A stretch of 64,000 bases of DNA from Crenothrix polyspora (GTDB lineage: Bacteria > Pseudomonadota > Gammaproteobacteria > Methylococcales > Methylomonadaceae), in contig NZ_FUKI01000079.1 of NCBI RefSeq assembly GCF_900163755.1, forward strand, positions 1 through 64,000. The letters run 5' to 3'. The number at the start of each line of letters is the position of its first letter. The first letter of the stretch is position 1. Below the pieces are notes generated by a model. That model saw only the letters and a program-made list of their open reading frames with translations. It was not told the origin of the DNA and searched no databases. The position numbers and the translations under genes are program-made. Of the stretch, positions 1 through 64,000 are shown piece after piece.

Positions 1-492
1 TCTCGAAATACTCCTACTCATCGGCATTACTTTATAAGCCCGATGAAACCTGGTTTCCTGGGATTAAGCACAGGATAAAACCAGTTTATAAAACACTTAA
101 TTCTTACAAACATCAAGCCCTGTTACGAAAGAGCATCATTCGTTAGCAGCTTAAGGCTTACGCTGTTTAACAATTGAATGCGTGATGGTTTTGCACGGTG
201 GACGGCTTGTCGTTTGGGGTGCAAGAGAAATCGGGTGTCCGGCGTTTTCCAAAAATGGCTTACCAAAGCAGGCTATTTTTGGAAGGCCTTGTGCCTTCAT
301 TTCAACACCACCGGCTGTCGTCGCCGGGAAATGACGGCTCCTTTTGTACGGAATTGACCGTGCCTGAATGACCAGGGTTTGTCTGCCCAACCGTGTACCA
401 AAAACATGCGTCGCCAGTTTATTATTGGGGAAGCTCGGTACGCTGTTTTTATCGGAGGGTCTGTTGCAAGCCTGTTTTAACAAAGAAATACA
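1..492. other. Hairpin-rich non-coding region upstream of radC block
   Basis: I find no convincing gene here. The region is rich in inverted repeats. TGGTTT/AAACCA arms lie at 51-83. A perfect 10-bp stem TTCCAAAAAT (247-256) / ATTTTTGGAA (275-284) is extended by GC pairs. GAAGG/CCTTC lies near 282-297 and CCGGC/GCCGG near 311-327. A 110-codon minus-strand frame (151-483) is open but runs across these hairpins and has no recognisable domain, so I treat it as doubtful. The density of stems suggests a structured transcript or leader. Confidence 0.4.
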
Positions 493-527
493 CCGCCAGC
501 CCAGGGCAATCTGGCCTGGCGGCTTTT
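493..527 (+). terminator. Putative rho-independent terminator
   Basis: CCGCCAG (493-499) pairs with CTGGCGG (516-522), followed by CTTTT. It sits just before the first copy of the pseudoknot RNA element and would insulate the radC unit from upstream transcription. The T-run is short, so this is a moderate call. Confidence 0.5.
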
Positions 528-569
528 GCCTTAATGGCCAAGTCCTGGCTGCTAAGGCAAAAGCAACGC

Positions 570-676
570 TTTTTCACCGTGGTCACTGCGGTTTCAGTGA
601 CACCTTTTGCTATCGCGAGCTTGCAATGCCGATAGCCGATCCCTGTGGGGATTGTCGCAAGCGCCTTCTACTGCTG
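570..676 (+). ncRNA. Pseudoknotted RNA element, copy 1
   Basis: A structured element repeated at 2260-2363. Stem P1 is GTCACTG (582-588) with CAGTGAC (595-601). GCTATC (609-614) pairs with GATAGC (631-636). GCTTGC (619-624) pairs with GCAAGC (657-662), interleaved with the previous stem, which makes an H-type pseudoknot. ATCCC (639-643) pairs with GGGAT (648-652). Three of these stems differ in copy 2 by changes that keep pairing, so selection on RNA structure is likely. It lies directly upstream of the radC leader. It could be the published radC RNA motif, but I cannot verify that here. Confidence 0.7.
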
Positions 677-690
677 TTATTTAACTTTAG

Positions 691-764
691 CCTGTCCGGG
701 ATAACCATTCCCCGTCAGGTGGCTGTGTTGCCCCGGTTTTAACCCATTAAACCTGGAGCAACCC
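691..764 (+). promoter_or_regulatory. Two-hairpin leader A (radC)
   Basis: Hairpin 1 is CCTG (691-694) with CAGG (716-719), plus inner CGGG/CCCG. Hairpin 2 is GTTGC (727-731) with GCAAC (758-762), plus inner GGTTT (735-739) with AAACC (749-753). The Shine-Dalgarno GGAG (755-758) lies in the 3' part of hairpin 2, six bases before the ATG, so opening this hairpin could control translation. Confidence 0.65.
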
Positions 765-1238
765 ATGTTATTCATTCAAATTTTACCCGGTCAATACCAG
801 CCTGCACATAACGATGATGTCATTGCTGAGGCGACCCATATTTATAACCAGTACCTGGATCGCGGCACGTCGTTGTCGAGTCCCATTGAAGCGGGGAAAT
901 ACATCAAACTCAAGCTCATCGCGTATGAGTACGAGGTTTTCATGGTGCTGTTCCTGGATAACCAACACCGGATCATCAGTTGTGATGAGCTGTTCAGGGG
1001 CACGATCAATGCGGCCAACGTCTACCCCAGGGAAGTCGTCAAGGCGGCCCTTTTGCACAACGCGGCGGCGGTGATTTTGGCACACAACCATCCGTCCGGC
1101 ATTTCTGAAGCCAGCCAGGCCGACATCAGTATTACCGAAAAACTGAAATCGGCACTGGATTTAGTCGATATTACGGTGCTGGACCATTTGGTGTGTGGTA
1201 GCGATGTGTATTCTTTAAAAGAACATGGCTATTTGTAG
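765..1238 (+). CDS. radC: RadC family JAB/MPN-domain protein
   Basis: A 157-residue protein made almost entirely of the RadC/JAMM domain. The metal-binding signature is clear: HNHPSG with H107 and H109, then S117 and D120 in the usual spacing, and an upstream acidic residue at E75. The N-terminal helix-hairpin-helix part of chromosomal RadC (about 220 residues) is absent, which is typical of the short RadC proteins on ICEs and plasmids. Their biochemical role is unproven; a DNA-processing role is inferred from association with mobile elements. The ATG follows GGAG in leader A. It is the first gene of a unit with the next two genes, each of which has its own leader. Confidence 0.92.
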   Translation: MLFIQILPGQYQPAHNDDVIAEATHIYNQYLDRGTSLSSPIEAGKYIKLKLIAYEYEVFMVLFLDNQHRIISCDELFRGTINAANVYPREVVKAALLHNAAAVILAHNHPSGISEASQADISITEKLKSALDLVDITVLDHLVCGSDVYSLKEHGYL

Positions 1239-1291
1239 CGTTTTAACAGCCAGCTTTGACTTGATGATCTGATTATACTTTTACAACTTAA

Positions 1292-1359
1292 CCTTGCCGG
1301 GGACACAGTTCCCCGTTAGGCGGATTGTGTTGCCTCGGCTTTAACCGAGGGCAACACTA
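1292..1359 (+). promoter_or_regulatory. Two-hairpin leader B
   Basis: Hairpin 1 has CCT (1292-1294)/AGG (1318-1320) and CGGGGA (1298-1303)/TCCCCG (1310-1315). Hairpin 2 is nearly perfect: GTGTTGCCTCGG (1327-1338) against CCGAGGGCAACAC (1345-1357), with one bulged G. The Shine-Dalgarno GAGGG is buried inside the stem, so translation of the next gene should be off unless the hairpin opens. Confidence 0.7.
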
Positions 1360-1827
1360 ATGACAAACGACACACAAACACCAGAAGGTCTGGTGCTGTT
1401 TTTAACTTGGGACACTTTTGGCATCACCCAACACCAGGCTCAGTTTCTGGTTGAAAATGGGCAAGCCGCCGATGAAGACGAAGGCTTTCGCATGGCCTGT
1501 GAAGACAGTGACCTGGTCACTTTGGAATGGGATTTTATGCTGGCCGAGTTGACTGAGAAAATGCTGGCAATCAATGCAGGTGGGCATTGGCAGGGCGAAG
1601 TTATCAACTTCGGTTGGAACAACCGTCAGGGTTTTACCGAATTTGTTGCCGATAATGGCCGCGATTTTTTAGCCAATGTCCTGCCGAAAACCGACTGCAC
1701 ATTCCACATTTATATTGAAGACGGATGTCGTTTTAAGATTCAAAACTTTCACCATGACTCGCCAACCGGCAATGAATGGTACACGCTTACACCTTTAACC
1801 CCCGCGCTGCACGAAGCCGCAGCGTAA
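1360..1827 (+). CDS. Hypothetical protein of the radC block
   Basis: A 155-residue, acidic, soluble-looking protein with no signal peptide or membrane segment. I do not recognise a domain. It is rich in aromatic and acidic residues (LVLFLTWDTFG near the N-terminus, NEWYTLTPLTP near the C-terminus). It starts with ATG three bases after the Shine-Dalgarno-sequestering hairpin of leader B, which fixes the start. It lies 121 bp after radC and 80 bp before the next small gene. Shared leaders suggest co-regulation with radC, so an accessory role in plasmid/ICE establishment is possible but inferred. Confidence 0.75.
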   Translation: MTNDTQTPEGLVLFLTWDTFGITQHQAQFLVENGQAADEDEGFRMACEDSDLVTLEWDFMLAELTEKMLAINAGGHWQGEVINFGWNNRQGFTEFVADNGRDFLANVLPKTDCTFHIYIEDGCRFKIQNFHHDSPTGNEWYTLTPLTPALHEAAA

Positions 1828-1841
1828 AACTTTAACTGAAA

Positions 1842-1907
1842 CCTTGCCGGGGATGCCTTTCCCCGTCAGGTGGATTGTGCTGCCCCGGCCTTAATCCGGA
1901 GCAGCAC
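1842..1907 (+). promoter_or_regulatory. Two-hairpin leader C
   Basis: Hairpin 1: CCT/AGG and CGGGGA (1848-1853)/TCCCCG (1860-1865). Hairpin 2: GTGCTGC (1877-1883)/GCAGCAC (1901-1907) and CCGG (1885-1888)/CCGG (1896-1899). Against leaders B and D the stem changes T to C on the left and A to G on the right, a compensatory change. The GGAG is inside the stem and the ATG follows immediately. Confidence 0.7.
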
Positions 1908-2120
1908 ATGGCAACACGATATGTCAGTAAATTCTTCCCGCTTGGTGACGGCAAAAAAGCCGGGCGATGGGTAGGCAACCATGATCCAAGAAGTTACCGG
2001 CCACCGCGTGGGGTTTCAGCGGTGGCTGAACTGGTTGAATTTCACCCGGTCACCCAGCGTTATTTAGGTGAGTCACAGTGGTGGATGTTTTTACTGCCCG
2101 ACCCCGTTAATAATGGGTAG
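1908..2120 (+). CDS. Small hypothetical protein of the radC block
   Basis: A 70-residue basic/aromatic protein (MATRYVSKFFPLGDG start, WWMFLLPDP near the end) with no domain I recognise. I chose the ATG at 1908 rather than a GTG further upstream because the upstream start would lie inside the leader hairpin, whereas this ATG sits directly after it with GGAG at six bases. It is the third gene after radC and is followed by a terminator at 2181-2206, so it probably ends this transcription unit. Confidence 0.65.
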   Translation: MATRYVSKFFPLGDGKKAGRWVGNHDPRSYRPPRGVSAVAELVEFHPVTQRYLGESQWWMFLLPDPVNNG

Positions 2121-2180
2121 GGTTTAGGGTGACGGTTGGGTGATGTTCCATTGCTTGGCGGCCGTCGTGAATTTAACCTT

Positions 2181-2206
2181 AGCTCCTGTTGTTTAGGGAG
2201 CTTTTT
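2181..2206 (+). terminator. Rho-independent terminator after radC unit
   Basis: AGCTCC (2181-2186) pairs with GGAGCT (2197-2202), followed by a run of Ts. It separates the radC unit from the second pseudoknot element and its gene. Confidence 0.7.
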
Positions 2207-2259
2207 CGAGTGCCGGTGTACACCACCGGTATTGGTAAAAGCATCTTTGATGCAACCGG

Positions 2260-2363
2260 CTTTACCCGTGGTTACTGCGTATTCAGTAACACCTTTTGCT
2301 ATCGCGAGCCTGCACTGCCGATAGCCGGTTCCCGTGGGAATCGTTGCAGGCGTTTTCTACTTT
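2260..2363 (+). ncRNA. Pseudoknotted RNA element, copy 2
   Basis: Second copy of the element at 570-676. P1 is GTTACTG (2271-2277)/CAGTAAC (2284-2290). GCTATC (2298-2303)/GATAGC (2320-2325) is unchanged. The crossing stem is GCCTGC (2308-2313)/GCAGGC (2346-2351). The inner hairpin is TTCCC (2329-2333)/GGGAA (2336-2340). Three stems carry compensatory substitutions relative to copy 1. Like copy 1 it runs straight into a two-hairpin leader. Confidence 0.7.
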
Positions 2364-2381
2364 GCTTTTATTTAACTTTAA

Positions 2382-2448
2382 CCTGACGGGCTAAATAATC
2401 CCCATTAGGGTTTTGTGTTGCCCCGTTTTTAACCTTTGGAGCAACACC
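2382..2448 (+). promoter_or_regulatory. Two-hairpin leader D
   Basis: Hairpin 1 is weaker here (CCT/AGG with GGG 2388-2390/CCC 2401-2403). Hairpin 2 is GTGTTGC (2415-2421)/GCAACAC (2441-2447), with GGAG (2438-2441) at the 3' arm and the ATG at 2449. Confidence 0.6.
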
Positions 2449-2904
2449 ATGACCACTGAACTTACTACTGCAATTCTTTCAACTCCCCAAGGCGCTGGAT
2501 CAAACCCCGCCCTTGATGATGACGAAAAACAGCCCAGACGTTTAACATCTGAGCAATTAACCCATGAACTGCGCCAGTACACCGGCAGTGAAAACTGGTA
2601 TCGGCATGGCCTTAACAGGAAAATGCACTATACCGACGGCATCAAGTTCTTTGCTGAAAATGGCGGGGAACAAGGCGCTTATTGGTTGCTGGATCTGATT
2701 GCCACTGACACTTGGCAGTTATTAAAAAAAGAGGCGTTTTTGATGGTCAGTATTACCGTCAAAGACAATAAGGCCGATTGTGTCGTCGATGATGGCAATG
2801 GCCGAGTTATCAAAACCAGCCACATCACTTACACCGACCTTCAGGCCGGTATCTGGAAGTTTTACCTGACCGGCGATATTTTGCTGTTACCCGGCGAATA
2901 TTGA
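2449..2904 (+). CDS. Hypothetical protein of the radC block
   Basis: A 151-residue soluble protein that I cannot assign to a family. The middle contains YWLLDLIATDTWQLLKK and the C-terminus LTGDILLLPGEY. The pattern of a short disordered N-terminus followed by a mixed alpha/beta region resembles a DUF6876-type small plasmid/ICE protein, but this is only an impression. The ATG at 2449 is preferred over an upstream GTG that lies in the leader. It is a single-gene unit: pseudoknot element and leader upstream, terminator at 2936-2962 downstream. Confidence 0.75.
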   Translation: MTTELTTAILSTPQGAGSNPALDDDEKQPRRLTSEQLTHELRQYTGSENWYRHGLNRKMHYTDGIKFFAENGGEQGAYWLLDLIATDTWQLLKKEAFLMVSITVKDNKADCVVDDGNGRVIKTSHITYTDLQAGIWKFYLTGDILLLPGEY

Positions 2905-2935
2905 TTTTTTAGTTGCACCACACTTTTACCTGTTT

Positions 2936-2962
2936 AGCCTCTGACATGTCAGGGGCTTTTTT
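2936..2962 (+). terminator. Rho-independent terminator
   Basis: AGCCTCTGAC pairs with GTCAGGGGCT (one wobble), followed by TTTTTT. It ends the unit of the gene at 2449-2904. Confidence 0.75.
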
Positions 2963-3024
2963 ACCCAGTGCATTAACCTCGCAGTGCTTGAAAAAACTGT
3001 GGGGTTGAGACGCGCTTTTTACTA

Positions 3025-3098
3025 CCCGCCGGGAACAAACTTCCCTGCGGGATTGTTTTGTCTCCCGGTATTCATTTTAAAATCTGGAGATTAAACCA
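3025..3098 (+). promoter_or_regulatory. Two-hairpin leader E
   Basis: Hairpin 1 is CCCGC (3025-3029)/GCGGG (3047-3051) and GGGAA (3031-3035)/TTCCC (3041-3045). Hairpin 2 pairs TCTCC (3061-3065) with GGAGA (3086-3090), which contains the Shine-Dalgarno. The primary sequence differs from leaders A-D but the arrangement is the same. Confidence 0.55.
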
Positions 3099-4712
3099 AT
3101 GAACAAAATAGCGATGAAAGTGAACCAAGCCAATCTGGTGAAAAGTTTGAAATACAGTTTCACCAATAAGACGAACGTGTTAAACGAGCTCATGCAAAAT
3201 GCTCGTCGTGCCAAGGCAACCCAGGTTGTGTTTGAATTTGCCCCCGAAACCCAAATCCTTCGGGTGACCGATGATGGCTGTGGAATCGATTCCATTGCAA
3301 CATTGCTGACCGTCGCAGAATCCGGTTGGGATGCTGAGGTAATGGCAATCGAAAATCCCTTTGGGCTAGGTTTTTTATCTGCGCTGTTTGCGTGCAGTCA
3401 CATCACGGTTGTCAGCAAAAGCGGCAGTCTGTGTTGTGCTACGGCGGATATCTTGTCGTTCAAACCGGTTGCTGTTAAGCCGGTGCTGGACTGGGATGGC
3501 ATGACGACGATCACTTTAACTGGGGTTGAGCTGGAACTGGAACGCATCGACAGCATTTTGCAAAATGTGGCGCGTGGTTTTCCGGTTCCGGTGATACTTA
3601 ACGGTAAGGTTCTGGATCGGAAACATGCACTGGATTCAGGCCTTATGTTTATAGACACGGCAATCGGATCGGTGTATTTGTCGGGTGTGGATAGGCCGGA
3701 TGGTGTACATAACGAGTTTGAGGTGTATTTACAAGGCTTGCCTGTGTACAGCTCTTACAGTTATTGCCAGCACTGGTTTTCAACACGACACCGGCATGTC
3801 ATCCATCTGGATTCGGCCCGTTTTTATGCACGGCTACCGGATCGCGACAAGCTAATTGATGAAATTGATGTGGTCGCTCGGATAAAGGCTATTTTGACAG
3901 CGGAACTTGAGCGCCATTTTGTGGATCTTAAAGCGAAACTGCCTGCGGAAGACTTCATCCTGTTTTACGAGATGCTGCGCCATTGGCACCTATTGGCACT
4001 GCTCAATGATGTGCCGGTGGTGCCCAGGGAAGCCTTGTTAACCATCAATGATTATCCGGTATGTAATACGGAAATCTACACAGACTTTGTGTCCATGCCC
4101 GATAACGCCATGACCCGTGCAGAGATTGAGGCAGGTGAAGTGGTGTCCATGGGTGATGACATAGCGACCGATGGTGCCGCCCGCAACCTGTTTGCCTGGA
4201 AACGGGGCAGCCTGGTTTATAACGGCGGGCTGGACAGTGGCCATTGGATACATGCGCTGGTGCGAAATCTTAAGGATGAACCGCTGTCGCTTGAGCTGGT
4301 GGATGAAACCCACGCTGCCCAGTTTCAAGGTGATTGGGTTTGGGTAGGTGTGCGCTTTTGCGAAGCCTACCGGATTCGGATCGGTGATGATTGTGTTGAA
4401 ATCAGCGACGATGCCTGTTACTTGGGCAGCGAAAACGAGGAGACCGTGATTGTACCGAAGAGTGATGCGTCGGGCTATGTCCTCAAGCAAATTTCAACGT
4501 ACCGGAATGAGCATGACGATTTTCAGGAATCAGCGCACGAGGCGGATATGGCGGCTTTTGCGTCATTCGTGGTGGCCAATACCGCGAACGATCCTGCGGA
4601 TGCCCTGCAACGGTTGTTGCCGGTTTTTGCAGGTTGTCCGTCTTTGTATGATAAGTCGTTTGTCGTCAACATTAATGCTGAAGGCCATGTGGCTTCGGTT
4701 GTTGCTGCTTGA
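3099..4712 (+). CDS. GHKL-type (HSP90/MutL-like) ATPase-domain protein
   Basis: A 537-residue protein. The N-terminal ~130 residues carry a Bergerat ATP-binding fold: N-box with E30 and N34 (ELMQNARRAKA), G1 motif DDGCGI around residues 58-63, and G2 lid motif NPFGLGF around 86-92. The rest has no domain I recognise. Similar GHKL proteins occur in mobile elements and some defence systems, often with unknown partners. It appears to be a stand-alone gene with its own structured leader (E). It is followed by a terminator-like hairpin at 4793-4817, next to which an IS has inserted. The ATPase fold is confident; the biological role is unknown. Confidence 0.85.
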   Translation: MNKIAMKVNQANLVKSLKYSFTNKTNVLNELMQNARRAKATQVVFEFAPETQILRVTDDGCGIDSIATLLTVAESGWDAEVMAIENPFGLGFLSALFACSHITVVSKSGSLCCATADILSFKPVAVKPVLDWDGMTTITLTGVELELERIDSILQNVARGFPVPVILNGKVLDRKHALDSGLMFIDTAIGSVYLSGVDRPDGVHNEFEVYLQGLPVYSSYSYCQHWFSTRHRHVIHLDSARFYARLPDRDKLIDEIDVVARIKAILTAELERHFVDLKAKLPAEDFILFYEMLRHWHLLALLNDVPVVPREALLTINDYPVCNTEIYTDFVSMPDNAMTRAEIEAGEVVSMGDDIATDGAARNLFAWKRGSLVYNGGLDSGHWIHALVRNLKDEPLSLELVDETHAAQFQGDWVWVGVRFCEAYRIRIGDDCVEISDDACYLGSENEETVIVPKSDASGYVLKQISTYRNEHDDFQESAHEADMAAFASFVVANTANDPADALQRLLPVFAGCPSLYDKSFVVNINAEGHVASVVAA

Positions 4713-4792
4713 TCGGATGTTTACTTAACCTGAGATGTGAAATAAGGAGTTTTCATATCCGTTACCGATGTTTTTAGGGCATCAAAATACCA

Positions 4793-4817
4793 GTTACCCA
4801 CGATTTTTGTGGGTAAC
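4793..4817 (+). terminator. Terminator-like hairpin, IS insertion point
   Basis: GTTACCCAC (4793-4801) and GTGGGTAAC (4809-4817) form a perfect 9-bp stem downstream of the GHKL gene. The T-run is in the loop rather than after the stem. The IS target duplication (4815-4823) overlaps its 3' end, so the original 3' flank is displaced to after 6032. Confidence 0.45.
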
Positions 4818-4823
4818 TCGGTT

Positions 4824-6032
4824 TGAGTACCGTACACTTTTTAAATCAGGGCATAGTTAGCTAATTTCATGGCGTTACCCTTAAGTCTATGCTAAATGGG
4901 GGTAGCGCTAAGTTACTGGACAATAACCTTTTTAATAGGCGACACCCCAATTTGAAGAGGCTCAAATCACACCGTTTCTTACGATGGATCAATATCTGCC
5001 AGCCATTTTGTAAAGCATACCCTCCCAGATAGATCATCCAAATGTAAGCCAAGGCTGCTGCAATTAGTAATCGAGAAACTCGCTTTGGGCATTTTAGGCC
5101 GCTTTTATGCAAATTGAATCCTCGGCTTTTCATAACAGAGTTTCAATTCTGAAACGTTGGCAATACCAAAAATGTGCTTCATATGCCGTTTCAAAACTCG
5201 TTACCCAGAATATGGGATTTTTATGCGAGCTTCCCCACCATGCTACGGCATTGACAATTGCGCTACGCTTATCGGTAAACTCAAGTCCTCCAATGTAGAC
5301 TGGCTTACCACCCCGATTAGGGCATACTTCAGGCAGCTGAAAACGTTCGCCTTCTTCGTATAAGGCAGCATCCTTACTGGTACGGCACACATAATGCCAG
5401 CCGAAACCTTTGATTGTGGTTAACCATCCTGGGCCATCAAATTCCCCATCTCCGAGACAGATAACATCTGCACCTATCGGTATGAGGGATTGCACCGCCC
5501 GGATCAGTTCAATGTGCATCGCCTCAGGAAAGTGGCCTTTTTTTCCTTTGCGAGTCATCCATAACACCGGAATAGCCCTTCCTTTATAGAGCACGCTAAC
5601 CATTAAGGTGATACAGCCACTTCCTGTCGTACTGCCATCGATAATAAGAACTATCGTTTGCCGCGCAAGCGCCTTCAATATTTGTTTGATGTAAGGCAGG
5701 TAATACAGGTCAATATCAACCGACTCATTCTTCAGCCAGCGACGCAACTGCATGATCTTACTTTCTTCTTGGCCTGCTTTGGGTATTTCGCTGGCAACTT
5801 CAGATAGCTTTACCTCGCCACTTTGGACAATCCCACAAATAAATCCCACCATGACATTCAGGTGTCTTGCTTGGTTACCTTTCACATCAAAACCCAACAC
5901 TTTGATTAATGCTTGATGTATTGCTCTATAAACCTTATGACAATTTGGCATGGTGAATTTGCATAAAAATTCACTAAATTATCAAACTGTTAAAAAATCG
6001 CAAGGGGCTTTCAAAAAGTGTACGGTAGTGAA
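4824..6032. mobile_element. IS4-family-type insertion sequence, decayed
   Basis: About 1.2 kb, bounded by imperfect inverted repeats sharing TACCGTACACTTTTT (left near 4828, right near 6013-6027) and flanked by a 9-bp direct repeat AACTCGGTT (4815-4823 and 6033-6041). The clean target duplication shows insertion in place. The transposase is broken by a frameshift, so the element is probably immobile unless helped in trans. Confidence 0.8.
4867..5951 (-). pseudogene. IS4-type transposase, frameshifted
   Basis: Two minus-strand frames make one transposase: residues 1-273 (5951 to 5130) and a C-terminal part of up to 88 residues (5133 to 4867). The first carries the DDE aspartates in IIDGSTTGSG and LGDGEFDGPGW and ends at YCQRFRIETLL. 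The second resumes with KSRGFNLHKSG and LLIAAALAYIW, the usual continuation in this family. The expected few residues between them (typically containing SDQ) are missing, so a small out-of-frame deletion near 5130 inactivates the gene just after the catalytic glutamate. Confidence 0.8.
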
Positions 6033-6232
6033 AACTCGGTTATATGTAGCTTTGGCTCCGAAATTAACTTTAACGGTGCGATAGGGGTGTGCTATTTGAT
6101 ACATTCCCAAACAACAAAGCCATCCACAACAAAGGTCGCAATGATATAATTTTAGACTTAAGTGACCTGAGGTATAAATAAATCTGGCGTATGCCGAAGT
6201 TTGATTAGTACGTTGAAGAAGGGAGGAGGAAA

Positions 6233-7420
6233 TTGATTATTTTTTATTTGTTTAGTTTGGCGATTTGTGTAATTTGGGTGTATATGCTGGTATATCTTAA
6301 CTATACGATGAATTCCTTACCTGTACTTAAAAAGCAAGTAAAACCAGCCAATTATGACGATGCTGAACTCGCCATGGTGAGTATCATTATTCCTGCCTGT
6401 AATGAAGAGGAACACTTGGAAGAGTCTTTACTTTCGCGTCTTAATCAAGATTATCCTCGATTCGAGTTAATTGTTATTAATGACCGCTCAACCGACGGGA
6501 CAAAAGCGATCATAGATCGAATTGCAGCAATGGACGGCAGACTGAGACCCATTGATATTACCGAATTACCTAATGGCTGGCTCGGCAAGGTACATGCGTT
6601 ACATCAAGGTGTCAAGTTGGCAAAAGGAGAATGGTATTTATTCAGCGATGCTGATATTACCTTTAAACCAGACATGTTACGGTCGGCTGTCTATTATGCA
6701 CAAAGCCAACAGGTTCAACATTTGACGTGTCTACCAGAAGCAGAGCTGTACAACGACTTTTGGCTAGATGTTACCTGTATTGGATTTTTATTATTGTTTT
6801 GTAATGCTGCGCGAATTCCGGATATTAATGAAAATAAAGGGAATAACGCCATTGGCATCGGTGCGTTTAATTTAGTTGAAGCCAAGGTATTTAATCAGAC
6901 CAAAGGATTTGAGTGGCTGAAAATGGAACCGGCCGATGATATGGGTGTTGGCTATATGCTCAAGCAACATGGTGCAAAATCCAGAGTGGCGGATGGCTTG
7001 GGACTCATAAAGTTTGCCTGGTATGAAAATCTCAGCCAAGCGTTTAGCGGTTTGGAAAAAAACACCTTCGGTCCCGGTTCGCAATACAGTTACTTTAAAC
7101 AAATAGGGATTGTGTTGTTCTTGTTGGCTATGGGGCTTCTGCCCTCCGTTGCATTGGCGCTGGGTATGCTTAGTGGCGATGTTATTCTGATGGGAATTGG
7201 CTCTTTGGCTTGGTTAACCAATATCATCGTTGCTTTTGTTGTACCCAAAGAATCGAATAAGGAAATCCCCTTCTATCTGCTGCTGCCTATCGGCATCCTG
7301 TTAATTGCCACTATCATGGCCAACGCGGCTTGGAAGTGTTTTCAAAACCGTGGGGTCTATTGGCGGGGAACATTGTATCCTGTAGAGCAATTAAGGGCGG
7401 GGCAAAGAGTAAAGCTGTAA
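6233..7420 (+). CDS. Membrane-anchored GT2 family glycosyltransferase
   Basis: A 395-residue protein with an N-terminal membrane helix (about 1-25), a GT-A domain (VSIIIPACNEEEHLEES near 50, VINDRSTDGT near 80-90, FSDADITF as the DxD metal site near 140) and three C-terminal hydrophobic helices (about 285-385). LPNGWLGKVHALHQG is typical of the HpnB/CrtQ-like branch of family 2 that acts on lipids such as hopanoids or carotenoids; the substrate here is unknown. The start is a TTG at 6233 preceded by a strong GGGAGGAGG. A TATAAT at 6145-6150 may be part of its promoter. It stands alone between IS remnants, so it may be a stranded or captured gene. Confidence 0.85.
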   Translation: MIIFYLFSLAICVIWVYMLVYLNYTMNSLPVLKKQVKPANYDDAELAMVSIIIPACNEEEHLEESLLSRLNQDYPRFELIVINDRSTDGTKAIIDRIAAMDGRLRPIDITELPNGWLGKVHALHQGVKLAKGEWYLFSDADITFKPDMLRSAVYYAQSQQVQHLTCLPEAELYNDFWLDVTCIGFLLLFCNAARIPDINENKGNNAIGIGAFNLVEAKVFNQTKGFEWLKMEPADDMGVGYMLKQHGAKSRVADGLGLIKFAWYENLSQAFSGLEKNTFGPGSQYSYFKQIGIVLFLLAMGLLPSVALALGMLSGDVILMGIGSLAWLTNIIVAFVVPKESNKEIPFYLLLPIGILLIATIMANAAWKCFQNRGVYWRGTLYPVEQLRAGQRVKL

Positions 7421-7499
7421 GGTTTTGTTGGTCGCTGCCAGGCAACGTTACAAATTTTAGCGGTAGCTGATAGGGGTTAATTAACGCCAAATTATATAA

Positions 7500-7833
7500 C
7501 TGATGTTACGCAGCCCGTAATTTCTGCAACTCTTCATATGCCATCTGGTTGGCTTTGATGAATAGCTTAGTCCGTAGTGCAAAATGGTTGGCCTTGTGTT
7601 TTATCTTCAGACATTCCAGTTTGAATACGGCATAGATCGACATGAAGACATGGTTATTCTGGGTGGTAACAGTGCGGGTCGGTGACTTTGCCAACCCTGC
7701 ATTGGATTTTAATGATTTATGGAACTCCTCGACTTTCCACCGTTTTTGGTAGATCGTGGCGACTTGTTCGCCGTTGCACGCCAAATCACTGCATACCAGA
7801 TTCAATAGGCCGATGCTGCCGTCTTTGGGGTAA
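7500..7833 (-). pseudogene. Truncated DDE transposase (IS end at 7500)
   Basis: A C-terminal transposase fragment of about 110 residues: YPKDGS, then LVCSDLACNGEQVATIYQ and KRWKVEEFHKSLKSN, which holds the catalytic glutamate region of an IS4/IS701-like transposase. The stop lies inside the IS terminal repeat CTGATGTTACGCAG (7500-7513). The upstream part of the gene is cut off at the inverted-repeat element starting at 7834. The same terminal sequence bounds the 94-bp element at 13629-13722. Confidence 0.75.
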
Positions 7834-8189
7834 GTTTAAACAAACGACAGAATTGTTTCATAGGATTTTGAGCAACGACAAGACGTAAACTGTCAGTGTA
7901 TTTACCTTGCCTCTCAGCCGTTGCTGTACTATTCGATGAATACCTGAAATTATGGCTTATTTTGTAATAAAACATATAGGAATATCAGACAGTTTCGTCT
8001 AATTTTATTTATCGGTTAAACGTTCGTTTTTTCTATGCCTTTCGAGTTACTGAGTGATGATGGTAACGGCTTCCCAAAAAACAGCAGGTTAAACATGGTT
8101 AAAATTGGGAAGCTTGAAAGTAGCCTAACGCCACGCCATCTCTAGTTTTTAAAGAAATTCTATGAAACAATTCTGTCGTTTGTTTAAAC
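7834..8189. repeat. 356-bp element with perfect 30-bp inverted repeats
   Basis: The 30 bases at 7834-7863 are the exact reverse complement of 8160-8189. Both tips begin with the palindrome GTTTAAAC. With one mismatch the match extends outward to GGGTA (left) and TACCC (right), giving about 36 bp. The ~296-bp interior has no gene. It looks like a miniature inverted-repeat element, possibly Tn3-derived, that abuts and truncates the transposase at 7500-7833. I see no clean target duplication. Confidence 0.7.
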
Positions 8190-8247
8190 GTACCCATCAC
8201 TTTAGATTTTTCTTTTTCTCGGATTGTTCTTTGCCATTTAAATGCGG

Positions 8248-8290
8248 TTGACTTAATTTCATATTTCTAATATATTGGAAATATGAAATT
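8248..8290 (+). promoter_or_regulatory. arsR promoter and operator palindrome
   Basis: TTGACT (8248-8253) and TATATT (8271-8276) form a promoter with 17-bp spacing. A perfect 13-bp inverted repeat, AATTTCATATTTC (8255-8267) / GAAATATGAAATT (8278-8290), spans the -10 region and the arsR start codon and is the obvious ArsR operator. Transcription would begin within a few bases of the ATG. Confidence 0.75.
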
Positions 8291-8609
8291 AAATATTGCT
8301 GTCAAAGCCTTGGCTGCCATTGCCCAGGAAACCCGTCTTTCTTTGTTCCGATTGCTTGTGCAAACAGGGGAATCAGGTCTTCCGGCAGGGCTAATTGCCA
8401 AGGAGTTAAACATCCCTAATGCCACCTTATCTTTTCACCTAAAAGAATTGTCCAATGCAGGGCTAATTACCGCTCGGCAGGAAAGCCGTTTTATCTACTA
8501 TGCCGCCAATTTCGCAGCCATGAATGAACTGTTAGGCTTTCTCACAGAAAATTGTTGTGCCGGTGCTTCGTGCGGTGTTGAAACGCCTTGTTGCGAAGAA
8601 GGCGCTTAA
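8283..8609 (+). CDS. arsR: ArsR-family arsenic-responsive repressor
   Basis: A 108-residue winged-helix repressor. The recognition helix region is LIAKELNIPNATLSFHLKEL (about 37-56), followed by the wing. The classic CVC metal site of R773 ArsR is missing. Instead there is a C-terminal cysteine cluster (C91, C92, C97, C103, C104), as in the Acidithiobacillus-type ArsR with C-terminal arsenite ligands. The ATG is inside the operator palindrome and has no clear Shine-Dalgarno, so the message may be leaderless. First gene of the arsenic operon. Confidence 0.92.
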   Translation: MKLNIAVKALAAIAQETRLSLFRLLVQTGESGLPAGLIAKELNIPNATLSFHLKELSNAGLITARQESRFIYYAANFAAMNELLGFLTENCCAGASCGVETPCCEEGA

Positions 8610-8642
8610 CCTTTTGATGTTCTTAACAGGAAACCCACTTTC

Positions 8643-9044
8643 ATGAAACGCTTCCATGTCCATCTATCTGTCAGCAACCTTGCTGAAAGCATCGGCTTCT
8701 ACTCGGCTTTATTCGGTACTGGGCCGAGTGTAACGAAACCCGATTATGCAAAATGGATGTTAGATGATCCGCGAATAAATTTTGCGATTTCCGAACGTGG
8801 TGCCAAAGCCGGACTGGATCATTTAGGAATCCAGGTAGATTCAGACAATGAACTGGAAGCGTTGAATCAACAGCTCACCAAGGCCTCCTTACAGGTTGAA
8901 GAACAGAAAGCGGCGGCTTGCTGTTACAGCGAAAGCAATAAATATTGGACGATTGATCCCCAAGGCATTGCCTGGGAAACGTTGAGCGAGCCACCACCGC
9001 AAACGCAAGTGGTGATGGATTCACCCACAGGGCTCCCTCATTAA
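8643..9044 (+). CDS. arsI: ArsI/CadI-type glyoxalase-fold C-As lyase, 3' end replaced by IS
   Basis: A 133-residue vicinal-oxygen-chelate protein. Candidate metal ligands are H5/H7, H60 and E112 (IAWET), and the vicinal cysteine pair C93-C94 (AACCYSES) matches the arsenic-binding pair of ArsI, which cleaves the C-As bond of trivalent organoarsenicals. Residues up to about 128 are native; the last few (TGLPH) are encoded by the left end of ISAs1 at 9028. Before the insertion the frame continued into the arsA half-gene (see 10251). The catalytic domain appears intact. It lies 33 bp after arsR. Confidence 0.88.
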   Translation: MKRFHVHLSVSNLAESIGFYSALFGTGPSVTKPDYAKWMLDDPRINFAISERGAKAGLDHLGIQVDSDNELEALNQQLTKASLQVEEQKAAACCYSESNKYWTIDPQGIAWETLSEPPPQTQVVMDSPTGLPH

Positions 9045-10235
9045 AAATAGCAACCCAACCAACAGGATTTAAGATAATAGCGGCATAAACAATGATCAAG
9101 GATGAGGAAGAAATGGATTTTTTAGATATTTTTGGCCAGCTCGACGATCCCCGGATTGAACGAAAAAAGTTGCATCCGATGCCCGAAATACTACTGCTGA
9201 CGTTATGCGCAGTGATCTGCGGGGCAGAAAGCTGGGATGACATAGAGATGTTTGGCAAATCGAAGTTGATGTTTTTACGCCAGTATCTGCCGTATGAGTC
9301 CGGTGTTCCGAGCGACGACACCTTGCGGCGGTTTTTCCGTGCCATTGATACCACCCAGTTCCAACACCTTTTTATCCAATGGGTTAAGGAATGGCTCAGC
9401 CCTGAAGTGGCGGGCAAGGTGGTGGCGATTGATGGCAAAACGCTACGCGGCAGCCATGAGGGCGGGCAGTCACCCATACACTTAGTGTCAGCCTTTGCCA
9501 GCGAAGCGGGAATCGTATTAGGACAGGTTAAAACCAGTGAGAAATCCAACGAGATCACCGCCATTCCTGAGCTATTGGAATGGTTGGATGTACGCGGTGC
9601 CATCGTCACCATTGATGCCATGGGCTGCCAAAAGGCTATTGCCGAGAAAATCATCGATAAAGGCGGCGATTACTTGTTGGCACTCAAAGGCAATCAAAGC
9701 GGCCTACATGATGATGTGCGCCTGCATTTTGAACAGCCCGCCCCCACGTCGTTGACCCGGATGAGCCACGCAGAAACCATTGATAAAGGTCATGGGCGAA
9801 TTGAAGTCCGGCAGTGCCGATTGAGTACAGACATTGAATGGCTCAAGGAGCGCCATCCTGAGTGGAAAAATTTAAGCAGTATTATCGCGATTGACAGTGA
9901 GCGGCTCATCGGCGACACGACAACCCGGGAAACCCGATACTTTATTAGCAGCTCGCAGGCACCGGCAGCTCGGATGCTGGCCGCCGTGCGTTTGCACTGG
10001 GGCATAGAAAACCAGCTCCATTGGGTACTGGACATGTCGTTCGGTGAAGACCAAAGCCGCATACGCAAAGACAATGCCCCCGCCAATGTCGCCATTATCC
10101 GCCATGCGGCCTTGAACATGATCAGGCAAGCTCCAAAGAAACGCATGAGTGTCAAACGTATGCGCAAGGCGGCTGGTTGGGATGACTCTCTTTTAACCGA
10201 GGTTTTGGCTCAGGTATTTTAATGAGGTAGCCCTG
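9028..10235. mobile_element. ISAs1-family insertion sequence
   Basis: A 1208-bp element with ends CAGGGCTCCCTCATT (9028-9042) and AATGAGGTAGCCCTG (10221-10235), which are inverted repeats with one mismatch. A 10-bp duplication GATTCACCCA flanks it (9018-9027 and 10236-10245). The intact transposase and perfect duplication suggest a recent insertion. It splits the arsenic operon. Confidence 0.93.
9113..10222 (+). CDS. ISAs1-family DDE transposase
   Basis: A 369-residue transposase (H-repeat-associated type). The N-terminus MDFLDIFGQLDDPRIERKK is the usual family start, and ATG 9113 has a GAGGAAG just upstream, so I prefer it to an earlier ATG at 9092. Catalytic motifs: AIDGKTLRGS (first D), IVTIDAMGCQ (second D), and WGIENQLHWVLDMSFGED near the C-terminus with the glutamate. 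Length and motifs are complete, so the element is probably active. Confidence 0.93.
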   Translation: MDFLDIFGQLDDPRIERKKLHPMPEILLLTLCAVICGAESWDDIEMFGKSKLMFLRQYLPYESGVPSDDTLRRFFRAIDTTQFQHLFIQWVKEWLSPEVAGKVVAIDGKTLRGSHEGGQSPIHLVSAFASEAGIVLGQVKTSEKSNEITAIPELLEWLDVRGAIVTIDAMGCQKAIAEKIIDKGGDYLLALKGNQSGLHDDVRLHFEQPAPTSLTRMSHAETIDKGHGRIEVRQCRLSTDIEWLKERHPEWKNLSSIIAIDSERLIGDTTTRETRYFISSSQAPAARMLAAVRLHWGIENQLHWVLDMSFGEDQSRIRKDNAPANVAIIRHAALNMIRQAPKKRMSVKRMRKAAGWDDSLLTEVLAQVF

Positions 10236-10250
10236 GATTCACCCATTGAA

Positions 10251-11087
10251 TTGAACGCGCCTACTTTGTCTGAATTGGTTGATGGCATCGCGGCGGATGG
10301 GCACGGCTTGGTGATGTTAATGGGCAAAGGCGGCGTGGGTAAAACGACATTAGCCGCCGCCATTGCGGTGGAATTGGCGCACCGTGGCTTGCCAGTGCAT
10401 TTGACCACTTCAGACCCGGCAGCGCATTTAACTGAAACTTTGAATGGCGCTTTGGATAATCTAACCGTCAGTCGCATAGACCCACACGCCGAGACGGAAC
10501 GCTACCGTCAACACGTTTTAGAAACTAAAGGTGCAAAACTGGATGCCCAAGGTCGCGCGTTGTTGGAAGAAGATTTGCGTTCACCTTGCACCGAAGAAAT
10601 TGCGGTATTTCAAGCCTTTTCGCGCATTATTCGTGAAGCAGGCAAAAAATTTGTGGTGATGGACACCGCACCTACCGGACACACGTTATTGCTGCTTGAT
10701 GCAACAGGCGCGTATCACCGTGAAGTCGAACGCCAAATGAGCAGCGGCCTACATTACCTAACCCCGATGATGCAGTTGCAAGACCCGAAACGAACCAAAG
10801 TGTTACTGGTAACGCTGGCTGAAACTACGCCAGTTTTAGAAGCGGCAAACTTGCAAGTCGATTTGCGTCGCGCTGGAATTGAGCCTTGGGCTTGGATTAT
10901 CAATAACAGCGTGGCATTAGCCCAACCTCATTCGCCATTATTACGTCAGCGGGCTTTAAACGAACTCGACAAAATCGCGTCAGTGGCCGACGGCTATTCC
11001 CAACGCTACGCCGTCGTTCCGTTGCTTAAAAAAGAACCTGTTGGCATTGATTGCTTGCTGGAATTATCGGGTTACGGCGTAGATTGA
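10251..11087 (+). CDS. arsA: Half-length ArsA arsenite-pump ATPase (C-terminal half only)
   Basis: A 278-residue frame from a TTG at 10251. It matches the second half (A2) of ArsA: P-loop GKGGVGKTT near residues 25-33, LTTSDPAAHLTETL, EEDLRSPCTEEIAVFQAFSR with its cysteine, and the signature DTAPTGHTLLLLDATGAYH. Full ArsA (~580 residues) has two such halves; the first is absent. There is no native start or Shine-Dalgarno: the frame is open upstream through the IS target duplication and joins the arsI frame exactly. It was therefore part of an arsI-arsA fusion before ISAs1 inserted. It may now be silent or translated inefficiently. Confidence 0.8.
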   Translation: MNAPTLSELVDGIAADGHGLVMLMGKGGVGKTTLAAAIAVELAHRGLPVHLTTSDPAAHLTETLNGALDNLTVSRIDPHAETERYRQHVLETKGAKLDAQGRALLEEDLRSPCTEEIAVFQAFSRIIREAGKKFVVMDTAPTGHTLLLLDATGAYHREVERQMSSGLHYLTPMMQLQDPKRTKVLLVTLAETTPVLEAANLQVDLRRAGIEPWAWIINNSVALAQPHSPLLRQRALNELDKIASVADGYSQRYAVVPLLKKEPVGIDCLLELSGYGVD

Positions 11088-11211
11088 AACGCTCAGAAAG
11101 CGTTATTAACTGATTACAACCCAAAGGAAAATCTATGAAAAATAAGCGCATCAGCTTAATGGTGTCTCATTTAAAGTTGCTAAAGAAACCCTACAAGCTG
11201 GTTATAATCTT

Positions 11212-11589
11212 TTGAGTGTCGCCGAATTGAAACAGATGATTGATGTTAAAGAAGACTTTGTGCTTATCGATGCGCACCCTACAGAGGAATACAATCTGGC
11301 ATACATTGATGGCGCACGGCATTTCGGTTTTCAATCCAATCATTTGGGGAATTGGGAAAAGGACGTGGCAATGCCTAATAATCCTACGAAAGAGGATTAT
11401 CGTGCCGTACTAGGGAGTGATAAAAACAAGAAAATCGTTATTTATTGCGGTCTTACTAAGTGCGGCCGCTCACATAATGCTGCCTCTTGGGCAAAAAAAC
11501 TCGGCTATACCAATTTGTATCGTATGCCAGGCGGTATTTCCGCATGGATAGACGCAGGTTATTCTTACAAAACTAATCTGAATAAATAA
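11212..11589 (+). CDS. Rhodanese-like protein, 5' end damaged
   Basis: A rhodanese-domain protein of about 125 residues from this TTG. Key parts are FVLIDAHPTEEYNLAYIDGA, IVIYCGLTKCGRSHNAA (active-site loop cysteine) and a typical C-terminal MPGGISAWIDAG. The frame extends upstream through FKVAKETLQAGYNLL to a stop at 11143. The natural start appears to be the ATG at 11135 (AAAGGAAA upstream), which is in another frame. Most of a signal peptide seems to have been deleted out of frame. The domain may be intact, but export is probably lost. Position between arsA and acr3 suggests an arsenic/sulfur role. Confidence 0.75.
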   Translation: MSVAELKQMIDVKEDFVLIDAHPTEEYNLAYIDGARHFGFQSNHLGNWEKDVAMPNNPTKEDYRAVLGSDKNKKIVIYCGLTKCGRSHNAASWAKKLGYTNLYRMPGGISAWIDAGYSYKTNLNK

Positions 11590-11652
11590 CTCGTAAACGA
11601 AATAAAGTTTGCCCATCATTAAGATGGGCATTAATTCGCTAAATAGGTTGTT

Positions 11653-12723
11653 ATGTCCGAAAGAAAAAAATTAAGGTTTTTAGATCGTTTTTTAACGTTG
11701 TGGATTTTTCTAGCGATGGCGTTTGGTGTAGGTTTGGGTTATTTTTTGCCCGAAAGTAGCGCGTTTTTTAATTCGTTTTCCAGTGGCACCACCAATATTC
11801 CCTTAGCAATCGGGCTAATTTTGATGATGTACCCGCCGTTGGCAAAAGTGAATTACAGCAAGATCGGCACGGTGTTTTCCAATCTCAAACTCATTGGCGT
11901 AACCTTGTTTTTGATTTGGGTTATTGCGCCCTTGGTGATGTTTTCGTTGGCGATTATTTTCCTGAAAAATCAGCCTGAATACATGATGGGTTTGATGCTG
12001 ATTGGTATTGCCCCTTGTATTGCGATGGTGATTGTATGGAGTGAACTTGCAGGCGGCAATAGGGAATACACCGCTGGCTTGGTCGCTATCAACAGCATTC
12101 TGCAAGTATTGTTTTACAGTGTTTATGCCTATATTTTTATTACTTGGTTGCCGCCGTTATTGGGTTTAAAGGGTTTTGAAGTTGATATTACTATTCGTCA
12201 AATTGCCCAAAGCGTGGCTATTTATTTAGGCATTCCGTTTGTTGCGGGTATCTTGAGCCGCTTTGCTTTAATTAAATGGAAAGGCGAGGCGTGGTACGAA
12301 CAAGTTTATCTACCGCGTATTTCGCCCATTACATTAATAGCGCTGTTATTTACCATCGTGTTGATGTTCAGCTTGAAAGGCCAATTGATTGTCGCAATCC
12401 CATTAGATGTGTTGCAAATTGCGCTACCGTTAGCCATTTATTTCGCTGTTATGTTTTTCAGCAGCTTTGGCTTGGCGTACTATTTTGAAAAAGACTACGC
12501 CAAAAATGTATCCGTTGCTTTCACTGCTGCCGGAAATAATTTTGAACTTGCCATTGCGGTAGCCATTGGTGTGTTTGGCATTAACAGTGGCCAGGCGTTT
12601 GCGGGGGTTATTGGCCCTCTTATTGAAGTACCGGCATTAATTTTATTGGTTAATGTCGCTTATTGGTTTAAAACGAAGTTTTATTCGACGCAAATCTCAA
12701 ACTATCGGGTCACGAAGCGGTAA
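11653..12723 (+). CDS. acr3: Acr3-family arsenite efflux permease
   Basis: A 356-residue inner-membrane protein with about ten hydrophobic helices. The family signature [18 protein letters not shown] contains the conserved cysteine (C122) that binds arsenite, and the C-terminal [20 protein letters not shown] and [13 protein letters not shown] carry the conserved asparagine and glutamate. It exports arsenite on its own using the proton gradient, so the damaged arsA need not abolish resistance. It is 63 bp downstream of the rhodanese gene in the same operon. Confidence 0.94.
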
Positions 12724-12725
12724 TT

Positions 12726-12950
12726 GTGGCGTTTAACGTATGGGTGTCAACGCTGGGTTTTTGGTTAACACGCTCAAGGAAGATTGGGGGGCACGATTGG
12801 GAACTGGAACAGCAAGTACCCGTTAAGAAAAAACCGTTGGAACTGTGGCAACAGAACGGTTTTGCCAGTGAAAAAGAGTACAACAATTTCATGTACCGTA
12901 AGCAAATGGAAAAATACGGCAAATTTGAAGAATGCGGCTTGGCCGTATAA
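12726..12950 (+). CDS. Small hypothetical protein after acr3
   Basis: A 74-residue frame that begins with a GTG three bases after the acr3 stop. The C-terminal half is hydrophilic (EKEYNNFMYRKQMEKYGKFEECGLAV) and the N-terminus is mildly hydrophobic. I recognise no domain. It may be a translationally coupled end gene of the arsenic operon or the remnant of a longer gene. Confidence 0.4.
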   Translation: MAFNVWVSTLGFWLTRSRKIGGHDWELEQQVPVKKKPLELWQQNGFASEKEYNNFMYRKQMEKYGKFEECGLAV

Positions 12951-13048
12951 TTAGCTTTTTGATTTTTAATTCAATCTGTTGTTTATTGTTTGCGGTTTTT
13001 TAATCAATGTGAGTATAATCGATTAACTTTTATTTGAAATGAATCGCC

Positions 13049-13291
13049 ATGAATAGCCGTGTTGTTACTGCCCATATCCCTGTTGACCTTGCCGAGCAAG
13101 TTGACTTGCTGTCTACACGGCTCGACCGCCCAAAAGGTTGGATCGTCCGACAGGCATTGACTTCCTGGGTTGCATTGGAAGCCAAACGCCATCAGCTCAC
13201 GCTGGAAGGTTTGGCCGATGTGGATGCGGGTCGCGTGGTTGATCATGCGTCTGTTGCAGCTTGGGCTGAAAGCCTCGATCATTCGGGGTAA
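13049..13291 (+). CDS. RHH-family antitoxin (ParD/CopG-like)
   Basis: An 80-residue protein with an N-terminal ribbon-helix-helix (VTAHIPVDLAEQVDLLSTRL, then KGWIVRQALTSWV) and a C-terminal tail expected to wrap the toxin. A TATAAT at 13014-13019, with a TTGCGG 18 bases upstream, is a plausible promoter. The stop overlaps the start of the next gene by one base (TAATG), the usual toxin-antitoxin coupling. It probably represses its own promoter and stabilises the element. Confidence 0.88.
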   Translation: MNSRVVTAHIPVDLAEQVDLLSTRLDRPKGWIVRQALTSWVALEAKRHQLTLEGLADVDAGRVVDHASVAAWAESLDHSG

Positions 13292-13572
13292 TGCCTTTGG
13301 TTCTCCAGTGGACAACGAGTGCCAACCGTGATTTGGTTCGCCTTCATGCCTTTCTTCATCCGGCCAACCCACGTACTGCGGCCAAAATCGTACAAAAGTT
13401 GGTGGCTTCCGCTGAACAACTTCGTACCTATCCTCAGCTGGGTGAGCGGCTTACTGAATTTGAACCACACGAGGTGAGGCGCTTGGTTGTCGGTGACTAT
13501 GAGCTGCGCTACGAGGTGGTGGAGACACTCATTACGGTTTTGCGCCTTTGGCACGGCAGGGAAGATAGGTAA
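13291..13572 (+). CDS. parE: ParE/RelE-superfamily toxin
   Basis: A 93-residue basic protein of the RelE/ParE fold: LQWTTSANRDLVRLHAFLHPANP, AAKIVQKLVASAEQLRTYPQLGER, then VRRLVVGDYELRYEVVETLITVLRLWHGRE. The C-terminal RLWHGRED matches the ParE branch, whose members usually target DNA gyrase. It is translationally coupled to the antitoxin. ParE is favoured over RelE because the typical RelE mRNase residues are not obvious. Confidence 0.88.
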   Translation: MPLVLQWTTSANRDLVRLHAFLHPANPRTAAKIVQKLVASAEQLRTYPQLGERLTEFEPHEVRRLVVGDYELRYEVVETLITVLRLWHGREDR

Positions 13573-13628
13573 ACCTAACGGGTTTTTAAATATTTTTATA
13601 GCTAATAAGCTAATAAATTTATTATTTA

Positions 13629-13722
13629 CTGATGTTACGCACCAATTTTTAAAAATCAATAAGTTACGAATTTTTGAATTTGCTACAGCCATTGATTCTT
13701 CTGACCGACTGCGTAACATCAG
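13629..13722. repeat. 94-bp MITE with IS-derived ends
   Basis: CTGATGTTACGCA (13629-13641) and TGCGTAACATCAG (13710-13722) are perfect 13-bp inverted repeats. They are flanked by a 7-bp duplication TTATTTA (13622-13628 and 13723-13729). The ends match the terminal repeat of the truncated IS at 7500, so it is probably a non-autonomous derivative of that IS. Confidence 0.8.
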
Positions 13723-13918
13723 TTATTTATATATTGCTGTACGCTTTTTGTTGAAACATTGAGAGGGTTAAATTGAGCACTCAATGAGTAACTACTTAGC
13801 GCTTTGCAAAATGGCTATAATCAATTTATTCCAAGTGATTACAGTAATTTGTTAACCAATTATGTTAATTGTAAAAGAATGCTGCCAACGATTTATCTAG
13901 TGGTGTATTATTAGGCAA
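13723..13918. other. Intergenic region before the czc-type operon
   Basis: About 200 bases of AT-rich sequence between the MITE and the metal operon. I see no gene. It should hold the promoter for the metal genes, but I cannot pick a convincing -35/-10 pair. Confidence 0.4.
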
Positions 13919-14365
13919 ATGGATATTCTACGAAACTGCAAAACTTGGCTCTCTTTTGTACTGATACTAACAGTTCTGACCCATTTTGGTTTTGGTCATC
14001 AGGATGTTTCACCGTTTGTGCTGTGTTTTGGTGCAGACGGTCATGTTGCGGTAGAACGCGTTGCACAAGAACAGCATGACAAGGCTAAAGTTTCATTTAA
14101 AAGCGAAGCCAAAACCTATTTTGCTAACAGTAATTCACCCTGCTTCTCGCCCTGTGCCGATATTCCTTTGGACGGCGATGCTCACACGCCACTGCCTTTA
14201 GATGTGTCAAAAATAGCGTTTGATATAGGATTTTTACCGCTATTTTTCTTAATTTCACTGGTTCTGTATTCTCCCAGGCTGATAACCAGGCAGCCGTTCT
14301 TTTTTGCCCCGCTGTTTACCGATTCACGGTTGTTGGCTTTACGCAGCACCGTTCTTTTGATTTAA
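13919..14365 (+). CDS. Hypothetical membrane protein upstream of CzcBA-type pump
   Basis: A 148-residue protein with an N-terminal hydrophobic segment (WLSFVLILTVLTHFGFG), a middle region with FVLCFGADGHVAVE and cysteine pairs (SPCFSPCADIP), and a C-terminal membrane helix (FLPLFFLISLVLY). No catalytic domain is visible. Proteins of this shape often precede heavy-metal RND operons and are assumed to be periplasmic/membrane accessory factors. The gene at 22119 has a comparable position and architecture before the second pump but little sequence similarity. Confidence 0.7.
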   Translation: MDILRNCKTWLSFVLILTVLTHFGFGHQDVSPFVLCFGADGHVAVERVAQEQHDKAKVSFKSEAKTYFANSNSPCFSPCADIPLDGDAHTPLPLDVSKIAFDIGFLPLFFLISLVLYSPRLITRQPFFFAPLFTDSRLLALRSTVLLI

Positions 14366-14447
14366 CGCCCTCTCCCTAGCCCGTATTAACCCAGCCCAAT
14401 TGTTTTGGGCTGCTATGCGTTTTATTTATGCTGTGGAGAAAATTAAT

Positions 14448-15665
14448 ATGTTTTCAAATGCGATTAGCCGTAAACAATGGCTAGCTATTGCCCTGATTAT
14501 CATCGTGGGGGTGATATTAAGTCTTTTTATTCTTAGGATTGACAAAGCCATGCCAGAAGGCGAACCAAGCCAAGCGGAAACCCAAACACCTACCGAACCA
14601 AACCATGATGAGCTTCCTGCAAAACAAGAGGGCAAAATTGCGCTGACTGATGAACAAATCAAAGAAACTGGCATCACAACGCAAACCGCAGATGCAGCAC
14701 ACATCAAAAGCGTTGTAACGCTTCCTGGTGAAATTCGCTTTAATGAAGATAAAACCGCTCATGTTGTACCCCGTCTCGGCGGTGTGGTTGAAAGTGTTTC
14801 TGCCAACCTGGGGCAACAGGTTAAAAAAGGTCAACTCTTAGCCGTTATCGCCAGCACGGGACTCACCGACTATCGTAGCGATTTGCTTTCTACCCAGAAG
14901 CGGTTGGACTTGGCGCGGGTCACTTATCAACGGCAAAAGATGTTATCAGATGAAGGTGTTTTAGCGAAAAAAGACTACCTGCAAGCTCAAGAAGCTCTAC
15001 GAGAAGCGGAAATTGCTGTGCATAACGCCCAACAAAAATTAATCGCGTTAGGCACAAATCCAAAGGCAGTGACTCAAGCCGTCGAACTAAACCGCTATGA
15101 AATCCGCGCCCCGTTTGACGGCATGATTGTTGAAAAACATATCGCGTTGGGGGAGGCGGTTAAGGAAGATGCCAGTATCTTTATGATTTCCGACCTATCG
15201 TCAGTTTGGGCAGAAATCATGGTTTCCGCCAAAGACCTTAATCTGGTTAAAGTGGGAGAAAAAGTCACGATTAACGCCACCGCGCTTGATTCTTCAGCAA
15301 TCGGTACGGTGTCGTATGTAGGCGCACTGATGGGCGAGCAAACCCGCACAGCTAAAGCTCGCGTAACGCTGGCTAATCCTCAAATGGTGTGGCGACCTGG
15401 CTTGTTTATTTCAGTTGACGTGGCTGCCAAAGAAATTGAAGTCCCCATCACGGTCTTCTCCGATGCTATCCAAACGATTAATGACAAGCCTGTTGTTTTT
15501 ATTCGCGTATCCGATGGATTTATTGCTCAGGAGGTTAAAACGGGTTTGTCTGATGGCAAAGTTACCCAAATCTTGGCAGGGCTTAAATCAGGAACACCCT
15601 ACGCTGTAAACGGCAGCTTTGTTCTTAAGGCAGAACACGGCAAAAGTAGCGTTGAAGAGGATTGA
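14448..15665 (+). CDS. czcB: RND efflux periplasmic adaptor (CzcB-like)
   Basis: A 405-residue membrane-fusion protein: N-terminal anchor (about 9-28), lipoyl/barrel-sandwich halves (VVPRLGGVVESVSANLGQQV and YEIRAPFDGMIVEKHIALGE), a coiled-coil hairpin between them, and C-terminal beta-barrel domains. I chose ATG 14448 because GGAG at 14435-14438 is well placed; the frame is open further upstream but without a ribosome site. It links the CzcA-type pump to an outer-membrane channel. No outer-membrane gene precedes it; the only one in the window is at 22656. Confidence 0.9.
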   Translation: MFSNAISRKQWLAIALIIIVGVILSLFILRIDKAMPEGEPSQAETQTPTEPNHDELPAKQEGKIALTDEQIKETGITTQTADAAHIKSVVTLPGEIRFNEDKTAHVVPRLGGVVESVSANLGQQVKKGQLLAVIASTGLTDYRSDLLSTQKRLDLARVTYQRQKMLSDEGVLAKKDYLQAQEALREAEIAVHNAQQKLIALGTNPKAVTQAVELNRYEIRAPFDGMIVEKHIALGEAVKEDASIFMISDLSSVWAEIMVSAKDLNLVKVGEKVTINATALDSSAIGTVSYVGALMGEQTRTAKARVTLANPQMVWRPGLFISVDVAAKEIEVPITVFSDAIQTINDKPVVFIRVSDGFIAQEVKTGLSDGKVTQILAGLKSGTPYAVNGSFVLKAEHGKSSVEED

Positions 15666-15675
15666 GGATTTTACG

Positions 15676-18600
15676 ATGTTTGAAAAACTGATTCATTTAG
15701 CGATTGAGCAGCGGTGGCTAGTTATTTTAGCTGTATTGGCTATGGCAGTACTTGGGGTTTTTAATTACCAGAACCTGCCTATTGATGCCGTCCCAGATAT
15801 TACTAACGTGCAGGTACAAATTAATACCAGCGCAGCGGGTTACTCTCCTTTGGAGACTGAGCAGCGCATCACTTATCCTATTGAAACCGTGATGGCAGGG
15901 CTGCCGCAGCTAGAACAAACCCGCTCATTATCCCGCTACGGCTTATCCCAAGTGACTGTGATTTTTCACGATGGCACGGATATTTATTTTGCACGGCAAC
16001 TGGTCAATCAGCGCATTCAAGAGGCTAAAGACAAACTTCCCGCAGGTATCACGCTAGCTATGGGTCCTATTTCAACAGGGTTGGGTGAAATCTATTTGTG
16101 GACGGTTGAAGCCAAAAAAGGCGCGAAAAAAACCGATGGCTTACCTTACACAGCCACTGATTTACGCGAAATTCAGGACTGGATTATTAAACCGCAGTTG
16201 CGCAATGTGCCAGGTGTTACCGAGATTAACTCGATTGGTGGGTTTGCCAAACAATATCAGGTCGCGCCTAACCCTGAAAAACTGATTTCTTACGGTTTAA
16301 CCTTACAAAATATTGTCACCGCACTGGAGCGTAATAATAACAATGTGGGGGCGGGCTATATCGAAAAACACGGTGAACAATATCTGATTCGTGTACCTGG
16401 GCAAGTCCGTTCGATGGAAGAGATTGGCAACATTATTTTAAGCAATGTGCAAGGCGTACCTATCCGTATTCATGATGTAGGCAAGGTTGAAATCGGTCGG
16501 GAACTGCGCACGGGAGCGGCGACTGAAAATGGTCACGAAGTGGTGTTAGGTACAGTGATGATGCTGATTGGGCAAAATAGCCGCAGCGTTTCGCAAGCGG
16601 TGGCTAAAAGAATGACTGAGATTAATCGCAGCTTGCCAGAGGGAATTCAGGCGGTGACGGTTTATGACCGAACGGTACTGGTTGATAAAGCCATCAACAC
16701 CGTGAAAAGGAATTTAACCGAAGGGGCGATTTTAGTCATTGTGATTTTGTTCCTATTTTTGGGAAATATTCGTGCCGCGCTTATCACGGCAATGGTGATT
16801 CCTTTGGCTATGCTATTTACTTTTACTGGCATGGTAACGTATCAAGTCAGTGCTAACCTGATGAGTTTAGGTGCGCTGGACTTTGGCATCATTATTGATG
16901 GGGCGGTGGTGATTGTTGAAAACTGTGTGCGGCGGCTTGCTCATGCCCAAACGCATCACGGACGTTCATTGACTCGCAGTGAGAGTTTTCATGAAGTGTT
17001 TATCGCAGCCAAAGAAGCGCGGCGGGCATTATTATTCGGTCAGCTCATTATCATGGTGGTGTATTTGCCCATTTTTGCCTTGACGGGCGTGGAAGGCAAA
17101 ATGTTTCACCCGATGGCTTTTACGGTGGTGATCGCTTTGTTGGGAGCGATGATACTCTCAGTGACCTTTATTCCAGCGGCTGTGGCTCTTTTTATGGGCG
17201 ATAAAGTTTCAGAAACAGAAAACAGGCTGATGCAAACCGCTAAACGTCTCTATGCGCCGATACTTGACAGTGTAATGAGCAACAAGTCGGTGATATTAAC
17301 TTTTGCACTGGTCATGGTGATGTTGTCAGGCTTGTTGGCTACACGGATGGGCAGCGAGTTTGTCCCCAGCTTGAATGAAGGCGATTTTGCGATTGGAGCG
17401 ATGCGTATTCCAAGCACCAGTTTGTCACAATCGCTTGCCATGCAGCAACGCATTGAAACAACCTTAATGCAGCAGTTTCCAGAAATTGAACGGGTATTTG
17501 CGCGTACTGGTTCAGCGGAAATTGCCTCTGACCCCATGCCGCCTAATGTATCAGATGGTTACGTTATGCTTAAACCGCAGGAACAATGGCCTGAACCGAA
17601 AAAAACAAGGGATGAGCTGCTTGCAGCAATTCAGGCAACACTTGAAAAACAGCCAGGTAATATTTATGAATTTTCCCAGCCTATCCAACTGCGTTTTAAC
17701 GAGTTGATTTCAGGGGTACGCAGTGACGTGGCAATCAAAGTATTTGGTGACGATATGAATACCATGAATGACACAGCGACTCAAATCGCCTCCGTGATTA
17801 AAACTATTCAGGGCGCATCCGAGGTCAAAATCGAACAAACCACGGGTTTGCCGATGCTGACGGTTAATATTGACCGCGAAAAAACCGCGCGTTATGGCTT
17901 GAATATTGGCGATGTGCAGGATACGGTGACTACTGCAATGGGGGGAACAAAAGCGGGAACTTTGTTTCAGGGCGACCGCCGTTTTGATATTCTGGTTCGT
18001 TTGCCCGATGAGTTGCGCAATGATTTGAAAGCTCTCAACAGGCTACCGATTGCATTGCCACAATCCCAAGCGGGTAATGCCAGTACAACATCCATTCCGC
18101 TGGCTGAAGTGGCAAATCTTGAATTAGCTCCAAGTCCCAACCAAATCAGCCGCGAGAACGGTAAACGCCGTGTTGTGGTTACGGCTAACGTGCGTGGTCG
18201 TGATATTGGTTCGTTTGTTGCCGAAGCCGAACAACAGTTACAGCAGCACATTAAGATTCCAGCGGGCTATTGGGTGACGTGGGGCGGACAATTCGAGCAG
18301 TTGCAATCAGCCGCACAACGCCTGCAAATTGTCGTGCCAGTGGCATTATTGTTAGTCTTTACCTTGCTGTTTATGATGTTTGGGAACGCCAAAGACGGCT
18401 TATTGGTTTTTAGCGGCATTCCCTTTGCGCTGACAGGGGGAGTGGTTGCACTGTGGTTGCGGGATATTCCACTGTCCATTTCAGCGGCAGTGGGTTTTAT
18501 TGCGCTGTCGGGGGTTGCAGTTCTTAACGGCTTGGTGATGATTGCCTTTATTCGTAGTTTGCGTGAGCAGGGAATGTCACTGGATAAGGCCATTATTGAG

Positions 18601-18855
18601 GGGGCATTGACCCGATTAAGGCCGGTACTGATGACCGCATTAGTCGCTTCATTCGGTTTTATCCCGATGGCGATTGCCACGGGAACCGGGGCTGAAGTCC
18701 AGCGGCCTTTGGCTACCGTGGTGATCGGCGGTATCTTGTCATCCACCATGCTGACTTTGTTAGTGTTGCCGATCCTCTACTGGTTTGCCCATAGAAGGGA
18801 CATCGATAATGACAAGCCGACTGCCGAAACAATAACTGCCTCAACGAAGGAGTAA
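15676..18855 (+). CDS. czcA: Heavy-metal RND efflux pump (CzcA-like)
   Basis: A 1059-residue inner-membrane proton/metal antiporter of the HME family, with twelve expected helices and two large periplasmic loops. DFGIIIDGAVVIVENCVRRL in helix 4 carries the proton-relay acidic residues. The Cu-specific methionines of CusA are not all present, and the FARTGSAEIASDPMPPN region is typical of the Zn/Co/Cd (CzcA) branch. ATG 15676 is 11 bases after the adaptor stop. The following ZIP permease and Zn-type ATPase support a divalent-cation role. Confidence 0.92.
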   Translation: MFEKLIHLAIEQRWLVILAVLAMAVLGVFNYQNLPIDAVPDITNVQVQINTSAAGYSPLETEQRITYPIETVMAGLPQLEQTRSLSRYGLSQVTVIFHDGTDIYFARQLVNQRIQEAKDKLPAGITLAMGPISTGLGEIYLWTVEAKKGAKKTDGLPYTATDLREIQDWIIKPQLRNVPGVTEINSIGGFAKQYQVAPNPEKLISYGLTLQNIVTALERNNNNVGAGYIEKHGEQYLIRVPGQVRSMEEIGNIILSNVQGVPIRIHDVGKVEIGRELRTGAATENGHEVVLGTVMMLIGQNSRSVSQAVAKRMTEINRSLPEGIQAVTVYDRTVLVDKAINTVKRNLTEGAILVIVILFLFLGNIRAALITAMVIPLAMLFTFTGMVTYQVSANLMSLGALDFGIIIDGAVVIVENCVRRLAHAQTHHGRSLTRSESFHEVFIAAKEARRALLFGQLIIMVVYLPIFALTGVEGKMFHPMAFTVVIALLGAMILSVTFIPAAVALFMGDKVSETENRLMQTAKRLYAPILDSVMSNKSVILTFALVMVMLSGLLATRMGSEFVPSLNEGDFAIGAMRIPSTSLSQSLAMQQRIETTLMQQFPEIERVFARTGSAEIASDPMPPNVSDGYVMLKPQEQWPEPKKTRDELLAAIQATLEKQPGNIYEFSQPIQLRFNELISGVRSDVAIKVFGDDMNTMNDTATQIASVIKTIQGASEVKIEQTTGLPMLTVNIDREKTARYGLNIGDVQDTVTTAMGGTKAGTLFQGDRRFDILVRLPDELRNDLKALNRLPIALPQSQAGNASTTSIPLAEVANLELAPSPNQISRENGKRRVVVTANVRGRDIGSFVAEAEQQLQQHIKIPAGYWVTWGGQFEQLQSAAQRLQIVVPVALLLVFTLLFMMFGNAKDGLLVFSGIPFALTGGVVALWLRDIPLSISAAVGFIALSGVAVLNGLVMIAFIRSLREQGMSLDKAIIEGALTRLRPVLMTALVASFGFIPMAIATGTGAEVQRPLATVVIGGILSSTMLTLLVLPILYWFAHRRDIDNDKPTAETITASTKE

Positions 18856-18861
18856 ATAAAA

Positions 18862-19584
18862 ATGCAAGCGACGCTAAACATTTTGGGGTTCGCGCTTTAT
18901 CCGGCTATGGCAATTATGATGGGGGGTGTCGTTGCGCTTTGGCGACCGATGAAACCATCGGTCATCAGTGGCCTGCAACATTTTGCCGCCGGGATATTGT
19001 TTTGTGTCCTCGCCACCGAATTGTTGCCTGACCTGTTGCACCGGAAGATGCCGTGGGTGACGCTGATCAGTTTCAGTTTGGGCTGTGCTGTTATGTTAAT
19101 CATCAAGCATTTCTCTGAACAAGCCGAGCAAAAAAGCGTTGCTCAGGATTCCCAATCCACCAGTCTTATCATGGTATTAGGCATCGATATTTTACTTGAT
19201 GGGTTGATTATTGGCTTCGGTTTTGTTGCTGGCCAAAAACAAGGGCTGTTGCTGACTATCGCGCTAGCACTGGAACTATTGTTTCTAGGCTTGTCGGGGG
19301 CGGTTTCCTTACGCGGGGCGGGCGCGGACAATAAGCATATAATGCTCATCACGGCAGGTTTTGCGTTGTTGCTATTGTCAGGATCACTGGTCGGTGTGAC
19401 CTTACTGAGCGGTGCCTCGGATACTTTATTGGATGCCGTTCTCGCCTTCGCCTTGGCGGCTTTGCTCTATCTGGTAGTTGAAGAATTGCTTGTTGAAGCG
19501 CACGAAGTACCGGAAACCAGCACACAGACCGCCATGTTTTTTGTCGGCTTCATCCTGTTGTTGATGATTGAGATGTTTATTTAA
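18862..19584 (+). CDS. ZIP-family metal permease
   Basis: A 240-residue membrane protein with about seven or eight helices. The metal-site motifs are in helices 4 and 5 equivalents: HFAAGILFCVLATELLPDLL and DILLDGLIIGFGFVAG. A further acidic/His motif, VVEELLVEAHEVPET, lies near the C-terminus. ZIP proteins move Zn2+ or related ions toward the cytoplasm, which is unexpected in an efflux operon; transport direction here is unknown. It starts seven bases after czcA, so it is cotranscribed. Confidence 0.85.
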   Translation: MQATLNILGFALYPAMAIMMGGVVALWRPMKPSVISGLQHFAAGILFCVLATELLPDLLHRKMPWVTLISFSLGCAVMLIIKHFSEQAEQKSVAQDSQSTSLIMVLGIDILLDGLIIGFGFVAGQKQGLLLTIALALELLFLGLSGAVSLRGAGADNKHIMLITAGFALLLLSGSLVGVTLLSGASDTLLDAVLAFALAALLYLVVEELLVEAHEVPETSTQTAMFFVGFILLLMIEMFI

Positions 19585-19693
19585 TGCTTGTTAACGACAT
19601 TTAGATGTTAGCTTTCCTGGAAAGAAACCAGAATTTATTCGAGGATTTGCCGCCAATTGCGTACTGTCCCTTAACTTATCGGGTGCAAGAATC

Positions 19694-22009
19694 ATGAACT
19701 CAAACCATCAAGCTGAAAAGCCCCACTGTTGTGCAGGGGAACATCCACAAACCCATCAAGCCATCGAAGCCAAGTCTGCATCTGGTATGACGTTCAAAGT
19801 CGAAGGGCTGGACTGTGCCGAAGAGGTTGCTACTTTAAAAAATGCCATCGGCCCGATAGTGGGCGGTGGTGACAAGCTGGCCTTTGATGTCTTGAATGGC
19901 CGGATGACGCTTTTGCCGGATGCCGAAGTTGCTACTGAAAAAGCCATTATTAAAGCGGTGGCCGCGACCGGCATGAAAGCCACCCGCTGGCAAGCTGGAC
20001 AACCGCAAGCAGATGAAACCCATCTGCACCGCTCAAAAACGGTTTATACCTTGTTAAGCGGCTTATTTATTGTGGTTGGCATGTTGATCCATATCGCTCT
20101 GGCCGGTGGTTTTTCCGATATCCAAACCTTACTTAGCCACCCTGAAACTTGGTCGCCAAAATGGGAGGTTGTCACGCAATACCTGACTAGCTTGCTGAAT
20201 GCACATACACAGCAAGCGATGCCCTTGCCTGAAAAAATCGCCTTTGCTTTGGCGGTTATTTTTGGTGTCCGGCATGTCATTGTTAAGGCATTTTATGCCT
20301 TGAAGCGATTGCGTGCCGATATGAATCTATTGATGACGGTTGCTGTTATCGGCGCAATGTTCATTGATGAATGGTTTGAAGCGGCCACCGTGAGTTTTCT
20401 GTTCGCCCTGTCGCTGGCGATAGAAAGCTGGAGCATTGGCCGCGCCCGCCACGCGGTTGAAGCGTTATTGGATTTGGCTCCGTCTACGGTGAAGGTCAAG
20501 GATGAAACTGGACAGGAACGTATAGTACCCGCCGCAGAAGTGGCTATCGGAACCCGTTTCATTTTAGCGCCCGGCGATAAGATTCCATTGGATGGTGAGG
20601 TGATGGCGGGGGTTAGTTCCGTGAACCAAGCGCCGATCACGGGCGAAAGCATGCCTGTGAGCAAGCAAACCGGCGATGAAGTCTATGCCGGCAGCATCAA
20701 CGGCGAAGGCACACTGGAAGTCCGGTCAAGCAAACTCGCCACGGACACTACCCTGGCGCAAATCACTAAAATGGTCGGTGAAGCACATAACAAGCGGGCG
20801 GAAGCGGAACAATGGGTTGAGAAGTTTGCCCGTATTTACACGCCCGCCGTGATGGTTGTAGCCCTAGCCGTATTTGTTATCCCGCCGTTATTTTTCGGGG
20901 GCATCTGGAACGAGTCGTTCTACCATGCCCTGGTGTTATTGGTGATTGCCTGCCCTTGTGCGTTAGTGATCTCCACACCGGTCAGCATTGTCGCGGCCTT
21001 GGCCTGCGCTGCCCGACAAGGGGTGCTGGTGAAAGGCGGTATCCATATCGAAACACCGGCCCGTCTCAAGGCGATTGCCTTTGATAAAACCGGCACGCTG
21101 ACCCGTGGCGAGCCAATTGTCACGGGGGTTTACCCGTTTAACAACCACAGTGAAGCAGAATTGCTAAGCCGTGCGGCCGCATTGGAAGCCCGCAGCAGCC
21201 ATCCGCTGGCGAAAGCCATTTTAAAATACACGGAAGACCTGGGCATTAAAGTAGCCAGCGCCGACAACGTGACGGTTTTACCCGGCAAAGGCATCACCGG
21301 GCTTTTTAATGGCACGGAATTCTGGCTGGGTTCACGCCGTTATCTATTGGAGCGCAGCCAGGAAGTCAAAGAAATCAGTATAAAAGCAATTGAACTTGAA
21401 CAGACGGGGCAAACCGTCATTGCTATCGGCAATGACCGGCACATTTGCGGTCTCATTGCCGTCGCTGATCAGCCACGAGACGATATTAAAGCCATTTTGC
21501 AAGCCCTGCGGCACAATGGAATCCAGCATTTGGCCATGTTGACCGGCGACAACCAAGTGACTGCCAATAATATCGCGGCACAGATCGGCATTGATGAGGT
21601 TTACGCGGAATTGCTACCCGCCGACAAAGTTGAGGTCATCACGCAACTGGTCGAAAAATACGGACAGGTGGCGATGATTGGCGATGGTGTCAATGATGCC
21701 CCTGCACTGGGCCGAGCTAATCTGGGGATCGCGATGGGCGTATTGGGTTCGGATGCAGCCATCGAAATCGCGGATATTGCCCTCATGGGCGATGACCTTG
21801 CCAAGCTTCCTTGGCTGATCGCGCATTCCAAAAGGACATTGGCCATCATCCGGCAAAATATTACTTTTGCCCTCGCCGTTAAAGCCGCCTTCGCCCTGTT
21901 AGCTTTTGCAGGACTGGCAACCTTATGGGAAGCCATTGCCGCTGATATGGGGGCTTCTTTGTTGGTCGTTGCAAACGGGTTGAGACTGCTTCGGTTAAAA
22001 AGTATTTAA
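19694..22009 (+). CDS. Zn/Cd/Pb-translocating P1B-type ATPase
   Basis: A 771-residue P-type ATPase. The N-terminus has a Cys/His-rich tail (HCCAGEHPQTHQ) and one heavy-metal-associated domain whose motif is degenerate (GLDCAEE rather than two cysteines). Core motifs: TGES in the actuator domain, CPCAL at about 419-423 in the ion-binding helix, and DKTGT with phosphorylated D464. CPC plus a DCAEE domain is typical of the ZntA/CadA group. It exports Zn, Cd or Pb to the periplasm, where the CzcA-type pump can take over. It follows the ZIP gene by 109 bp. Confidence 0.92.
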   Translation: MNSNHQAEKPHCCAGEHPQTHQAIEAKSASGMTFKVEGLDCAEEVATLKNAIGPIVGGGDKLAFDVLNGRMTLLPDAEVATEKAIIKAVAATGMKATRWQAGQPQADETHLHRSKTVYTLLSGLFIVVGMLIHIALAGGFSDIQTLLSHPETWSPKWEVVTQYLTSLLNAHTQQAMPLPEKIAFALAVIFGVRHVIVKAFYALKRLRADMNLLMTVAVIGAMFIDEWFEAATVSFLFALSLAIESWSIGRARHAVEALLDLAPSTVKVKDETGQERIVPAAEVAIGTRFILAPGDKIPLDGEVMAGVSSVNQAPITGESMPVSKQTGDEVYAGSINGEGTLEVRSSKLATDTTLAQITKMVGEAHNKRAEAEQWVEKFARIYTPAVMVVALAVFVIPPLFFGGIWNESFYHALVLLVIACPCALVISTPVSIVAALACAARQGVLVKGGIHIETPARLKAIAFDKTGTLTRGEPIVTGVYPFNNHSEAELLSRAAALEARSSHPLAKAILKYTEDLGIKVASADNVTVLPGKGITGLFNGTEFWLGSRRYLLERSQEVKEISIKAIELEQTGQTVIAIGNDRHICGLIAVADQPRDDIKAILQALRHNGIQHLAMLTGDNQVTANNIAAQIGIDEVYAELLPADKVEVITQLVEKYGQVAMIGDGVNDAPALGRANLGIAMGVLGSDAAIEIADIALMGDDLAKLPWLIAHSKRTLAIIRQNITFALAVKAAFALLAFAGLATLWEAIAADMGASLLVVANGLRLLRLKSI

Positions 22010-22118
22010 CAGCATCAATCCTGTTGTATTAAATCAGGATAAACGTAGCAATAAATTGCTGTTTATCTTTTCGTATGCTAGATTATAAAGCGACTGGTTT
22101 TCAATTCAGAGAGGTTTT

Positions 22119-22553
22119 GTGATAACAGCGTTGCATTCCAAAAGAAACCGCCCTTACCTGCACACGTTAGTGTTCGTGTTGCTGGTGAGCTGGATTTCTT
22201 TTGCCATTTCGGCGACCTGTACCATGTCTATGCCCTCGGCATTGTCGGCAATGCCCGAACACATGCAGGGATGTTCTGATTTAGGCACACTTGAATATTC
22301 ACATCACCAAGACCATGCCGCCAAGTCTGTGCCAGATTGCACGCTCAAGCCCTGCCTTGAGTCGCAAACCAGTTCGTTCCCCGATTTTAACCGTTTAGCC
22401 AACCCCGAGCTGCCGGTTTTTATTCTGGGTCTCATTTGGACGTTTTGGTGCTTATTCCTTACCTACCCGCCGCTACAAGTTCCTCGTAAAACCGATCCGC
22501 CACTTGGACGACGGGTTTTGCTCATCTATCGATTCTGTAGACTGCTGAATTAG
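22119..22553 (+). CDS. Hypothetical membrane/periplasmic protein before CusCBA-type genes
   Basis: A 144-residue protein from a GTG with GAGAGG upstream. It has an N-terminal hydrophobic segment (LVFVLLVSWISFAISATCT), a middle region rich in Met, His and Cys (SMPSALSAMPEHMQGC, YSHHQDHAAKSVPDC), and a second membrane helix (LPVFILGLIWTFWCLFL). The Met/His content suits copper or silver binding. No known domain is recognised; a periplasmic metal-binding accessory is inferred from position. Confidence 0.65.
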   Translation: MITALHSKRNRPYLHTLVFVLLVSWISFAISATCTMSMPSALSAMPEHMQGCSDLGTLEYSHHQDHAAKSVPDCTLKPCLESQTSSFPDFNRLANPELPVFILGLIWTFWCLFLTYPPLQVPRKTDPPLGRRVLLIYRFCRLLN

Positions 22554-22655
22554 CCAACCCTTTAAATCGAACCGCGCCACACCCTTAAAACGGTTTGGTG
22601 TACTGTAGTTCCGCGCTTGCGGGGCTTATTTTTTCCGATTTGAGAGGGAAACTCA

Positions 22656-24035
22656 ATGTTTCTTGTTATTTGTCCGTGGCTATTGCGTCGTGCTTATCCG
22701 GCGTGGACGGCTGTATTTTTTGGGCTGGCGTTGTTTTCGCCCGGCCTGGTCTTTCATGTTCCAACTGGCACATTCCATGTGGGGTGGGTTGAGGCAGTAG
22801 CTGAAACGCACGCCGCTAAAAGGGGCGAATCCATTCTGACACTAGCCCAGGCGATTGAAATTGCCCTTAACGGCAATCCCGGACTGGCGGAAATCAAGGC
22901 GCGTGCCGAAGCGATGGCCGCGATTCCGTCACAGGAAGGTAGCCTCCCCGATCCACAAATCAGCTTTAATGCGATGAGTTTGCCGGTTAATAGCTTTAAC
23001 ACCCGGCAAGAAGATATGACGCAAATGAGTTTTGGCCTTTCTCAAGCCATCCCTTTTCCCGGCAAACTGGCGTTGCGCGAACAGGCGGCGAGGTACGAGG
23101 CGATTGCTGCAACGCTCAATGCCGACGAGTTGCGCCTGGCGTTGTTAAGCGATGTCAAAACCCTGTGGTGGCAAATTTTTTATCTGGATCGGGCGCAGGA
23201 GATTGTGGATAACAATCACAATCTGCTACAGCAATTTGTTGCTATCGCCAGAACCAAATATGAAGTAGGCGAAGGCTTGCAACAAGATGTGTTGCTGGCC
23301 CAACTGGAATTATCCAAACTGCTGGATCAAAAAATCAGCCTGACCGGGATGCGGCGTAGTACTGTTGCCAAACTCAACGCACTGCTGGATCAACCCGCTA
23401 ACAACTCGGTGCAACTCCCCGCAACGATAGAATTGCGGCTGCCGAAAATCAGGGCGGAAGATCGGCTTTATCAGGAAGCCGAAACCTCAAGGCCGCTACT
23501 GGAAAGCGAACGCCAAGGGATTAACGCGGCACAATCAAAGCTGTCGCTGGCTAAAAAAGATGTGCTGCCTGATTTTACTGTCGAAGCGGCTTATGGCGCT
23601 CGCAATAACATGCCTGACGGTAGCAGGCGCTCAGATTTACTGAGTTTTGGTGTCAGCATGAACCTGCCGATTTTCGCAGGCAGAAAACAGGCCAAAGCCA
23701 TTGATCAGCGCAAGAGCGAACTCATGCAACAACGCTATGCCCTGCAGGATCAATGGAATGCAGTCCGTTCGCAAATCTCACAAAGTCACAGTGATTACCA
23801 GCGTGCTAATCAGCAGTTTGTGCTGTTTGATACCGGCATCGTGCCACAGGCGCGGCAGACTGTTGCTTCCATGCTGGTCGGTTACCAGGTCAACAAGGTT
23901 GATTTCCTTAACCTGGTACGCAGCCAAATAACATTGTTCGAATACGAAACCCAATACTGGAAGGCCTTTACGGAAGCGCAGCAAGCGCTGGCGCAGTTAA
24001 GCGCGGCTGTGGGGGAGGACAACATTTATGAATAA
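22656..24035 (+). CDS. TolC-family outer-membrane efflux protein (CusC/CzcC-like)
   Basis: A 459-residue outer-membrane channel protein with an N-terminal export signal (about 1-35) and two OEP repeats, for example LTLAQAIEIALNGNPGLAEI and SLPDPQISFNAMSLPVNSF, followed by LSQAIPFPGKL. It forms the trimeric exit duct for an RND pump. Its 3' end overlaps the adaptor gene by eight bases, so it belongs to the CusBA-type unit. It may also serve the CzcBA-type pump upstream, which lacks its own channel. Confidence 0.88.
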   Translation: MFLVICPWLLRRAYPAWTAVFFGLALFSPGLVFHVPTGTFHVGWVEAVAETHAAKRGESILTLAQAIEIALNGNPGLAEIKARAEAMAAIPSQEGSLPDPQISFNAMSLPVNSFNTRQEDMTQMSFGLSQAIPFPGKLALREQAARYEAIAATLNADELRLALLSDVKTLWWQIFYLDRAQEIVDNNHNLLQQFVAIARTKYEVGEGLQQDVLLAQLELSKLLDQKISLTGMRRSTVAKLNALLDQPANNSVQLPATIELRLPKIRAEDRLYQEAETSRPLLESERQGINAAQSKLSLAKKDVLPDFTVEAAYGARNNMPDGSRRSDLLSFGVSMNLPIFAGRKQAKAIDQRKSELMQQRYALQDQWNAVRSQISQSHSDYQRANQQFVLFDTGIVPQARQTVASMLVGYQVNKVDFLNLVRSQITLFEYETQYWKAFTEAQQALAQLSAAVGEDNIYE

Positions 24036-25455
24036 GCCGCTCTTGTTAACCGCCCCTTTCATTCTGGCTATAGGCTTAGGCGGCGGATATTGGCTGGCGC
24101 AACAACAAAAACAGGCACAGGCAGTGCAACCCACCGATGCCAAGCAACCTTTGTTTTATCGTAACTCCATGAATCCATCGGTCACCTCGCTTGTTCCGGC
24201 AAAAGATACGATGGGCATGGATTATGTCCCTGTCTATGTTGAGGAAAAACAACCTAAAATTTTATTTTATCGTAATCCTATGAATCCGGCTGTTACTTCT
24301 CCAGTACCCAAAAAAGATGATATGGGGATGGATTATTTGCCTGTTTATGCAGAAGACAAGGCAACAACGGGGGATTCAGCGGGCAGCGTTAAAATTGACG
24401 CGGTGACTGTACAAAATATGGGGGTTCGCACTGCCATTGCCAAAAAAATGCCGCTTTCGCATATTGTTCGAGCAGTAGGACGAATCGCTTATGATGAAGA
24501 GCATATTACCCGCCTGCATCCTAAAATCGAAGGTTGGATTGAAACCTTATGGGTGGATAAAACTGGCGAAAAAGTCAGCAGTCATCAGCCATTACTCAGC
24601 CTCTATTCACCACAACTGGTTTCAAGTCAGCAGGAATATTTGTTAGCGTTGGACAGTGTGAAAATTTTAGAAAAAAGCCCGATTGAAGAAATACGGCGGG
24701 GCGCACAAGACTTGGTCGAAAGTTCTCGCGAACGCCTAAAGCTGTTGGATGTTCCCGCCCATCAACTGGCTGATTTAACTACTACACACAACATAAAAAA
24801 AAGTTTGCATATTCATAGTCCCACCAATGGCATCGTCGTGAATATCGGAGCGCGGGAGGGACAATACGTCACCCCAGAAACCGAACTTTTTATGATTGCC
24901 GATTTAGCTAAAGTTTGGGTCTATGCAGAAGTTTACGAATACGAACTGCCTTGGGTGAAACAGGGAGACCCTGTAGAAATGCGCTTGGCAGGTGTACCAG
25001 GGCGGGTTTTTAAAGGACACACGTCATTTATTTATCCTTACGCCGAGGAAAAAACCAGAACCATTAAAGTACGTTTGATTTTTGATAACACGCAGCAGTT
25101 GTTAAAACCCGATATGTTCGCAGAAGTCACGATTTATGCAGGCAAACAACGGGATGCGATCGTGATTCCTTCTGAGGCGGTAATTCGTTCTGGCACACAC
25201 AATCAAGTATTTATTGTGCGTGGTGCGGGTAAATTTGAACCGCGCGAGATTACCACAGGCTTATCGTCCAATGGTGATGTGACGGTACTTGACGGCATAA
25301 AATCCGGTGAGGAAGTGGTGACATCCGCACAATTTTTGATTGATTCGGAATCAAAATTAAACGAAGCCACCGCCAAGATGATTGAGCCTTCAGCTCCACA
25401 AAAAACCGAACCCAAGCGGTTACAAATGGAACAAGGAGCGCATCAACATGACTGA
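24028..25455 (+). CDS. cusB: RND adaptor with two heavy-metal-binding repeats (CusB-like)
   Basis: A 475-residue periplasmic adaptor. After an N-terminal anchor it has two tandem heavy-metal-binding domains, LFYRNSMNPSVTSLVPAKD (about 44-70) and LFYRNPMNPAVTSPVPKKD (about 81-108), each ending in MGMDYxPVY. The rest is a typical membrane-fusion protein (lipoyl halves around SPTNGIVVNIGAREGQYV, beta-barrel, membrane-proximal domain). Met residues in the repeats probably pass Cu(I)/Ag(I) to the pump. One such domain is common; two in tandem is notable. It overlaps both neighbours by eight bases. Confidence 0.9.
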   Translation: MNKPLLLTAPFILAIGLGGGYWLAQQQKQAQAVQPTDAKQPLFYRNSMNPSVTSLVPAKDTMGMDYVPVYVEEKQPKILFYRNPMNPAVTSPVPKKDDMGMDYLPVYAEDKATTGDSAGSVKIDAVTVQNMGVRTAIAKKMPLSHIVRAVGRIAYDEEHITRLHPKIEGWIETLWVDKTGEKVSSHQPLLSLYSPQLVSSQQEYLLALDSVKILEKSPIEEIRRGAQDLVESSRERLKLLDVPAHQLADLTTTHNIKKSLHIHSPTNGIVVNIGAREGQYVTPETELFMIADLAKVWVYAEVYEYELPWVKQGDPVEMRLAGVPGRVFKGHTSFIYPYAEEKTRTIKVRLIFDNTQQLLKPDMFAEVTIYAGKQRDAIVIPSEAVIRSGTHNQVFIVRGAGKFEPREITTGLSSNGDVTVLDGIKSGEEVVTSAQFLIDSESKLNEATAKMIEPSAPQKTEPKRLQMEQGAHQHD

Positions 25456-28400
25456 TTTCATTATCAATCTGTGTTTGAAAGACCGTTTTATGGTGTTGCT
25501 GGCGGCGATTGTTTTAGCGTTGGCAGGTGTTTGGTCGTTTAAAAACATGCCGATAGATGCTATTCCTGATTTGTCCGATGTACAGGTCATTATTTTTACT
25601 GACTATGCCGACCAGTCGCCCCAAGTGATTGAAGACCAAGTGACCTATCCTTTAACCACTGCGATGTTGGCAGTACCTCATGCCAAAGTGGTACGCGGCT
25701 ATTCCTTTTTTGGTTTATCCTTCATTTATGTGATTTTTGAAGACGGCACAGACATCTATTGGGCGCGGTCACGGGTGCTGGAATATCTTAATTATGTCAA
25801 AAATCGCTTGCCGCAAAGTGTTACCCCAACACTTGGTCCTGATGCTACAGGCGTGGGTTGGATTTATGAATATGCTTTAGTGGACAAAACAGGCAAGCAT
25901 GATTTAGCCCAATTACGTTCTTTGCAAGATTGGTATTTACGCTATCCGTTGCAAACGGTTTCTGGCGTATCCGAAGTGGCTTCGGTGGGTGGCTATGTCA
26001 AACAATACCAAGTCGAAGTCAATCCTAATGCCCTCCAAACCTATAAAATCCCATTATCTACCGTCATTACAGCGATTAAACGCTCCAATAACGATGTGGG
26101 CGGTCGTTTGCTGGAAGTGGGCGAAACTGAGTACATGGTCAGAGGTTTAGGCTATATCAAGTCCATAGATGATCTTAAAATCGTTCCGGTGGGCGTTGAT
26201 GCCAACGGTACGCCGATACGTTTGCAGGATGTGGCGCAAATTCAAATCGGTCCTGAGTTGCGGCGCGGTGTCACCGAATTAAACGGAGAGGGTGAAGTCG
26301 CGGGTGGCGTGGTGATTATGCGCTTTGGTGAAAATGCCTTAGCCACTATCAAAGACGTGCGTAATAAACTGGAGGAATTGAAAAAAGGCTTACCTGAAGG
26401 CGTGGAAATAGTTCCTGTTTATGATAGAGGCAGTTTAATTGAACGGGCGGTAGAAACATTAAACGATGCACTGACTCAAGAATTGTTGATTGTTTGTGGT
26501 TTAGTTGCCCTATTTTTATTGCATTTGCGTTCCTCATTAGTGATTGTGATTACCTTGCCATTGGGTATTTTAATGGCATTTACCGTGATGAAATGGCAAG
26601 GTATGAATGCCAATATCATGTCATTAGGCGGTATTGCCCTCGCTATTGGTGATATGGTGGATGGAGCAGTGGTGATGGTGGAAAACGCGCATAAACACCT
26701 TGCGCAAGCGGTTGAAAAGAAACAAGCCAAGCTGACCACAGAAGAACGCTGGCAAGCGATAGGTAATGCCGCGCGTGAGGTTGGCTCAGGGCTGTTTTCT
26801 TCACTGTTAGTCATTACCATTTCCTTTCTGCCCATTGTCACGATGCAGGCACAGGAAGGGCGGTTATTTAGTCCACTGGCATTTACCAAAACTTATGCGA
26901 TGGCAGCGGCAGCGATATTAACCGTTACGCTGGTTCCGGTGCTGATGGGGTATTTCGTGCGTGGAAAAATTATTCCAGAACATAAAAACCCTGCCAATCG
27001 CATCCTGCATTTTATCCATTCGCCTATTTTAAAATTGGCGATGCAATGGCGAGCTGTCACTCTGTTACTGGTCGCGCTGTTAATGGCATCTACGCTTTAT
27101 CCGTTGTCGAAAATGGGCAGTGAATTTATGCCGCCTTTAGCGGAAGGAGATATTTTATACATGCCAACTACTTTCCCGGGTATCAGCATTACCAAAGCCA
27201 AGGAAGTATTACAGCAAACGGACAAAATCCTGAAGACTTTCCCTGAAGTGCAGCAAGTGTTTGGCAAAATCGGACGCGCAGAAACTGCCACCGATGCTGC
27301 TCCGTTAATGATGGTAGAAACCACCATTCAATTAAAGCCACAAGAGCAATGGGCGAACCCGACTAAAACCACGCGGCAACTGATGAATGAAATGGACAAG
27401 GCGATTCATTTCCCTGGGTTAGCCAATGCGTGGACAATGCCGATTAAAAACCGTACTGATATGTTGTCTACAGGGATTAAAACCCCTATTGGTATTAAAG
27501 TTTCAGGGGCTGATTTAAAAATCCTGCAAGCGTTGGCACTGCAAATTGCCGAAGAGATGAAAACTTTACCCGACACCCTATCGGCTTATGGTGATAGAGC
27601 GGTGGGAGGCTATTTTCTGGATTTTGACATTAACCGTGAAGCCGCCGCCCGCTACGGTTTAACGGTGGGTGATGTGCAAGACGTGATTCAAAGCGCGATT
27701 GGTGGCATGAACATCACCCAAACCGTTGAAGGGCTGGAGCGTTATCCTGTCAATCTGCGTTATCCGCGTGATTCGCGTGATAACTTGGAAGCCTTGCAGC
27801 GCGTATTAATTCCTACGCCATTGGGTAATCAAATCCCTTTGATTTCAGTGGCGGATATTAAATTTACACGCGGCACGGATGTCATTAAAACCGAAGATGC
27901 ACGACCTAATGCGTGGGTTTATGTGGATATTAAAACCTCCGACATAGGCGGTTATGTCGCGCAGGCTAAAAAAAGAGTGGCAGAGCGCGTCACGATACCC
28001 GCAGGCTATACCGTCAGTTGGTCTGGACAATTTGAATACATGGAACGTGCCGCCGAACGTTTAAGGCTAGTTGTACCGTTTACCTTGTTGCTGATTTTTG
28101 TCCTGTTGTATTGTGAGTTTCGCAATATCACCGAACCTGCTTTGGTGATGCTGACCATCCCTTTTAGCTTGGTAGGCGGAATTTGGTTTGTGTATTGGCT
28201 GGGTTATGACCTATCTATTGCGGTCTATGTGGGGTTTATCGCGCTTGGAGGCACGGCAGCCGAAACGGGCGTGATGGTGTTGAGTTTTATTGATATTGAA
28301 ATCGAAAAGCTACGGGAGATTAAACAAGCTCCTTTGACCGCTGAGGAAATTAGAACCGCCACTGAAAATGCTACCGCCTTGCGGGTGCGACCTGTGGCAA

Positions 28401-28597
28401 TTACCGCGCTGGCTAATATTGTCGGGCTTATCCCTATTATGTGGGCAACGGGTACAGGTGCAGATGTCACACAACGCATTGCCGCCCCTGCATTGGGTGG
28501 AATGTTGACCGTGTTAATTTTGAGTTTGCTGGTGTTTCCTGTGATTTACAGTTTGACATTGCAGTTTCAGGAAAAACACAAAACAGCAGGCTTTTAG
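25448..28597 (+). CDS. cusA: Copper/silver RND efflux pump (CusA-like)
   Basis: A 1049-residue HME-RND transporter. ATG 25448 has AAGGAG upstream and overlaps the cusB stop by eight bases. The three methionines that bind Cu(I)/Ag(I) in E. coli CusA have clear counterparts in ILYMPTTFPGIS, LMMVETTIQLKPQ and DMLSTGIKTPIGIKVSG, which sets it apart from the CzcA-type pump at 15676. The helix 4 motif IGDMVDGAVVMVENAHKHL holds the proton-relay residues. It moves monovalent copper or silver from the periplasm or inner membrane out through CusB and the channel at 22656. Confidence 0.93.
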   Translation: MTDFIINLCLKDRFMVLLAAIVLALAGVWSFKNMPIDAIPDLSDVQVIIFTDYADQSPQVIEDQVTYPLTTAMLAVPHAKVVRGYSFFGLSFIYVIFEDGTDIYWARSRVLEYLNYVKNRLPQSVTPTLGPDATGVGWIYEYALVDKTGKHDLAQLRSLQDWYLRYPLQTVSGVSEVASVGGYVKQYQVEVNPNALQTYKIPLSTVITAIKRSNNDVGGRLLEVGETEYMVRGLGYIKSIDDLKIVPVGVDANGTPIRLQDVAQIQIGPELRRGVTELNGEGEVAGGVVIMRFGENALATIKDVRNKLEELKKGLPEGVEIVPVYDRGSLIERAVETLNDALTQELLIVCGLVALFLLHLRSSLVIVITLPLGILMAFTVMKWQGMNANIMSLGGIALAIGDMVDGAVVMVENAHKHLAQAVEKKQAKLTTEERWQAIGNAAREVGSGLFSSLLVITISFLPIVTMQAQEGRLFSPLAFTKTYAMAAAAILTVTLVPVLMGYFVRGKIIPEHKNPANRILHFIHSPILKLAMQWRAVTLLLVALLMASTLYPLSKMGSEFMPPLAEGDILYMPTTFPGISITKAKEVLQQTDKILKTFPEVQQVFGKIGRAETATDAAPLMMVETTIQLKPQEQWANPTKTTRQLMNEMDKAIHFPGLANAWTMPIKNRTDMLSTGIKTPIGIKVSGADLKILQALALQIAEEMKTLPDTLSAYGDRAVGGYFLDFDINREAAARYGLTVGDVQDVIQSAIGGMNITQTVEGLERYPVNLRYPRDSRDNLEALQRVLIPTPLGNQIPLISVADIKFTRGTDVIKTEDARPNAWVYVDIKTSDIGGYVAQAKKRVAERVTIPAGYTVSWSGQFEYMERAAERLRLVVPFTLLLIFVLLYCEFRNITEPALVMLTIPFSLVGGIWFVYWLGYDLSIAVYVGFIALGGTAAETGVMVLSFIDIEIEKLREIKQAPLTAEEIRTATENATALRVRPVAITALANIVGLIPIMWATGTGADVTQRIAAPALGGMLTVLILSLLVFPVIYSLTLQFQEKHKTAGF

Positions 28598-28695
28598 TCA
28601 TTCATCTAAAATCATAGGGGGTAAAACCAATATATTTGCTCGTAATCTGAAAAAAATAATGTCACTAAACTATTGAATCACCTTGGAGAATCCAC

Positions 28696-29040
28696 ATGAA
28701 AACAAAATTATTGATTACCTTGCTTTTAACTGCTGGCTTACTGACTGCTTGTGCCGAAATGAACCCGCATCCTATGGATATGAGCCAAGCCGTGCTAAAT
28801 GCCGAAACCAAAGCGGATCATGAGGCGCTGGCGAAACATTACGATGAAGCGGCTGATGAAATGCAGCTTAAGGTTGATGAGCACAAGAAACTTCTTAGCC
28901 AATACGAATCAAAAGCCTATCTCTACGGTAGACAGGCGCAAGACCTTAAAACGCATTGCTATAGTTTGATTAATAGCTATGAAAAAGCCGTCGAGGCAAA
29001 CCGTAAAATGGCTGAGATGCATCGTGGAATGGCGCAGTAG
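28696..29040 (+). CDS. Small coiled-coil lipoprotein, copy 1
   Basis: A 114-residue lipoprotein: signal peptide with lipobox LTAC (C19), then a His/Met patch (MNPHPMDMSQ) and an alpha-helical, probably coiled-coil body rich in Lys, Glu and Ala. No enzyme motifs. A second copy at 35463 differs at roughly 16 positions, mostly in the C-terminal third. Both are followed by the same intercistronic hairpin and a multicopper oxidase, so it is probably a periplasmic partner of that oxidase; this is inference. GGAG precedes the ATG. Confidence 0.8.
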   Translation: MKTKLLITLLLTAGLLTACAEMNPHPMDMSQAVLNAETKADHEALAKHYDEAADEMQLKVDEHKKLLSQYESKAYLYGRQAQDLKTHCYSLINSYEKAVEANRKMAEMHRGMAQ

Positions 29041-29055
29041 TAAATAACTTACAAG

Positions 29056-29084
29056 CCCAGTGCCTTATAATTCAAGGCACTGGG
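29056..29084 (+). other. Intercistronic hairpin, copy 1
   Basis: CCCAGTGCCTT (29056-29066) and AAGGCACTGGG (29074-29084) form a perfect 11-bp stem between the lipoprotein and oxidase genes. No T-run follows, so it is more likely an mRNA-processing or stability element, or a weak attenuator, than a full terminator. The same stem occurs in the duplicate at 35832-35860, although the surrounding spacer differs. Confidence 0.6.
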
Positions 29085-29125
29085 GGAAGAGATTAATGGC
29101 TTCAAACCAATGAGGATAAATAAAC

Positions 29126-30622
29126 ATGAAAATTCAGAAGACTTCGGCGATTTTGGCCGGTATGGTCAGTCTATTGGCAACAACTTGTGTTGTGGGTGGC
29201 TCAATCACTACGATTGACCCACCGCGCGGCGCTGCTTTCAAAGATCCAGTGACAATGGCCAATATTTCCAAGATCCCCGGTATTGTCGAGGTAAATCTGG
29301 AAGCGAAGATCGCGCCAATCAATGTCAATGGCGTAACGGCAAAATTGATGACTTACAACGGTACTTATCCGGCACCGACTATTAAGGTAAAAAAAGGTGA
29401 CGTGTTAAAAATCCATTTTAAAAATTCATTGCCTAATAGTGGTGTCAACGCAATGGGCGAAAACCGCGACCTGACCAATTTGCACACGCATGGCCTGCAT
29501 GTTTCGCCTAAGGGGAAGTCAGACAACATAATGCTCAGCTTCAAGTCCGGCGACACTTTCAATTATGAATACAATTTGTCTAAGCAACCTGGCGGCAATT
29601 TGAACTGGTATCACCCGCATCCTCACGGCAATTCCTCAGAGCAAGTCTGGGGCGGCATGGCCGGTGCGCTGGAAGTGGCTGATGAAACCAAGGCGCTGGC
29701 CGGTTATGAAACGCACATTATGGTGTTAAAAGACATCACCTTAAGCGGCTCAGCTCCAGCGGCTTATACCATGGACGATTCCATGCACGGCAAGGAAGGC
29801 AATGTCGTGATGGTCAACGGCAAAGTCAATCCGGTGCTGAACATGAAGCCTGGGCAAGTGCAGCGTTGGAAAATAGTCAATGCCAGTAATGCCCGTTTTT
29901 ATAAACTCAGTTTGGCCAGCCATAACTTGCAAATCATCGGTACAGATGGCGGCTTACTGGATAAGCCGTATCCACAAAGCACTATTTTGCTCTCGCCAGG
30001 CGAACGTATCGATATTATGGTCAAGGCATCGGCCACCAAAGGTTACTACAAATTACTGTCAAGCCCTTATGTCACCGATGATAAGAGCATGATGAGCAGC
30101 GTGAGCAGCAGCCAGAAGGTTACCTTACTGACCGTTAATGTCACCGGTAAGGCCGTTGTCAACAGAACTCCTGCCAAGATTAACAACAAGGCAGTGCGGC
30201 TAAACGCTCCAAGTGGTACACGCACACGTAAGATTACCCTGGATATGAAAATGATGAGCGGCATGGATATGATGCAGGAAGCCACCATCAATGGTATTGC
30301 GTATTCTCCGACCAAAGCCTACACCGTTCCTTCCAAGTTGAACACGTATGAAATATGGGAAGTTATCAATGACAGCGGGATGGATCATCCTTTCCATCAG
30401 CATGTTAATCCTGCCCAGGTGATTTCAATTACCGGTGGTGACACGGTTTATACAAAATTTTACACGACAAGCCCAGCCTGGAAAGATACTGTTATCGTGC
30501 CTAAAAAGGGGCGAATTAAGCTATTAGTGCCCATTAAAGATTTTACCGGTACGACTATGTTTCATTGCCATATTCTCGAACATGAAGAGATGGGCATGGC
30601 GGGTTTATGGGATATTAAATAA
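29126..30622 (+). CDS. Multicopper oxidase (CueO/CopA-like), copy 1
   Basis: A 498-residue exported oxidase with a Sec-type signal peptide (about 1-25). All four copper-ligand motifs are present: HTH (H120, H122), HPHPH (H163-H167), DHPFHQH near 418-424, and HCHILEHEEMGM (H480, C481, H482 and the axial Met), covering type 1 and the type 2/3 cluster. A Met-rich stretch (MKMMSGMDMM) near residue 373 resembles the Cu(I)-binding loops of CueO. It probably oxidises periplasmic Cu(I) to less toxic Cu(II) beside the CusCBA-type pump. A close paralogue is at 35922. Confidence 0.93.
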   Translation: MKIQKTSAILAGMVSLLATTCVVGGSITTIDPPRGAAFKDPVTMANISKIPGIVEVNLEAKIAPINVNGVTAKLMTYNGTYPAPTIKVKKGDVLKIHFKNSLPNSGVNAMGENRDLTNLHTHGLHVSPKGKSDNIMLSFKSGDTFNYEYNLSKQPGGNLNWYHPHPHGNSSEQVWGGMAGALEVADETKALAGYETHIMVLKDITLSGSAPAAYTMDDSMHGKEGNVVMVNGKVNPVLNMKPGQVQRWKIVNASNARFYKLSLASHNLQIIGTDGGLLDKPYPQSTILLSPGERIDIMVKASATKGYYKLLSSPYVTDDKSMMSSVSSSQKVTLLTVNVTGKAVVNRTPAKINNKAVRLNAPSGTRTRKITLDMKMMSGMDMMQEATINGIAYSPTKAYTVPSKLNTYEIWEVINDSGMDHPFHQHVNPAQVISITGGDTVYTKFYTTSPAWKDTVIVPKKGRIKLLVPIKDFTGTTMFHCHILEHEEMGMAGLWDIK

Positions 30623-30663
30623 TAGAGCTTTTTAACTATTTTGAATAAAGATGGAGAAAACCC

Positions 30664-30843
30664 ATGAACACTAAAAAACATCTTGTCATATTAATCACAC
30701 TTTTATTTCTCACGGTTTCTGCATGTGCCGCAAAAAGTACCAAAGGATTTAAAAATGAGGGCTACTCGTCACATCCTGGTGGCAAGGGTCATCCTTGGGA
30801 TAAGGGGCGCTCGTATAGTGGCCCACAATCTTCGGACAATTAA
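30664..30843 (+). CDS. 59-residue Gly/His/Ser-rich lipoprotein
   Basis: A short gene: ATG 30664 after GGAG, 59 residues, TAA at 30841. The signal peptide ITLLFLTVSAC ends in a lipobox with cysteine at about 21. The mature part is only ~38 residues, rich in Gly, Ser, Lys and His (SSHPGGKGHPWDKGRSYSG). It follows the oxidase by 41 bp and is probably cotranscribed. Two histidines could bind metal, but no family is recognised. It is absent after the second oxidase copy. Confidence 0.65.
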   Translation: MNTKKHLVILITLLFLTVSACAAKSTKGFKNEGYSSHPGGKGHPWDKGRSYSGPQSSDN

Positions 30844-30884
30844 TAGAGGTTCCCTAATGAGGTGAACAAGAGACACAGGTCTTA

Positions 30885-31014
30885 GAGGCTGTTTGGAAAC
30901 TCTGGATGCAAGCAAGATAGATTAAGGCTTCGCTTATTGTTTCAATGGAAATCTAAATTTGACTCGTTAAGCCAAACCATTCGTGGCTTTGGCTTGGAGT
31001 TTCCAAACAGCTTC
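30885..31014. repeat. 130-bp MITE with 3-bp target duplication
   Basis: GCTGTTTGGAAACTC (30888-30902) and GAGTTTCCAAACAGC (30997-31011) are perfect 15-bp inverted repeats, extended by GAG/TTC at the tips. TTA flanks both sides (30882-30884 and 31015-31017). The interior has no gene. It resembles a non-autonomous DNA transposon; its parent is not in the window. Confidence 0.65.
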
Positions 31015-31240
31015 TTAGTAAAAACGGCTCTATAAATATTTTTTTAAAATCAAAATCACGATCTGAAATAAAAAATGGGCCACGGCCATCCCGTTGCGGA
31101 AACCGGTTAACCTCTTAAACTCGGCCTAAAACTGTCTTGACAATGGGATCCACTGTAATCCAGTGGAACTTTAGAGTCTTTTGTTTATTAGCACCCTGCC
31201 AGGTGGTGGGTTATTCGCAGTTCAACGAAAGGAATTTTTT
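31015..31240. other. Intergenic region with solitary Tn3-type end
   Basis: No gene is visible. It contains the transposon-end sequence at 31163-31196 and a small CCACTG/CAGTGG hairpin (31150-31166). A TTGACA at about 31136-31141 may be a -35 box for the small membrane genes downstream, but I cannot identify a matching -10. Confidence 0.4.
31163..31196. repeat. Solitary Tn3-family inverted repeat
   Basis: These 34 bases match the terminal inverted repeats of the transposon at 41396-45435 with three mismatches, and the match continues inward for about six more bases shared with the left end (41396-41435). Orientation places its outer tip at 31196, so any former transposon lay to the left. No partner repeat was found nearby. 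Confidence 0.7.
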
Positions 31241-31342
31241 ATGATGAATTATATAGATGGTTGGATGGGCGGAGGAATGTGGATTTGGACGGTGATCGGC
31301 GCACTGGTGGTCGTCCTGATTATCAAGCTGTCCAAGAAATGA
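31241..31342 (+). CDS. 33-residue membrane microprotein
   Basis: ATG 31241 after CGAAAGGAA, ending with TGA at 31340-31342 that overlaps the next ATG (ATGA). The peptide MMNYIDGWMGGGMWIWTVIG then VVVLIIKLSKK is a single hydrophobic helix with an aromatic/Met-rich start. The N-terminal part is nearly repeated in the 45-residue gene at 31890. Such tiny proteins often sit next to metal-transport genes; no function is known. Confidence 0.55.
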   Translation: MMNYIDGWMGGGMWIWTVIGALVVVLIIKLSKK

Positions 31343-31893
31343 CTGCTGACCGCCACAACACACCGCAGCACAATCCCCACACCAACCAAGCCGGAAACAC
31401 CGGAGACTGCATATCCAGAGCACATTCCGGTCTGTCTTGGTGGCGGTTGGGTCGGTTCTTTGCGACCACGGCGTTAGTGAGTTTCGTTTTGAACGGAATC
31501 TGGGAAATGGCGCAGATGCCCGCCTACGTCGAAACGGCGGGATACTCCTGGACGAGAACGCTCGGTTTTTGCACGCGGGCGGCGGTGGGTGATGTGGGAA
31601 TCATCTTGGGCATTTACGCGGCGGGCGTGTTGGCCGCTGGCGATCTGGTCTGGGGCTTTCGCGGTCGCTGGAACATCTACGCCACGGTGGCTGTTTTTGG
31701 GCTTGCTTATGCGGCGTTGGTGGAACATGCGGCGCTGGCCGCAGGGCGCTGGTCATACACCGAACGCATGCCCATTGTGTCCATGCTTGGCGCGGGGCTA
31801 TGGCCGCTACTTCAAATGACATTGTTGCCCCCGATCACGTTCTTGTTTGCCCGGTGGTGGACTGGTCGCAGCGCAACGAAAGGCTCTTTATGA
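31339..31893 (+). CDS. Hypothetical polytopic membrane protein
   Basis: A 184-residue protein starting at ATG 31339, translationally coupled to the microprotein by a 4-base overlap; the frame is open further upstream but that part overlaps the microprotein. A His/Asn-rich N-terminus (~40 residues) is followed by four hydrophobic helices, including FFATTALVSFVLNGIWEMAQ and IYATVAVFGLAYAALVEHAALAAG. No family is recognised. Local GC is higher than in the oxidase genes. It overlaps the next small gene by 4 bases. Confidence 0.7.
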   Translation: MTADRHNTPQHNPHTNQAGNTGDCISRAHSGLSWWRLGRFFATTALVSFVLNGIWEMAQMPAYVETAGYSWTRTLGFCTRAAVGDVGIILGIYAAGVLAAGDLVWGFRGRWNIYATVAVFGLAYAALVEHAALAAGRWSYTERMPIVSMLGAGLWPLLQMTLLPPITFLFARWWTGRSATKGSL

Positions 31894-32027
31894 TAAATTT
31901 TACAAACGGATGGATGTGGATTTGGACGGTGGTCGGCGTGTTGGCGGTGACCCTGAAGAGCGAGGCAAGATACAGAATAAAATTGCAAAATCCGCATGAC
32001 ATAAGTAAAGAGGAGAGAGAATCATGA
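31890..32027 (+). CDS. 45-residue paralogue of the membrane microprotein
   Basis: ATG 31890 overlaps the previous stop (ATGA), and its own TGA overlaps the next ATG. The start MINFTNGWMWIWTVVGVLAV mirrors the microprotein at 31241, but after the helix the sequence switches to a charged tail (KSEARYRIKLQNPHDISKEE), probably through an old deletion or frameshift. The ribosome-site regions of the two genes are also similar (CAACGAAAGG), which indicates a local duplication. Confidence 0.5.
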   Translation: MINFTNGWMWIWTVVGVLAVTLKSEARYRIKLQNPHDISKEERES

Positions 32028-32596
32028 CTAGCCATTGGCATAAACCAATCATAATCACCTTGGTCGGTGCGCTTTTCTTGCTGGCGGGATGTGCGGTTAC
32101 CCAGCCAGCATTCTACCGGGCTTCCGAATTTAAGCCTGAATCCATAGGTCAGATTACGCTGCTGCCAGCGGTTGATGCGCGAATCGATAAGAGCGTCACG
32201 GTAAACCTCGAAGATCGATTACGCGGAGAGGCGGCAACGATCCTTAAGAATAAAGGATACGCTGTAGTCCTGAGTGGTGCCTCGCGCGAAACCGCTGAAC
32301 TGACGAACGATAATCTGCGAGCCGCCGACTCGGCCTTGATCAAACGCCTCAGCCCACTCGGAACACGCTGGATCATGGTCTTAGCCTTTATTGATCTAAA
32401 TGTGGTTGGCAGTAACGACAAGGTGGAAGTATCGGGTTTTTTATACGACCAGGAGAAGGGCGAGCTCCTATGGCGGGACACAACTATTTGTCTGGTCGGG
32501 GATGGTGGGATATTTGGGGTGTTGGCAAATGATAGAAGGGGCGATATAGCTGTTTCGGCTGCAGTTAGCTCATTATTAGGAAGCATCCCTGAGTAG
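32024..32596 (+). CDS. Hypothetical lipoprotein
   Basis: A 190-residue lipoprotein: signal ITLVGALFLLAGC with the lipobox cysteine near residue 23. The mature part is an alpha/beta domain with IGQITLLPAVDARIDKSV, ILKNKGYAVVLS and GTRWIMVLAFIDL, which recalls surface lipoproteins that assemble oligomers (DUF799/GNA1162-like), but I am not sure. It is coupled to the preceding gene and lies 54 bp before the P-type ATPase, so an envelope role in metal tolerance is possible. Confidence 0.7.
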   Translation: MTSHWHKPIIITLVGALFLLAGCAVTQPAFYRASEFKPESIGQITLLPAVDARIDKSVTVNLEDRLRGEAATILKNKGYAVVLSGASRETAELTNDNLRAADSALIKRLSPLGTRWIMVLAFIDLNVVGSNDKVEVSGFLYDQEKGELLWRDTTICLVGDGGIFGVLANDRRGDIAVSAAVSSLLGSIPE

Positions 32597-32650
32597 GTAT
32601 GGTAATAATTTTGCAGATGCGCTACTAATGTTAATGGGAGGAACACCACT

Positions 32651-35350
32651 ATGAACGCATGGCACAAGCTATCGGTTAACGAAGCCATAAGCCTTCTTGC
32701 TACCGATGTAGAGCAAGGACTTTCGGCCAATGAAGCGAAAAACCGGCTCGCCCAGTATGGACAAAATAAACTGCGCAAAGGTAAGCGATTTTCGGCTTTG
32801 GTCATTTTTGTAAGTCAGTTCAAAAGTCTGATTATTTGGGTACTGATTGGTGCGGCGGCAGTTTCCGCAGCACTGGGTGAAACGGTAGACGGTATCGCCA
32901 TCATTGCCATCGTAATCCTGAATGCAGTGATCGGTTTCTTTCAGGAGTATCGTGCCGAGAAGGCGGCCGCCGCATTAGCTCGTCTGACTGCGCCTCATTG
33001 CCGCGTGGTGCGCGGCGGCCATAGCGTAGTGGTCGCCGCAACTGAAATCGTTCCGGGCGATATCCTGTTGTTGGAAGGCGGGGATCTGGTCGCTGCGGAC
33101 GCTCGCCTGATCCAGACATCAGTGCTTCGTATCAACGAAGCACCCCTCACCGGTGAATCGCAAGCCGTAGACAAGTTCACCGATGGCTTGCCTCTGGAAA
33201 CGCCGCTGGCGGAGCGGAACAATATGGTTTTCCTCGGCACCAGCGTAACCGGAGGCTCAGGCCGCGCCTTGGTGGTGAATACCGGCATGGAAACAGAACT
33301 CGGCCATATCGCTAAACTTCTGGAGGCTGCCGAAAGCGGAGAAACCCCGTTGCAACGCCAACTTGAACGGGTAGGTCGTCTGCTGTTGATGGCCTGTTTC
33401 GGCATCGTCGCGTTAATTTTCGGCCTCGGCTTATGGCGTGGAATTCCGCCGTTTGAGCTGTTCTTGAGTTCGGTGAGTCTTGCGGTAGCGGCTATCCCAG
33501 AAGGTTTACCGGCGGTGGTGACTATCGCGCTCGCTTTGGGTGTGCAGCGTATGGTGCAGCGTCATGCCTTGGTGCGGCGCCTAGCTTCAGTCGAAACGCT
33601 AGGCCGCGCCCAGGTTATCTGTACGGATAAGACCGGCACGCTGACGATGGGTGAAATGACTGCCCGAAAGTTGATTACTCCAGAAAATTTGTATCGCGTC
33701 ACCGGCGAAGGTTACGCCACAGAAGGCACTTTTTTTTCCGGCAACGTGGAAAGCATGCCATCAGAAAAACCTGATCTCCTGGCTTTGCTGCGGACGTTGG
33801 CCGCCTGTAACGATGCTGAACTGACATTAATAGATAACCGGCCTGTAGTGATCGGCGATCCTACTGAGGGGGCGCTACTGGTGGCCGCTGTAAAAGGCAG
33901 CATTACCCGTGGGGTCTTCGAGACCCAAATGCCTCGTCTGGCTACTGTGCCTTTCAATTCCGAGCGCAAGCGCATGACAGTCATTCGTAGTCGGGATAAC
34001 CATACCTGGGCTTTCGTTAAAGGCGCACCCGAAGTTATTCTCAGCCGTTGTACCTTAATTCGTACCGACCAGGGAATAAGGGAACTGACTGAGAGCGACC
34101 GTACCCGCTTCCTCCACGCTAATATATTATTGGCGAGCGATGCCCTGCGGGTGCTTGCCGTTGCCGAGCGACCGCTGGACGGCTTCAGTTTCGAACAAGG
34201 CAAGGGTGTAAACGATGCCGAGATCGAGCAGGCGCTTACCTTTTTGGGACTTGTAGGCTTACAAGACCCGCCACGAGGTGAGGCTAAGGAGGCTGTGGCC
34301 AAGTGCAAACGGGCAGGCATTAAAACCGTGATGATTACTGGCGATCATCCAGACACTGCGCGGGCAATAGGCTGTGAATTGGGTATTCTGGGCAAGGGTG
34401 ACGAAGTTCTCGTAGGAGTTGAGCTTGACCGCTTGGATGATGAAACGCTGAAGCAACGGGTAGCACAGGTTTCGGTTTATGCGCGGGTTACTGCTGAGCA
34501 CAAGCTCCGCATTGTTCGTGCCTGGAAAGCACGGGGGGCAGTCGTGGCGATGACCGGGGACGGGGTTAATGATGCGCCTGCGATTAAGGAAGCATCCATC
34601 GGTATCGCTATGGGCATCACCGGAACCGAGGTGACCAAGGGGGCGGCCGACATTATCATCACCGATGACAACTTTGCTTCCATTGTCGCCGCCGTAGAAG
34701 AAGGACGGGGCATTTATGACAATATTGCCAAAACTTTAGCTTATCTGTTGGGCAGCAGTACCGGCGAATTGATCGTGATGCTGATTGCGGTTCTGCTGGG
34801 CTGGCCACTGCCACTATTGCCGTTGCACCTTTTGTGGATCAACCTAGTAACAGACGGCTTTGCAGCACTGGCCTTGGCGACTGATCCAATTGATGCCGAC
34901 GTGTTAAATCGCCCGCCGCGATGTTCCAAGTCAGCGCTGCTCAACCGGAATTTACTCAAACTAACCCTGTTCACCGGCTTATTGGCCGCCAGTGTCACAC
35001 TTGGCGTGTTTGCCTATGAATTATATATAATCGGCAACAGCCTTGATCATGCCCGCGATGCCGCCTTTACCGCCCTGGTGATCACCGGACTGTTGCGTGC
35101 CTTCGGCGCACGGAGTGAGCAGCGCCCCCTCTGGCAGATAGGCCTATTCTCCAACATGCGTTTGTTTCTGGTTGTGGCAGTGAGCTTCACCTTGCAGTTG
35201 GCGATACACCATGTCCCCATGCTGCAAACGCTGTTTCAGATCGAACCAGTGTCGCTACATCAGTGCGTAACCTGGATCGGGGTTGGATTTATACCATTGA
35301 CAGCCCTAGAACTGAGAAAAATCATCCGCAGCCAAGCAAAGAAAATCTGA
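32651..35350 (+). CDS. P2-type cation-transporting ATPase
   Basis: An 899-residue P-type ATPase of the Ca2+/Na+-type (PMR1-like) group. It has an N-terminal cation-ATPase domain (WHKLSVNEAISLLATDVEQGLS), TGES in the actuator domain, PEGLPAVVTIALALG (the PEGLP motif of helix 4), DKTGT with D326 phosphorylated, a GDGVND hinge motif, and a C-terminal helical domain. It lacks CPC/CPH and heavy-metal-associated domains, so it is not a P1B metal pump despite its place in a metal island. Ca2+, Mn2+ or H+ are the usual ions; the substrate here is unknown. GGGAGG lies just upstream of the ATG. Confidence 0.92.
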   Translation: MNAWHKLSVNEAISLLATDVEQGLSANEAKNRLAQYGQNKLRKGKRFSALVIFVSQFKSLIIWVLIGAAAVSAALGETVDGIAIIAIVILNAVIGFFQEYRAEKAAAALARLTAPHCRVVRGGHSVVVAATEIVPGDILLLEGGDLVAADARLIQTSVLRINEAPLTGESQAVDKFTDGLPLETPLAERNNMVFLGTSVTGGSGRALVVNTGMETELGHIAKLLEAAESGETPLQRQLERVGRLLLMACFGIVALIFGLGLWRGIPPFELFLSSVSLAVAAIPEGLPAVVTIALALGVQRMVQRHALVRRLASVETLGRAQVICTDKTGTLTMGEMTARKLITPENLYRVTGEGYATEGTFFSGNVESMPSEKPDLLALLRTLAACNDAELTLIDNRPVVIGDPTEGALLVAAVKGSITRGVFETQMPRLATVPFNSERKRMTVIRSRDNHTWAFVKGAPEVILSRCTLIRTDQGIRELTESDRTRFLHANILLASDALRVLAVAERPLDGFSFEQGKGVNDAEIEQALTFLGLVGLQDPPRGEAKEAVAKCKRAGIKTVMITGDHPDTARAIGCELGILGKGDEVLVGVELDRLDDETLKQRVAQVSVYARVTAEHKLRIVRAWKARGAVVAMTGDGVNDAPAIKEASIGIAMGITGTEVTKGAADIIITDDNFASIVAAVEEGRGIYDNIAKTLAYLLGSSTGELIVMLIAVLLGWPLPLLPLHLLWINLVTDGFAALALATDPIDADVLNRPPRCSKSALLNRNLLKLTLFTGLLAASVTLGVFAYELYIIGNSLDHARDAAFTALVITGLLRAFGARSEQRPLWQIGLFSNMRLFLVVAVSFTLQLAIHHVPMLQTLFQIEPVSLHQCVTWIGVGFIPLTALELRKIIRSQAKKI

Positions 35351-35462
35351 AACGATACGTTATTTTTCAACCCGTAAATTATAAAGGAGGTAAAACTGAT
35401 AACCCCACTAACAATCTGAAAAAAAAAGTCACTAAACTATTGAATAACCTTGGAGAATCCAC

Positions 35463-35807
35463 ATGAAAACAAAATTATTGATTACCTTGCTTTTAACTGC
35501 TGGCTTACTGACTGCTTGCGCCGAAATGAACCCGCATCCTATGGATATGAGCCAAGCCGTGCAAAATGCAGAATCCAAAGCCGATCATGAGGCGCTGGCG
35601 AAACATTATGATGAAGCAGCCGATGAAATGCAGCTTAAGGTTGATGAGCACAAGAAACTGCTCAGTCAGTACCAGTCAAAAGCCTATCTTTACGGTAGAC
35701 AGGCTGAAGATTTTAAAGCGCATTGCCAAAGGCTGGTTGATGATTATGAAAAAGTCGTCGCCTCTAACCGGAAGATGGCCGAGATGCATCGGGGCACGGC
35801 GCAGTAG
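35463..35807 (+). CDS. Small coiled-coil lipoprotein, copy 2
   Basis: A 114-residue paralogue of the protein at 28696 with the same lipobox (LTAC, C19) and His/Met patch. The first ~80 residues are nearly identical; most differences fall between residues 82 and 102. The duplicated block starts upstream of the gene: the ~60 bases before the ATG (AATCTGAAAAAAA, CACTAAACTATTGAAT, CTTGGAGAATCCACATG) are shared. It is expected to act with the oxidase that follows. Confidence 0.8.
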   Translation: MKTKLLITLLLTAGLLTACAEMNPHPMDMSQAVQNAESKADHEALAKHYDEAADEMQLKVDEHKKLLSQYQSKAYLYGRQAEDFKAHCQRLVDDYEKVVASNRKMAEMHRGTAQ

Positions 35808-35831
35808 TAAAGTTATAAATGAATTTACGAA

Positions 35832-35860
35832 CCCAGTGCCTTGGGATTTAAGGCACTGGG
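35832..35860 (+). other. Intercistronic hairpin, copy 2
   Basis: CCCAGTGCCTT (35832-35842) and AAGGCACTGGG (35850-35860) form the same 11-bp stem as at 29056-29084, with a changed loop. Conservation of the arms while the rest of the spacer diverged suggests function. Confidence 0.6.
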
Positions 35861-35921
35861 GAAAATTAACGGTTTCAAGATAGCGGTTTACAACAGGAAA
35901 CCGTAATAAGGATAAATAAAC

Positions 35922-37430
35922 ATGAAAATTCAGAAGACTTCGGGGATTTTGGCCGGTATGGTCAGCCTATTGGCAACAACTTGTGTTATGGGTGGCTCGA
36001 TCACTACGATTGACCCACCACGCGGTATGGCTTTCAAAGATCCCGTGGCAATGGCCAATATTTCCAAGATCCCCGGTATTGTCGAGGTGAATCTGGAAGC
36101 CAAGATTGCGCCAATCAATGTCAATGGCGTAACCGCCAAATTAATGACCTACAACGGTACGTATCCGGCACCGACTATCAAGGTCAAAAAAGGGGATGTA
36201 TTAAAAGTCCATTTTAAAAACTCATTGCCCAATAGCGGTGTCAACGCGATGGGCGAAACCCGCGATTTGACCAATTTGCACACGCATGGCTTGCATGTTT
36301 CACCTAAGGGCAAGTCAGATAACATCATGCTCAGTTTCAAGTCCGGCGACACCTTCAATTATGAATATGATTTGTCAAAACATTCTGGCGGCAACTTGAA
36401 CTGGTATCACCCGCATCCTCACGGCAATTCGGCAGAGCAAGTCTGGGGCGGCATGGCCGGTGCGCTGGAAGTGGCTGATGAAACCGCGGCTCTGGCGGGT
36501 TATGAAACGCACACGATGATGTTAAAAGACATTACCCTGAAAGGTTCAGCGCCAGCGCCTTACGTCATGGCTGATTCCATGCACGGCAAGGAAGGCAATA
36601 TCATAATGGTCAACGGCAAGGTCAATCCGGTGCTGAACATGAAGCCCGGGCAAGTGCAACACTGGAAAATAGTCAATGCCAGCAATGCCCGTTTTTATAA
36701 ACTCAGTTTGGCCAGCCATAACCTGCAAATCATCGGTACAGATGGCGGCTTACTGGATAAACCGTATCCACAAAGCAGTATTTTGCTCTCGCCAGGCGAA
36801 CGTATTGATATTATGGTCAAGGCATCGGCTACCAAAGGTTACTACAAGTTACTGTCAAGCCCTTATGCCACCGATGATAAGAGCATGATGGCCAGCGCAA
36901 GTAGCAGCCAGAAAATTACTTTGCTGACGGTTAATGTCACCGGTAAGGTCGTTGCTAACAAAATTCCTGCCAAGATAAACAACAAGGCAGTACGGCTAAC
37001 TGTTCCAAAAGGCACAGTGACCCGAAAGATGGTTCTGGACATGCAAATGATGAGTGGCATGGCGGGTATGGGCGGTATGGGCGATACGGCCACCATCAAT
37101 GATATTGCCTATTCTTCGACCAAGGCTTATACCGCCCATTCCAAGTTGAACAGCTATGAAATATGGGAAATTATCAATAATAGCGGGATGGATCACCCTT
37201 TCCATCAACACGTCAATCCTGCCCAGGTTATTTCAATTACCGGTGGCGACACGGCTTATACAAAGTTTTACACGACAAGTCCAGCCTGGAAAGATACCGT
37301 TATCGTGCCTAAAAAGGGGCGCATTAAGCTGTTAGTGCCCATTAAGGATTTTACCGGTACGACCATGTTCCATTGTCACATTCTCGAACATGAAGAGATT
37401 GGCATGGCGGGGCTTTGGGATATTAAATAA
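35922..37430 (+). CDS. Multicopper oxidase (CueO/CopA-like), copy 2
   Basis: A 502-residue close paralogue of the oxidase at 29126, with the same signal peptide and all copper-ligand motifs (HTHGLH, HPHPHG, DHPFHQH, HCHILEHEEIGM). The main change is in the Met-rich loop near residue 375, where MMSGMAGMGGMGD replaces MMSGMDMMQE, making this copy four residues longer and richer in Met. That loop binds Cu(I) in CueO-type enzymes, so the copies could differ in copper affinity. It ends the metal-resistance island. Confidence 0.93.
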   Translation: MKIQKTSGILAGMVSLLATTCVMGGSITTIDPPRGMAFKDPVAMANISKIPGIVEVNLEAKIAPINVNGVTAKLMTYNGTYPAPTIKVKKGDVLKVHFKNSLPNSGVNAMGETRDLTNLHTHGLHVSPKGKSDNIMLSFKSGDTFNYEYDLSKHSGGNLNWYHPHPHGNSAEQVWGGMAGALEVADETAALAGYETHTMMLKDITLKGSAPAPYVMADSMHGKEGNIIMVNGKVNPVLNMKPGQVQHWKIVNASNARFYKLSLASHNLQIIGTDGGLLDKPYPQSSILLSPGERIDIMVKASATKGYYKLLSSPYATDDKSMMASASSSQKITLLTVNVTGKVVANKIPAKINNKAVRLTVPKGTVTRKMVLDMQMMSGMAGMGGMGDTATINDIAYSSTKAYTAHSKLNSYEIWEIINNSGMDHPFHQHVNPAQVISITGGDTAYTKFYTTSPAWKDTVIVPKKGRIKLLVPIKDFTGTTMFHCHILEHEEIGMAGLWDIK

Positions 37431-37950
37431 AAAAGTGGAATAATGTCTTGCTATGCTTCGAAAGCCTTTTTTCCCTGGCTTCCGAGGCGGTATTAAAAGC
37501 TCTGGCTACTGAATAATGGGGCATTCTGCATAAAGGTACGTAACGCACAGCAATTCAGAGTATCCCGAAAAACCAACATGCCGGAAACTTACCCTTTTAT
37601 TGCGGACATACGCCATTCTCTCTTGTATGGCTAGAGTTCGCAGCGTTTCGATTATCAAGTGGGCTCAACACCTATCGCTTTAGTGGATAATATACATTGA
37701 CTAAAATTTTTCTCAGAACGATTGATGAGCACAGTAAAAAGACTATCGGAAGAAATAGCCCAAGGCCTAAATGAATTATTACCAAACCTTAGGGGCTGTT
37801 GCCTTTTGTAACAACTGTTTGAAATCGCAGCTTTAGCCTCCACACTCTGGGTTACCTTATGTAAACTGGCTATTTTTGCCCATCCCCTCGAAAAGGTAAA
37901 AGTTTGCAACAATTCCATATTTTATAGCTACTTGCAAACCCAATGAAATT
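37431..37950. other. Intergenic region between oxidase and Tn3 module
   Basis: About 520 bases without a convincing gene. A minus-strand frame at 37655-37918 is probably spurious. The left end of the Tn3 element must lie here; GGGGCTGTTGCCTTTTGTAA at about 37792 begins with GGGG as many Tn3 ends do, but no matching right end exists to confirm it. Confidence 0.35.
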
Positions 37951-38556
37951 TTAAGTTTTATCCGAGTCATTCCGTTTGGCAGCGAGATGCGAAAAGAACT
38001 TTCTTCTCCCTACACCAACAATCTCACACACCTCGGCGGCAGTCTTGTCCGAGTTTTCATACAATATCCTGGCATTTTCTAATCTTTCGGGGTCGATTTT
38101 AGGTCTTCCCCCTGTTTTACCACGCGTTTTGGCGGATATACGGCCTGCTGCCGCCCGTTCCGCACGTAGTTCCCGTTCCATTTGGTGGATGGCTCCCATC
38201 ATCGACAAAAAGCAACGGCCGGTGGCGGTTGTGGTATCGATATTTTCACGCAAAGACACCAGGTTAATTTGCCGTTGTTCCAATAACTTTGCTGTTGTCA
38301 GCAAGTCCATCAAGGAGCGCGTCATACGGCTCAATTCGCTGACGACCAAAATATCACCGGGTCTGGCATATTCCAGTAGCTGATCCCAGCCTGGTCTTAC
38401 CATGTGCGAACCAGTCATTTTGTCGGTAAATATTTTGCCGCACCCTGCTTTTTGTAATGCATCCATTTGGGAGTCAAGATTCTGGCCACGACTGCTGACG
38501 CGTGCATAGCCGATTCGGTGGGGTGATACTGATGTAAGGGCGGATTCGGTTGGCAT
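37951..38556 (-). CDS. tnpR: Serine resolvase of Tn3-family transposon
   Basis: A 201-residue small serine recombinase. RIGYARVSSRGQNLDSQMDA holds the catalytic serine, ELSRMTRSLMDL the conserved arginines, and the C-terminus is a helix-turn-helix (TAAEVCEIVGVGRRKFFSHL). I start it at the ATG at 38556 (MPTES); an upstream GTG at 38574 would overlap the res-like motif. It resolves cointegrates at the adjacent res region and is transcribed divergently from tnpA. Confidence 0.88.
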   Translation of the reverse strand: MPTESALTSVSPHRIGYARVSSRGQNLDSQMDALQKAGCGKIFTDKMTGSHMVRPGWDQLLEYARPGDILVVSELSRMTRSLMDLLTTAKLLEQRQINLVSLRENIDTTTATGRCFLSMMGAIHQMERELRAERAAAGRISAKTRGKTGGRPKIDPERLENARILYENSDKTAAEVCEIVGVGRRKFFSHLAAKRNDSDKT

Positions 38557-38700
38557 AGTGCAAAAACTTAACACATAGCAGGGTTAAATGCATTATGATT
38601 TTTGCAAAGGTTTTTGCACTTGAAACCAAAGGAAATGCACTTGAAAAAAGCCGATAGTGTGACAGTGCAAAAACTACACTTTTTGCACTCCCTGGACGTG
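38557..38700. promoter_or_regulatory. Putative res site of the first Tn3 element
   Basis: The space between the divergent resolvase and transposase genes holds several copies of AGTGCAAAAAC or its complement (38557, near 38610-38625, and the palindromic pair AGTGCAAAAACTACAC / TTTTTGCACT at about 38671-38696). Paired inverted motifs of this kind are the resolvase subsites of a res region, which also contains both promoters. Confidence 0.65.
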
Positions 38701-38708
38701 GTTCCAGT

Positions 38709-41392
38709 ATGAAGGCCAGTTCACGCCGCCTTGCGATCCTGACAAAAAGGGAAATCGATGACCTCTACGGGTTGCCGCGTTTCAGCGATAAGGACCGTTG
38801 CCTGTACTTTGATTTAAGTCCGGCCGAACGGGGTGCAGTTGACGGTATCCACACCCGCTCGGCGGCTGCTCACCTGGTGCTCCAACTCGGTTATTTTAAG
38901 GCCAAGCGGCAGTTTTTCGTTTACGAACGGGACGCTGTGCTCGACGATCTTGGTTACATTCTCCAAAAGTACTTCCCAGGCAAGGAATTGGCTACGGTCA
39001 AGGCATTGTCTAAACCCACCCGTCTCGAACAACAGCGGATCATACTTCAGTTGTTCGATTTCCGACTCTGCGATGGCACTGCCAAGGCAGAACTGAAACT
39101 GAAGGCGCAGCGCGTCGCCAAATTGTCGACACAGCCGGTCTACATCCTGCGTGAAGCCCTGAATTACTTGGCAAATCAGCGCGTTGTCGCCCCAGGGTAC
39201 ACCTATTTGCAGGATATGGTGGGGCAGGTTGTCACCGGTGAACACCGTCGGATTACCGATTTGTTGGACAAAACCATGACACCGGCAATCAAGGAACAAC
39301 TGGAAGCCCTACTAAAATCGGATGAAGGCATATACCCGATCAGCATGCTCAAACACGAGCCGAAAGACTTCAGTTACAGTGAGTTACGCCAAGAGGTTAG
39401 CCGCCGAAAAACTATCCAACCGCTATATGCCTTCGGCAAATCCTTTCTGGGCGCAAATGGGCTATCCAATGAGAGTGTTGTCAATGGTGCAGTTCTACAC
39501 CGTCTACAAACTCCAGCGCATGGCGGCACCCACGACGCGGTTGTACCTGTTGTGTTTCGCCTTCCACCGCTTTCGGCAAATCAACGACAATCTGATCGAT
39601 GCCCTTATCCATCTCATTGGCCAATACGAAAAACAGGCCAAGCTTGCCGCCGAGCAGGCCATTCAGCAAGCAATAACCGAAGCCAGCGCCAACCTTCACG
39701 CGGCTGGGCAGGTGCTCGAACTGTTCACCGATGCTTCAATACCGGGCGAAACACCGTTTGCGGCTATCAAGCAAAAGGCCTTTTCACTGCTCACCGCCGA
39801 GAGTTTCCCCCTGGTGTCCGGTTATATGCGTAATATCGAATTCGACAAGGCCGCTTTTGAATGGTCGTATTACGGCAAGCTGCAACACAAATTTAAGCTC
39901 AATCTGCGGCATTTGTTCTGTAACCTGGATTTCACCGGCCTGGTGGAAGATGCACCGCTTCTGGAGGCTATCCTATTTTTACAGGAACTCCTACGTCAGG
40001 GCAAGACACCCCGGCAAATCGAGCCTGACAATTTCCCGACCGGTATTATCACAAAAAATGTGCTGCGCTATTTGTATACGAAGGTGGAGAAACAAAAGAA
40101 AAAACACCTGGAAGTGGACCGTTATGAGTTCCTTGTTTACCGCCAGCTCCGCAAAGCGCTGGAGGCATGTGATGTCTTTGTCCAGGACAGCGACGAATTC
40201 CGCAGTTTCGAGGATGACTTGATCGGCACTGAGCGCTGGAAGAAGGATAGGGACGCGATACTGCGCGAGATCGGGGCACCTATGTTACTGGCACCGATCC
40301 AGGAAACCTTGGCTCAATTACAGGAGGAGCTTGAAGGCAAATACAAGTCCGTGAACCAGCGCATTGATAACGGCGACAATAAATACATTAAGATCACAGG
40401 CGCTGGGGATAAGCGCCGGTGGTCATTAATCTATCCGACCGAGGAAGAAACAACCAATAGCCCCTTCTATGGCCAATTGCCGGGTATTGGCGTTGCCGAC
40501 CTGCTCTGGTTTGTGGCAGGGGAAACCGGGTTCTTGAAGGCGTTTACCCATGTACTGGAGCGCTACGTCAAACAAGATGCCGATCCGCGTCTGATACTTG
40601 CCTGTATTGTAGCCATGGGTACGAATATGGGGTTATGGAAAATGGCGGAAGTCTCCGGGCTTAGCCATTCGGCGTTGCTGGCAACGGCCCGCAATTTTCT
40701 ACGGGTGGAAACCCTGCATGCTGCAAATGATGCCATTTCCAATGCCACGGCAGCATTACCCGTGTTCCGCGAGTACGATATCGACCAGCAAATACACTCC
40801 AGCAGCGATGGCCAGCGTATCGAGACACAAATCAACACCATCAACGCCCAGCACGCCAACAAGTATTTCGGCCTGAAGAAGGGCGTGAGTTCCTACACCT
40901 TGTCCGCGAACCATGTGCCGATCAATGCCAAGATTATCGGCACGCACGAACACGAATCACATTTTGTGTTCGACATCCTGCACAACAATACAACAGATAT
41001 CAGGCCAGAGCGCCATTCGACGGACACACGGCACCAACCAAGTGAATTTCCTGATCCTGCGCGTCTTCCAATATCAATTCGCACCGCGTTATCGTGACCT
41101 GCACAAGAAAATGGATGGACTGGTTGGGTTCCATCACCCAAGCCACTATGGCGATGTCCTGATCAGGCCTGCACGCAAGGTTTTAGAGCAATTGATCGTT
41201 AAGGAATGGCCTATTAATCAACGGATTCTGGCCTCACTGGCCCAAAAGGAAGTGACCCAGGCAACCATCGTGCGCAAGCTGACCAGCTATACCCGGCAGA
41301 ACCAGACCAAGAAAGCCCTGTGGGAGTTGGAAAATGTTTGCCGGTCAATTCATATCCTTGATTTCATTGATGACCATTTGTACAGGCAGCAC
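38709..41392 (+). pseudogene. tnpA: Tn3-family transposase, frameshifted and truncated
   Basis: Three consecutive frames make up one TnpA. The first runs from ATG 38709 (RRLAILTKREIDDLYGLPRF) to about 39470. The second covers most of the protein, including QIHSSSDGQRIETQ with the first catalytic aspartate, to about 41030. The third resumes at HGTNQVNFLILRVFQYQFAP. The second shift looks like loss of two bases in an AC run within the STDTHG motif. The C-terminus stops at LDFIDDHLYRQ where the next transposon begins at 41396, so about 70 residues with the end of the catalytic core are lost. Not functional. Confidence 0.85.
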
Positions 41393-41521
41393 ATTGGGTG
41401 CTAATCAACAAAAGGCTCTAAAGTTTCACTGGATTTTGGCTAGCTTCCTATCCATAAAGGCCTATAGGCGATTTTCGACCTCTCAAATTTTGGCTGTTTT
41501 TAGAAGCAGTTTTTCGAGAGC

Positions 41522-44500
41522 TTACAACCCGATGGAATCTACCATTTTTTCATCCGAGAAATCATACTCTCCCTGCAAGTTAAAATGGCTCCACCGCATG
41601 ACAGAATCATTGCGGATGGCTTCAATGAGTTCCTTTTTACGTTCTTCGTTATTATCCTTGCCGAGTTCTTTTGTAAGGTAAAGGTAGTTCCAACATATAA
41701 GGGTATTTTTGATCAGCCTGCGGCAGCCTTCCGCAATGTCCTGGTCTTCTTTTTCGCCTTGAGAGAACGCGTGGTCATTTCCCAGTGAAATCGCCTTGGA
41801 TAATTTATTCGCCCCCTCGACTTTATTGAGTTGTTTCTCAATCGCTTGCCTGAATTCGAGGTCGTCTGCATACTTCAAGATAAACAGCGTCTTAGGGATC
41901 TTGCCAAATTCTTTCAATGCTTTATACAGCGGGTGCTGCTTGGAGTAAGAGTTCAATCGCCTAAAAAGCTGCGAAGCCGTCGTTTTCTTTAGCTTGATTG
42001 TCGCTATAAATCGCAACATTTCGTCCCACTGGACGCTAGTAATTTCTTCATTGATATATCGATCAGGTTGAAAGCCCTGAATGTCTTGCCCCGTTGTTTT
42101 TGTTTTTCCATTCCTGAACGCATACAGCTTCTGGCGACCGAGTCCTTTGATGCGGGGTGCAAACGTGAAGTTCAGGAAAAAAGTGGAGGCAAATATCACT
42201 TCTGAATAACCGTGCGTATCCAACATCGTTGTGCATCAGGCCATCAATCACATAGGGGGCTTCGCGCTCAGCAGAGCTGATAACCATTGAATGCCACATC
42301 ATCTGGCGCATATCGATGAAACTGATTACGCTTGCGCCTTTGTCTTTCCCCAAATATTTGAAGGAATAGTTGGCGTTGAGTGAATCAACAGACACCCCGA
42401 CTTTTTGCCCATCACTGGAAGTGTGCAACTGGCCGGCTTGATTCCGGTAAATATCCGGTATCTCCATCTTATCCATGAATTGTAAAATGCGGTCATTCGC
42501 GCTTTGGACGTTAGCTAACGAAAAATACCAATTCAGCGTGTTATCCAACTCATTTTCATTGATCTGCTTAGAAATTTGCGCCAGTTTACGGTGGCCAATA
42601 TCGCAGCCGTAGGCCATGATTCCCGCGAAAAAAACTTTCTTGGCCGGTTTGGTTTGCCGGTGTTTCATCTGCCAATGCTCAAATTCTTCCAGGAATCCGG
42701 TCGCGTTATCAACCGTGGCCAACGCTTCAAGCAAAGGGATATATTTCCGCTCCGGAAATATGCTGCCCAATGACAAGCTATCCATTTCCTCAAGCTTGGG
42801 CGTTGAAACATGGAACGTGCCATCACCACGAAACGTCAGGTGTGGATTGCCGCCGGCTGTAAAGCGGTTGTTAGTTTCCTCATAGCGTAAATCAACGGCC
42901 TGTGACAATGCCTTCAACGTTGCCTGACAATCAGCATAGCGGGTTAATTCTGCCCGGTACAAATATTCATCCCGGTTTGCATCCCAATCGGGTTTTGGGA
43001 TCATATAGTCATCCAGGGAGCGATATTTTTCTGAATGAATCAGGTTGAGGACACCCGATTTGATAGCATCCGCAACCGCAAGATACAGTAGCGCCTTATA
43101 CAGAGATACCCGGAACTTGCCGTCTTGAGCGACGATCAAGCTACGTTGCTCTGGCGTTAAAAACGCTATCGGTGCCTGTTTGTCGATATTTCCAGACTTT
43201 TTTTGGTAATGCACGATGGCTTCAAGCAACAGTGGCTTGCCGCAATTTGAATCAAAAATCGTTTGCCGCACAATATCGGCAACACGGCCTTGTAGTTTGA
43301 GGGATCGTTTTTCCAGTAGGTCGTAATAACCGATGCCTTGTTGCTGAAGGGTGGTCAGTTCATCCTTGAATTTGTTGATTCGTTGCTCAATGCCGGATTT
43401 TTTGGATACGGGGTGATTAATGGTTTCCCCTATTGCCACCACTTTTTGGTCTGCGGTTAATCCCGCATCAGCAATGATGGCTTTGATTGTGGCCAAGGTG
43501 CTTTTAAAATCGTTCTGCAGGCCGTCAACCAATTGTGTGACGGACTGATTCCGGCTTTCCATCTCTTGGTAACAAATTTCCTTATGTTCATTATAAGTGG
43601 CATTGATCGCAGATTGGACGGCCAGTAGCAGAACATCTATTAACATGTCTTGCAGTTTCAGCGTTTGGTAGACAATGAAAGCTATCAAATGTAAATAGCG
43701 ATCCTGCTTTGCTCGGCGAGAAACCTGATGAACCTGAGCTTTGATAACGGAATAGGCGTAGTAGCGCAAGCATTCATAACTTAAACCGAGCTGGTTTACT
43801 ACGGGTTTAAATTCGACATAAAGTGCCATCAAATTTTGTAGATCAGCAAGATTGGCTTCGATTTTCGAAGGCCGGGTTGATTGGGACGCTTTTTTAAGCA
43901 GCGTAATTTGATAACGCCATTTTTCGTCAGAACCCGATCCTGTTGCCTTTTCCAGCAAGGCATCAAGCGTGTCTTGCTGGGCTTTGTTCAGACTGGCTTC
44001 GATGATTCTATTTAGGCCGTGCTGATGTTCATTAATCGCTTCGACAATCAAAGCGGCCAACACGTTATAGCTGGGCAGGGAAATTTCCTTACGCGTTAAT
44101 ACCTGGATGATATCCAATAAAATTAATTTTGGCCGGAACTGAACGCGCAACATGATTAATATTTCGTGTTTGGCAAATGCCCTTGCGACAGTATCAAAGA
44201 GGGTAAAGCCGAAGTAATTCAAAATGATGTGTTGGTGACGAAGATACGTGGCCTTGTCATAGACGCTCGTATCAACATCATCAATCTGTACGCCTATTTG
44301 CCTGGCAACATACGCAATGTCCGTTTGATGGAACTGCCGGGCAAAAAATCGGTGCCGCGCCTTGAAGTAACCTGCCGTCACCGTAAAACAGACCTTATTC
44401 GTTGGAGACTTCAAGTTTCCCATTGCCTCATTGAGCATCTGCGGCAGGGTAAAGAATCTCCTGCGCTCAAGACTATTAAACACAGGCGGCGATTCAAAGG

Positions 44501-44540
44501 CATTTTTTTCTGAGGTGTTGAAAATCTTTATTTTAGGCAT
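41522..44540 (-). pseudogene. tnpA: Second Tn3-family transposase, frameshifted
   Basis: A ~1000-residue TnpA in two frames: 44540 to about 42215 (MPKIKIFNTSEKNAF start, HTSSDGQKVGVSVDSLN with the first Asp) and about 42226 to 41522 (DTHGYSEVIFASTFF onward, with the catalytic glutamate region and RRLIKNTLICWNYLYL). The normal link, DGLMHND followed by VxxDxHSTDTHG, has lost roughly eight residues out of frame, so the gene is inactive. It differs strongly from the neighbouring tnpA, so the two transposons belong to different Tn3 subgroups. Confidence 0.85.
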
Positions 44541-44712
44541 TTAACACTTACACCATGAAAACAATACGGCCTCTTATAGTGTCATAGTTTCACATAGTGT
44601 TATCATGTTTATGATACTTTGTATGATTAACTGGTTATGTTACTGTTTAAGCCACGTTAAGCCTATAAAATTATGAGTTACAGAAACGGTCGTTTATGAA
44701 ACGGGTAAAGTT
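44541..44712. promoter_or_regulatory. Intergenic res/promoter region of second Tn3 element
   Basis: 172 bases between divergent tnpA and resolvase genes. TATAGTGTCATAG, CATAGTGTTATCATG and TGATACTTTGTATG resemble partly palindromic resolvase subsites. The region should also contain both promoters. The assignment rests mainly on position. Confidence 0.5.
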
Positions 44713-45330
44713 ATGTTAATTGGCTATGCGAGGGTCTCAAAATCCGATGGCTCCCAAGTTCTTGATCCCCAAATCGACGCTCTAATAGAGCATGGCATCA
44801 CGCCAGATCATATTTATAGTGATTATGCGTCCGGTAAGAATGACGAACGTCCCGGCTTGTTATCCTGCCTAAAGGCGTTAAGGGCGGGTGATTTTTTGAT
44901 AGTCTGGAAACTCGACAGGCTAGGCCGAAATCTAAAACATCTGGTTACTACCGTTCATGAGTTATCTGAAAAAGGTGTTGGTTTTAAAGTGTTGGCTGGA
45001 CAGGGGGCTAATATTGATACTGCTACTTCCAGTGGAAAACTAATTTTCGGTATTTTTGCGGCCTTGGCAGAGTTTGAACGTGAATTGATCAGTGAGCGAA
45101 CAAAAGCGGCTTTAACGGCGGCAAGGGCAAGAGGGAGAAAAGGTGGTGCAAAATTCTCATTAACTAAAGCTCAAGTAAGATTAGCTCAATCCGCAATGGG
45201 GCAAAAAGAAACCGTCATTTCCGAGCTTTGCAAAGAGCTAGGCATCACCAAGCCAACCCTTTATCGTTACCTTGCACCTAATGGTGCATTAAGAGAATAT
45301 GGTAAAAGGGTGCTGGGTGTTGACCAGTAG
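44713..45330 (+). CDS. tnpR: Serine resolvase/invertase of second Tn3 element
   Basis: A 205-residue small serine recombinase. LIGYARVSKSDGSQVLDPQI holds the catalytic serine, KLDRLGRNLKHL the catalytic arginines, FALAEFEREL the dimer helix region, and VISELCKELGITKPTLYRYL a C-terminal helix-turn-helix. The gene is complete and divergent from tnpA. Its stop is about 70 bp inside the right inverted repeat. Confidence 0.92.
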   Translation: MLIGYARVSKSDGSQVLDPQIDALIEHGITPDHIYSDYASGKNDERPGLLSCLKALRAGDFLIVWKLDRLGRNLKHLVTTVHELSEKGVGFKVLAGQGANIDTATSSGKLIFGIFAALAEFERELISERTKAALTAARARGRKGGAKFSLTKAQVRLAQSAMGQKETVISELCKELGITKPTLYRYLAPNGALREYGKRVLGVDQ

Positions 45331-45474
45331 TACAGTAAAAAAGTTGAAGCTCATCTTGTTCAGAAAAAATCAAATTAACAACAAATTTGTCACTAAATCC
45401 CGTGAAACTTTAGAGCCTTTTGTTGATTAGCACCCACCATTAATGAAAACGCCGGCCCATTCATGAAAAAGCAG

Positions 45475-45685
45475 TGACAGAATTAATGAAAAAAACGGTC
45501 AATCCCTCAGGAAAACATGACGGTCAGCTCCCGGTAAGACGCAATTTTTTGGGTAAGGATTTTTCATTATTTATGTCATGTTTATAAAAATTTTTCATTC
45601 ATTGTGTCATTTTTCAACACTACGGTGACACAATTAATGAAAAAACACTTTTAAATCAATACTACGCTTTTCATTAATTGTGTCA
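45475..45685. repeat. Cluster of five 18-bp repeats in both orientations
   Basis: The motif TGACACAATTAATGAAAA or its complement occurs at 45475-45492 (+), 45561-45578 (-), 45592-45609 (-), 45626-45643 (+) and 45668-45685 (-), with one to three changes per copy. Two half copies lie at about 45438 and 45458. The -/+ pair at 45592-45643 forms a dyad. It could be a resolvase site of a lost transposon, a partition/centromere site or extra iterons. It lies just outside the Tn3 right end. Confidence 0.65.
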
Positions 45686-45710
45686 ATTTACAGATTGATT
45701 TATTTTCACG

Positions 45711-46107
45711 GCAGATGGTTGGCTGGTCAATGTCAGAACGTATGCAAGCCAAGCTGGTTAACGACGCGTTATTGATGGCAATATGGAAACGTAAACCGGG
45801 TAAAGGGCTAATCTGGCATACGGATCGGGGTAGCCAGTACGCCTGATAGTCATCGGACGCTGCTTCTCGAACACGGCATTATCCAAAGTATGAGCCGCAA
45901 AGGCAATTGCTGGGATACGCGGTTGCCGAAAGCTTTTTTCATACCTTAAAAACCGAACTGATTCATCAGAGGCGTTATCAGACCAGAAGTGAGGCGAAGC
46001 AGGATATATTCGAATACATTGAAGTCTTTTACAACCGGGAGCGTTTGCATTCCACCAATAACTATTTGTCACCAGTAGACTATGAAATGCAGTTCAAAGC
46101 TGCTTAA
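45711..46107 (+). pseudogene. IS3-family transposase OrfB remnant
   Basis: The C-terminal part of an IS3-type integrase-core transposase in two frames: [14 protein letters not shown] followed by a stop at about 45845, and then, after a shift, [20 protein letters not shown] and [19 protein letters not shown]. The catalytic aspartate (HTDRG) and glutamate (AESFF) are visible, but the N-terminal part and OrfA are gone. The sequence just after (TGTCCGGAAAAGTGTTGACA, about 46112-46131) is a typical IS3-type right end. Confidence 0.8.
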
Positions 46108-46134
46108 CTTTGTGTCCGGAAAAGTGTTGACACA

Positions 46135-47406
46135 TCATCTTGCAAGTATATGACTTTCTAGCACAAGCCATTGTTTAAAACCAATCAAAAAAATAGATGA
46201 TTTTAGTTTCTTTTTGGCATATTCACTTCTTACAAATCCACTAGAACTATTCAAAAACTGGTTAATTAAATCAGTTCTTAAATTTTCAGCCAACGCCTCA
46301 AAATTAGAATATGCCAAAGCTCTATCTTCAGTAGAAATAACTGGAGAACTCACTATCAAATCACCATTATGTTTATTAGTGTTATCATCCGAATTCTTAA
46401 CACCTATTCTCGATACAGTTTTTTTAGACAAACTTCCTACACTCGAATGATCCCAATTTTTAGCAAGCGACGAGCTTAGCCATGCAGCTGGTGATTTTAC
46501 GTTTCCTTTTGTGATAGCAATTTCAAGACCATCGATATGACGGCCTATATAATCATGATTTTCATAGCTTTCTAAAATATTTTTTGCAACTTCTGGTTTT
46601 ATGCCAAAACTTAACACCCTACCGAAAAGATGTCCCTGCCCTCCCCCGTCTAAATTATCTTCCACCTTATATTCAATGGCATTTGAACGATCAACACGTT
46701 TAGAAATTATAAATTCAATTTCCCTAACAGTACGACCAAATTTATATTCCTGTAACTCAACCCTTAACTCAGTTAAATTGTTAATTTCTTCTAACGCTGG
46801 TTTAATAAAATCACGTTTTAAAAACTTATATTCTGGCTTATATTCAAGCGATCCAACAATTCTGGGAATCCACCAATCAAGCGCATGCTTTCCAGTTCTT
46901 CCTGAGCCACCCGCTTTATTATTTGTTAAGTATCTTGCGCAAATCTCATATAAAGCCAACGATGCCCCAGATCTAGTGAGCTTAGTCATCATCTCCAAAT
47001 TAATGCGTGTAAAAAACATCGCTGGATCAAGCAATCTATCTTGTATTAATTTATTTAATTTCCAAGTAACAAGAGTAGGATGACCCTTACGAGAAATAAA
47101 TCTTGGTTCATCAATTAACCCCAAAACTCTCGTCTCATCTATAACACCATCAACATAACGCCATTCAAAATCCAATCTTCTGATGTCTTTAAATGTTTTC
47201 TTTATTGTTCTAAAATCAGAAGACAAGTTACACAAATGTAATACATCACTTAAAACAGCAACATATTCATCCTGTTTACCCATTTGCTGAGAAAGTAAAA
47301 TTACCGCATTATAAAGCAACCTCATTGTGCCTGAAACGCGTTGCTCCAGTGTTGGCATAATATGTATTAATTCATTAGGTTTATGAATAATTTTAGTTTT
47401 TGCCAT
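46135..47406 (-). CDS. Rep_3-type plasmid replication initiator
   Basis: A 423-residue protein with features of RepB/Rep_3 initiators. The N-terminal winged helix includes TMRLLYNAVILLSQQMGKQD, and the second winged-helix region includes FMTRI-like FFTRINLEMMTKLTRSGASL and ALYEICARYL, then FLKRDFIKPALEEINNLTEL. The C-terminal ~150 residues are less conserved and longer than in small-plasmid Rep proteins. It is divergent from parA, with the iteron cluster in between, the standard arrangement for an iteron-controlled origin. The gene is AT-rich compared with the rest of the window. Confidence 0.85.
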   Translation of the reverse strand: MAKTKIIHKPNELIHIMPTLEQRVSGTMRLLYNAVILLSQQMGKQDEYVAVLSDVLHLCNLSSDFRTIKKTFKDIRRLDFEWRYVDGVIDETRVLGLIDEPRFISRKGHPTLVTWKLNKLIQDRLLDPAMFFTRINLEMMTKLTRSGASLALYEICARYLTNNKAGGSGRTGKHALDWWIPRIVGSLEYKPEYKFLKRDFIKPALEEINNLTELRVELQEYKFGRTVREIEFIISKRVDRSNAIEYKVEDNLDGGGQGHLFGRVLSFGIKPEVAKNILESYENHDYIGRHIDGLEIAITKGNVKSPAAWLSSSLAKNWDHSSVGSLSKKTVSRIGVKNSDDNTNKHNGDLIVSSPVISTEDRALAYSNFEALAENLRTDLINQFLNSSSGFVRSEYAKKKLKSSIFLIGFKQWLVLESHILAR

Positions 47407-47468
47407 AACACTAGCCTAAAGAGAGATATTTTAATTATACTTCACCTTAAGAACCACATCAAAAGGAT

Positions 47469-47568
47469 TTTAACTCACCAAGAAACGTAATTTCACTCAC
47501 CTATTAACGTAAAGATACGGATTTAACACCACCAAGAGACGTTATTTTACTCACCTAAAATAACGCAA
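47469..47568. repeat. Iteron cluster, probable replication origin
   Basis: Four direct repeats of about 22 bp with core ACTCACC and a following ACGTAA: TTTAACTCACC at 47469-47490, TTTCACTCACC at 47491-47512, TTTAACACCACC at 47522-47544 and TTTTACTCACC at 47545-47568. The first two are contiguous. A half copy in the opposite orientation (GGTGAGTAAA) lies near 47753. Very AT-rich sequence follows (47570-47750). Position immediately upstream of the rep gene supports an oriV where Rep binds and also represses itself. Confidence 0.75.
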
Positions 47569-47852
47569 GCAATTGATATTAAATAATTTAAACGTAATTC
47601 AAACTATTTAAGCTGTTATTATAAACTAAACAACATAAATCCCTCAAACAATAAAAATCGATAACAATTAATTAGTTTTAATACAACTCATTAATTTGTA
47701 AGACAAATATAATTTATAATCAAACTAAAGTATTTTTCCAACAGCATCAAAGGTGAGTAAATTTACGCTTGAATAATTAATTTTTAATTATGTCTTGTTT
47801 AAATTCTATTTCTAGTTTTAAATACATAAAACTAAATTTTAAGGAAATTAAC

Positions 47853-49085
47853 ATGGCACGCCCTAAAAAAGACTTTTCTCCTAAAAAAGAACAAGAACAG
47901 AAAAGTATTGTAAAAGCTATTCTAGAACCTAGGCCAAAAATATCCATAACTCAAGTTACAAATATTGCAGCTGATGCAAAAGCTGTTCTTGAAGCAGTTA
48001 GACAAGTTATGCTTGAACCTTTCCCTAGAAAATTACCTCCTGAATTTACTACTAACCAAGTAGCAGATCTCTGTGAAATGACTAAATCAGAATTTAAATC
48101 CGCTGAAATTTCTATCGAAAGTACAAGAGGAAAAGTTAAATCTAGTGACAATTACAAATCATATACCCTCAAAGAAACAATTGAACTAATTAAACTTATT
48201 GGCAAGCTGCCTCCCCTACCAAAAAAGAAACAAGGAAAAGTTATTGCAGTTGCCAGTTACAAAGGGGGCGTTGGTAAAACAACAATTTCGGTTTCACTTG
48301 CACAAGCTTTAACATTAAGGGGATTAAAAGTTCTCTTTATTGATTTAGATCCTCAGGGTAGCGCCACAACGCTTTTTGGTATAAGTCCTGAAGTAGAGGT
48401 TCAGTATGAAGAAACTATTATGCCATTTATCTATCAGGATGAACCTGATTTAATGTATGCAGTACAAAATACTTATTGGGATTTTCTTGACCTTATACCC
48501 GCATCTTCTGAAGTTTTAGGTGCCGAATACATCTTACCTGCAAATGCAAGCAAAGAAGGGTATGTATTTTGGGATCAACTAAATCAAGGCATAAAACCAC
48601 TAAGAGATATTTATGATGTAATTGTTTTGGATACATCACCATCACTTGGATATCTTACTCAAAACGCTATGGCTATGGCAGATGGTATTTTAACGCCATG
48701 TCCCCTTGAAGCTCTAGATTTCGCATCACTTACTCAATTCTACGGGGTTTTTACTGAAATATCCTCATTATTACCAGGCTATTTTGAAGATAAAAAATTT
48801 GATTTCATTGGCGTAATCATAAATAAAGCTAAGCTAGAAAAGGATGATTTCACAACAGGCAATATAATTAAAAGTTGGATTAAAAATAGCTTTAAAGAAT
48901 ATCTTTGGGATGTCATTATTCCAGACTCTAAAATTCCGAAAGAAACAACCAGTCAATTAAAAACCATTTTTGACCTTTCTTACGATGAGGTTAAATCAAC
49001 TGCATATAAAAGATTTAGGGAGCCATTGGATAAGCTGGCTGATCAAGTTCTTTTAGAACTTTACGAAGCCTGGAAAAGAGGCTAG
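47853..49085 (+). CDS. parA: ParA-family partition ATPase
   Basis: A 410-residue type Ia ParA. The N-terminal ~130 residues are a DNA-binding extension (MTKSEFKSAEI, YTLKETIELIKLIGKLP), followed by the deviant Walker A KGGVGKTT near residue 137, LFIDLDPQGSAT, VIVLDTSPSLGYL and a C-terminal NKAKLEKDDF region. I start at ATG 47853, which has AAGGA eight bases upstream; an earlier ATG at 47790 lacks one. The extension suggests it represses its own promoter. It segregates the replicon with the ParB encoded 56 bp downstream. Confidence 0.92.
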   Translation: MARPKKDFSPKKEQEQKSIVKAILEPRPKISITQVTNIAADAKAVLEAVRQVMLEPFPRKLPPEFTTNQVADLCEMTKSEFKSAEISIESTRGKVKSSDNYKSYTLKETIELIKLIGKLPPLPKKKQGKVIAVASYKGGVGKTTISVSLAQALTLRGLKVLFIDLDPQGSATTLFGISPEVEVQYEETIMPFIYQDEPDLMYAVQNTYWDFLDLIPASSEVLGAEYILPANASKEGYVFWDQLNQGIKPLRDIYDVIVLDTSPSLGYLTQNAMAMADGILTPCPLEALDFASLTQFYGVFTEISSLLPGYFEDKKFDFIGVIINKAKLEKDDFTTGNIIKSWIKNSFKEYLWDVIIPDSKIPKETTSQLKTIFDLSYDEVKSTAYKRFREPLDKLADQVLLELYEAWKRG

Positions 49086-49141
49086 CATAAATTATCAAAT
49101 TAAGAGTCTTAATTCCTTTAAAATCAAAAAGTTAAATATAT

Positions 49142-50065
49142 ATGAAAAAAAATGAACGACTACTCAAAACAATCGGCATCAACCCTCAACAATCAGATAT
49201 CGACAAACCATTTGCACCAAAATCAGGGCCTGGCGTATTGATGAGCCAACAAAGAACCGCAGCCGAACTTGAAAAAGCGAAGGCAGAGATAGAGGTTCTA
49301 AAAAACAAATTATTACCGATAGAACAATTAGTTTCTGTACCTGAAAGAATGCGTAAACTAAAATCGGGAGAGTTTGAAGACCTAAAAGCCAATTTGGCTT
49401 CAAATCAGCTAGTACATCCTATTATTGTTAGAAAAATTGCAGAAGATAAATATGAAATAGTAGCAGGGCATAACAGAGTAGCGGCTTATAAAGAACTCGG
49501 AAGAACACATATAGAAGCTGATATTAAAACGATATCTGATAACGAAGTATTTGAAGCCGCATTTTATTCAAATTTTTTCACATCAGATTTATCTGATTTT
49601 GAAAAATACGAAGGATTTAAAATTATTCAAAATAACACAGGTGAAACACAAAAAAGCATAGCAGAAAGGGCAGGGGTTACACCTACACTTATTTCATATT
49701 TATTTTCATTTGAAAAACTACCAAAAGATGCGATAGGGTTAATAAAAAACCAACCATTTTGTCTTGGAGCAACGCAAGCAGCAAAAATAGCAAAGGGAGA
49801 AGAAAGTAAAATCATTCAAGGATTAAATATGCTTCTATCAGGAGAGCTTCAAACAGAAGCCCAGCTAGTGGCGTTTGTACTTCAAAAAAATAATACAAAG
49901 GAAATAACAGAACCAACAACTTTTAAAATAGGTAAGAAAATATTTGCAGAGTTATCTAGTCGTAATGATATCATTGCAATAAAATTAAAAGATCAGAATC
50001 AAGTTACAGCTATCAAGCAAATAATTGAAACAGCGATCAATGAATTCATAGAAAAAATTAATTAA
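49142..50065 (+). CDS. parB: ParB-family partition protein
   Basis: A 307-residue ParB/Spo0J-type protein. The ParB/Srx domain includes LVHPIIVRKIAEDKYEIVAG and the CTP-binding GHNRVAAYKEL; the central helix-turn-helix is SIAERAGVTPTLISYLFSF. The N-terminus (about 1-65) carries a charged ParA-interacting segment. It probably binds a parS-like site nearby; no classic parS is visible, although AAGAGTCTTAATT and its inverted form AATTAAGACTCTT flank the gene (about 49099 and 50057) and are candidates. Confidence 0.92.
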   Translation: MKKNERLLKTIGINPQQSDIDKPFAPKSGPGVLMSQQRTAAELEKAKAEIEVLKNKLLPIEQLVSVPERMRKLKSGEFEDLKANLASNQLVHPIIVRKIAEDKYEIVAGHNRVAAYKELGRTHIEADIKTISDNEVFEAAFYSNFFTSDLSDFEKYEGFKIIQNNTGETQKSIAERAGVTPTLISYLFSFEKLPKDAIGLIKNQPFCLGATQAAKIAKGEESKIIQGLNMLLSGELQTEAQLVAFVLQKNNTKEITEPTTFKIGKKIFAELSSRNDIIAIKLKDQNQVTAIKQIIETAINEFIEKIN

Positions 50066-50263
50066 GACTCTTAATTTCAATAAATTCAAGTAATTATAAA
50101 AAACAATCATAAATCCAAAAACAAATCAGCACTTGTAAATTTTACATTCAACTTCCGAGACGCAAAACAATACTGGGAGCCTGAAATTTATGAGCACCAA
50201 GGAGGACTCCGTCAGTAATGCTGCGAATCTTTCGCTGTTTATGGTGACATTTTACAACTGCTA

Positions 50264-50810
50264 ATGCCCCAAATAAATGGCTTGGACAACGAAAGCGTGC
50301 TCGATTTGAAAACCATCTTCAGGAGGCGGAAATACACACGTCGGATTATTAATTCACTGGGCTTAAACGGGCATTGGAGGCTCGCCTTAAAAAATAGGTA
50401 CTCCCCGAGACCAATATATCGTCGAGCGTGGCTTCAACCGCTTCCGGGGCAAAGTGCTGGGCTTGACACTGCGATATATTTGAGCTCAACAACCCGTGTC
50501 AAAGGACTGGTACGGCAGCTTACCATTTGCCTACGGGTATTATGCCTAGTGGAGTTTGAGGTGCGTAAAACTTTGCAGGAACAAAATGAAAAACTGGCGG
50601 GCATTTATGCAGGCAACCCAAGCGGGCGACAACCAAACCCACTACCGAAATGATGCTAAAGACATTTCGGGGAATAACACTGAGTATGTTGATTATCGAT
50701 GGGGTTGAGCATAGCTTTATGACCCCGCTGAATGCGTACAACAAAATATTTTGAGGTTAGTTGGTTGTTTCCCTGCTGTGATTTACTAGGCAGTTCAGTT
50801 GCAATCTGTC
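50264..50810 (+). pseudogene. IS transposase remnant (IS1634-like), frameshifted
   Basis: Several short frames read together as the C-terminal part of a DDE transposase: YIVERGFNRFRGKVLGL, then YLSSTTRVKGLVRQLTICLR, VLCLVEFEVRKTLQEQNEKL, AGIYAGNP, and in another frame MLKTFRGITLSMLIIDGVEH. This resembles IS1634-type transposases. No complete frame or ends remain. It fills most of the gap between parB and the defence cluster; 50066-50263 holds nothing else I can recognise. Confidence 0.65.
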
Positions 50811-50852
50811 GAACTGGCTACCTAAATAGGCGAACGGTGAAAATATCAATAT

Positions 50853-53800
50853 TCAAATAAATTTTTTGAACATCTTGTGCAAATAACTTTGCTCCCCATC
50901 AACCATAAAAAACACATTTCGTTCTTCCAGCTCAGATTGCTCACATGAAACATTCAAAAGACTATTAAACGAAGTTCCTGAAACTATAAAAGCATTCAAG
51001 GTCAATTTCGGATCACCCAGTTTTTCTTGGATCACTTTTACTTCGTTGTAAAGCCCAAGCTTGGGATCATTCAGGCTCATTTGGCGTAAGCCTTTTGGAT
51101 CGACAAAATTTAACCATTGCTCGCCGGTTTCGTCATCCACCAGCCACAGCAAAAAATCTGGATAGAAATTACCCGCCAAAGCAAAGCCCAAACCTTTGGT
51201 TTTGGTATCTGCATTGCGTAACAGGTAAAGACTGCGCTTGCCAATCATTTGCTGACCCAATGGTGACTTGTAGAAGGTTTCAAGGTCGCGCACAAACTGC
51301 ACTTCACTAGGCGCATCGAATGCCAGTGGGCGCATTTTTAGCGGTACATCGCCTTCAATAGCGAACAGGGGATAATATAAATGGCGGTCAAAACAAATGG
51401 CAACCATTTGCCCTGCATTCCACTGGCTGGCTTCACCTATTTTTTCATCTGTTACAAGCACCTGTAACGCCTGGATTCTCTTCTCATAAGCTTCGCCGTC
51501 TTCATTATTGTCGATGTCAAAATGAACAACTTTAAGTAAACTATCATCGTCTGTTTTTAAATGCACCACATCATAAAACTGACCTTCATAGGCGTTTTTC
51601 AGCGATTTATAAAAACGGTCAGTGTAGTCTTGTAGCAAACGAATCAAAATATCTTCTTGTTTGCGGATATCAGCAATAGTAATGACCGTCAACTCAGATG
51701 AGGGGATATACAAGGTGTACCAGTCATCACGGCTTAAACAGAAGCTCATCAGCCGTGAACTATCCAGACGCAAATTACTCCAGCTGCGTTGTTGTTTGAA
51801 TGCCTGTACTGCCAGGTAAATGCGGTCAAAATCGAACACTACCATTATCGTTTTTACAATTTTGCCCACTTGCCTGATGTTGACAACGGATGCTACACCA
51901 TCAAGGCTTTTCCCAGCTGCCATTGCCTCAATCTTGGGATATAAATCCAGCTCGATATGCGCTTTTTTGATTTTATCCTTAAATTCGGCGGGTACTTCGT
52001 ATAGCCACGGAAAGTGTGTGCGTTTAAACCCCTTGATTTGGTTATCTTTGTAACCGTCTTTCAATGCCAGTGTTTTCAGGGAGTTTTTTGGCAGATTGGC
52101 ACGGGTTTTAAAATCTAGCTGGATCATTTCATCGGGTGTTGTAACGCCTTCTTCTTTCAAATAATCTTTGAAAGTGGCCATATAACCAGCGTTGACACCG
52201 AAAATATTCAGTGTTTCGAGACGTTCCAGATGTGCTCCCTTTGGCCGCTGGCTCGGTATGCTACGTTTAAGTGAATAATCCTGACCTTTTAGGCGCACAC
52301 CACGTCCAAATAGCTGGATGATTTGCGAACCTTCGCCTTTACCCATGTTGAGCAAGCCCATCGTGGATACGCGCCAACTGCTCCAGCCCTCGGTAAATTT
52401 ACGCGAGCCGATTAGGACATGCAACTGACTGTCTTTACCGTTGAGCGTACCGAATAGAGAGCCACCGAAGTCATCTGCTTCAGTATCAAATGATTCTAAA
52501 GCTTTTTTCTTTTTTATTTCAGGATCAGCGTCAGATTTTGGAACTTGATTTATCGCTTCAGCTTCTTTGAAAAAACCGGCATCATCGCCAATATTAATCA
52601 AACCAAATGGCTCGGCATTGCCAACGCGTAATACCAGTTCGCCTTTACTGGTTTTCAGATTGACGACTTTTAAACGTTGTCTGGATTCAGCATTAAACAG
52701 CTTTTTGAGTATATCGGCGTACACCTCATCGGCGCTGAATGCCATGAGCGGTGTAAAACGATCATGGAAAATATTGCGGCCTTTGCCATCCAGCAGACGG
52801 GCGGTATTGGCGAGTAAATCTTTTATCCACAGCTTGGTTTTTGCCTCGTCGTTTAAAAAACCGGCCAGGAATTTCAGTACATTCAAAATGTCCGAATCTT
52901 CCCCTGCAACGGTGTTGCCGACAAAAATCCACAATGGTTTTTCAATGTTGAAGTCAGCTAGTTTTGCACGATTGCTGTGCCAGAGGTATTGCTGCTGATA
53001 AAAACTCAGCAGGCAAGCGGTGAAGTACTGGCGTTTAATGTCTTCTTGTTCGTAATCCTCGTCTTTCAGGTTAAGGATCAACGACTCTTTGCCGTAGCCG
53101 TCTTCATAAAAAAACTTGTAGGAGTAATCAAACAGAATGCTTTTGGCGTAAATTTCCCGTGTTGCTAAAGTTCGCGCCTTGCGCTTTTCTTCGCTGGACA
53201 GATTTAACCGTTGCCTTTGATCATCGTCGAGTTTTTTTAGGTTGGTGGTTTCAAACAGTATTTTGGCTTTTTTCTTCTGCAAGTCTTCTTCGGCCTTTTC
53301 CACTGTTAAGCCTTTAGCGACCGCCTGCCCAAACGTAGCCGAATATTCAAAAGCAAAACCGCCGCGCACTAAAGACTCGCGCCGACTCATCCAGGCACCG
53401 GCGGCTGTACCTGTACCACGATGGCCTTCATCGACCAATACCAGATTATTGCCTTCAAACGCTTCCACGGCGACCGTTTTATCGCCCATTTGGTCGCCGA
53501 GTTTGTTGATGTCGATGACTTCAATAGCGTTTTTGAAAACGTCGCCACGGTTTTTGGCAAACAGGTGGAAGTTGTCAAAGCCCGACAGTTTTAATTCGGC
53601 TAAATGCTGGTGTGACAAGCCTTCGTTGGGGGTCAGTAAAATGATTTTATCGGGATAAGCGGTGGTTCTGCCATTTTGGAAGTAATGCAGATATTGTTTG
53701 ATGTTGACGTGCAATAACAGGGTTTTGCCGCTACCGGTAGCATTCCAAAACGCCAGTTTGTTAAGTTCATCGGCATCAAAGGACTGAAAACGGTGCGCTG

Positions 53801-54221
53801 TATCTTTTTCAGCGTCGTTGTAGATTTTCATCTGTGCATTCAATCCATCCAGCAATTGCTGACGGTGATTGAAATACCAGTCCAGGTAAATCTCGGTAAA
53901 CAGCAGCGACAGGTACTGAAAATATTTCATATTCAGCACGGAATTTTCCTGTTGGTTGCGCTGCTCCGTAATAGCGTTCCAGTGCTGCACAATGTTCAGG
54001 TCGTATCGGCGCAAATCGTGCTGGCTAATACGATCTACTTCAAACAAGTTGTGTTGAAGGGCATGGAAAAATCCACTTTGGCCATCGTCTTCTATGCCCT
54101 CATGCCGATCTTCACCCAAGCGGTTTTTTAATCCCTCAAGGTTACCGTCTTTAAAAAAGCTCATCATCCATTGGTTAAGGACGAGTTCCTGGTGGAAGCT
54201 TCGTTTTGCGGTTTTACTCAT
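50853..54221 (-). CDS. Res-like DEAD/DEAH helicase with PD-(D/E)XK nuclease domain
   Basis: A 1122-residue type III restriction Res-like protein. Helicase motif I is FWNATGSGKTLLLHV, motif II is VLVDEGHRG, and motif III is close to FEYSATFGQAV; motif VI lies in IIQLFGRGVRLKG. The C-terminal nuclease has YPDFLLWLV and then FVDPKGL, a PD...DxK arrangement. I start it at ATG 54221, which overlaps the DUF1016 stop by eight bases; an upstream extension is possible but overlaps that gene. Likely the restriction subunit that cuts unmodified DNA with the Mod-like protein at 55374. Confidence 0.88.
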   Translation of the reverse strand: MSKTAKRSFHQELVLNQWMMSFFKDGNLEGLKNRLGEDRHEGIEDDGQSGFFHALQHNLFEVDRISQHDLRRYDLNIVQHWNAITEQRNQQENSVLNMKYFQYLSLLFTEIYLDWYFNHRQQLLDGLNAQMKIYNDAEKDTAHRFQSFDADELNKLAFWNATGSGKTLLLHVNIKQYLHYFQNGRTTAYPDKIILLTPNEGLSHQHLAELKLSGFDNFHLFAKNRGDVFKNAIEVIDINKLGDQMGDKTVAVEAFEGNNLVLVDEGHRGTGTAAGAWMSRRESLVRGGFAFEYSATFGQAVAKGLTVEKAEEDLQKKKAKILFETTNLKKLDDDQRQRLNLSSEEKRKARTLATREIYAKSILFDYSYKFFYEDGYGKESLILNLKDEDYEQEDIKRQYFTACLLSFYQQQYLWHSNRAKLADFNIEKPLWIFVGNTVAGEDSDILNVLKFLAGFLNDEAKTKLWIKDLLANTARLLDGKGRNIFHDRFTPLMAFSADEVYADILKKLFNAESRQRLKVVNLKTSKGELVLRVGNAEPFGLINIGDDAGFFKEAEAINQVPKSDADPEIKKKKALESFDTEADDFGGSLFGTLNGKDSQLHVLIGSRKFTEGWSSWRVSTMGLLNMGKGEGSQIIQLFGRGVRLKGQDYSLKRSIPSQRPKGAHLERLETLNIFGVNAGYMATFKDYLKEEGVTTPDEMIQLDFKTRANLPKNSLKTLALKDGYKDNQIKGFKRTHFPWLYEVPAEFKDKIKKAHIELDLYPKIEAMAAGKSLDGVASVVNIRQVGKIVKTIMVVFDFDRIYLAVQAFKQQRSWSNLRLDSSRLMSFCLSRDDWYTLYIPSSELTVITIADIRKQEDILIRLLQDYTDRFYKSLKNAYEGQFYDVVHLKTDDDSLLKVVHFDIDNNEDGEAYEKRIQALQVLVTDEKIGEASQWNAGQMVAICFDRHLYYPLFAIEGDVPLKMRPLAFDAPSEVQFVRDLETFYKSPLGQQMIGKRSLYLLRNADTKTKGLGFALAGNFYPDFLLWLVDDETGEQWLNFVDPKGLRQMSLNDPKLGLYNEVKVIQEKLGDPKLTLNAFIVSGTSFNSLLNVSCEQSELEERNVFFMVDGEQSYLHKMFKKFI

Positions 54222-55371
54222 GGGCTGGTCCTTTTTTATCCATTTGCGCGAGTTGGTCATCGGCCAGTTGCGCTTCAATAAACCGCTGCATATCTTCTTT
54301 TTTGGGCAGTTCCAGCAGGTATTTGGATACAAAAATTCCATTGTCGATACCGGCCAGCGCGTATTCCACCAAGGCATGGTCTTTCTGCGTACATAACAGA
54401 ATACCGACTGGCGGGTTATCGCCTTCTGTCATCATATTTTGGCGATACCAGCTCACATAGGTATTCAATTGACCAATATTTTCATGGTTAAATTCAGCCA
54501 GTTTCAGCTCGACCAAGACATGGCATTTCAGAATACGGTGATAAAACACCATATCAATAAAATAATGGGTTTCACCAATCAAAATGCGCTTTTGCCGCGC
54601 TTCAAAACAAAAGCCGTGCCCCAACTCCAGCAAAAATTCCTGTAATTTGTCGAGTAATTGGTCTTCGAGGTGCGATTCGCTCATGACCTCCTGTGGCTTT
54701 AAGCCCAAAAACTCGAACACATACGGGTCGCGTATCATTAAGGTGGGTGTTGCCGCTTCCGCACTGGCCTGTGTCAGTTCAGACAAGCGTTGTTTATTGG
54801 TCGAAAGCCCTGAGCGCTCATAATAAAGGCTGGCTATTTGTCGCTTTAGCTCGCGCACCGTCCAATTACCCCGGATGCACTCCATTTCGTAGAAAGTTCG
54901 TTTTGTCGCGTCGTCGCATTTCAATAATTCGGCGATGTGGGTGAAGGAAAGTTTGCCCACTATCTCTTTGCTAAAGGTTGTCAATTCGGGATTCAGTGAA
55001 TCCCGAATCTTAGGAATTGCTGTGGTGCCATGTTGCGAGAGTTGCGCTTTTAATTCGGGGGGCAGTGAATCCCGAATTTGCGGATAGGTGGTGTAGAACT
55101 GACGGTAGCGGCGCAATTCGCGTTCTTCTGTCCTAACAACACCGGCCTTCAGAAGATCATGTGACAAACGTTCCAGCAGCCTGTCGCCATAGTGGGCGCG
55201 GTCAGAACCTTGTTGCTCGTACTCGACGATATACGCCCCGATTAGCCAGTTACGCAAGGTTAGGCTTATGTTGACCGCACGGCCTGCTTGTGCGGCCATT
55301 TCAGCATGAACTTGCCCGATGGCAACCACCAGTTGTTCAAAAGAAAGCGTGGGCGTGGATGGCTTAGCCAT
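54214..55371 (-). CDS. DUF1016/YhcG-type PD-(D/E)XK nuclease
   Basis: A 385-residue protein. The N-terminal DUF1016 helical domain (about 10-190) includes ISLTLRNWLIGAYIVEYEQ and HYGDRLLERLSHDL. The C-terminal YhcG nuclease domain (about 215-360) carries FIDMVFYHRILKCHVLVELK, whose D...ExK is the catalytic core. A short internal repeat, IRDSLPPEL / IRDSLNPEL (about 98-128), lies between. DUF1016 genes are frequent accessory members of restriction-modification loci, perhaps as additional nucleases. It lies two bases after the Mod gene and overlaps the Res gene. Confidence 0.88.
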   Translation of the reverse strand: MAKPSTPTLSFEQLVVAIGQVHAEMAAQAGRAVNISLTLRNWLIGAYIVEYEQQGSDRAHYGDRLLERLSHDLLKAGVVRTEERELRRYRQFYTTYPQIRDSLPPELKAQLSQHGTTAIPKIRDSLNPELTTFSKEIVGKLSFTHIAELLKCDDATKRTFYEMECIRGNWTVRELKRQIASLYYERSGLSTNKQRLSELTQASAEAATPTLMIRDPYVFEFLGLKPQEVMSESHLEDQLLDKLQEFLLELGHGFCFEARQKRILIGETHYFIDMVFYHRILKCHVLVELKLAEFNHENIGQLNTYVSWYRQNMMTEGDNPPVGILLCTQKDHALVEYALAGIDNGIFVSKYLLELPKKEDMQRFIEAQLADDQLAQMDKKGPAHE

Positions 55372-55373
55372 GT

Positions 55374-58300
55374 TTAATTCCCCTCTACCGCAAACATCCG
55401 GTTTAAGAATTCCGGTTCAATCTGGCGGATTTTAAGGGTTTTAGTGATGCCGCCTTCGGTTTCCAGGTTGGTGAATACGGCGGGGATGTTGTGGTCGCCG
55501 TTGATGTAGACGATTTCGAATTCGCTGTCTGCGGGGTTGATGGCGAGTTTGTCGCACAGGCGGTTTAGAGTGTCGTAGTCAACTTGTTCTACATCGCGCC
55601 ACAAGATGAGGGTTTTTTCGCCGCAGGGTAACCAACCTGTTAGGGTTATAAAGCCTTTGTCGCGCTGGCTGTCGATGTGTTTTACGCGCAGGCCAATGAG
55701 GTAATTGAAGGTTTCTATCAGGTCTATGTTGCGTTCTTGGTAGGCACCTGCGGAATCTATGGCGACTTTGAGTTTGCAATCAAACGGTTTGTTGAAGTGT
55801 TGTACGGATAGTAAGGAGCCACGGCTTTCTATATCCAGCATATAGCGCAATAGGTAGTCTTCTTGGGCGGCTTCTGAAAGGCTGTCCAGGGTACTTTGTT
55901 GTGCTTGGGTGCGGCGCAGTTGCAGGTTGTTTAGGGTATCTTCATAGCTTTCTATTTTTAGGGTTTTGAAGGCATGAGATAGGCCAGTATGTGGTGCGGT
56001 GGCTTTGCCGTCTTTCCAGTCAGCTGAATAGACGACTTTTTGGATGCGTGGTTTTAAGACGGTGTCGAAGTAGTCGCCTTGTTCGACTAGGATGTATTTT
56101 CTCTTACCACTATCTTCGCGATTGAGGTCAATTACTGCATGGGCAGTTGTACCAGAACCGGCAAAATAGTCGAGAATATTACCGACTCCTGCAATATGAA
56201 TAACTCGTTTAATAAGCCTAACTGTTTTTGGAGATGTAAAAAACGTTTCTGGTATTAATGCTCGTAATTCACGAATACCATCCTGAGTATGTCCTACATC
56301 TTCGTACATCCATATTGTACGAGGAACAACTCCACCTAAATTATTCAAAAAACGTTTATATCTTGGTGTTGAGTTGTCTCCATTCTTTCCCCACCAAACA
56401 AGATTTTCTTGCACATTTTTTTCATGGAAGCCTTTTGAATAACGCCACACAGCTTTATTTGATGGCCAAATTTCTACACCTGTATTTGGGTTAATTATTG
56501 GATAATAAAGATTAGGTCGTTCATCTGCTGATTTATTACAGGTGTAATTATCAGACATCCATGAACCACGCGAGTCATTGTCAGGATTAGTGTAGCCTTG
56601 GTTTTGTTTGTCAGAGCGAATTAGCTTAGTTGGGTACCACTGATTTTTATCTAACGCAAAACAAGACACATAATCATGATCATCACTAAGCCATTTAGCA
56701 TCATTCGCAGGCGCATATTTTTTTTGCCAAATGATGTTGGAAATAAAGTTGTCCATTCCAAAAACATTGCCAAGAGCGAATTTCGAACTTGCCTGTTCAA
56801 TGTCATCAGTGCTACAAAAAAATACTGAATCCTGCTGCATTAAAGTACGAGATAGAATCGCCCTATTTTCAAACATACTCATCCAGCTTGAATGCTGGTA
56901 ATTGTCCTTATACGAAAATCCATCCCCACCCGTATTATACGGCGGATCAATATAAACACACTTCACCTGCTCCCGATACCGCTCCTGCAACAAATTCAAT
57001 GCCTGAAAATTATCACCATGTATCAACAGCCCATCCAGGCTTTCATCCAGATTATCCACCGCCGCCAACAGCGCGTGTTTAAATGCCACATCAAACAACG
57101 TCGTATCGACCATCAAAAACGGGTGTTCTTTCAAATAATCAACACTGCCCACCTCGGCTTGCTTAAACACATCCGCCTTGTCACCATCCAGCATACCCAG
57201 TTGTTCCCACTGTTCCCATTGCAACGGGTTAGCGGCAATGGCCGGATACAGGCTTTCCGGCACACGATCCAGCGTCATGCAATACTGCGTAGACACCACA
57301 AACTTCTTCTTCAACCACAGCTTTTTCTGGAAATCTTCCAGTTGCGCCAAAAAAGTTACCAAATCCAGTGCAATTGCACGCAGGGTTTGAATCAGGCGCA
57401 GGTTCTTCTCAATATCGGCAAAGGTTTCGGCATGTTGCACATCATCCAGGTGCATCACCTCATTCTTAATGTAAAAATCCAGCTCGCGGCGCAAAAAGCC
57501 GCCTAAATCTTTATGGATAAAATAATCCGCCGTGTTTTTGGCAGTGTAGTTGGTGAGCATTTTTTCCAACAGCGTGCGCTGCGGGTTTTTCTCGGTGGGT
57601 TCGCGTTTGGCTAAATCTAACCAACGGGCTTTTACCTGAGCATCCGCCAATAGGGCTTTCACTGCATTCTGAACCAGTTCATCCTGCTTGCTGCCTTTCG
57701 GCATAGCCTTGTATTCAAACCGAATCACCAACTCGCCATTTTCTTCAGTGATCGGCAACAAGGTTTCTTCAATCTCATCCCCGTCATCCTCAGCAATAAT
57801 GCGGGTGGTCGGCTCAATTAACACAAAACGGCGTTCTTTGTCGTTATCCTTACGGTTATCTTTGGCCGTATCTGCCGTCACCAAACGAAAACGCACACTG
57901 CGGCCATCATCCAACTTAAACGCATAATTGGAAAAATTTTCGCCGCTTTTCGTGTAATACTGGTCCTTATTCGCCCAATGCAACACCACTTCTTCACCGG
58001 CGTAGGGAATCGCGTAAGTGTCGCCCTTGTAACGGCGCTGACTGATAAAATCGCCCTTGTCGTAATAGCGCGAGAAAAATGTCAGCAAATGGCTGAACAC
58101 CGCGTTTTCATGTTCCAAACTACCTGCGCCGTAGTCAGCCAATTTTTCCCGAATTTCCCGCAGTTTGGGTACAGTGTCAGGATCAATGCCGTCGGCACGG
58201 TATTGGCTTTCCTTGTCTTTGAGTTCTTTGAGTAAAGCGTCTTTATTGGCCGCGCCAGAGTTGGCCAAGCTTTCACTCACTTTAGCTTTTAGACGATTTT

Positions 58301-58424
58301 CCAGGTAATCGTTGATTTCCCCCACACGGGCATTCAGAATGCGGTAAATGCCAAAATCCAGTTCTGGTTTATCAATTTGGAAGATTTCTTTTAATTTGAT
58401 GACGAGGTCGTCGTATTTGCTCAT
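55374..58424 (-). CDS. Large Mod-like site-specific DNA methyltransferase
   Basis: A 1016-residue N6-adenine/N4-cytosine methyltransferase of the beta order: catalytic YIDPPYNTGGDG at about residue 494, and SAM-binding DYFAGSGTTAHA at about 755. The target-recognition region between them is clearly more AT-rich in DNA (about 56160-56860) than the flanks. The ~480-residue N-terminal extension has no known catalytic motif, and the protein is about 1.5 times the length of ordinary type III Mod (~650). It is probably the specificity and modification subunit partnered by the Res-like gene. Confidence 0.9.
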   Translation of the reverse strand: MSKYDDLVIKLKEIFQIDKPELDFGIYRILNARVGEINDYLENRLKAKVSESLANSGAANKDALLKELKDKESQYRADGIDPDTVPKLREIREKLADYGAGSLEHENAVFSHLLTFFSRYYDKGDFISQRRYKGDTYAIPYAGEEVVLHWANKDQYYTKSGENFSNYAFKLDDGRSVRFRLVTADTAKDNRKDNDKERRFVLIEPTTRIIAEDDGDEIEETLLPITEENGELVIRFEYKAMPKGSKQDELVQNAVKALLADAQVKARWLDLAKREPTEKNPQRTLLEKMLTNYTAKNTADYFIHKDLGGFLRRELDFYIKNEVMHLDDVQHAETFADIEKNLRLIQTLRAIALDLVTFLAQLEDFQKKLWLKKKFVVSTQYCMTLDRVPESLYPAIAANPLQWEQWEQLGMLDGDKADVFKQAEVGSVDYLKEHPFLMVDTTLFDVAFKHALLAAVDNLDESLDGLLIHGDNFQALNLLQERYREQVKCVYIDPPYNTGGDGFSYKDNYQHSSWMSMFENRAILSRTLMQQDSVFFCSTDDIEQASSKFALGNVFGMDNFISNIIWQKKYAPANDAKWLSDDHDYVSCFALDKNQWYPTKLIRSDKQNQGYTNPDNDSRGSWMSDNYTCNKSADERPNLYYPIINPNTGVEIWPSNKAVWRYSKGFHEKNVQENLVWWGKNGDNSTPRYKRFLNNLGGVVPRTIWMYEDVGHTQDGIRELRALIPETFFTSPKTVRLIKRVIHIAGVGNILDYFAGSGTTAHAVIDLNREDSGKRKYILVEQGDYFDTVLKPRIQKVVYSADWKDGKATAPHTGLSHAFKTLKIESYEDTLNNLQLRRTQAQQSTLDSLSEAAQEDYLLRYMLDIESRGSLLSVQHFNKPFDCKLKVAIDSAGAYQERNIDLIETFNYLIGLRVKHIDSQRDKGFITLTGWLPCGEKTLILWRDVEQVDYDTLNRLCDKLAINPADSEFEIVYINGDHNIPAVFTNLETEGGITKTLKIRQIEPEFLNRMFAVEGN

Positions 58425-58460
58425 GGCGGGTTCTATTAGAGATGTTGCGTAAATTCGGGT

Positions 58461-59357
58461 TTAACGCCAGATTGCTCGCATTTTCCAGTCGTTAGGAAAA
58501 CCCATGCGTGTTGGTTCTATGTGGTGTCGGGTTAACATATCAAGCAAACGTTGATACCAATGATGGTTGGGCGCAATTATATTCATCAAATAATGCAGCA
58601 TTACCAAAGTGTTGTAGATGCGGCGCGGCTCTTTCGGGTTAAAACTACTCAGTAGTATCTGTGGGCGTTGCCTAGGCAGCTTGAATGTGAAAATGAATTC
58701 GCGGTTCCATAATCGGCTGTGATGGGCGCAAAGATTGCGTATGGTACTCAGGTGATGCAAAAAAGACACTAGATTGACTTCATCACAGTCGTAAATATGT
58801 GCCACCAAGTTACGGTCAGCACCGCTTTTTAAATTGGCGTACCATTTGGAAAGTTGACCTAATGTCATAATTTCCACTGCTGCCCAGATGGGGGGTAACG
58901 GTTCTACGTAGTTCGCCAGCAGATGCTGGATAAAGACCTCTTTACTGTCGCGAGCATCTTTTTGCAATTGGCTGATATACTGGACATGACTCCAGGATTG
59001 TTTGAATAAGGTAGGGTCTAAATGTGGGTGCGAACCATAACGGTGTCCCAATTGGTAAGCCAATTGGGTACGCATTGCAACTTCGATACGCTCAATGGCA
59101 TCCAGTATCAATAAACGTAATTCGCGGTCAAAAATGTATAAATCCAGCACTTGCTCAAAAGTTGTTCCAGGCTGGAAGGCGTGTGTAGTGTGATTGATTT
59201 CAAACGGTAGCCAATAGGCAGTCAGCCGATAGTAGTTGATCTGGCTAAGGTAATGCTTGGCTAATGGGGTATCATTGATAACCATACCACGAGTGCGTAG
59301 TTGGGCAATCTGTTGATCAATGGTTAAAGCCGGTTTGGTATAGGGCTGCTTAGGCAT
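58461..59357 (-). CDS. Abi_2 (AbiD/AbiF-type) abortive-infection HEPN protein
   Basis: A 298-residue Abi_2 family protein: N-terminal [20 protein letters not shown], then [11 protein letters not shown] and [20 protein letters not shown], and a C-terminal HEPN motif [13 protein letters not shown], whose R-x4-H is the likely RNase active site. Such proteins block phage growth by damaging host or phage RNA. Here it sits inside a restriction cluster, 36 bp before the Mod gene and 22 bp after a terminator-like hairpin, suggesting controlled expression as a back-up toxin. Could also act alone. Confidence 0.88.
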
Positions 59358-59370
59358 TCAGAAACCCATA

Positions 59371-59419
59371 AAAAAGAAACCCCTCATGGTGCGCAAATCT
59401 TACGGGATGCGTGAGGGGT
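59371..59419 (-). terminator. Terminator/attenuator hairpin before the Abi gene
   Basis: On the minus strand ACCCCTCA (59419-59412) pairs with TGAGGGGT (59387-59380 region), followed by TTTCTTTTTT. It ends the helicase message, yet the Abi-Mod-DUF1016-Res genes follow at once with no other obvious promoter, so it may be an attenuator. A 3-codon mini-ORF (ATG GGT TTC TGA) directly after the T-run ends just before the Abi ATG. Confidence 0.7.
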
Positions 59420-59497
59420 GTTGTTGGCATAATGGTAGTCTGTGTATACAGATACGTCAACCATTTTTGATTCAGAGTTTTTGTTGTTGCCAATATG

Positions 59498-62419
59498 TTA
59501 AATCACTACCCATTCTATAGTGAACAGCCGCTTTGACTCAGTTTTTTGCGTGAGGCGGCGTTCCAGGGCATCAATCAAGCCATCACGCTTTGCTATGATG
59601 TCATCCTCAACCTGAAAAATCTCCTGGCGTTGGCGGCGCTGCTGTTTTTCCAGCTTTAAGATTTTTTGTTGAATGTCGTACTGTTCTTCAAGGTTGGTTG
59701 CCAGTCGTGCCTGGCGTTGCAGGATTTTGATTTGCTCTTTGGTGTCTTTCAAGGCTTTTTCAGCGGCCAGAACCAAATCATCCGCCCATTTTTCCAGCTT
59801 TTCACGCGCATCATTAAAATGTTTGTTGTTCGCTTCCAGTGATTGACTGATGGTAGCTTTGATGTGCCGCTCTGCCTCAGCGTCAAGTCTTTGATTAATG
59901 CTATCCGGTATAACCACAGCGCCAGAGACTGTGGTTGCACAGTTAAACAGTTTCTCACAAGTTTCCTGTTCCAAGGGCAAACCCTGGTTATCAATGGCAG
60001 AAAATAACAGGTATTCTTCGCGTTCATAACTTTCAACAGCTAGCGCCATTAAGGTCAAATAGCCACTTTTACCACGTAGCGTCTCCACTACCAATAAGCG
60101 ATTTTGGTAAGCGCTGACATTAAAAACCAAGTGTGCGCTGGGTGTTTCCAGTGCTTTGGCCTGGTCTATAACAAATTCGCCTAACGGGTGCGAAAGCCGG
60201 TACAGAAATGCGCCGAATTCTGCACGGACTTCTTGGGATGTGTCTTCAGCTACTTCTAATAGTGGCTTGTTTGCATGGGGCGTGGTCTTGGAAATAAGAT
60301 GATAACGACCTGCGGCAATGTCCGGCTTGGGTGGCTGTGTAAGATCAAAAGCCAGCGCGACATCATCAAATTGTGCCCGGTCTTGCAGCATAAAATAGGT
60401 AAGCGACCAAAAACGTTTACCGAATCTATCCAGCTGGGCTTTAGCATCTTTTAACTGGAGCCGTAGCCGTTCATGCACATCTTCGTCAAAATTTTCCAGT
60501 AACAACTTACGGGTGTCAATCATTCTGGCCTGAATGCGCTCATCCATTTCGGTTTGCAGGGCCTTAAAAGCCGCCTCAATTTCTGTGGGTGTCCGGCATT
60601 GCTGGTAAATGGTCAAAATGCGCTTTTCAAAATCCACACCCGATTCAATACTGCCCAACACATCATCAGAAGCGCCAAAAACACCATTGAACAGGTTAAA
60701 TTTTTCAGTCAGCAATTCCAAAACACGACGATCAGCATCGTTGCGTTCATTCAGAAAATTGATGACCACAACATCATGCTGTTGGCCATAACGATGGCAA
60801 CGACCTATGCGTTGCTCGACTCGTTGTGGATTCCAGGGCAAATCATAATTAATGACCAGCGAACAAAACTGAATATTGACACCTTCAGCCGCCGCTTCCG
60901 TGGCAATCATAATGCTGGCTTGGTCACGGAAATATTCTATCAGTGCCGTGCGTATATCAATATCACGGGAACCCGCGATACGCCCCGTGCCCTGGTTTGC
61001 CGTTAGCCAGTCTTGATAAATCGTCGTGGCTTCAGGCGTGTTATTAGTGCCGCTGAATTGCACCACCTGACCTGCATAACCGTTGGCTTCCAGGTAGTCT
61101 TTCAGGTAAGCCTGGGTACGGCGTGATTCGGTGAAAATCAGTGCCTTGCGTTGAGCATGGGTTGTAGCCAGTTGTTGAAAGCCGATTTCCAGAGCGCTCA
61201 ACAGGCTGCGAGTTTTAGTATCGGTGCCAATGCTACGCGCCCATGCCGCCAATTGCGTCAACAAGTCGATTTCTTCTTTTAACTGCTTCCGATCAATAGT
61301 CGGCTTGGGGGTAGTGTCATCGTCTTCTAGGGGGTCTATAGACAGTATTTCATCGAGCAAATCCTCCTCGATGTCTTCATCCCTAAGCAACTGCTCGGCA
61401 AAATCAGGGTCATCCTGTATTTTTTCATCACGCAACACTTCCAGCCTAAGCTTCATCGTCTCCAGCGTACCGGCAATTGCCAACGAAGACGAGGCCAGCA
61501 GTTTGCGCAAGATCAGTTCGGTGAGATGGCGCTGGCGTTTGGGAATGGCATAGCTGTTGGGGCGCTGTAAAAAGGCCGTTACCGCCTCATAGAGTTTATG
61601 CTCATCATCTGTGGGGCGAAAGGGCTGGGTAATGGCCCGGCGTTCCGTGTAACGGATATATTCGGTCACTTGATTGCGTAATGTACGTCGGCAAAATCCT
61701 GACAAGCGCTGGCGCAAACCGTCCAAATCACCCCCCGCCGTGACATACTGGCTGCGGAAAGCGTTCACATCACCAAACAGGTGTTCATCGATCAGCGTGG
61801 ATAGACCGTACAGCTCCAACAGCGAGTTTTGCAACGGTGTTGCAGTCAGCAGCAGTTTGCGGCTATCTTCAAGCGCCCAGCGTAAACCCTGACCAATCTT
61901 ATTGCTTTCCCGATAAGCGTTGCGGAGTTTATGCGCTTCGTCGATAACCACGAGATCCCAAGCAATGGACTTCAAATCATCACGTATCCGATTGGCATAG
62001 TTATACGACAGAATAATGATGGCTTTTTGGCTGATGGGGGATTGATCTTTTTTGAGAGTATCGCGCCAGGTTTTGGCATCCAGAACGAATGCGGGCAGAT
62101 TAAATTTTTCTTCCAGTTCCAGCGCCCATTGCTTGCGTAAAGAGGCGGGACAGATAACCAGCAATCGCCGTCTGCGTTCTGACCAATATTGACACAAGAC
62201 AATACCCGCCTCGATGGTTTTACCCAAGCCGACTTCGTCAGCCAGTAAAACACCTTTAGATAACGGTGATTTTAATGCAAATAAAGCGGCTTCTATCTGA
62301 TGGGGGTTAAGGTCAACGCTGGCATCGAAAAGCGATTGGGAAAGACGTTCGGTATCATTGGCACCATGACGGCGCGTAAGCTCGTGCGCGAAGTATTTCG
62401 CGTGGAATGATGTGATCAT
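59498..62419 (-). CDS. SNF2/RapA-like DEAD/DEAH helicase of the defence cluster
   Basis: A 973-residue superfamily 2 ATPase. Motif I ADEVGLGKTIEAG (about 60-72), motif Ia VICPASLRKQW, motif II VIDEAHKLRN (D160-H163), motif III LLTATPLQNS, and motifs V/VI near ATEAAAEGVNIQ and QRIGRCHRYGQ. The last ~130 residues are strongly helical and charged (coiled coil). Proteins of this type precede Mod/Res-like genes in type III-related loci, often with a small DUF4391 gene; none is present here and the Abi gene occupies that place. It is the first gene of the cluster. Confidence 0.9.
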   Translation of the reverse strand: MITSFHAKYFAHELTRRHGANDTERLSQSLFDASVDLNPHQIEAALFALKSPLSKGVLLADEVGLGKTIEAGIVLCQYWSERRRRLLVICPASLRKQWALELEEKFNLPAFVLDAKTWRDTLKKDQSPISQKAIIILSYNYANRIRDDLKSIAWDLVVIDEAHKLRNAYRESNKIGQGLRWALEDSRKLLLTATPLQNSLLELYGLSTLIDEHLFGDVNAFRSQYVTAGGDLDGLRQRLSGFCRRTLRNQVTEYIRYTERRAITQPFRPTDDEHKLYEAVTAFLQRPNSYAIPKRQRHLTELILRKLLASSSLAIAGTLETMKLRLEVLRDEKIQDDPDFAEQLLRDEDIEEDLLDEILSIDPLEDDDTTPKPTIDRKQLKEEIDLLTQLAAWARSIGTDTKTRSLLSALEIGFQQLATTHAQRKALIFTESRRTQAYLKDYLEANGYAGQVVQFSGTNNTPEATTIYQDWLTANQGTGRIAGSRDIDIRTALIEYFRDQASIMIATEAAAEGVNIQFCSLVINYDLPWNPQRVEQRIGRCHRYGQQHDVVVINFLNERNDADRRVLELLTEKFNLFNGVFGASDDVLGSIESGVDFEKRILTIYQQCRTPTEIEAAFKALQTEMDERIQARMIDTRKLLLENFDEDVHERLRLQLKDAKAQLDRFGKRFWSLTYFMLQDRAQFDDVALAFDLTQPPKPDIAAGRYHLISKTTPHANKPLLEVAEDTSQEVRAEFGAFLYRLSHPLGEFVIDQAKALETPSAHLVFNVSAYQNRLLVVETLRGKSGYLTLMALAVESYEREEYLLFSAIDNQGLPLEQETCEKLFNCATTVSGAVVIPDSINQRLDAEAERHIKATISQSLEANNKHFNDAREKLEKWADDLVLAAEKALKDTKEQIKILQRQARLATNLEEQYDIQQKILKLEKQQRRQRQEIFQVEDDIIAKRDGLIDALERRLTQKTESKRLFTIEWVVI

Positions 62420-62568
62420 TTGTTAAGACGCGTCATTTTTTATATTTTTTGAATTGACTATTTATTCAGAGAGTAGCTGTTTTGAAATTTGTGCGAGTCC
62501 AGCTGTTTTTAGAAAGTTGGCAATAATTTACGCATGGGCAAGGCCGTTGCTATCGGCTGTGTAGAATA

Positions 62569-62841
62569 TCAATCAACCGCATCTTTCAAATTCTTACCTG
62601 CCTTAAAAGACGGTATTTTCGCGGCGGGAATAGTGATTTCCGCGCCAGTTTGCGGATTCCGCCCAGTGCGTTCAGCCCGATCCTTAACGGAAAACGTACC
62701 AAAACCTACCAAGGCAACTGAATCCCCAACTTTCAAGGCATTTTCAATGGCGCTGAGCAGTCCTTCCAAAGCGCGGCCTGATTCCGCCTTGGTTAAGTTT
62801 GAGCTTTCGGCAATGGCGGCAATAAGGGTGGCTTTATTCAT
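62569..62841 (-). CDS. HU-family DNA-binding protein
   Basis: A 90-residue HU-type protein: [41 protein letters not shown] with the beta-arm RNPQTG motif, and a C-terminal [14 protein letters not shown]. Full length for the family and closer to HU than IHF by the arm sequence. It bends DNA. Plasmids and ICEs often carry their own copy to help replication or conjugation. It lies 150 bp upstream of the helicase, in the same direction, and 317 bp from the divergent pilL gene. Confidence 0.93.
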
Positions 62842-63068
62842 GGGTGATTCCTATATTAAGGTGTGTAGATTAAATGAAGGGTAGGGTTGTTTGTTGGCAA
62901 CTAATACAAAATAGCAAAAAACAGTGCGGTCATGTCAGGTAATCCGGCCTGTTTGGCTGCCAAGATTATAGACGATAACTGAAGCCCTACAGCATCTTAA
63001 ATACCTTGGTTGCCTACACATCAATCCATTAACCCCATCTGTAATGATAACTTAGCCAACATCATAAA
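62842..63068. other. Divergent intergenic region between HU and pilL genes
   Basis: No gene seen. It should contain the HU promoter (minus strand) and the promoter of the conjugation genes (plus strand). I see no clear operator, but TTGTTTGTTGGCAACTAATAC (about 62887) and similar AT-rich boxes are possible promoter elements. Confidence 0.35.
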
Positions 63069-63157
63069 AAACTGTCCGATTTGGAAGGACGGTTTTCTAT
63101 TGCCGCCTTAATGATTTTTCCGCACACTGTTTTTAACAGTCGTACAGGAAAAAACAC
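63069..63157 (+). promoter_or_regulatory. Two-hairpin leader before pilL
   Basis: Hairpin 1 is AAACTGTCC (63069-63077)/GGACGGTTT (63087-63095). Hairpin 2 is TTTTTCC (63115-63121)/GGAAAAA (63147-63153) with inner ACTGT/ACAGT; the AGGA ribosome site falls in its 3' arm, just before the ATG. This is the same architecture as leaders A-E with unrelated sequence. Hairpin 1 followed by TTTTC could alternatively act as a terminator. Confidence 0.5.
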
Positions 63158-63712
63158 ATGCCTCGCTTAATCTTTATAAAATACGTGCCCTTTTGGGTAT
63201 TAATAGTCATCACCTGTTTGTTGTGTGGGTGTACCAACACCATCCACCCACGATATGGCCAGGCCACAGGCCGATGGCTACCGGCAACTAATGACGTTGG
63301 GTGGCAACGTCATCCGTCTGCTTTAGAAACCCCCACCTATAAATCAGGACAACGCTGGCTACAAGTAGGCCGTTACCACACAGTCAATGCCGTGCCGACC
63401 AGGGAACAGCAGGCACTGTTACAGGTCATCATCGAAGTCACTTTGCCGGAGGAGGTGGGGGATATCCAGTCGGCAGTGGATTATTTATTGCTGCGTAGCG
63501 GTTACCAATTTACCGCCTTGCCCCAGGCCTCCGATGTCCAGCAATTATTGCAAAAACCCATCCCAGCCATCCACCGCCATTTAGGCCCGATGACCTTGGA
63601 AAGTGCGTTACAGACCTTGTCAGGTGCACCGTTTCAACTGACCGTCGATCCGGTACACCGCCAAGTAGGGTATACGCTACCTGCCAACATTGCCCGCCAG
63701 GTGACTCCATGA
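63158..63712 (+). CDS. pilL: PilL-like lipoprotein of PFGI-1-class conjugation module
   Basis: A 184-residue exported protein. The signal LIVITCLLCGC ends in a lipobox (C24). The mature protein begins with a linker (HPRYGQATGRWLPATND) and has the PilL N-terminal domain features: VITL-like VIIEVTLPEEVGDIQSAVDY, LLLRSGYQFTAL and GPMTLESALQTLSGAPFQLTVD, a secretin-N0/STN-like fold. In ICEs of the PFGI-1/pKLC102 class it starts a conserved conjugation gene cluster. The leader upstream and the 4-base overlap with the next gene indicate an operon. Confidence 0.82.
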   Translation: MPRLIFIKYVPFWVLIVITCLLCGCTNTIHPRYGQATGRWLPATNDVGWQRHPSALETPTYKSGQRWLQVGRYHTVNAVPTREQQALLQVIIEVTLPEEVGDIQSAVDYLLLRSGYQFTALPQASDVQQLLQKPIPAIHRHLGPMTLESALQTLSGAPFQLTVDPVHRQVGYTLPANIARQVTP

Positions 63713-64000
63713 GTCCCGATACCAAACCCGTGCCGGATAGGGCGATAGATGATGAAGACCATAACGATAGTTTTGGGACTTTTGGCCAGCATTACACCGA
63801 ATCGGATACACCGGTTAAACTAGGCAGAATGCCCCGTTGGATAATGATGGCCAGTGCCGGTGCAGTCATCGCTTTATCGATAGCCTATTCAGGGCCTGTT
63901 AAACAGCTTTTGCCATTCGCTAAAAACTGGCAGATACCCGCCTTTGTTTGGATATCGTCTGAAACTGTATCCCCATCAGACCCAAAAATCAGCTTTGATA
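63709..64000 (+). CDS. Membrane-anchored conjugation protein, partial at window end
   Basis: Starts at ATG 63709, overlapping the pilL stop (ATGA), and runs off the window. The visible ~97 residues are acidic at first (PDRAIDDEDHNDSFGTFG), then have one membrane helix (WIMMASAGAVIALSIAYSG) and a periplasmic stretch. No domain is recognisable yet. By position it should be a component of the pilL-led conjugation operon. Confidence 0.65.
   Translation, partial: MSPDTKPVPDRAIDDEDHNDSFGTFGQHYTESDTPVKLGRMPRWIMMASAGAVIALSIAYSGPVKQLLPFAKNWQIPAFVWISSETVSPSDPKISFD

What the first reader, a model, noticed from the sequence alone, without database searches (positions are those of the whole stretch)
570..2363. 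Two copies of a ~105-nt RNA with an H-type pseudoknot and compensatory changes
Copies at 570-676 and 2260-2363 share three hairpins plus an interleaved stem. GTCACTG/CAGTGAC becomes GTTACTG/CAGTAAC, GCTTGC/GCAAGC becomes GCCTGC/GCAGGC, and ATCCC/GGGAT becomes TTCCC/GGGAA, while the crossing stem GCTATC/GATAGC is kept. Both copies follow a terminator and precede a leader, so each marks the start of a transcription unit; internal genes lack it.
Basis: partly seen in the sequence, partly recalled or inferred. Interest (0 to 1): 0.85.

Follow-up and report, generated by a model that had tools for sequence, protein, structure and literature searches.

The report
Pseudoknot RNA leader of conjugative elements
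Two structured RNA elements near the window's start are real and belong to a diverse family of pseudoknot leader RNAs, not matched by the Rfam library, that sit in front of gene clusters of bacterial conjugative elements, in the same place as the known but unexplained 'radC RNA', and may help transcription run through built-in stop signals.

Summary
Both ~100-nt copies (574-672, 2263-2361; 'element A') carry hairpin P1 and an H-type pseudoknot: P2, with P3's 5' strand in its loop, hairpin P4, then P3's 3' strand. Relatives occur in 16 of 201 genomes of the order and 12 of 369 of the class, own genome included, up to 8 per genome. In 34 aligned copies 93.6% of cells pair and 25 of 29 pairs change on both sides; P3, left out of the search models, holds alone. 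No Rfam family fits the window. At the homologous place in PFGI-1-type plasmids Rfam finds radC RNA or STAXI (5 of 10 loci), and 7 of 7 radC RNAs show the same P2-P4-P3 core: a sibling of radC RNA, not a member as Rfam defines it. Two further modules lie around it: an upstream hairpin using the terminator's U-tract, and a leader before the genes whose segment 3 can pair with segment 1 or the Shine-Dalgarno segment (0 of 10,000 permutations). Best mechanism: a cis-acting read-through (antitermination) RNA like put, EAR or Tn916 canT; inferred, 0.4. 'Marks the start of a transcription unit' is only partly supported.

The parts
574..672 (+). Element A, copy 1: P1 582-588/595-601 (bulged G581 between 579-580 and 582), P2 609-615/630-636, P4 637-643/648-654, P3 619-624/657-662 (pseudoknot)
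   Evidence: covariation in 34 copies
2263..2361 (+). Element A, copy 2: P1 2271-2277/2284-2290, P2 2298-2304/2319-2325, P4 2326-2332/2337-2343, P3 2308-2314/2345-2351
493..527 (+). Terminator-like hairpin with U-tract before copy 1 (by eye and in the fold; not listed by the scan)
522..564 (+). H0 hairpin before copy 1: 522-540 pairs with 546-564; its 5' arm holds the terminator's U-tract
2181..2206 (+). Terminator-like hairpin with U-tract before copy 2 (by eye; not listed by the scan)
2200..2242 (+). H0 hairpin before copy 2: 2200-2218 pairs with 2221-2242 (by eye and in the fold; the strict rule misses it)
690..767 (+). Leader B of radC
1291..1362 (+). Leader B of the gene at 1360, no element A
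1841..1910 (+). Leader B of the gene at 1908, no element A
2382..2451 (+). Leader B of the DUF6876 gene
3024..3101 (+). Leader B of the ATPase gene, no element A found
765..1238 (+). radC-like gene (PF04002, E 2.5e-43)
1360..1827 (+). gene of unknown family (no Pfam or NCBIfam match)
1908..2120 (+). short gene of unknown family (no Pfam or NCBIfam match)
2449..2904 (+). DUF6876 gene (PF21781, E 1.3e-33)
3099..4712 (+). HATPase_c_3 gene (PF13589, E 1e-7)

Best explanation
Element A is a cis-acting leader RNA of PFGI-1-type integrative conjugative elements (ICEs), a sibling of radC RNA. It is made as part of the ICE messenger, mostly after a terminator inside a longer transcript. Most likely it acts as a processive antitermination RNA of the put/EAR/canT kind: P1 (bulged G, conserved loop) and the rigid P2-P4-P3 pseudoknot dock on the transcription complex, alone or with a protein, and let it pass the intrinsic terminators between the gene blocks and the terminator-like form of leader B before the genes. 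Shown here: the RNA structure, its repetition, its place, and the neighbouring modules H0 and leader B. Inferred: that it acts on the elongating polymerase, and which partner it uses. The identity part (cis-acting RNA, radC-type) I hold at about 0.9; the number below is for the mechanism.
For: Covariation. Wobble pairs lie on the coding strand more than their mirror image would: G-U 51 against A-C 21. Same-strand ORF with ATG within 400 nt in 58 of 72 copies. radC RNA or STAXI at the homologous place in 5 of 10 plasmid loci; 7 of 7 radC RNAs share the core. H0, whose 5' arm is the terminator's U-tract, can only form in RNA that has crossed the terminator (42 of 79 copies by a strict rule). No promoter excess at H0 copies (0 of 36, or 1 of 38 after regrouping; 1.6 expected for 36), while other sites have 8 of 48 against 2.3 expected (7 of 46 after the regrouping). 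In L062 terminator-like sites lie 26 on the elements' strand and 3 on the other. In 20 of 38 leaders the segment1:segment3 hairpin is followed by at least 5 U in 8 (control 5%). Precedents: cis-acting RNA canT of the ICE Tn916 (abstract), conAn2 RNA of pLS20 and the remark that terminators inside an operon point to such a system (passages), put (passages).
Against: No functional or expression data. In L056, with 8 copies, terminator-like sites show little strand bias (18 to 15). A block of the window (3099) has no copy. P1 alone occurs in phage contigs directly before ribosome-binding sites, which fits a leader-binding role better. Promoters other than consensus sigma70 would be missed. P3 alone shows no wobble preference (6 G-U, 7 A-C). 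H0 is not seen by the strict rule in 37 of 79 copies.
Confidence: 0.4

Rival explanations
1. Element A is a protein-bound 5' leader that controls stability or translation of each gene block: P1 is the binding hairpin of an element-encoded RNA-binding protein, H0 is cut by a double-strand RNase, the pseudoknot then shields the new 5' end, and A works beside the leader B translational switch.
For: P1 is the most sequence-conserved part, with a bulged G and a conserved loop. P1 alone lies right before SD-ATG in 13 of 15 viral contigs with the pattern (by eye). Leader B shows Shine-Dalgarno sequestering complementarity that coevolves.
Against: Does not explain why copies lie behind terminators and are missing before internal genes that have the same leader B. 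No partner protein was identified.
Confidence: 0.33
2. It works as a single-stranded DNA promoter or signal (Frpo-like) on the transferred strand during conjugation; a single-stranded DNA role was also considered for STAXI by its discoverers.
For: Repeated structured sites upstream of radC-type and other early-type genes; Frpo precedent on the F plasmid (passages); the STAXI remark (passage).
Against: Wobble pairs favour the coding strand (51 G-U against 21 A-C, p 0.0005; 93 against 22 on a model-fitted alignment), whereas Frpo-type transcription would have the structure on the template strand. P4 loops are UNCG in 24 of 68. I did not search the stems for promoter boxes in folded form, nor locate oriT.
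Confidence: 0.08
3. It is the 5' part of, or is processed into, a separate small RNA acting in trans.
For: STAXI is typed as an sRNA gene in Rfam. Copies are compact.
Against: Position and strand are tied to a following gene (58 of 72); no consistent terminator follows the element (sequences).
Confidence: 0.08
4. It is a metabolite or ion riboswitch aptamer with leader B as expression platform.
For: Pseudoknotted domain followed by a switchable leader.
Against: Leader B also occurs without A (1291-1362, 1841-1910), and outside P1 the letters vary widely, unlike a ligand pocket.
Confidence: 0.04
5. Chance or recent duplication without function.
For: Only two copies in the window; single-copy fold z-scores near -1.
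Against: Covariation, 0 of 500 shuffles; distant genomes keep the topology with other letters.
Confidence: 0.01

Closest known systems
radC RNA motif (Rfam RF01754)
   Same: Same place: upstream of STY4534/DUF3577 and other genes of PFGI-1-type elements, followed by leader B; several per element (three in 6.4 kb of pKLC102); same P2-P4-P3 pseudoknot core in 7 of 7 sites.
   Different: No Rfam match of element A even at lax thresholds; the A model does not find radC RNAs. radC RNA has an outer stem round its first hairpin and two further hairpins before the core that the simple copies of A lack; P1 letters differ.
STAXI RNA (Rfam RF01728)
   Same: Found at the homologous place in one plasmid (Duffyella); built round pseudoknots, often with UUCG loops (passage).
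   Different: STAXI repeats its pseudoknot two or three times in tandem (passage); A has one core per copy and no Rfam match to STAXI.
Cis-acting antiterminator RNAs: HK022 put, EAR, pLS20 conAn2, Tn916 canT
   Same: Structured RNA near the head of long gene sets that contain intrinsic terminators; [quoted passage not shown] passages).
   Different: No activity has been shown for A; no sequence kinship was tested; here the element recurs after terminators instead of standing once at the head.
Frpo single-stranded DNA promoters
   Same: Repeated structured sites in front of early genes of a conjugative plasmid (passages).
   Different: Wobble pairs of A favour the coding strand; no promoter function known.

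Membership tests
radC RNA (RF01754) | Match to the Rfam model | tested here: not met
   Nothing at gathering score in the window; no radC match up to E 10 in 1-3200, nor up to E 5 or 10 in other A loci
radC RNA (RF01754) | Upstream of radC/DUF3577-type genes of proteobacterial mobile elements | tested here: met
radC RNA (RF01754) | 3' pseudoknot core P2-P4-P3 (as found here; Rfam's consensus line does not pair P2 or P3 this way) | tested here: met
   62 of 72 copies of A, 7 of 7 radC RNAs
radC RNA (RF01754) | Two hairpins between the first hairpin and the core | tested here: not met
   Absent in the window copies and the simple copies; some variants carry one extra hairpin or pseudoknot there, by eye
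STAXI (RF01728) | Match to the Rfam model | tested here: not met
   one search is empty but its control rang nowhere
STAXI (RF01728) | Pseudoknot repeated two or three times in tandem | tested here: not met
   One core per copy; the window copies are 1.7 kb apart
Processive antiterminator RNA (put/EAR/canT kind) | Cis-acting read-through of terminators | not testable with these tools
   needs reporters; circumstantial evidence
Frpo-type ssDNA promoter | Structure on the template strand with promoter boxes in the stem | tested here: inconclusive
   Wobble bias points to the coding strand; promoter boxes within folded stems not tested
Rfam families in general | Any family at gathering score in the window | tested here: not met
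   0 matches over 64 kb

The most novel reading that the evidence does not exclude
PFGI-1-type ICEs run an element-wide RNA programme: a head promoter, terminators between gene blocks, a re-loading antiterminator RNA (element A, radC RNA and STAXI as interchangeable versions) after terminators, and before the genes a four-segment leader whose segment1:segment3 form is at once terminator and antisequestor, so that only polymerase modified by A yields translatable mRNA. This would be a Gram-negative counterpart of conAn and canT with a built-in translational lock, and would give radC RNA and STAXI a function.
Probability: 0.2. Interest if true: 0.85.

Novelty: new variant of a known kind. Interest (0 to 1): 0.62.

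Why it matters
radC RNA and STAXI were listed in 2010 without an established function (passages). This work finds a third version, invisible to Rfam, in the same place of the same elements, shows that radC RNA shares its pseudoknot core, and adds two modules (hairpin H0 and the leader B switch) that turn 'structured RNA of unknown role' into a testable model of how these large conjugative elements may hold back or read through their genes. The model can be tested in a plain reporter assay.

Tried and rejected
Rfam as a direct answer: no match at gathering score in the window, and up to E 10 in 1-3200 only RydC (2315-2359, overlapping copy 2; 18.2 bits against a gathering score of 48, E 5.6) and a human lncRNA model, both taken as chance. 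LOOT RNA: one antisense match below its cut-off in L141 (34 of 46.4 bits); 0 of 16 genomes over the cut-off. STAXI as the family itself: one search gave nothing but its control rang nowhere; one search then showed STAXI at the homologous place in another element.

DNA similarity searches of A against plasmids and of phage P1 leaders against phages and plasmids gave no homologous site. A sigma70 promoter within 22 nt of each copy: 7 of 79 at 8/12 or better, control 7.4%, so no excess. The first leader parse was wrong for six leaders, which were re-parsed by hand; the numbers are not used. A 'DUF3577 RNA motif' of Weinberg et al. 2017 is recalled by name only: searches found no text on it, and in the ten DUF3577 plasmid loci no Rfam family other than radC and STAXI scored in the leaders themselves (psRNA2 scored further upstream in L152), so its relation to A is untested. 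P1 as a copy of a host RNA: the pattern hits 6 of 369 genomes, 19 matches, 18 of them coinciding with model hits, reversed control 0.

Rows dropped or regrouped: of 78 model matches, 72 were used; left out were five with letters identical to another match and one short match (L072:9974). One search used 73 distinct rows, 64 with a complete core, 46 of them for P1. One search left out three copies by name. In one search the H0 group was typed by hand: two copies that flags (L070_11390, L027_621) were put under 'other' and three flagged extra copies (L091, L095, L097) were not included; L027_621 has a 9/12 match, so the honest figure is 1 of 38. The DUF3577 label covers 9 copies; four further DUF3577-leading copies among the added loci (L086, L087, L088, L090) were not labelled, none of them with H0.

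Full report
Observation. The two copies exist where stated. They are 81% identical over 110 nt. Each has a 5' hairpin P1, then a pseudoknot in which P2 encloses the 5' strand of P3, hairpin P4 follows P2 directly, and P3 closes after P4 (coordinates in 'parts', checked). The folding energy of one copy alone says little (z about -1), so the test is comparison.

Relatives. The window lies on contig C90 of G000. A DNA search of 101 genomes (own included) found matches in 4. A pattern search of named genomes found one contig, of Crenothrix polyspora RSM_CP2, 3533 bases; the match in G001, a genome of the window's genus, lies on a contig of the same length, so the host is probably a Crenothrix (inference). 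A covariance model built from six copies, with P1, P2 and P4 but not P3, found the element in 16 of 201 genomes of the order, with up to 8 matches in one genome, often clustered within 20 kb, and in 9 of 369 of the class. A second model from 34 copies found 12 of 369 of the class and, in a sample of 398 genomes of the phylum, only the window's own. These counts include the own genome; searches over 40 genomes used strict filters, so they are lower bounds. The family is scattered and rare.

Covariation. On a MAFFT alignment of 34 copies, 93.6% of 975 cells are standard pairs, 25 of 29 pairs change on both sides, and 0 of 500 shuffles reach any measure; versions with the 3' partner slid by 1 to 3 columns give 31.7 to 49.6%. 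P3 alone: 95.1%, all 6 pairs with two-sided changes, 0 of 500. Copies from other orders (L042, L072, L073, L074) keep the topology with different letters. Scored copy by copy against own shuffles (60 each), 62 of 72 are at p<=0.05; among the ten misses are a truncated copy (L057:11717) and copies outside the script's limits. Wobble pairs on the coding strand: G-U 51, A-C 21, p 0.0005; 93 against 22 on the model-fitted alignment, which leans that way; P3 by itself shows no preference (6 against 7). P4 loops are UNCG in 24 of 68. This favours an RNA of the coding strand over a DNA hairpin of the template strand.

What it stands in front of. Of 72 copies, 58 have an ATG ORF of at least 60 aa with a Shine-Dalgarno-like site within 400 nt on the same strand (I did not run the opposite strand as a control). 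The ORFs include recurring families: a group of 13 with DUF3577 and DUF3275, 9 of DUF932 type, 7 with the window's DUF6876 gene, 6 with the window's RadC gene (Pfam names of representatives). The window carries a PFGI-1-class ICE gene at 63158 (TIGR03748). DUF3577 was found in 5 of 114 genomes sampled; four of the five (G226, G232, G266, G295) are among the element-bearing genomes, the fifth (G302) is not.

The known relatives. No Rfam family fits the window or the A loci scanned: 4 of them and 13 up to E 5, and the five DUF3577 loci up to E 10, where one weak antisense LOOT match was the only one I followed. But in ten plasmid loci chosen by hand through their DUF3577/STY4534 gene, out of 62 matching records of which 40 were listed (fetched), Rfam finds radC RNA in four (pKLC102, Enterobacter, Stutzerimonas, Tistrella; seven sites) and STAXI in one (Duffyella), at the place where A lies in the elements studied here. 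The A model finds none of these (one match, 12.9 bits, on the other strand inside the gene). The radC sequences contain the same P2-P4-P3 core, 7 of 7, 0 of 200 shuffles each; Rfam's consensus line does not pair it this way, and RF01754 is named in a paper among families for which another method proposes more covarying pairs (passage). The Comamonas locus, L143 (G302) and the STAXI locus give weaker support (2, 2 and 1 of 100 shuffles at least as good); Shewanella, Vibrio and two Burkholderia loci give none (24 to 59 of 100). Hence: A is a sibling of radC RNA, not a member as Rfam defines it.

The cassette. (a) H0: before many copies the U-tract of the preceding terminator-like hairpin forms the 5' arm of a long hairpin with an A-rich 3' arm, often with a G.G mismatch. 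A strict rule finds it in 42 of 79 copies, and in 1 of the 9 labelled DUF3577-leading copies; 41 of 69 upstream regions fold with z < -2, a measure that includes the terminator hairpin itself. (b) Leader B, before genes with or without A: segment 3 is complementary to segment 1 and to the Shine-Dalgarno segment 4. In 38 leaders the cis pairing is stronger than in all of 10,000 permutations for 1:3 (-14.48 against -11.50 kcal/mol) and 3:4 (-14.38 against -11.52), not for 1:4 (-3.66 against -3.55); with one leader per genome or record (27) z is -9.2, -6.5 and -0.1. Segments were delimited by script for 32 leaders and by hand for 6 of the 38 and for the 11 added ones. In 20 of 38 the 1:3 hairpin is followed by at least 5 U in 8 (control 5%). 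Thus 1:3 may be an antisequestor, a terminator, or both; which one is not decided here. (c) Promoters: 0 of 36 H0 copies as grouped have a 9/12 sigma70 match within 85 nt (1.6 expected), 1 of 38 after correcting the grouping; 8 of 48 other sites do (2.3 expected), 7 of 46 after the correction. In L056 the best promoter-like match of the 20 kb (10/12) lies about 200 nt before the first of eight copies; promoter-like sites are fewer than in shuffles there (11 against 23.4) and in L062 (1 against 4.1).

Mechanism. RNA that forms H0 must have crossed the terminator; terminator-like sites stand between co-directional blocks without an excess of recognisable promoters; and half of the tested leaders hold a terminator-like hairpin. 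A structured RNA in such gene sets resembles put, conAn2 and canT. I therefore put processive read-through first (0.4). Against it: no functional data; little strand bias of terminator-like sites in L056 (18 to 15), although L062 has 26 to 3; a block in the window without A; and P1 hairpins alone next to ribosome-binding sites in viral contigs, which favour the rival of a protein-bound stability or translation element (0.33).

Literature. Seen: passages of PMC2864571 (STAXI section and table), PMC9378689 (put), PMC8955417 (conAn), PMC9849209 (Frpo), PMC7657543; abstract and outline of PMC11658703 (canT). In the listings of the searches I saw no paper that gives radC RNA a function or describes element A; I read none of the other listed papers, and that library lacks most subscription journals.

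Noticed in passing
690-767, 1291-1362, 1841-1910, 2382-2451, 3024-3101; also L143, L146-L155: Leader B: a four-segment leader before the genes of these elements, with coevolving complementarity 1:3 and 3:4 (Shine-Dalgarno), more widespread than element A.
   Followed up: yes
522-564 and 2200-2242; many loci: H0: a hairpin whose 5' arm is the U-tract of the preceding terminator, with covarying arms across elements.
   Followed up: partly
L101, L102, L103, L105, L106, L108-L115: P1 hairpin alone, without the pseudoknot, directly before SD-ATG in 13 of 15 viral contigs with the pattern (by eye; most share one near-identical leader); L104 and L107 are chance-like, without matching stems.
   Followed up: partly
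L118:5705-5727: A P1-like hairpin 2 nt upstream of a tRNA-Arg gene (5628-5702, minus strand) in a viral contig.
   Followed up: no
2958-3098: The ATPase gene has terminator-like site and leader but no element A, whereas the related ATPase gene in L056 (13968) has one: possible loss in this element.
   Followed up: no
L147, L151, L146, L153 (radC RNA sites): radC RNA's 3' part is a P2-P4-P3 pseudoknot in 7 of 7 sites, which Rfam's consensus line does not pair.
   Followed up: yes
L056, L061:4076, L062, L063, L024, L039: Some variants carry a further small pseudoknot (CGAGG...CCTCG with CTCC/GGAG) between P1 and P2; seen by eye, not tested.
   Followed up: no
L148, L149, L150, L152, L155: Other structured-looking stretches at the same place before DUF3577 genes in Shewanella, Burkholderia, Comamonas and Vibrio plasmids, without radC or STAXI match: perhaps further versions.
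   Followed up: partly
L152:2472-2640: Rfam psRNA2 (146 bits) next to an IS481 transposase gene in a Burkholderia glumae plasmid.
   Followed up: no
L141:162-271: Below-cut-off match to LOOT RNA (34 of 46.4 bits) on the strand opposite to an element A copy, overlapping its upstream stretch; LOOT did not recur in 16 genomes.
   Followed up: yes
5130-5951, 9092-10222: Genes that look like transposases (by eye) inside the ICE stretch, so the cluster is interrupted downstream of 4712.
   Followed up: no
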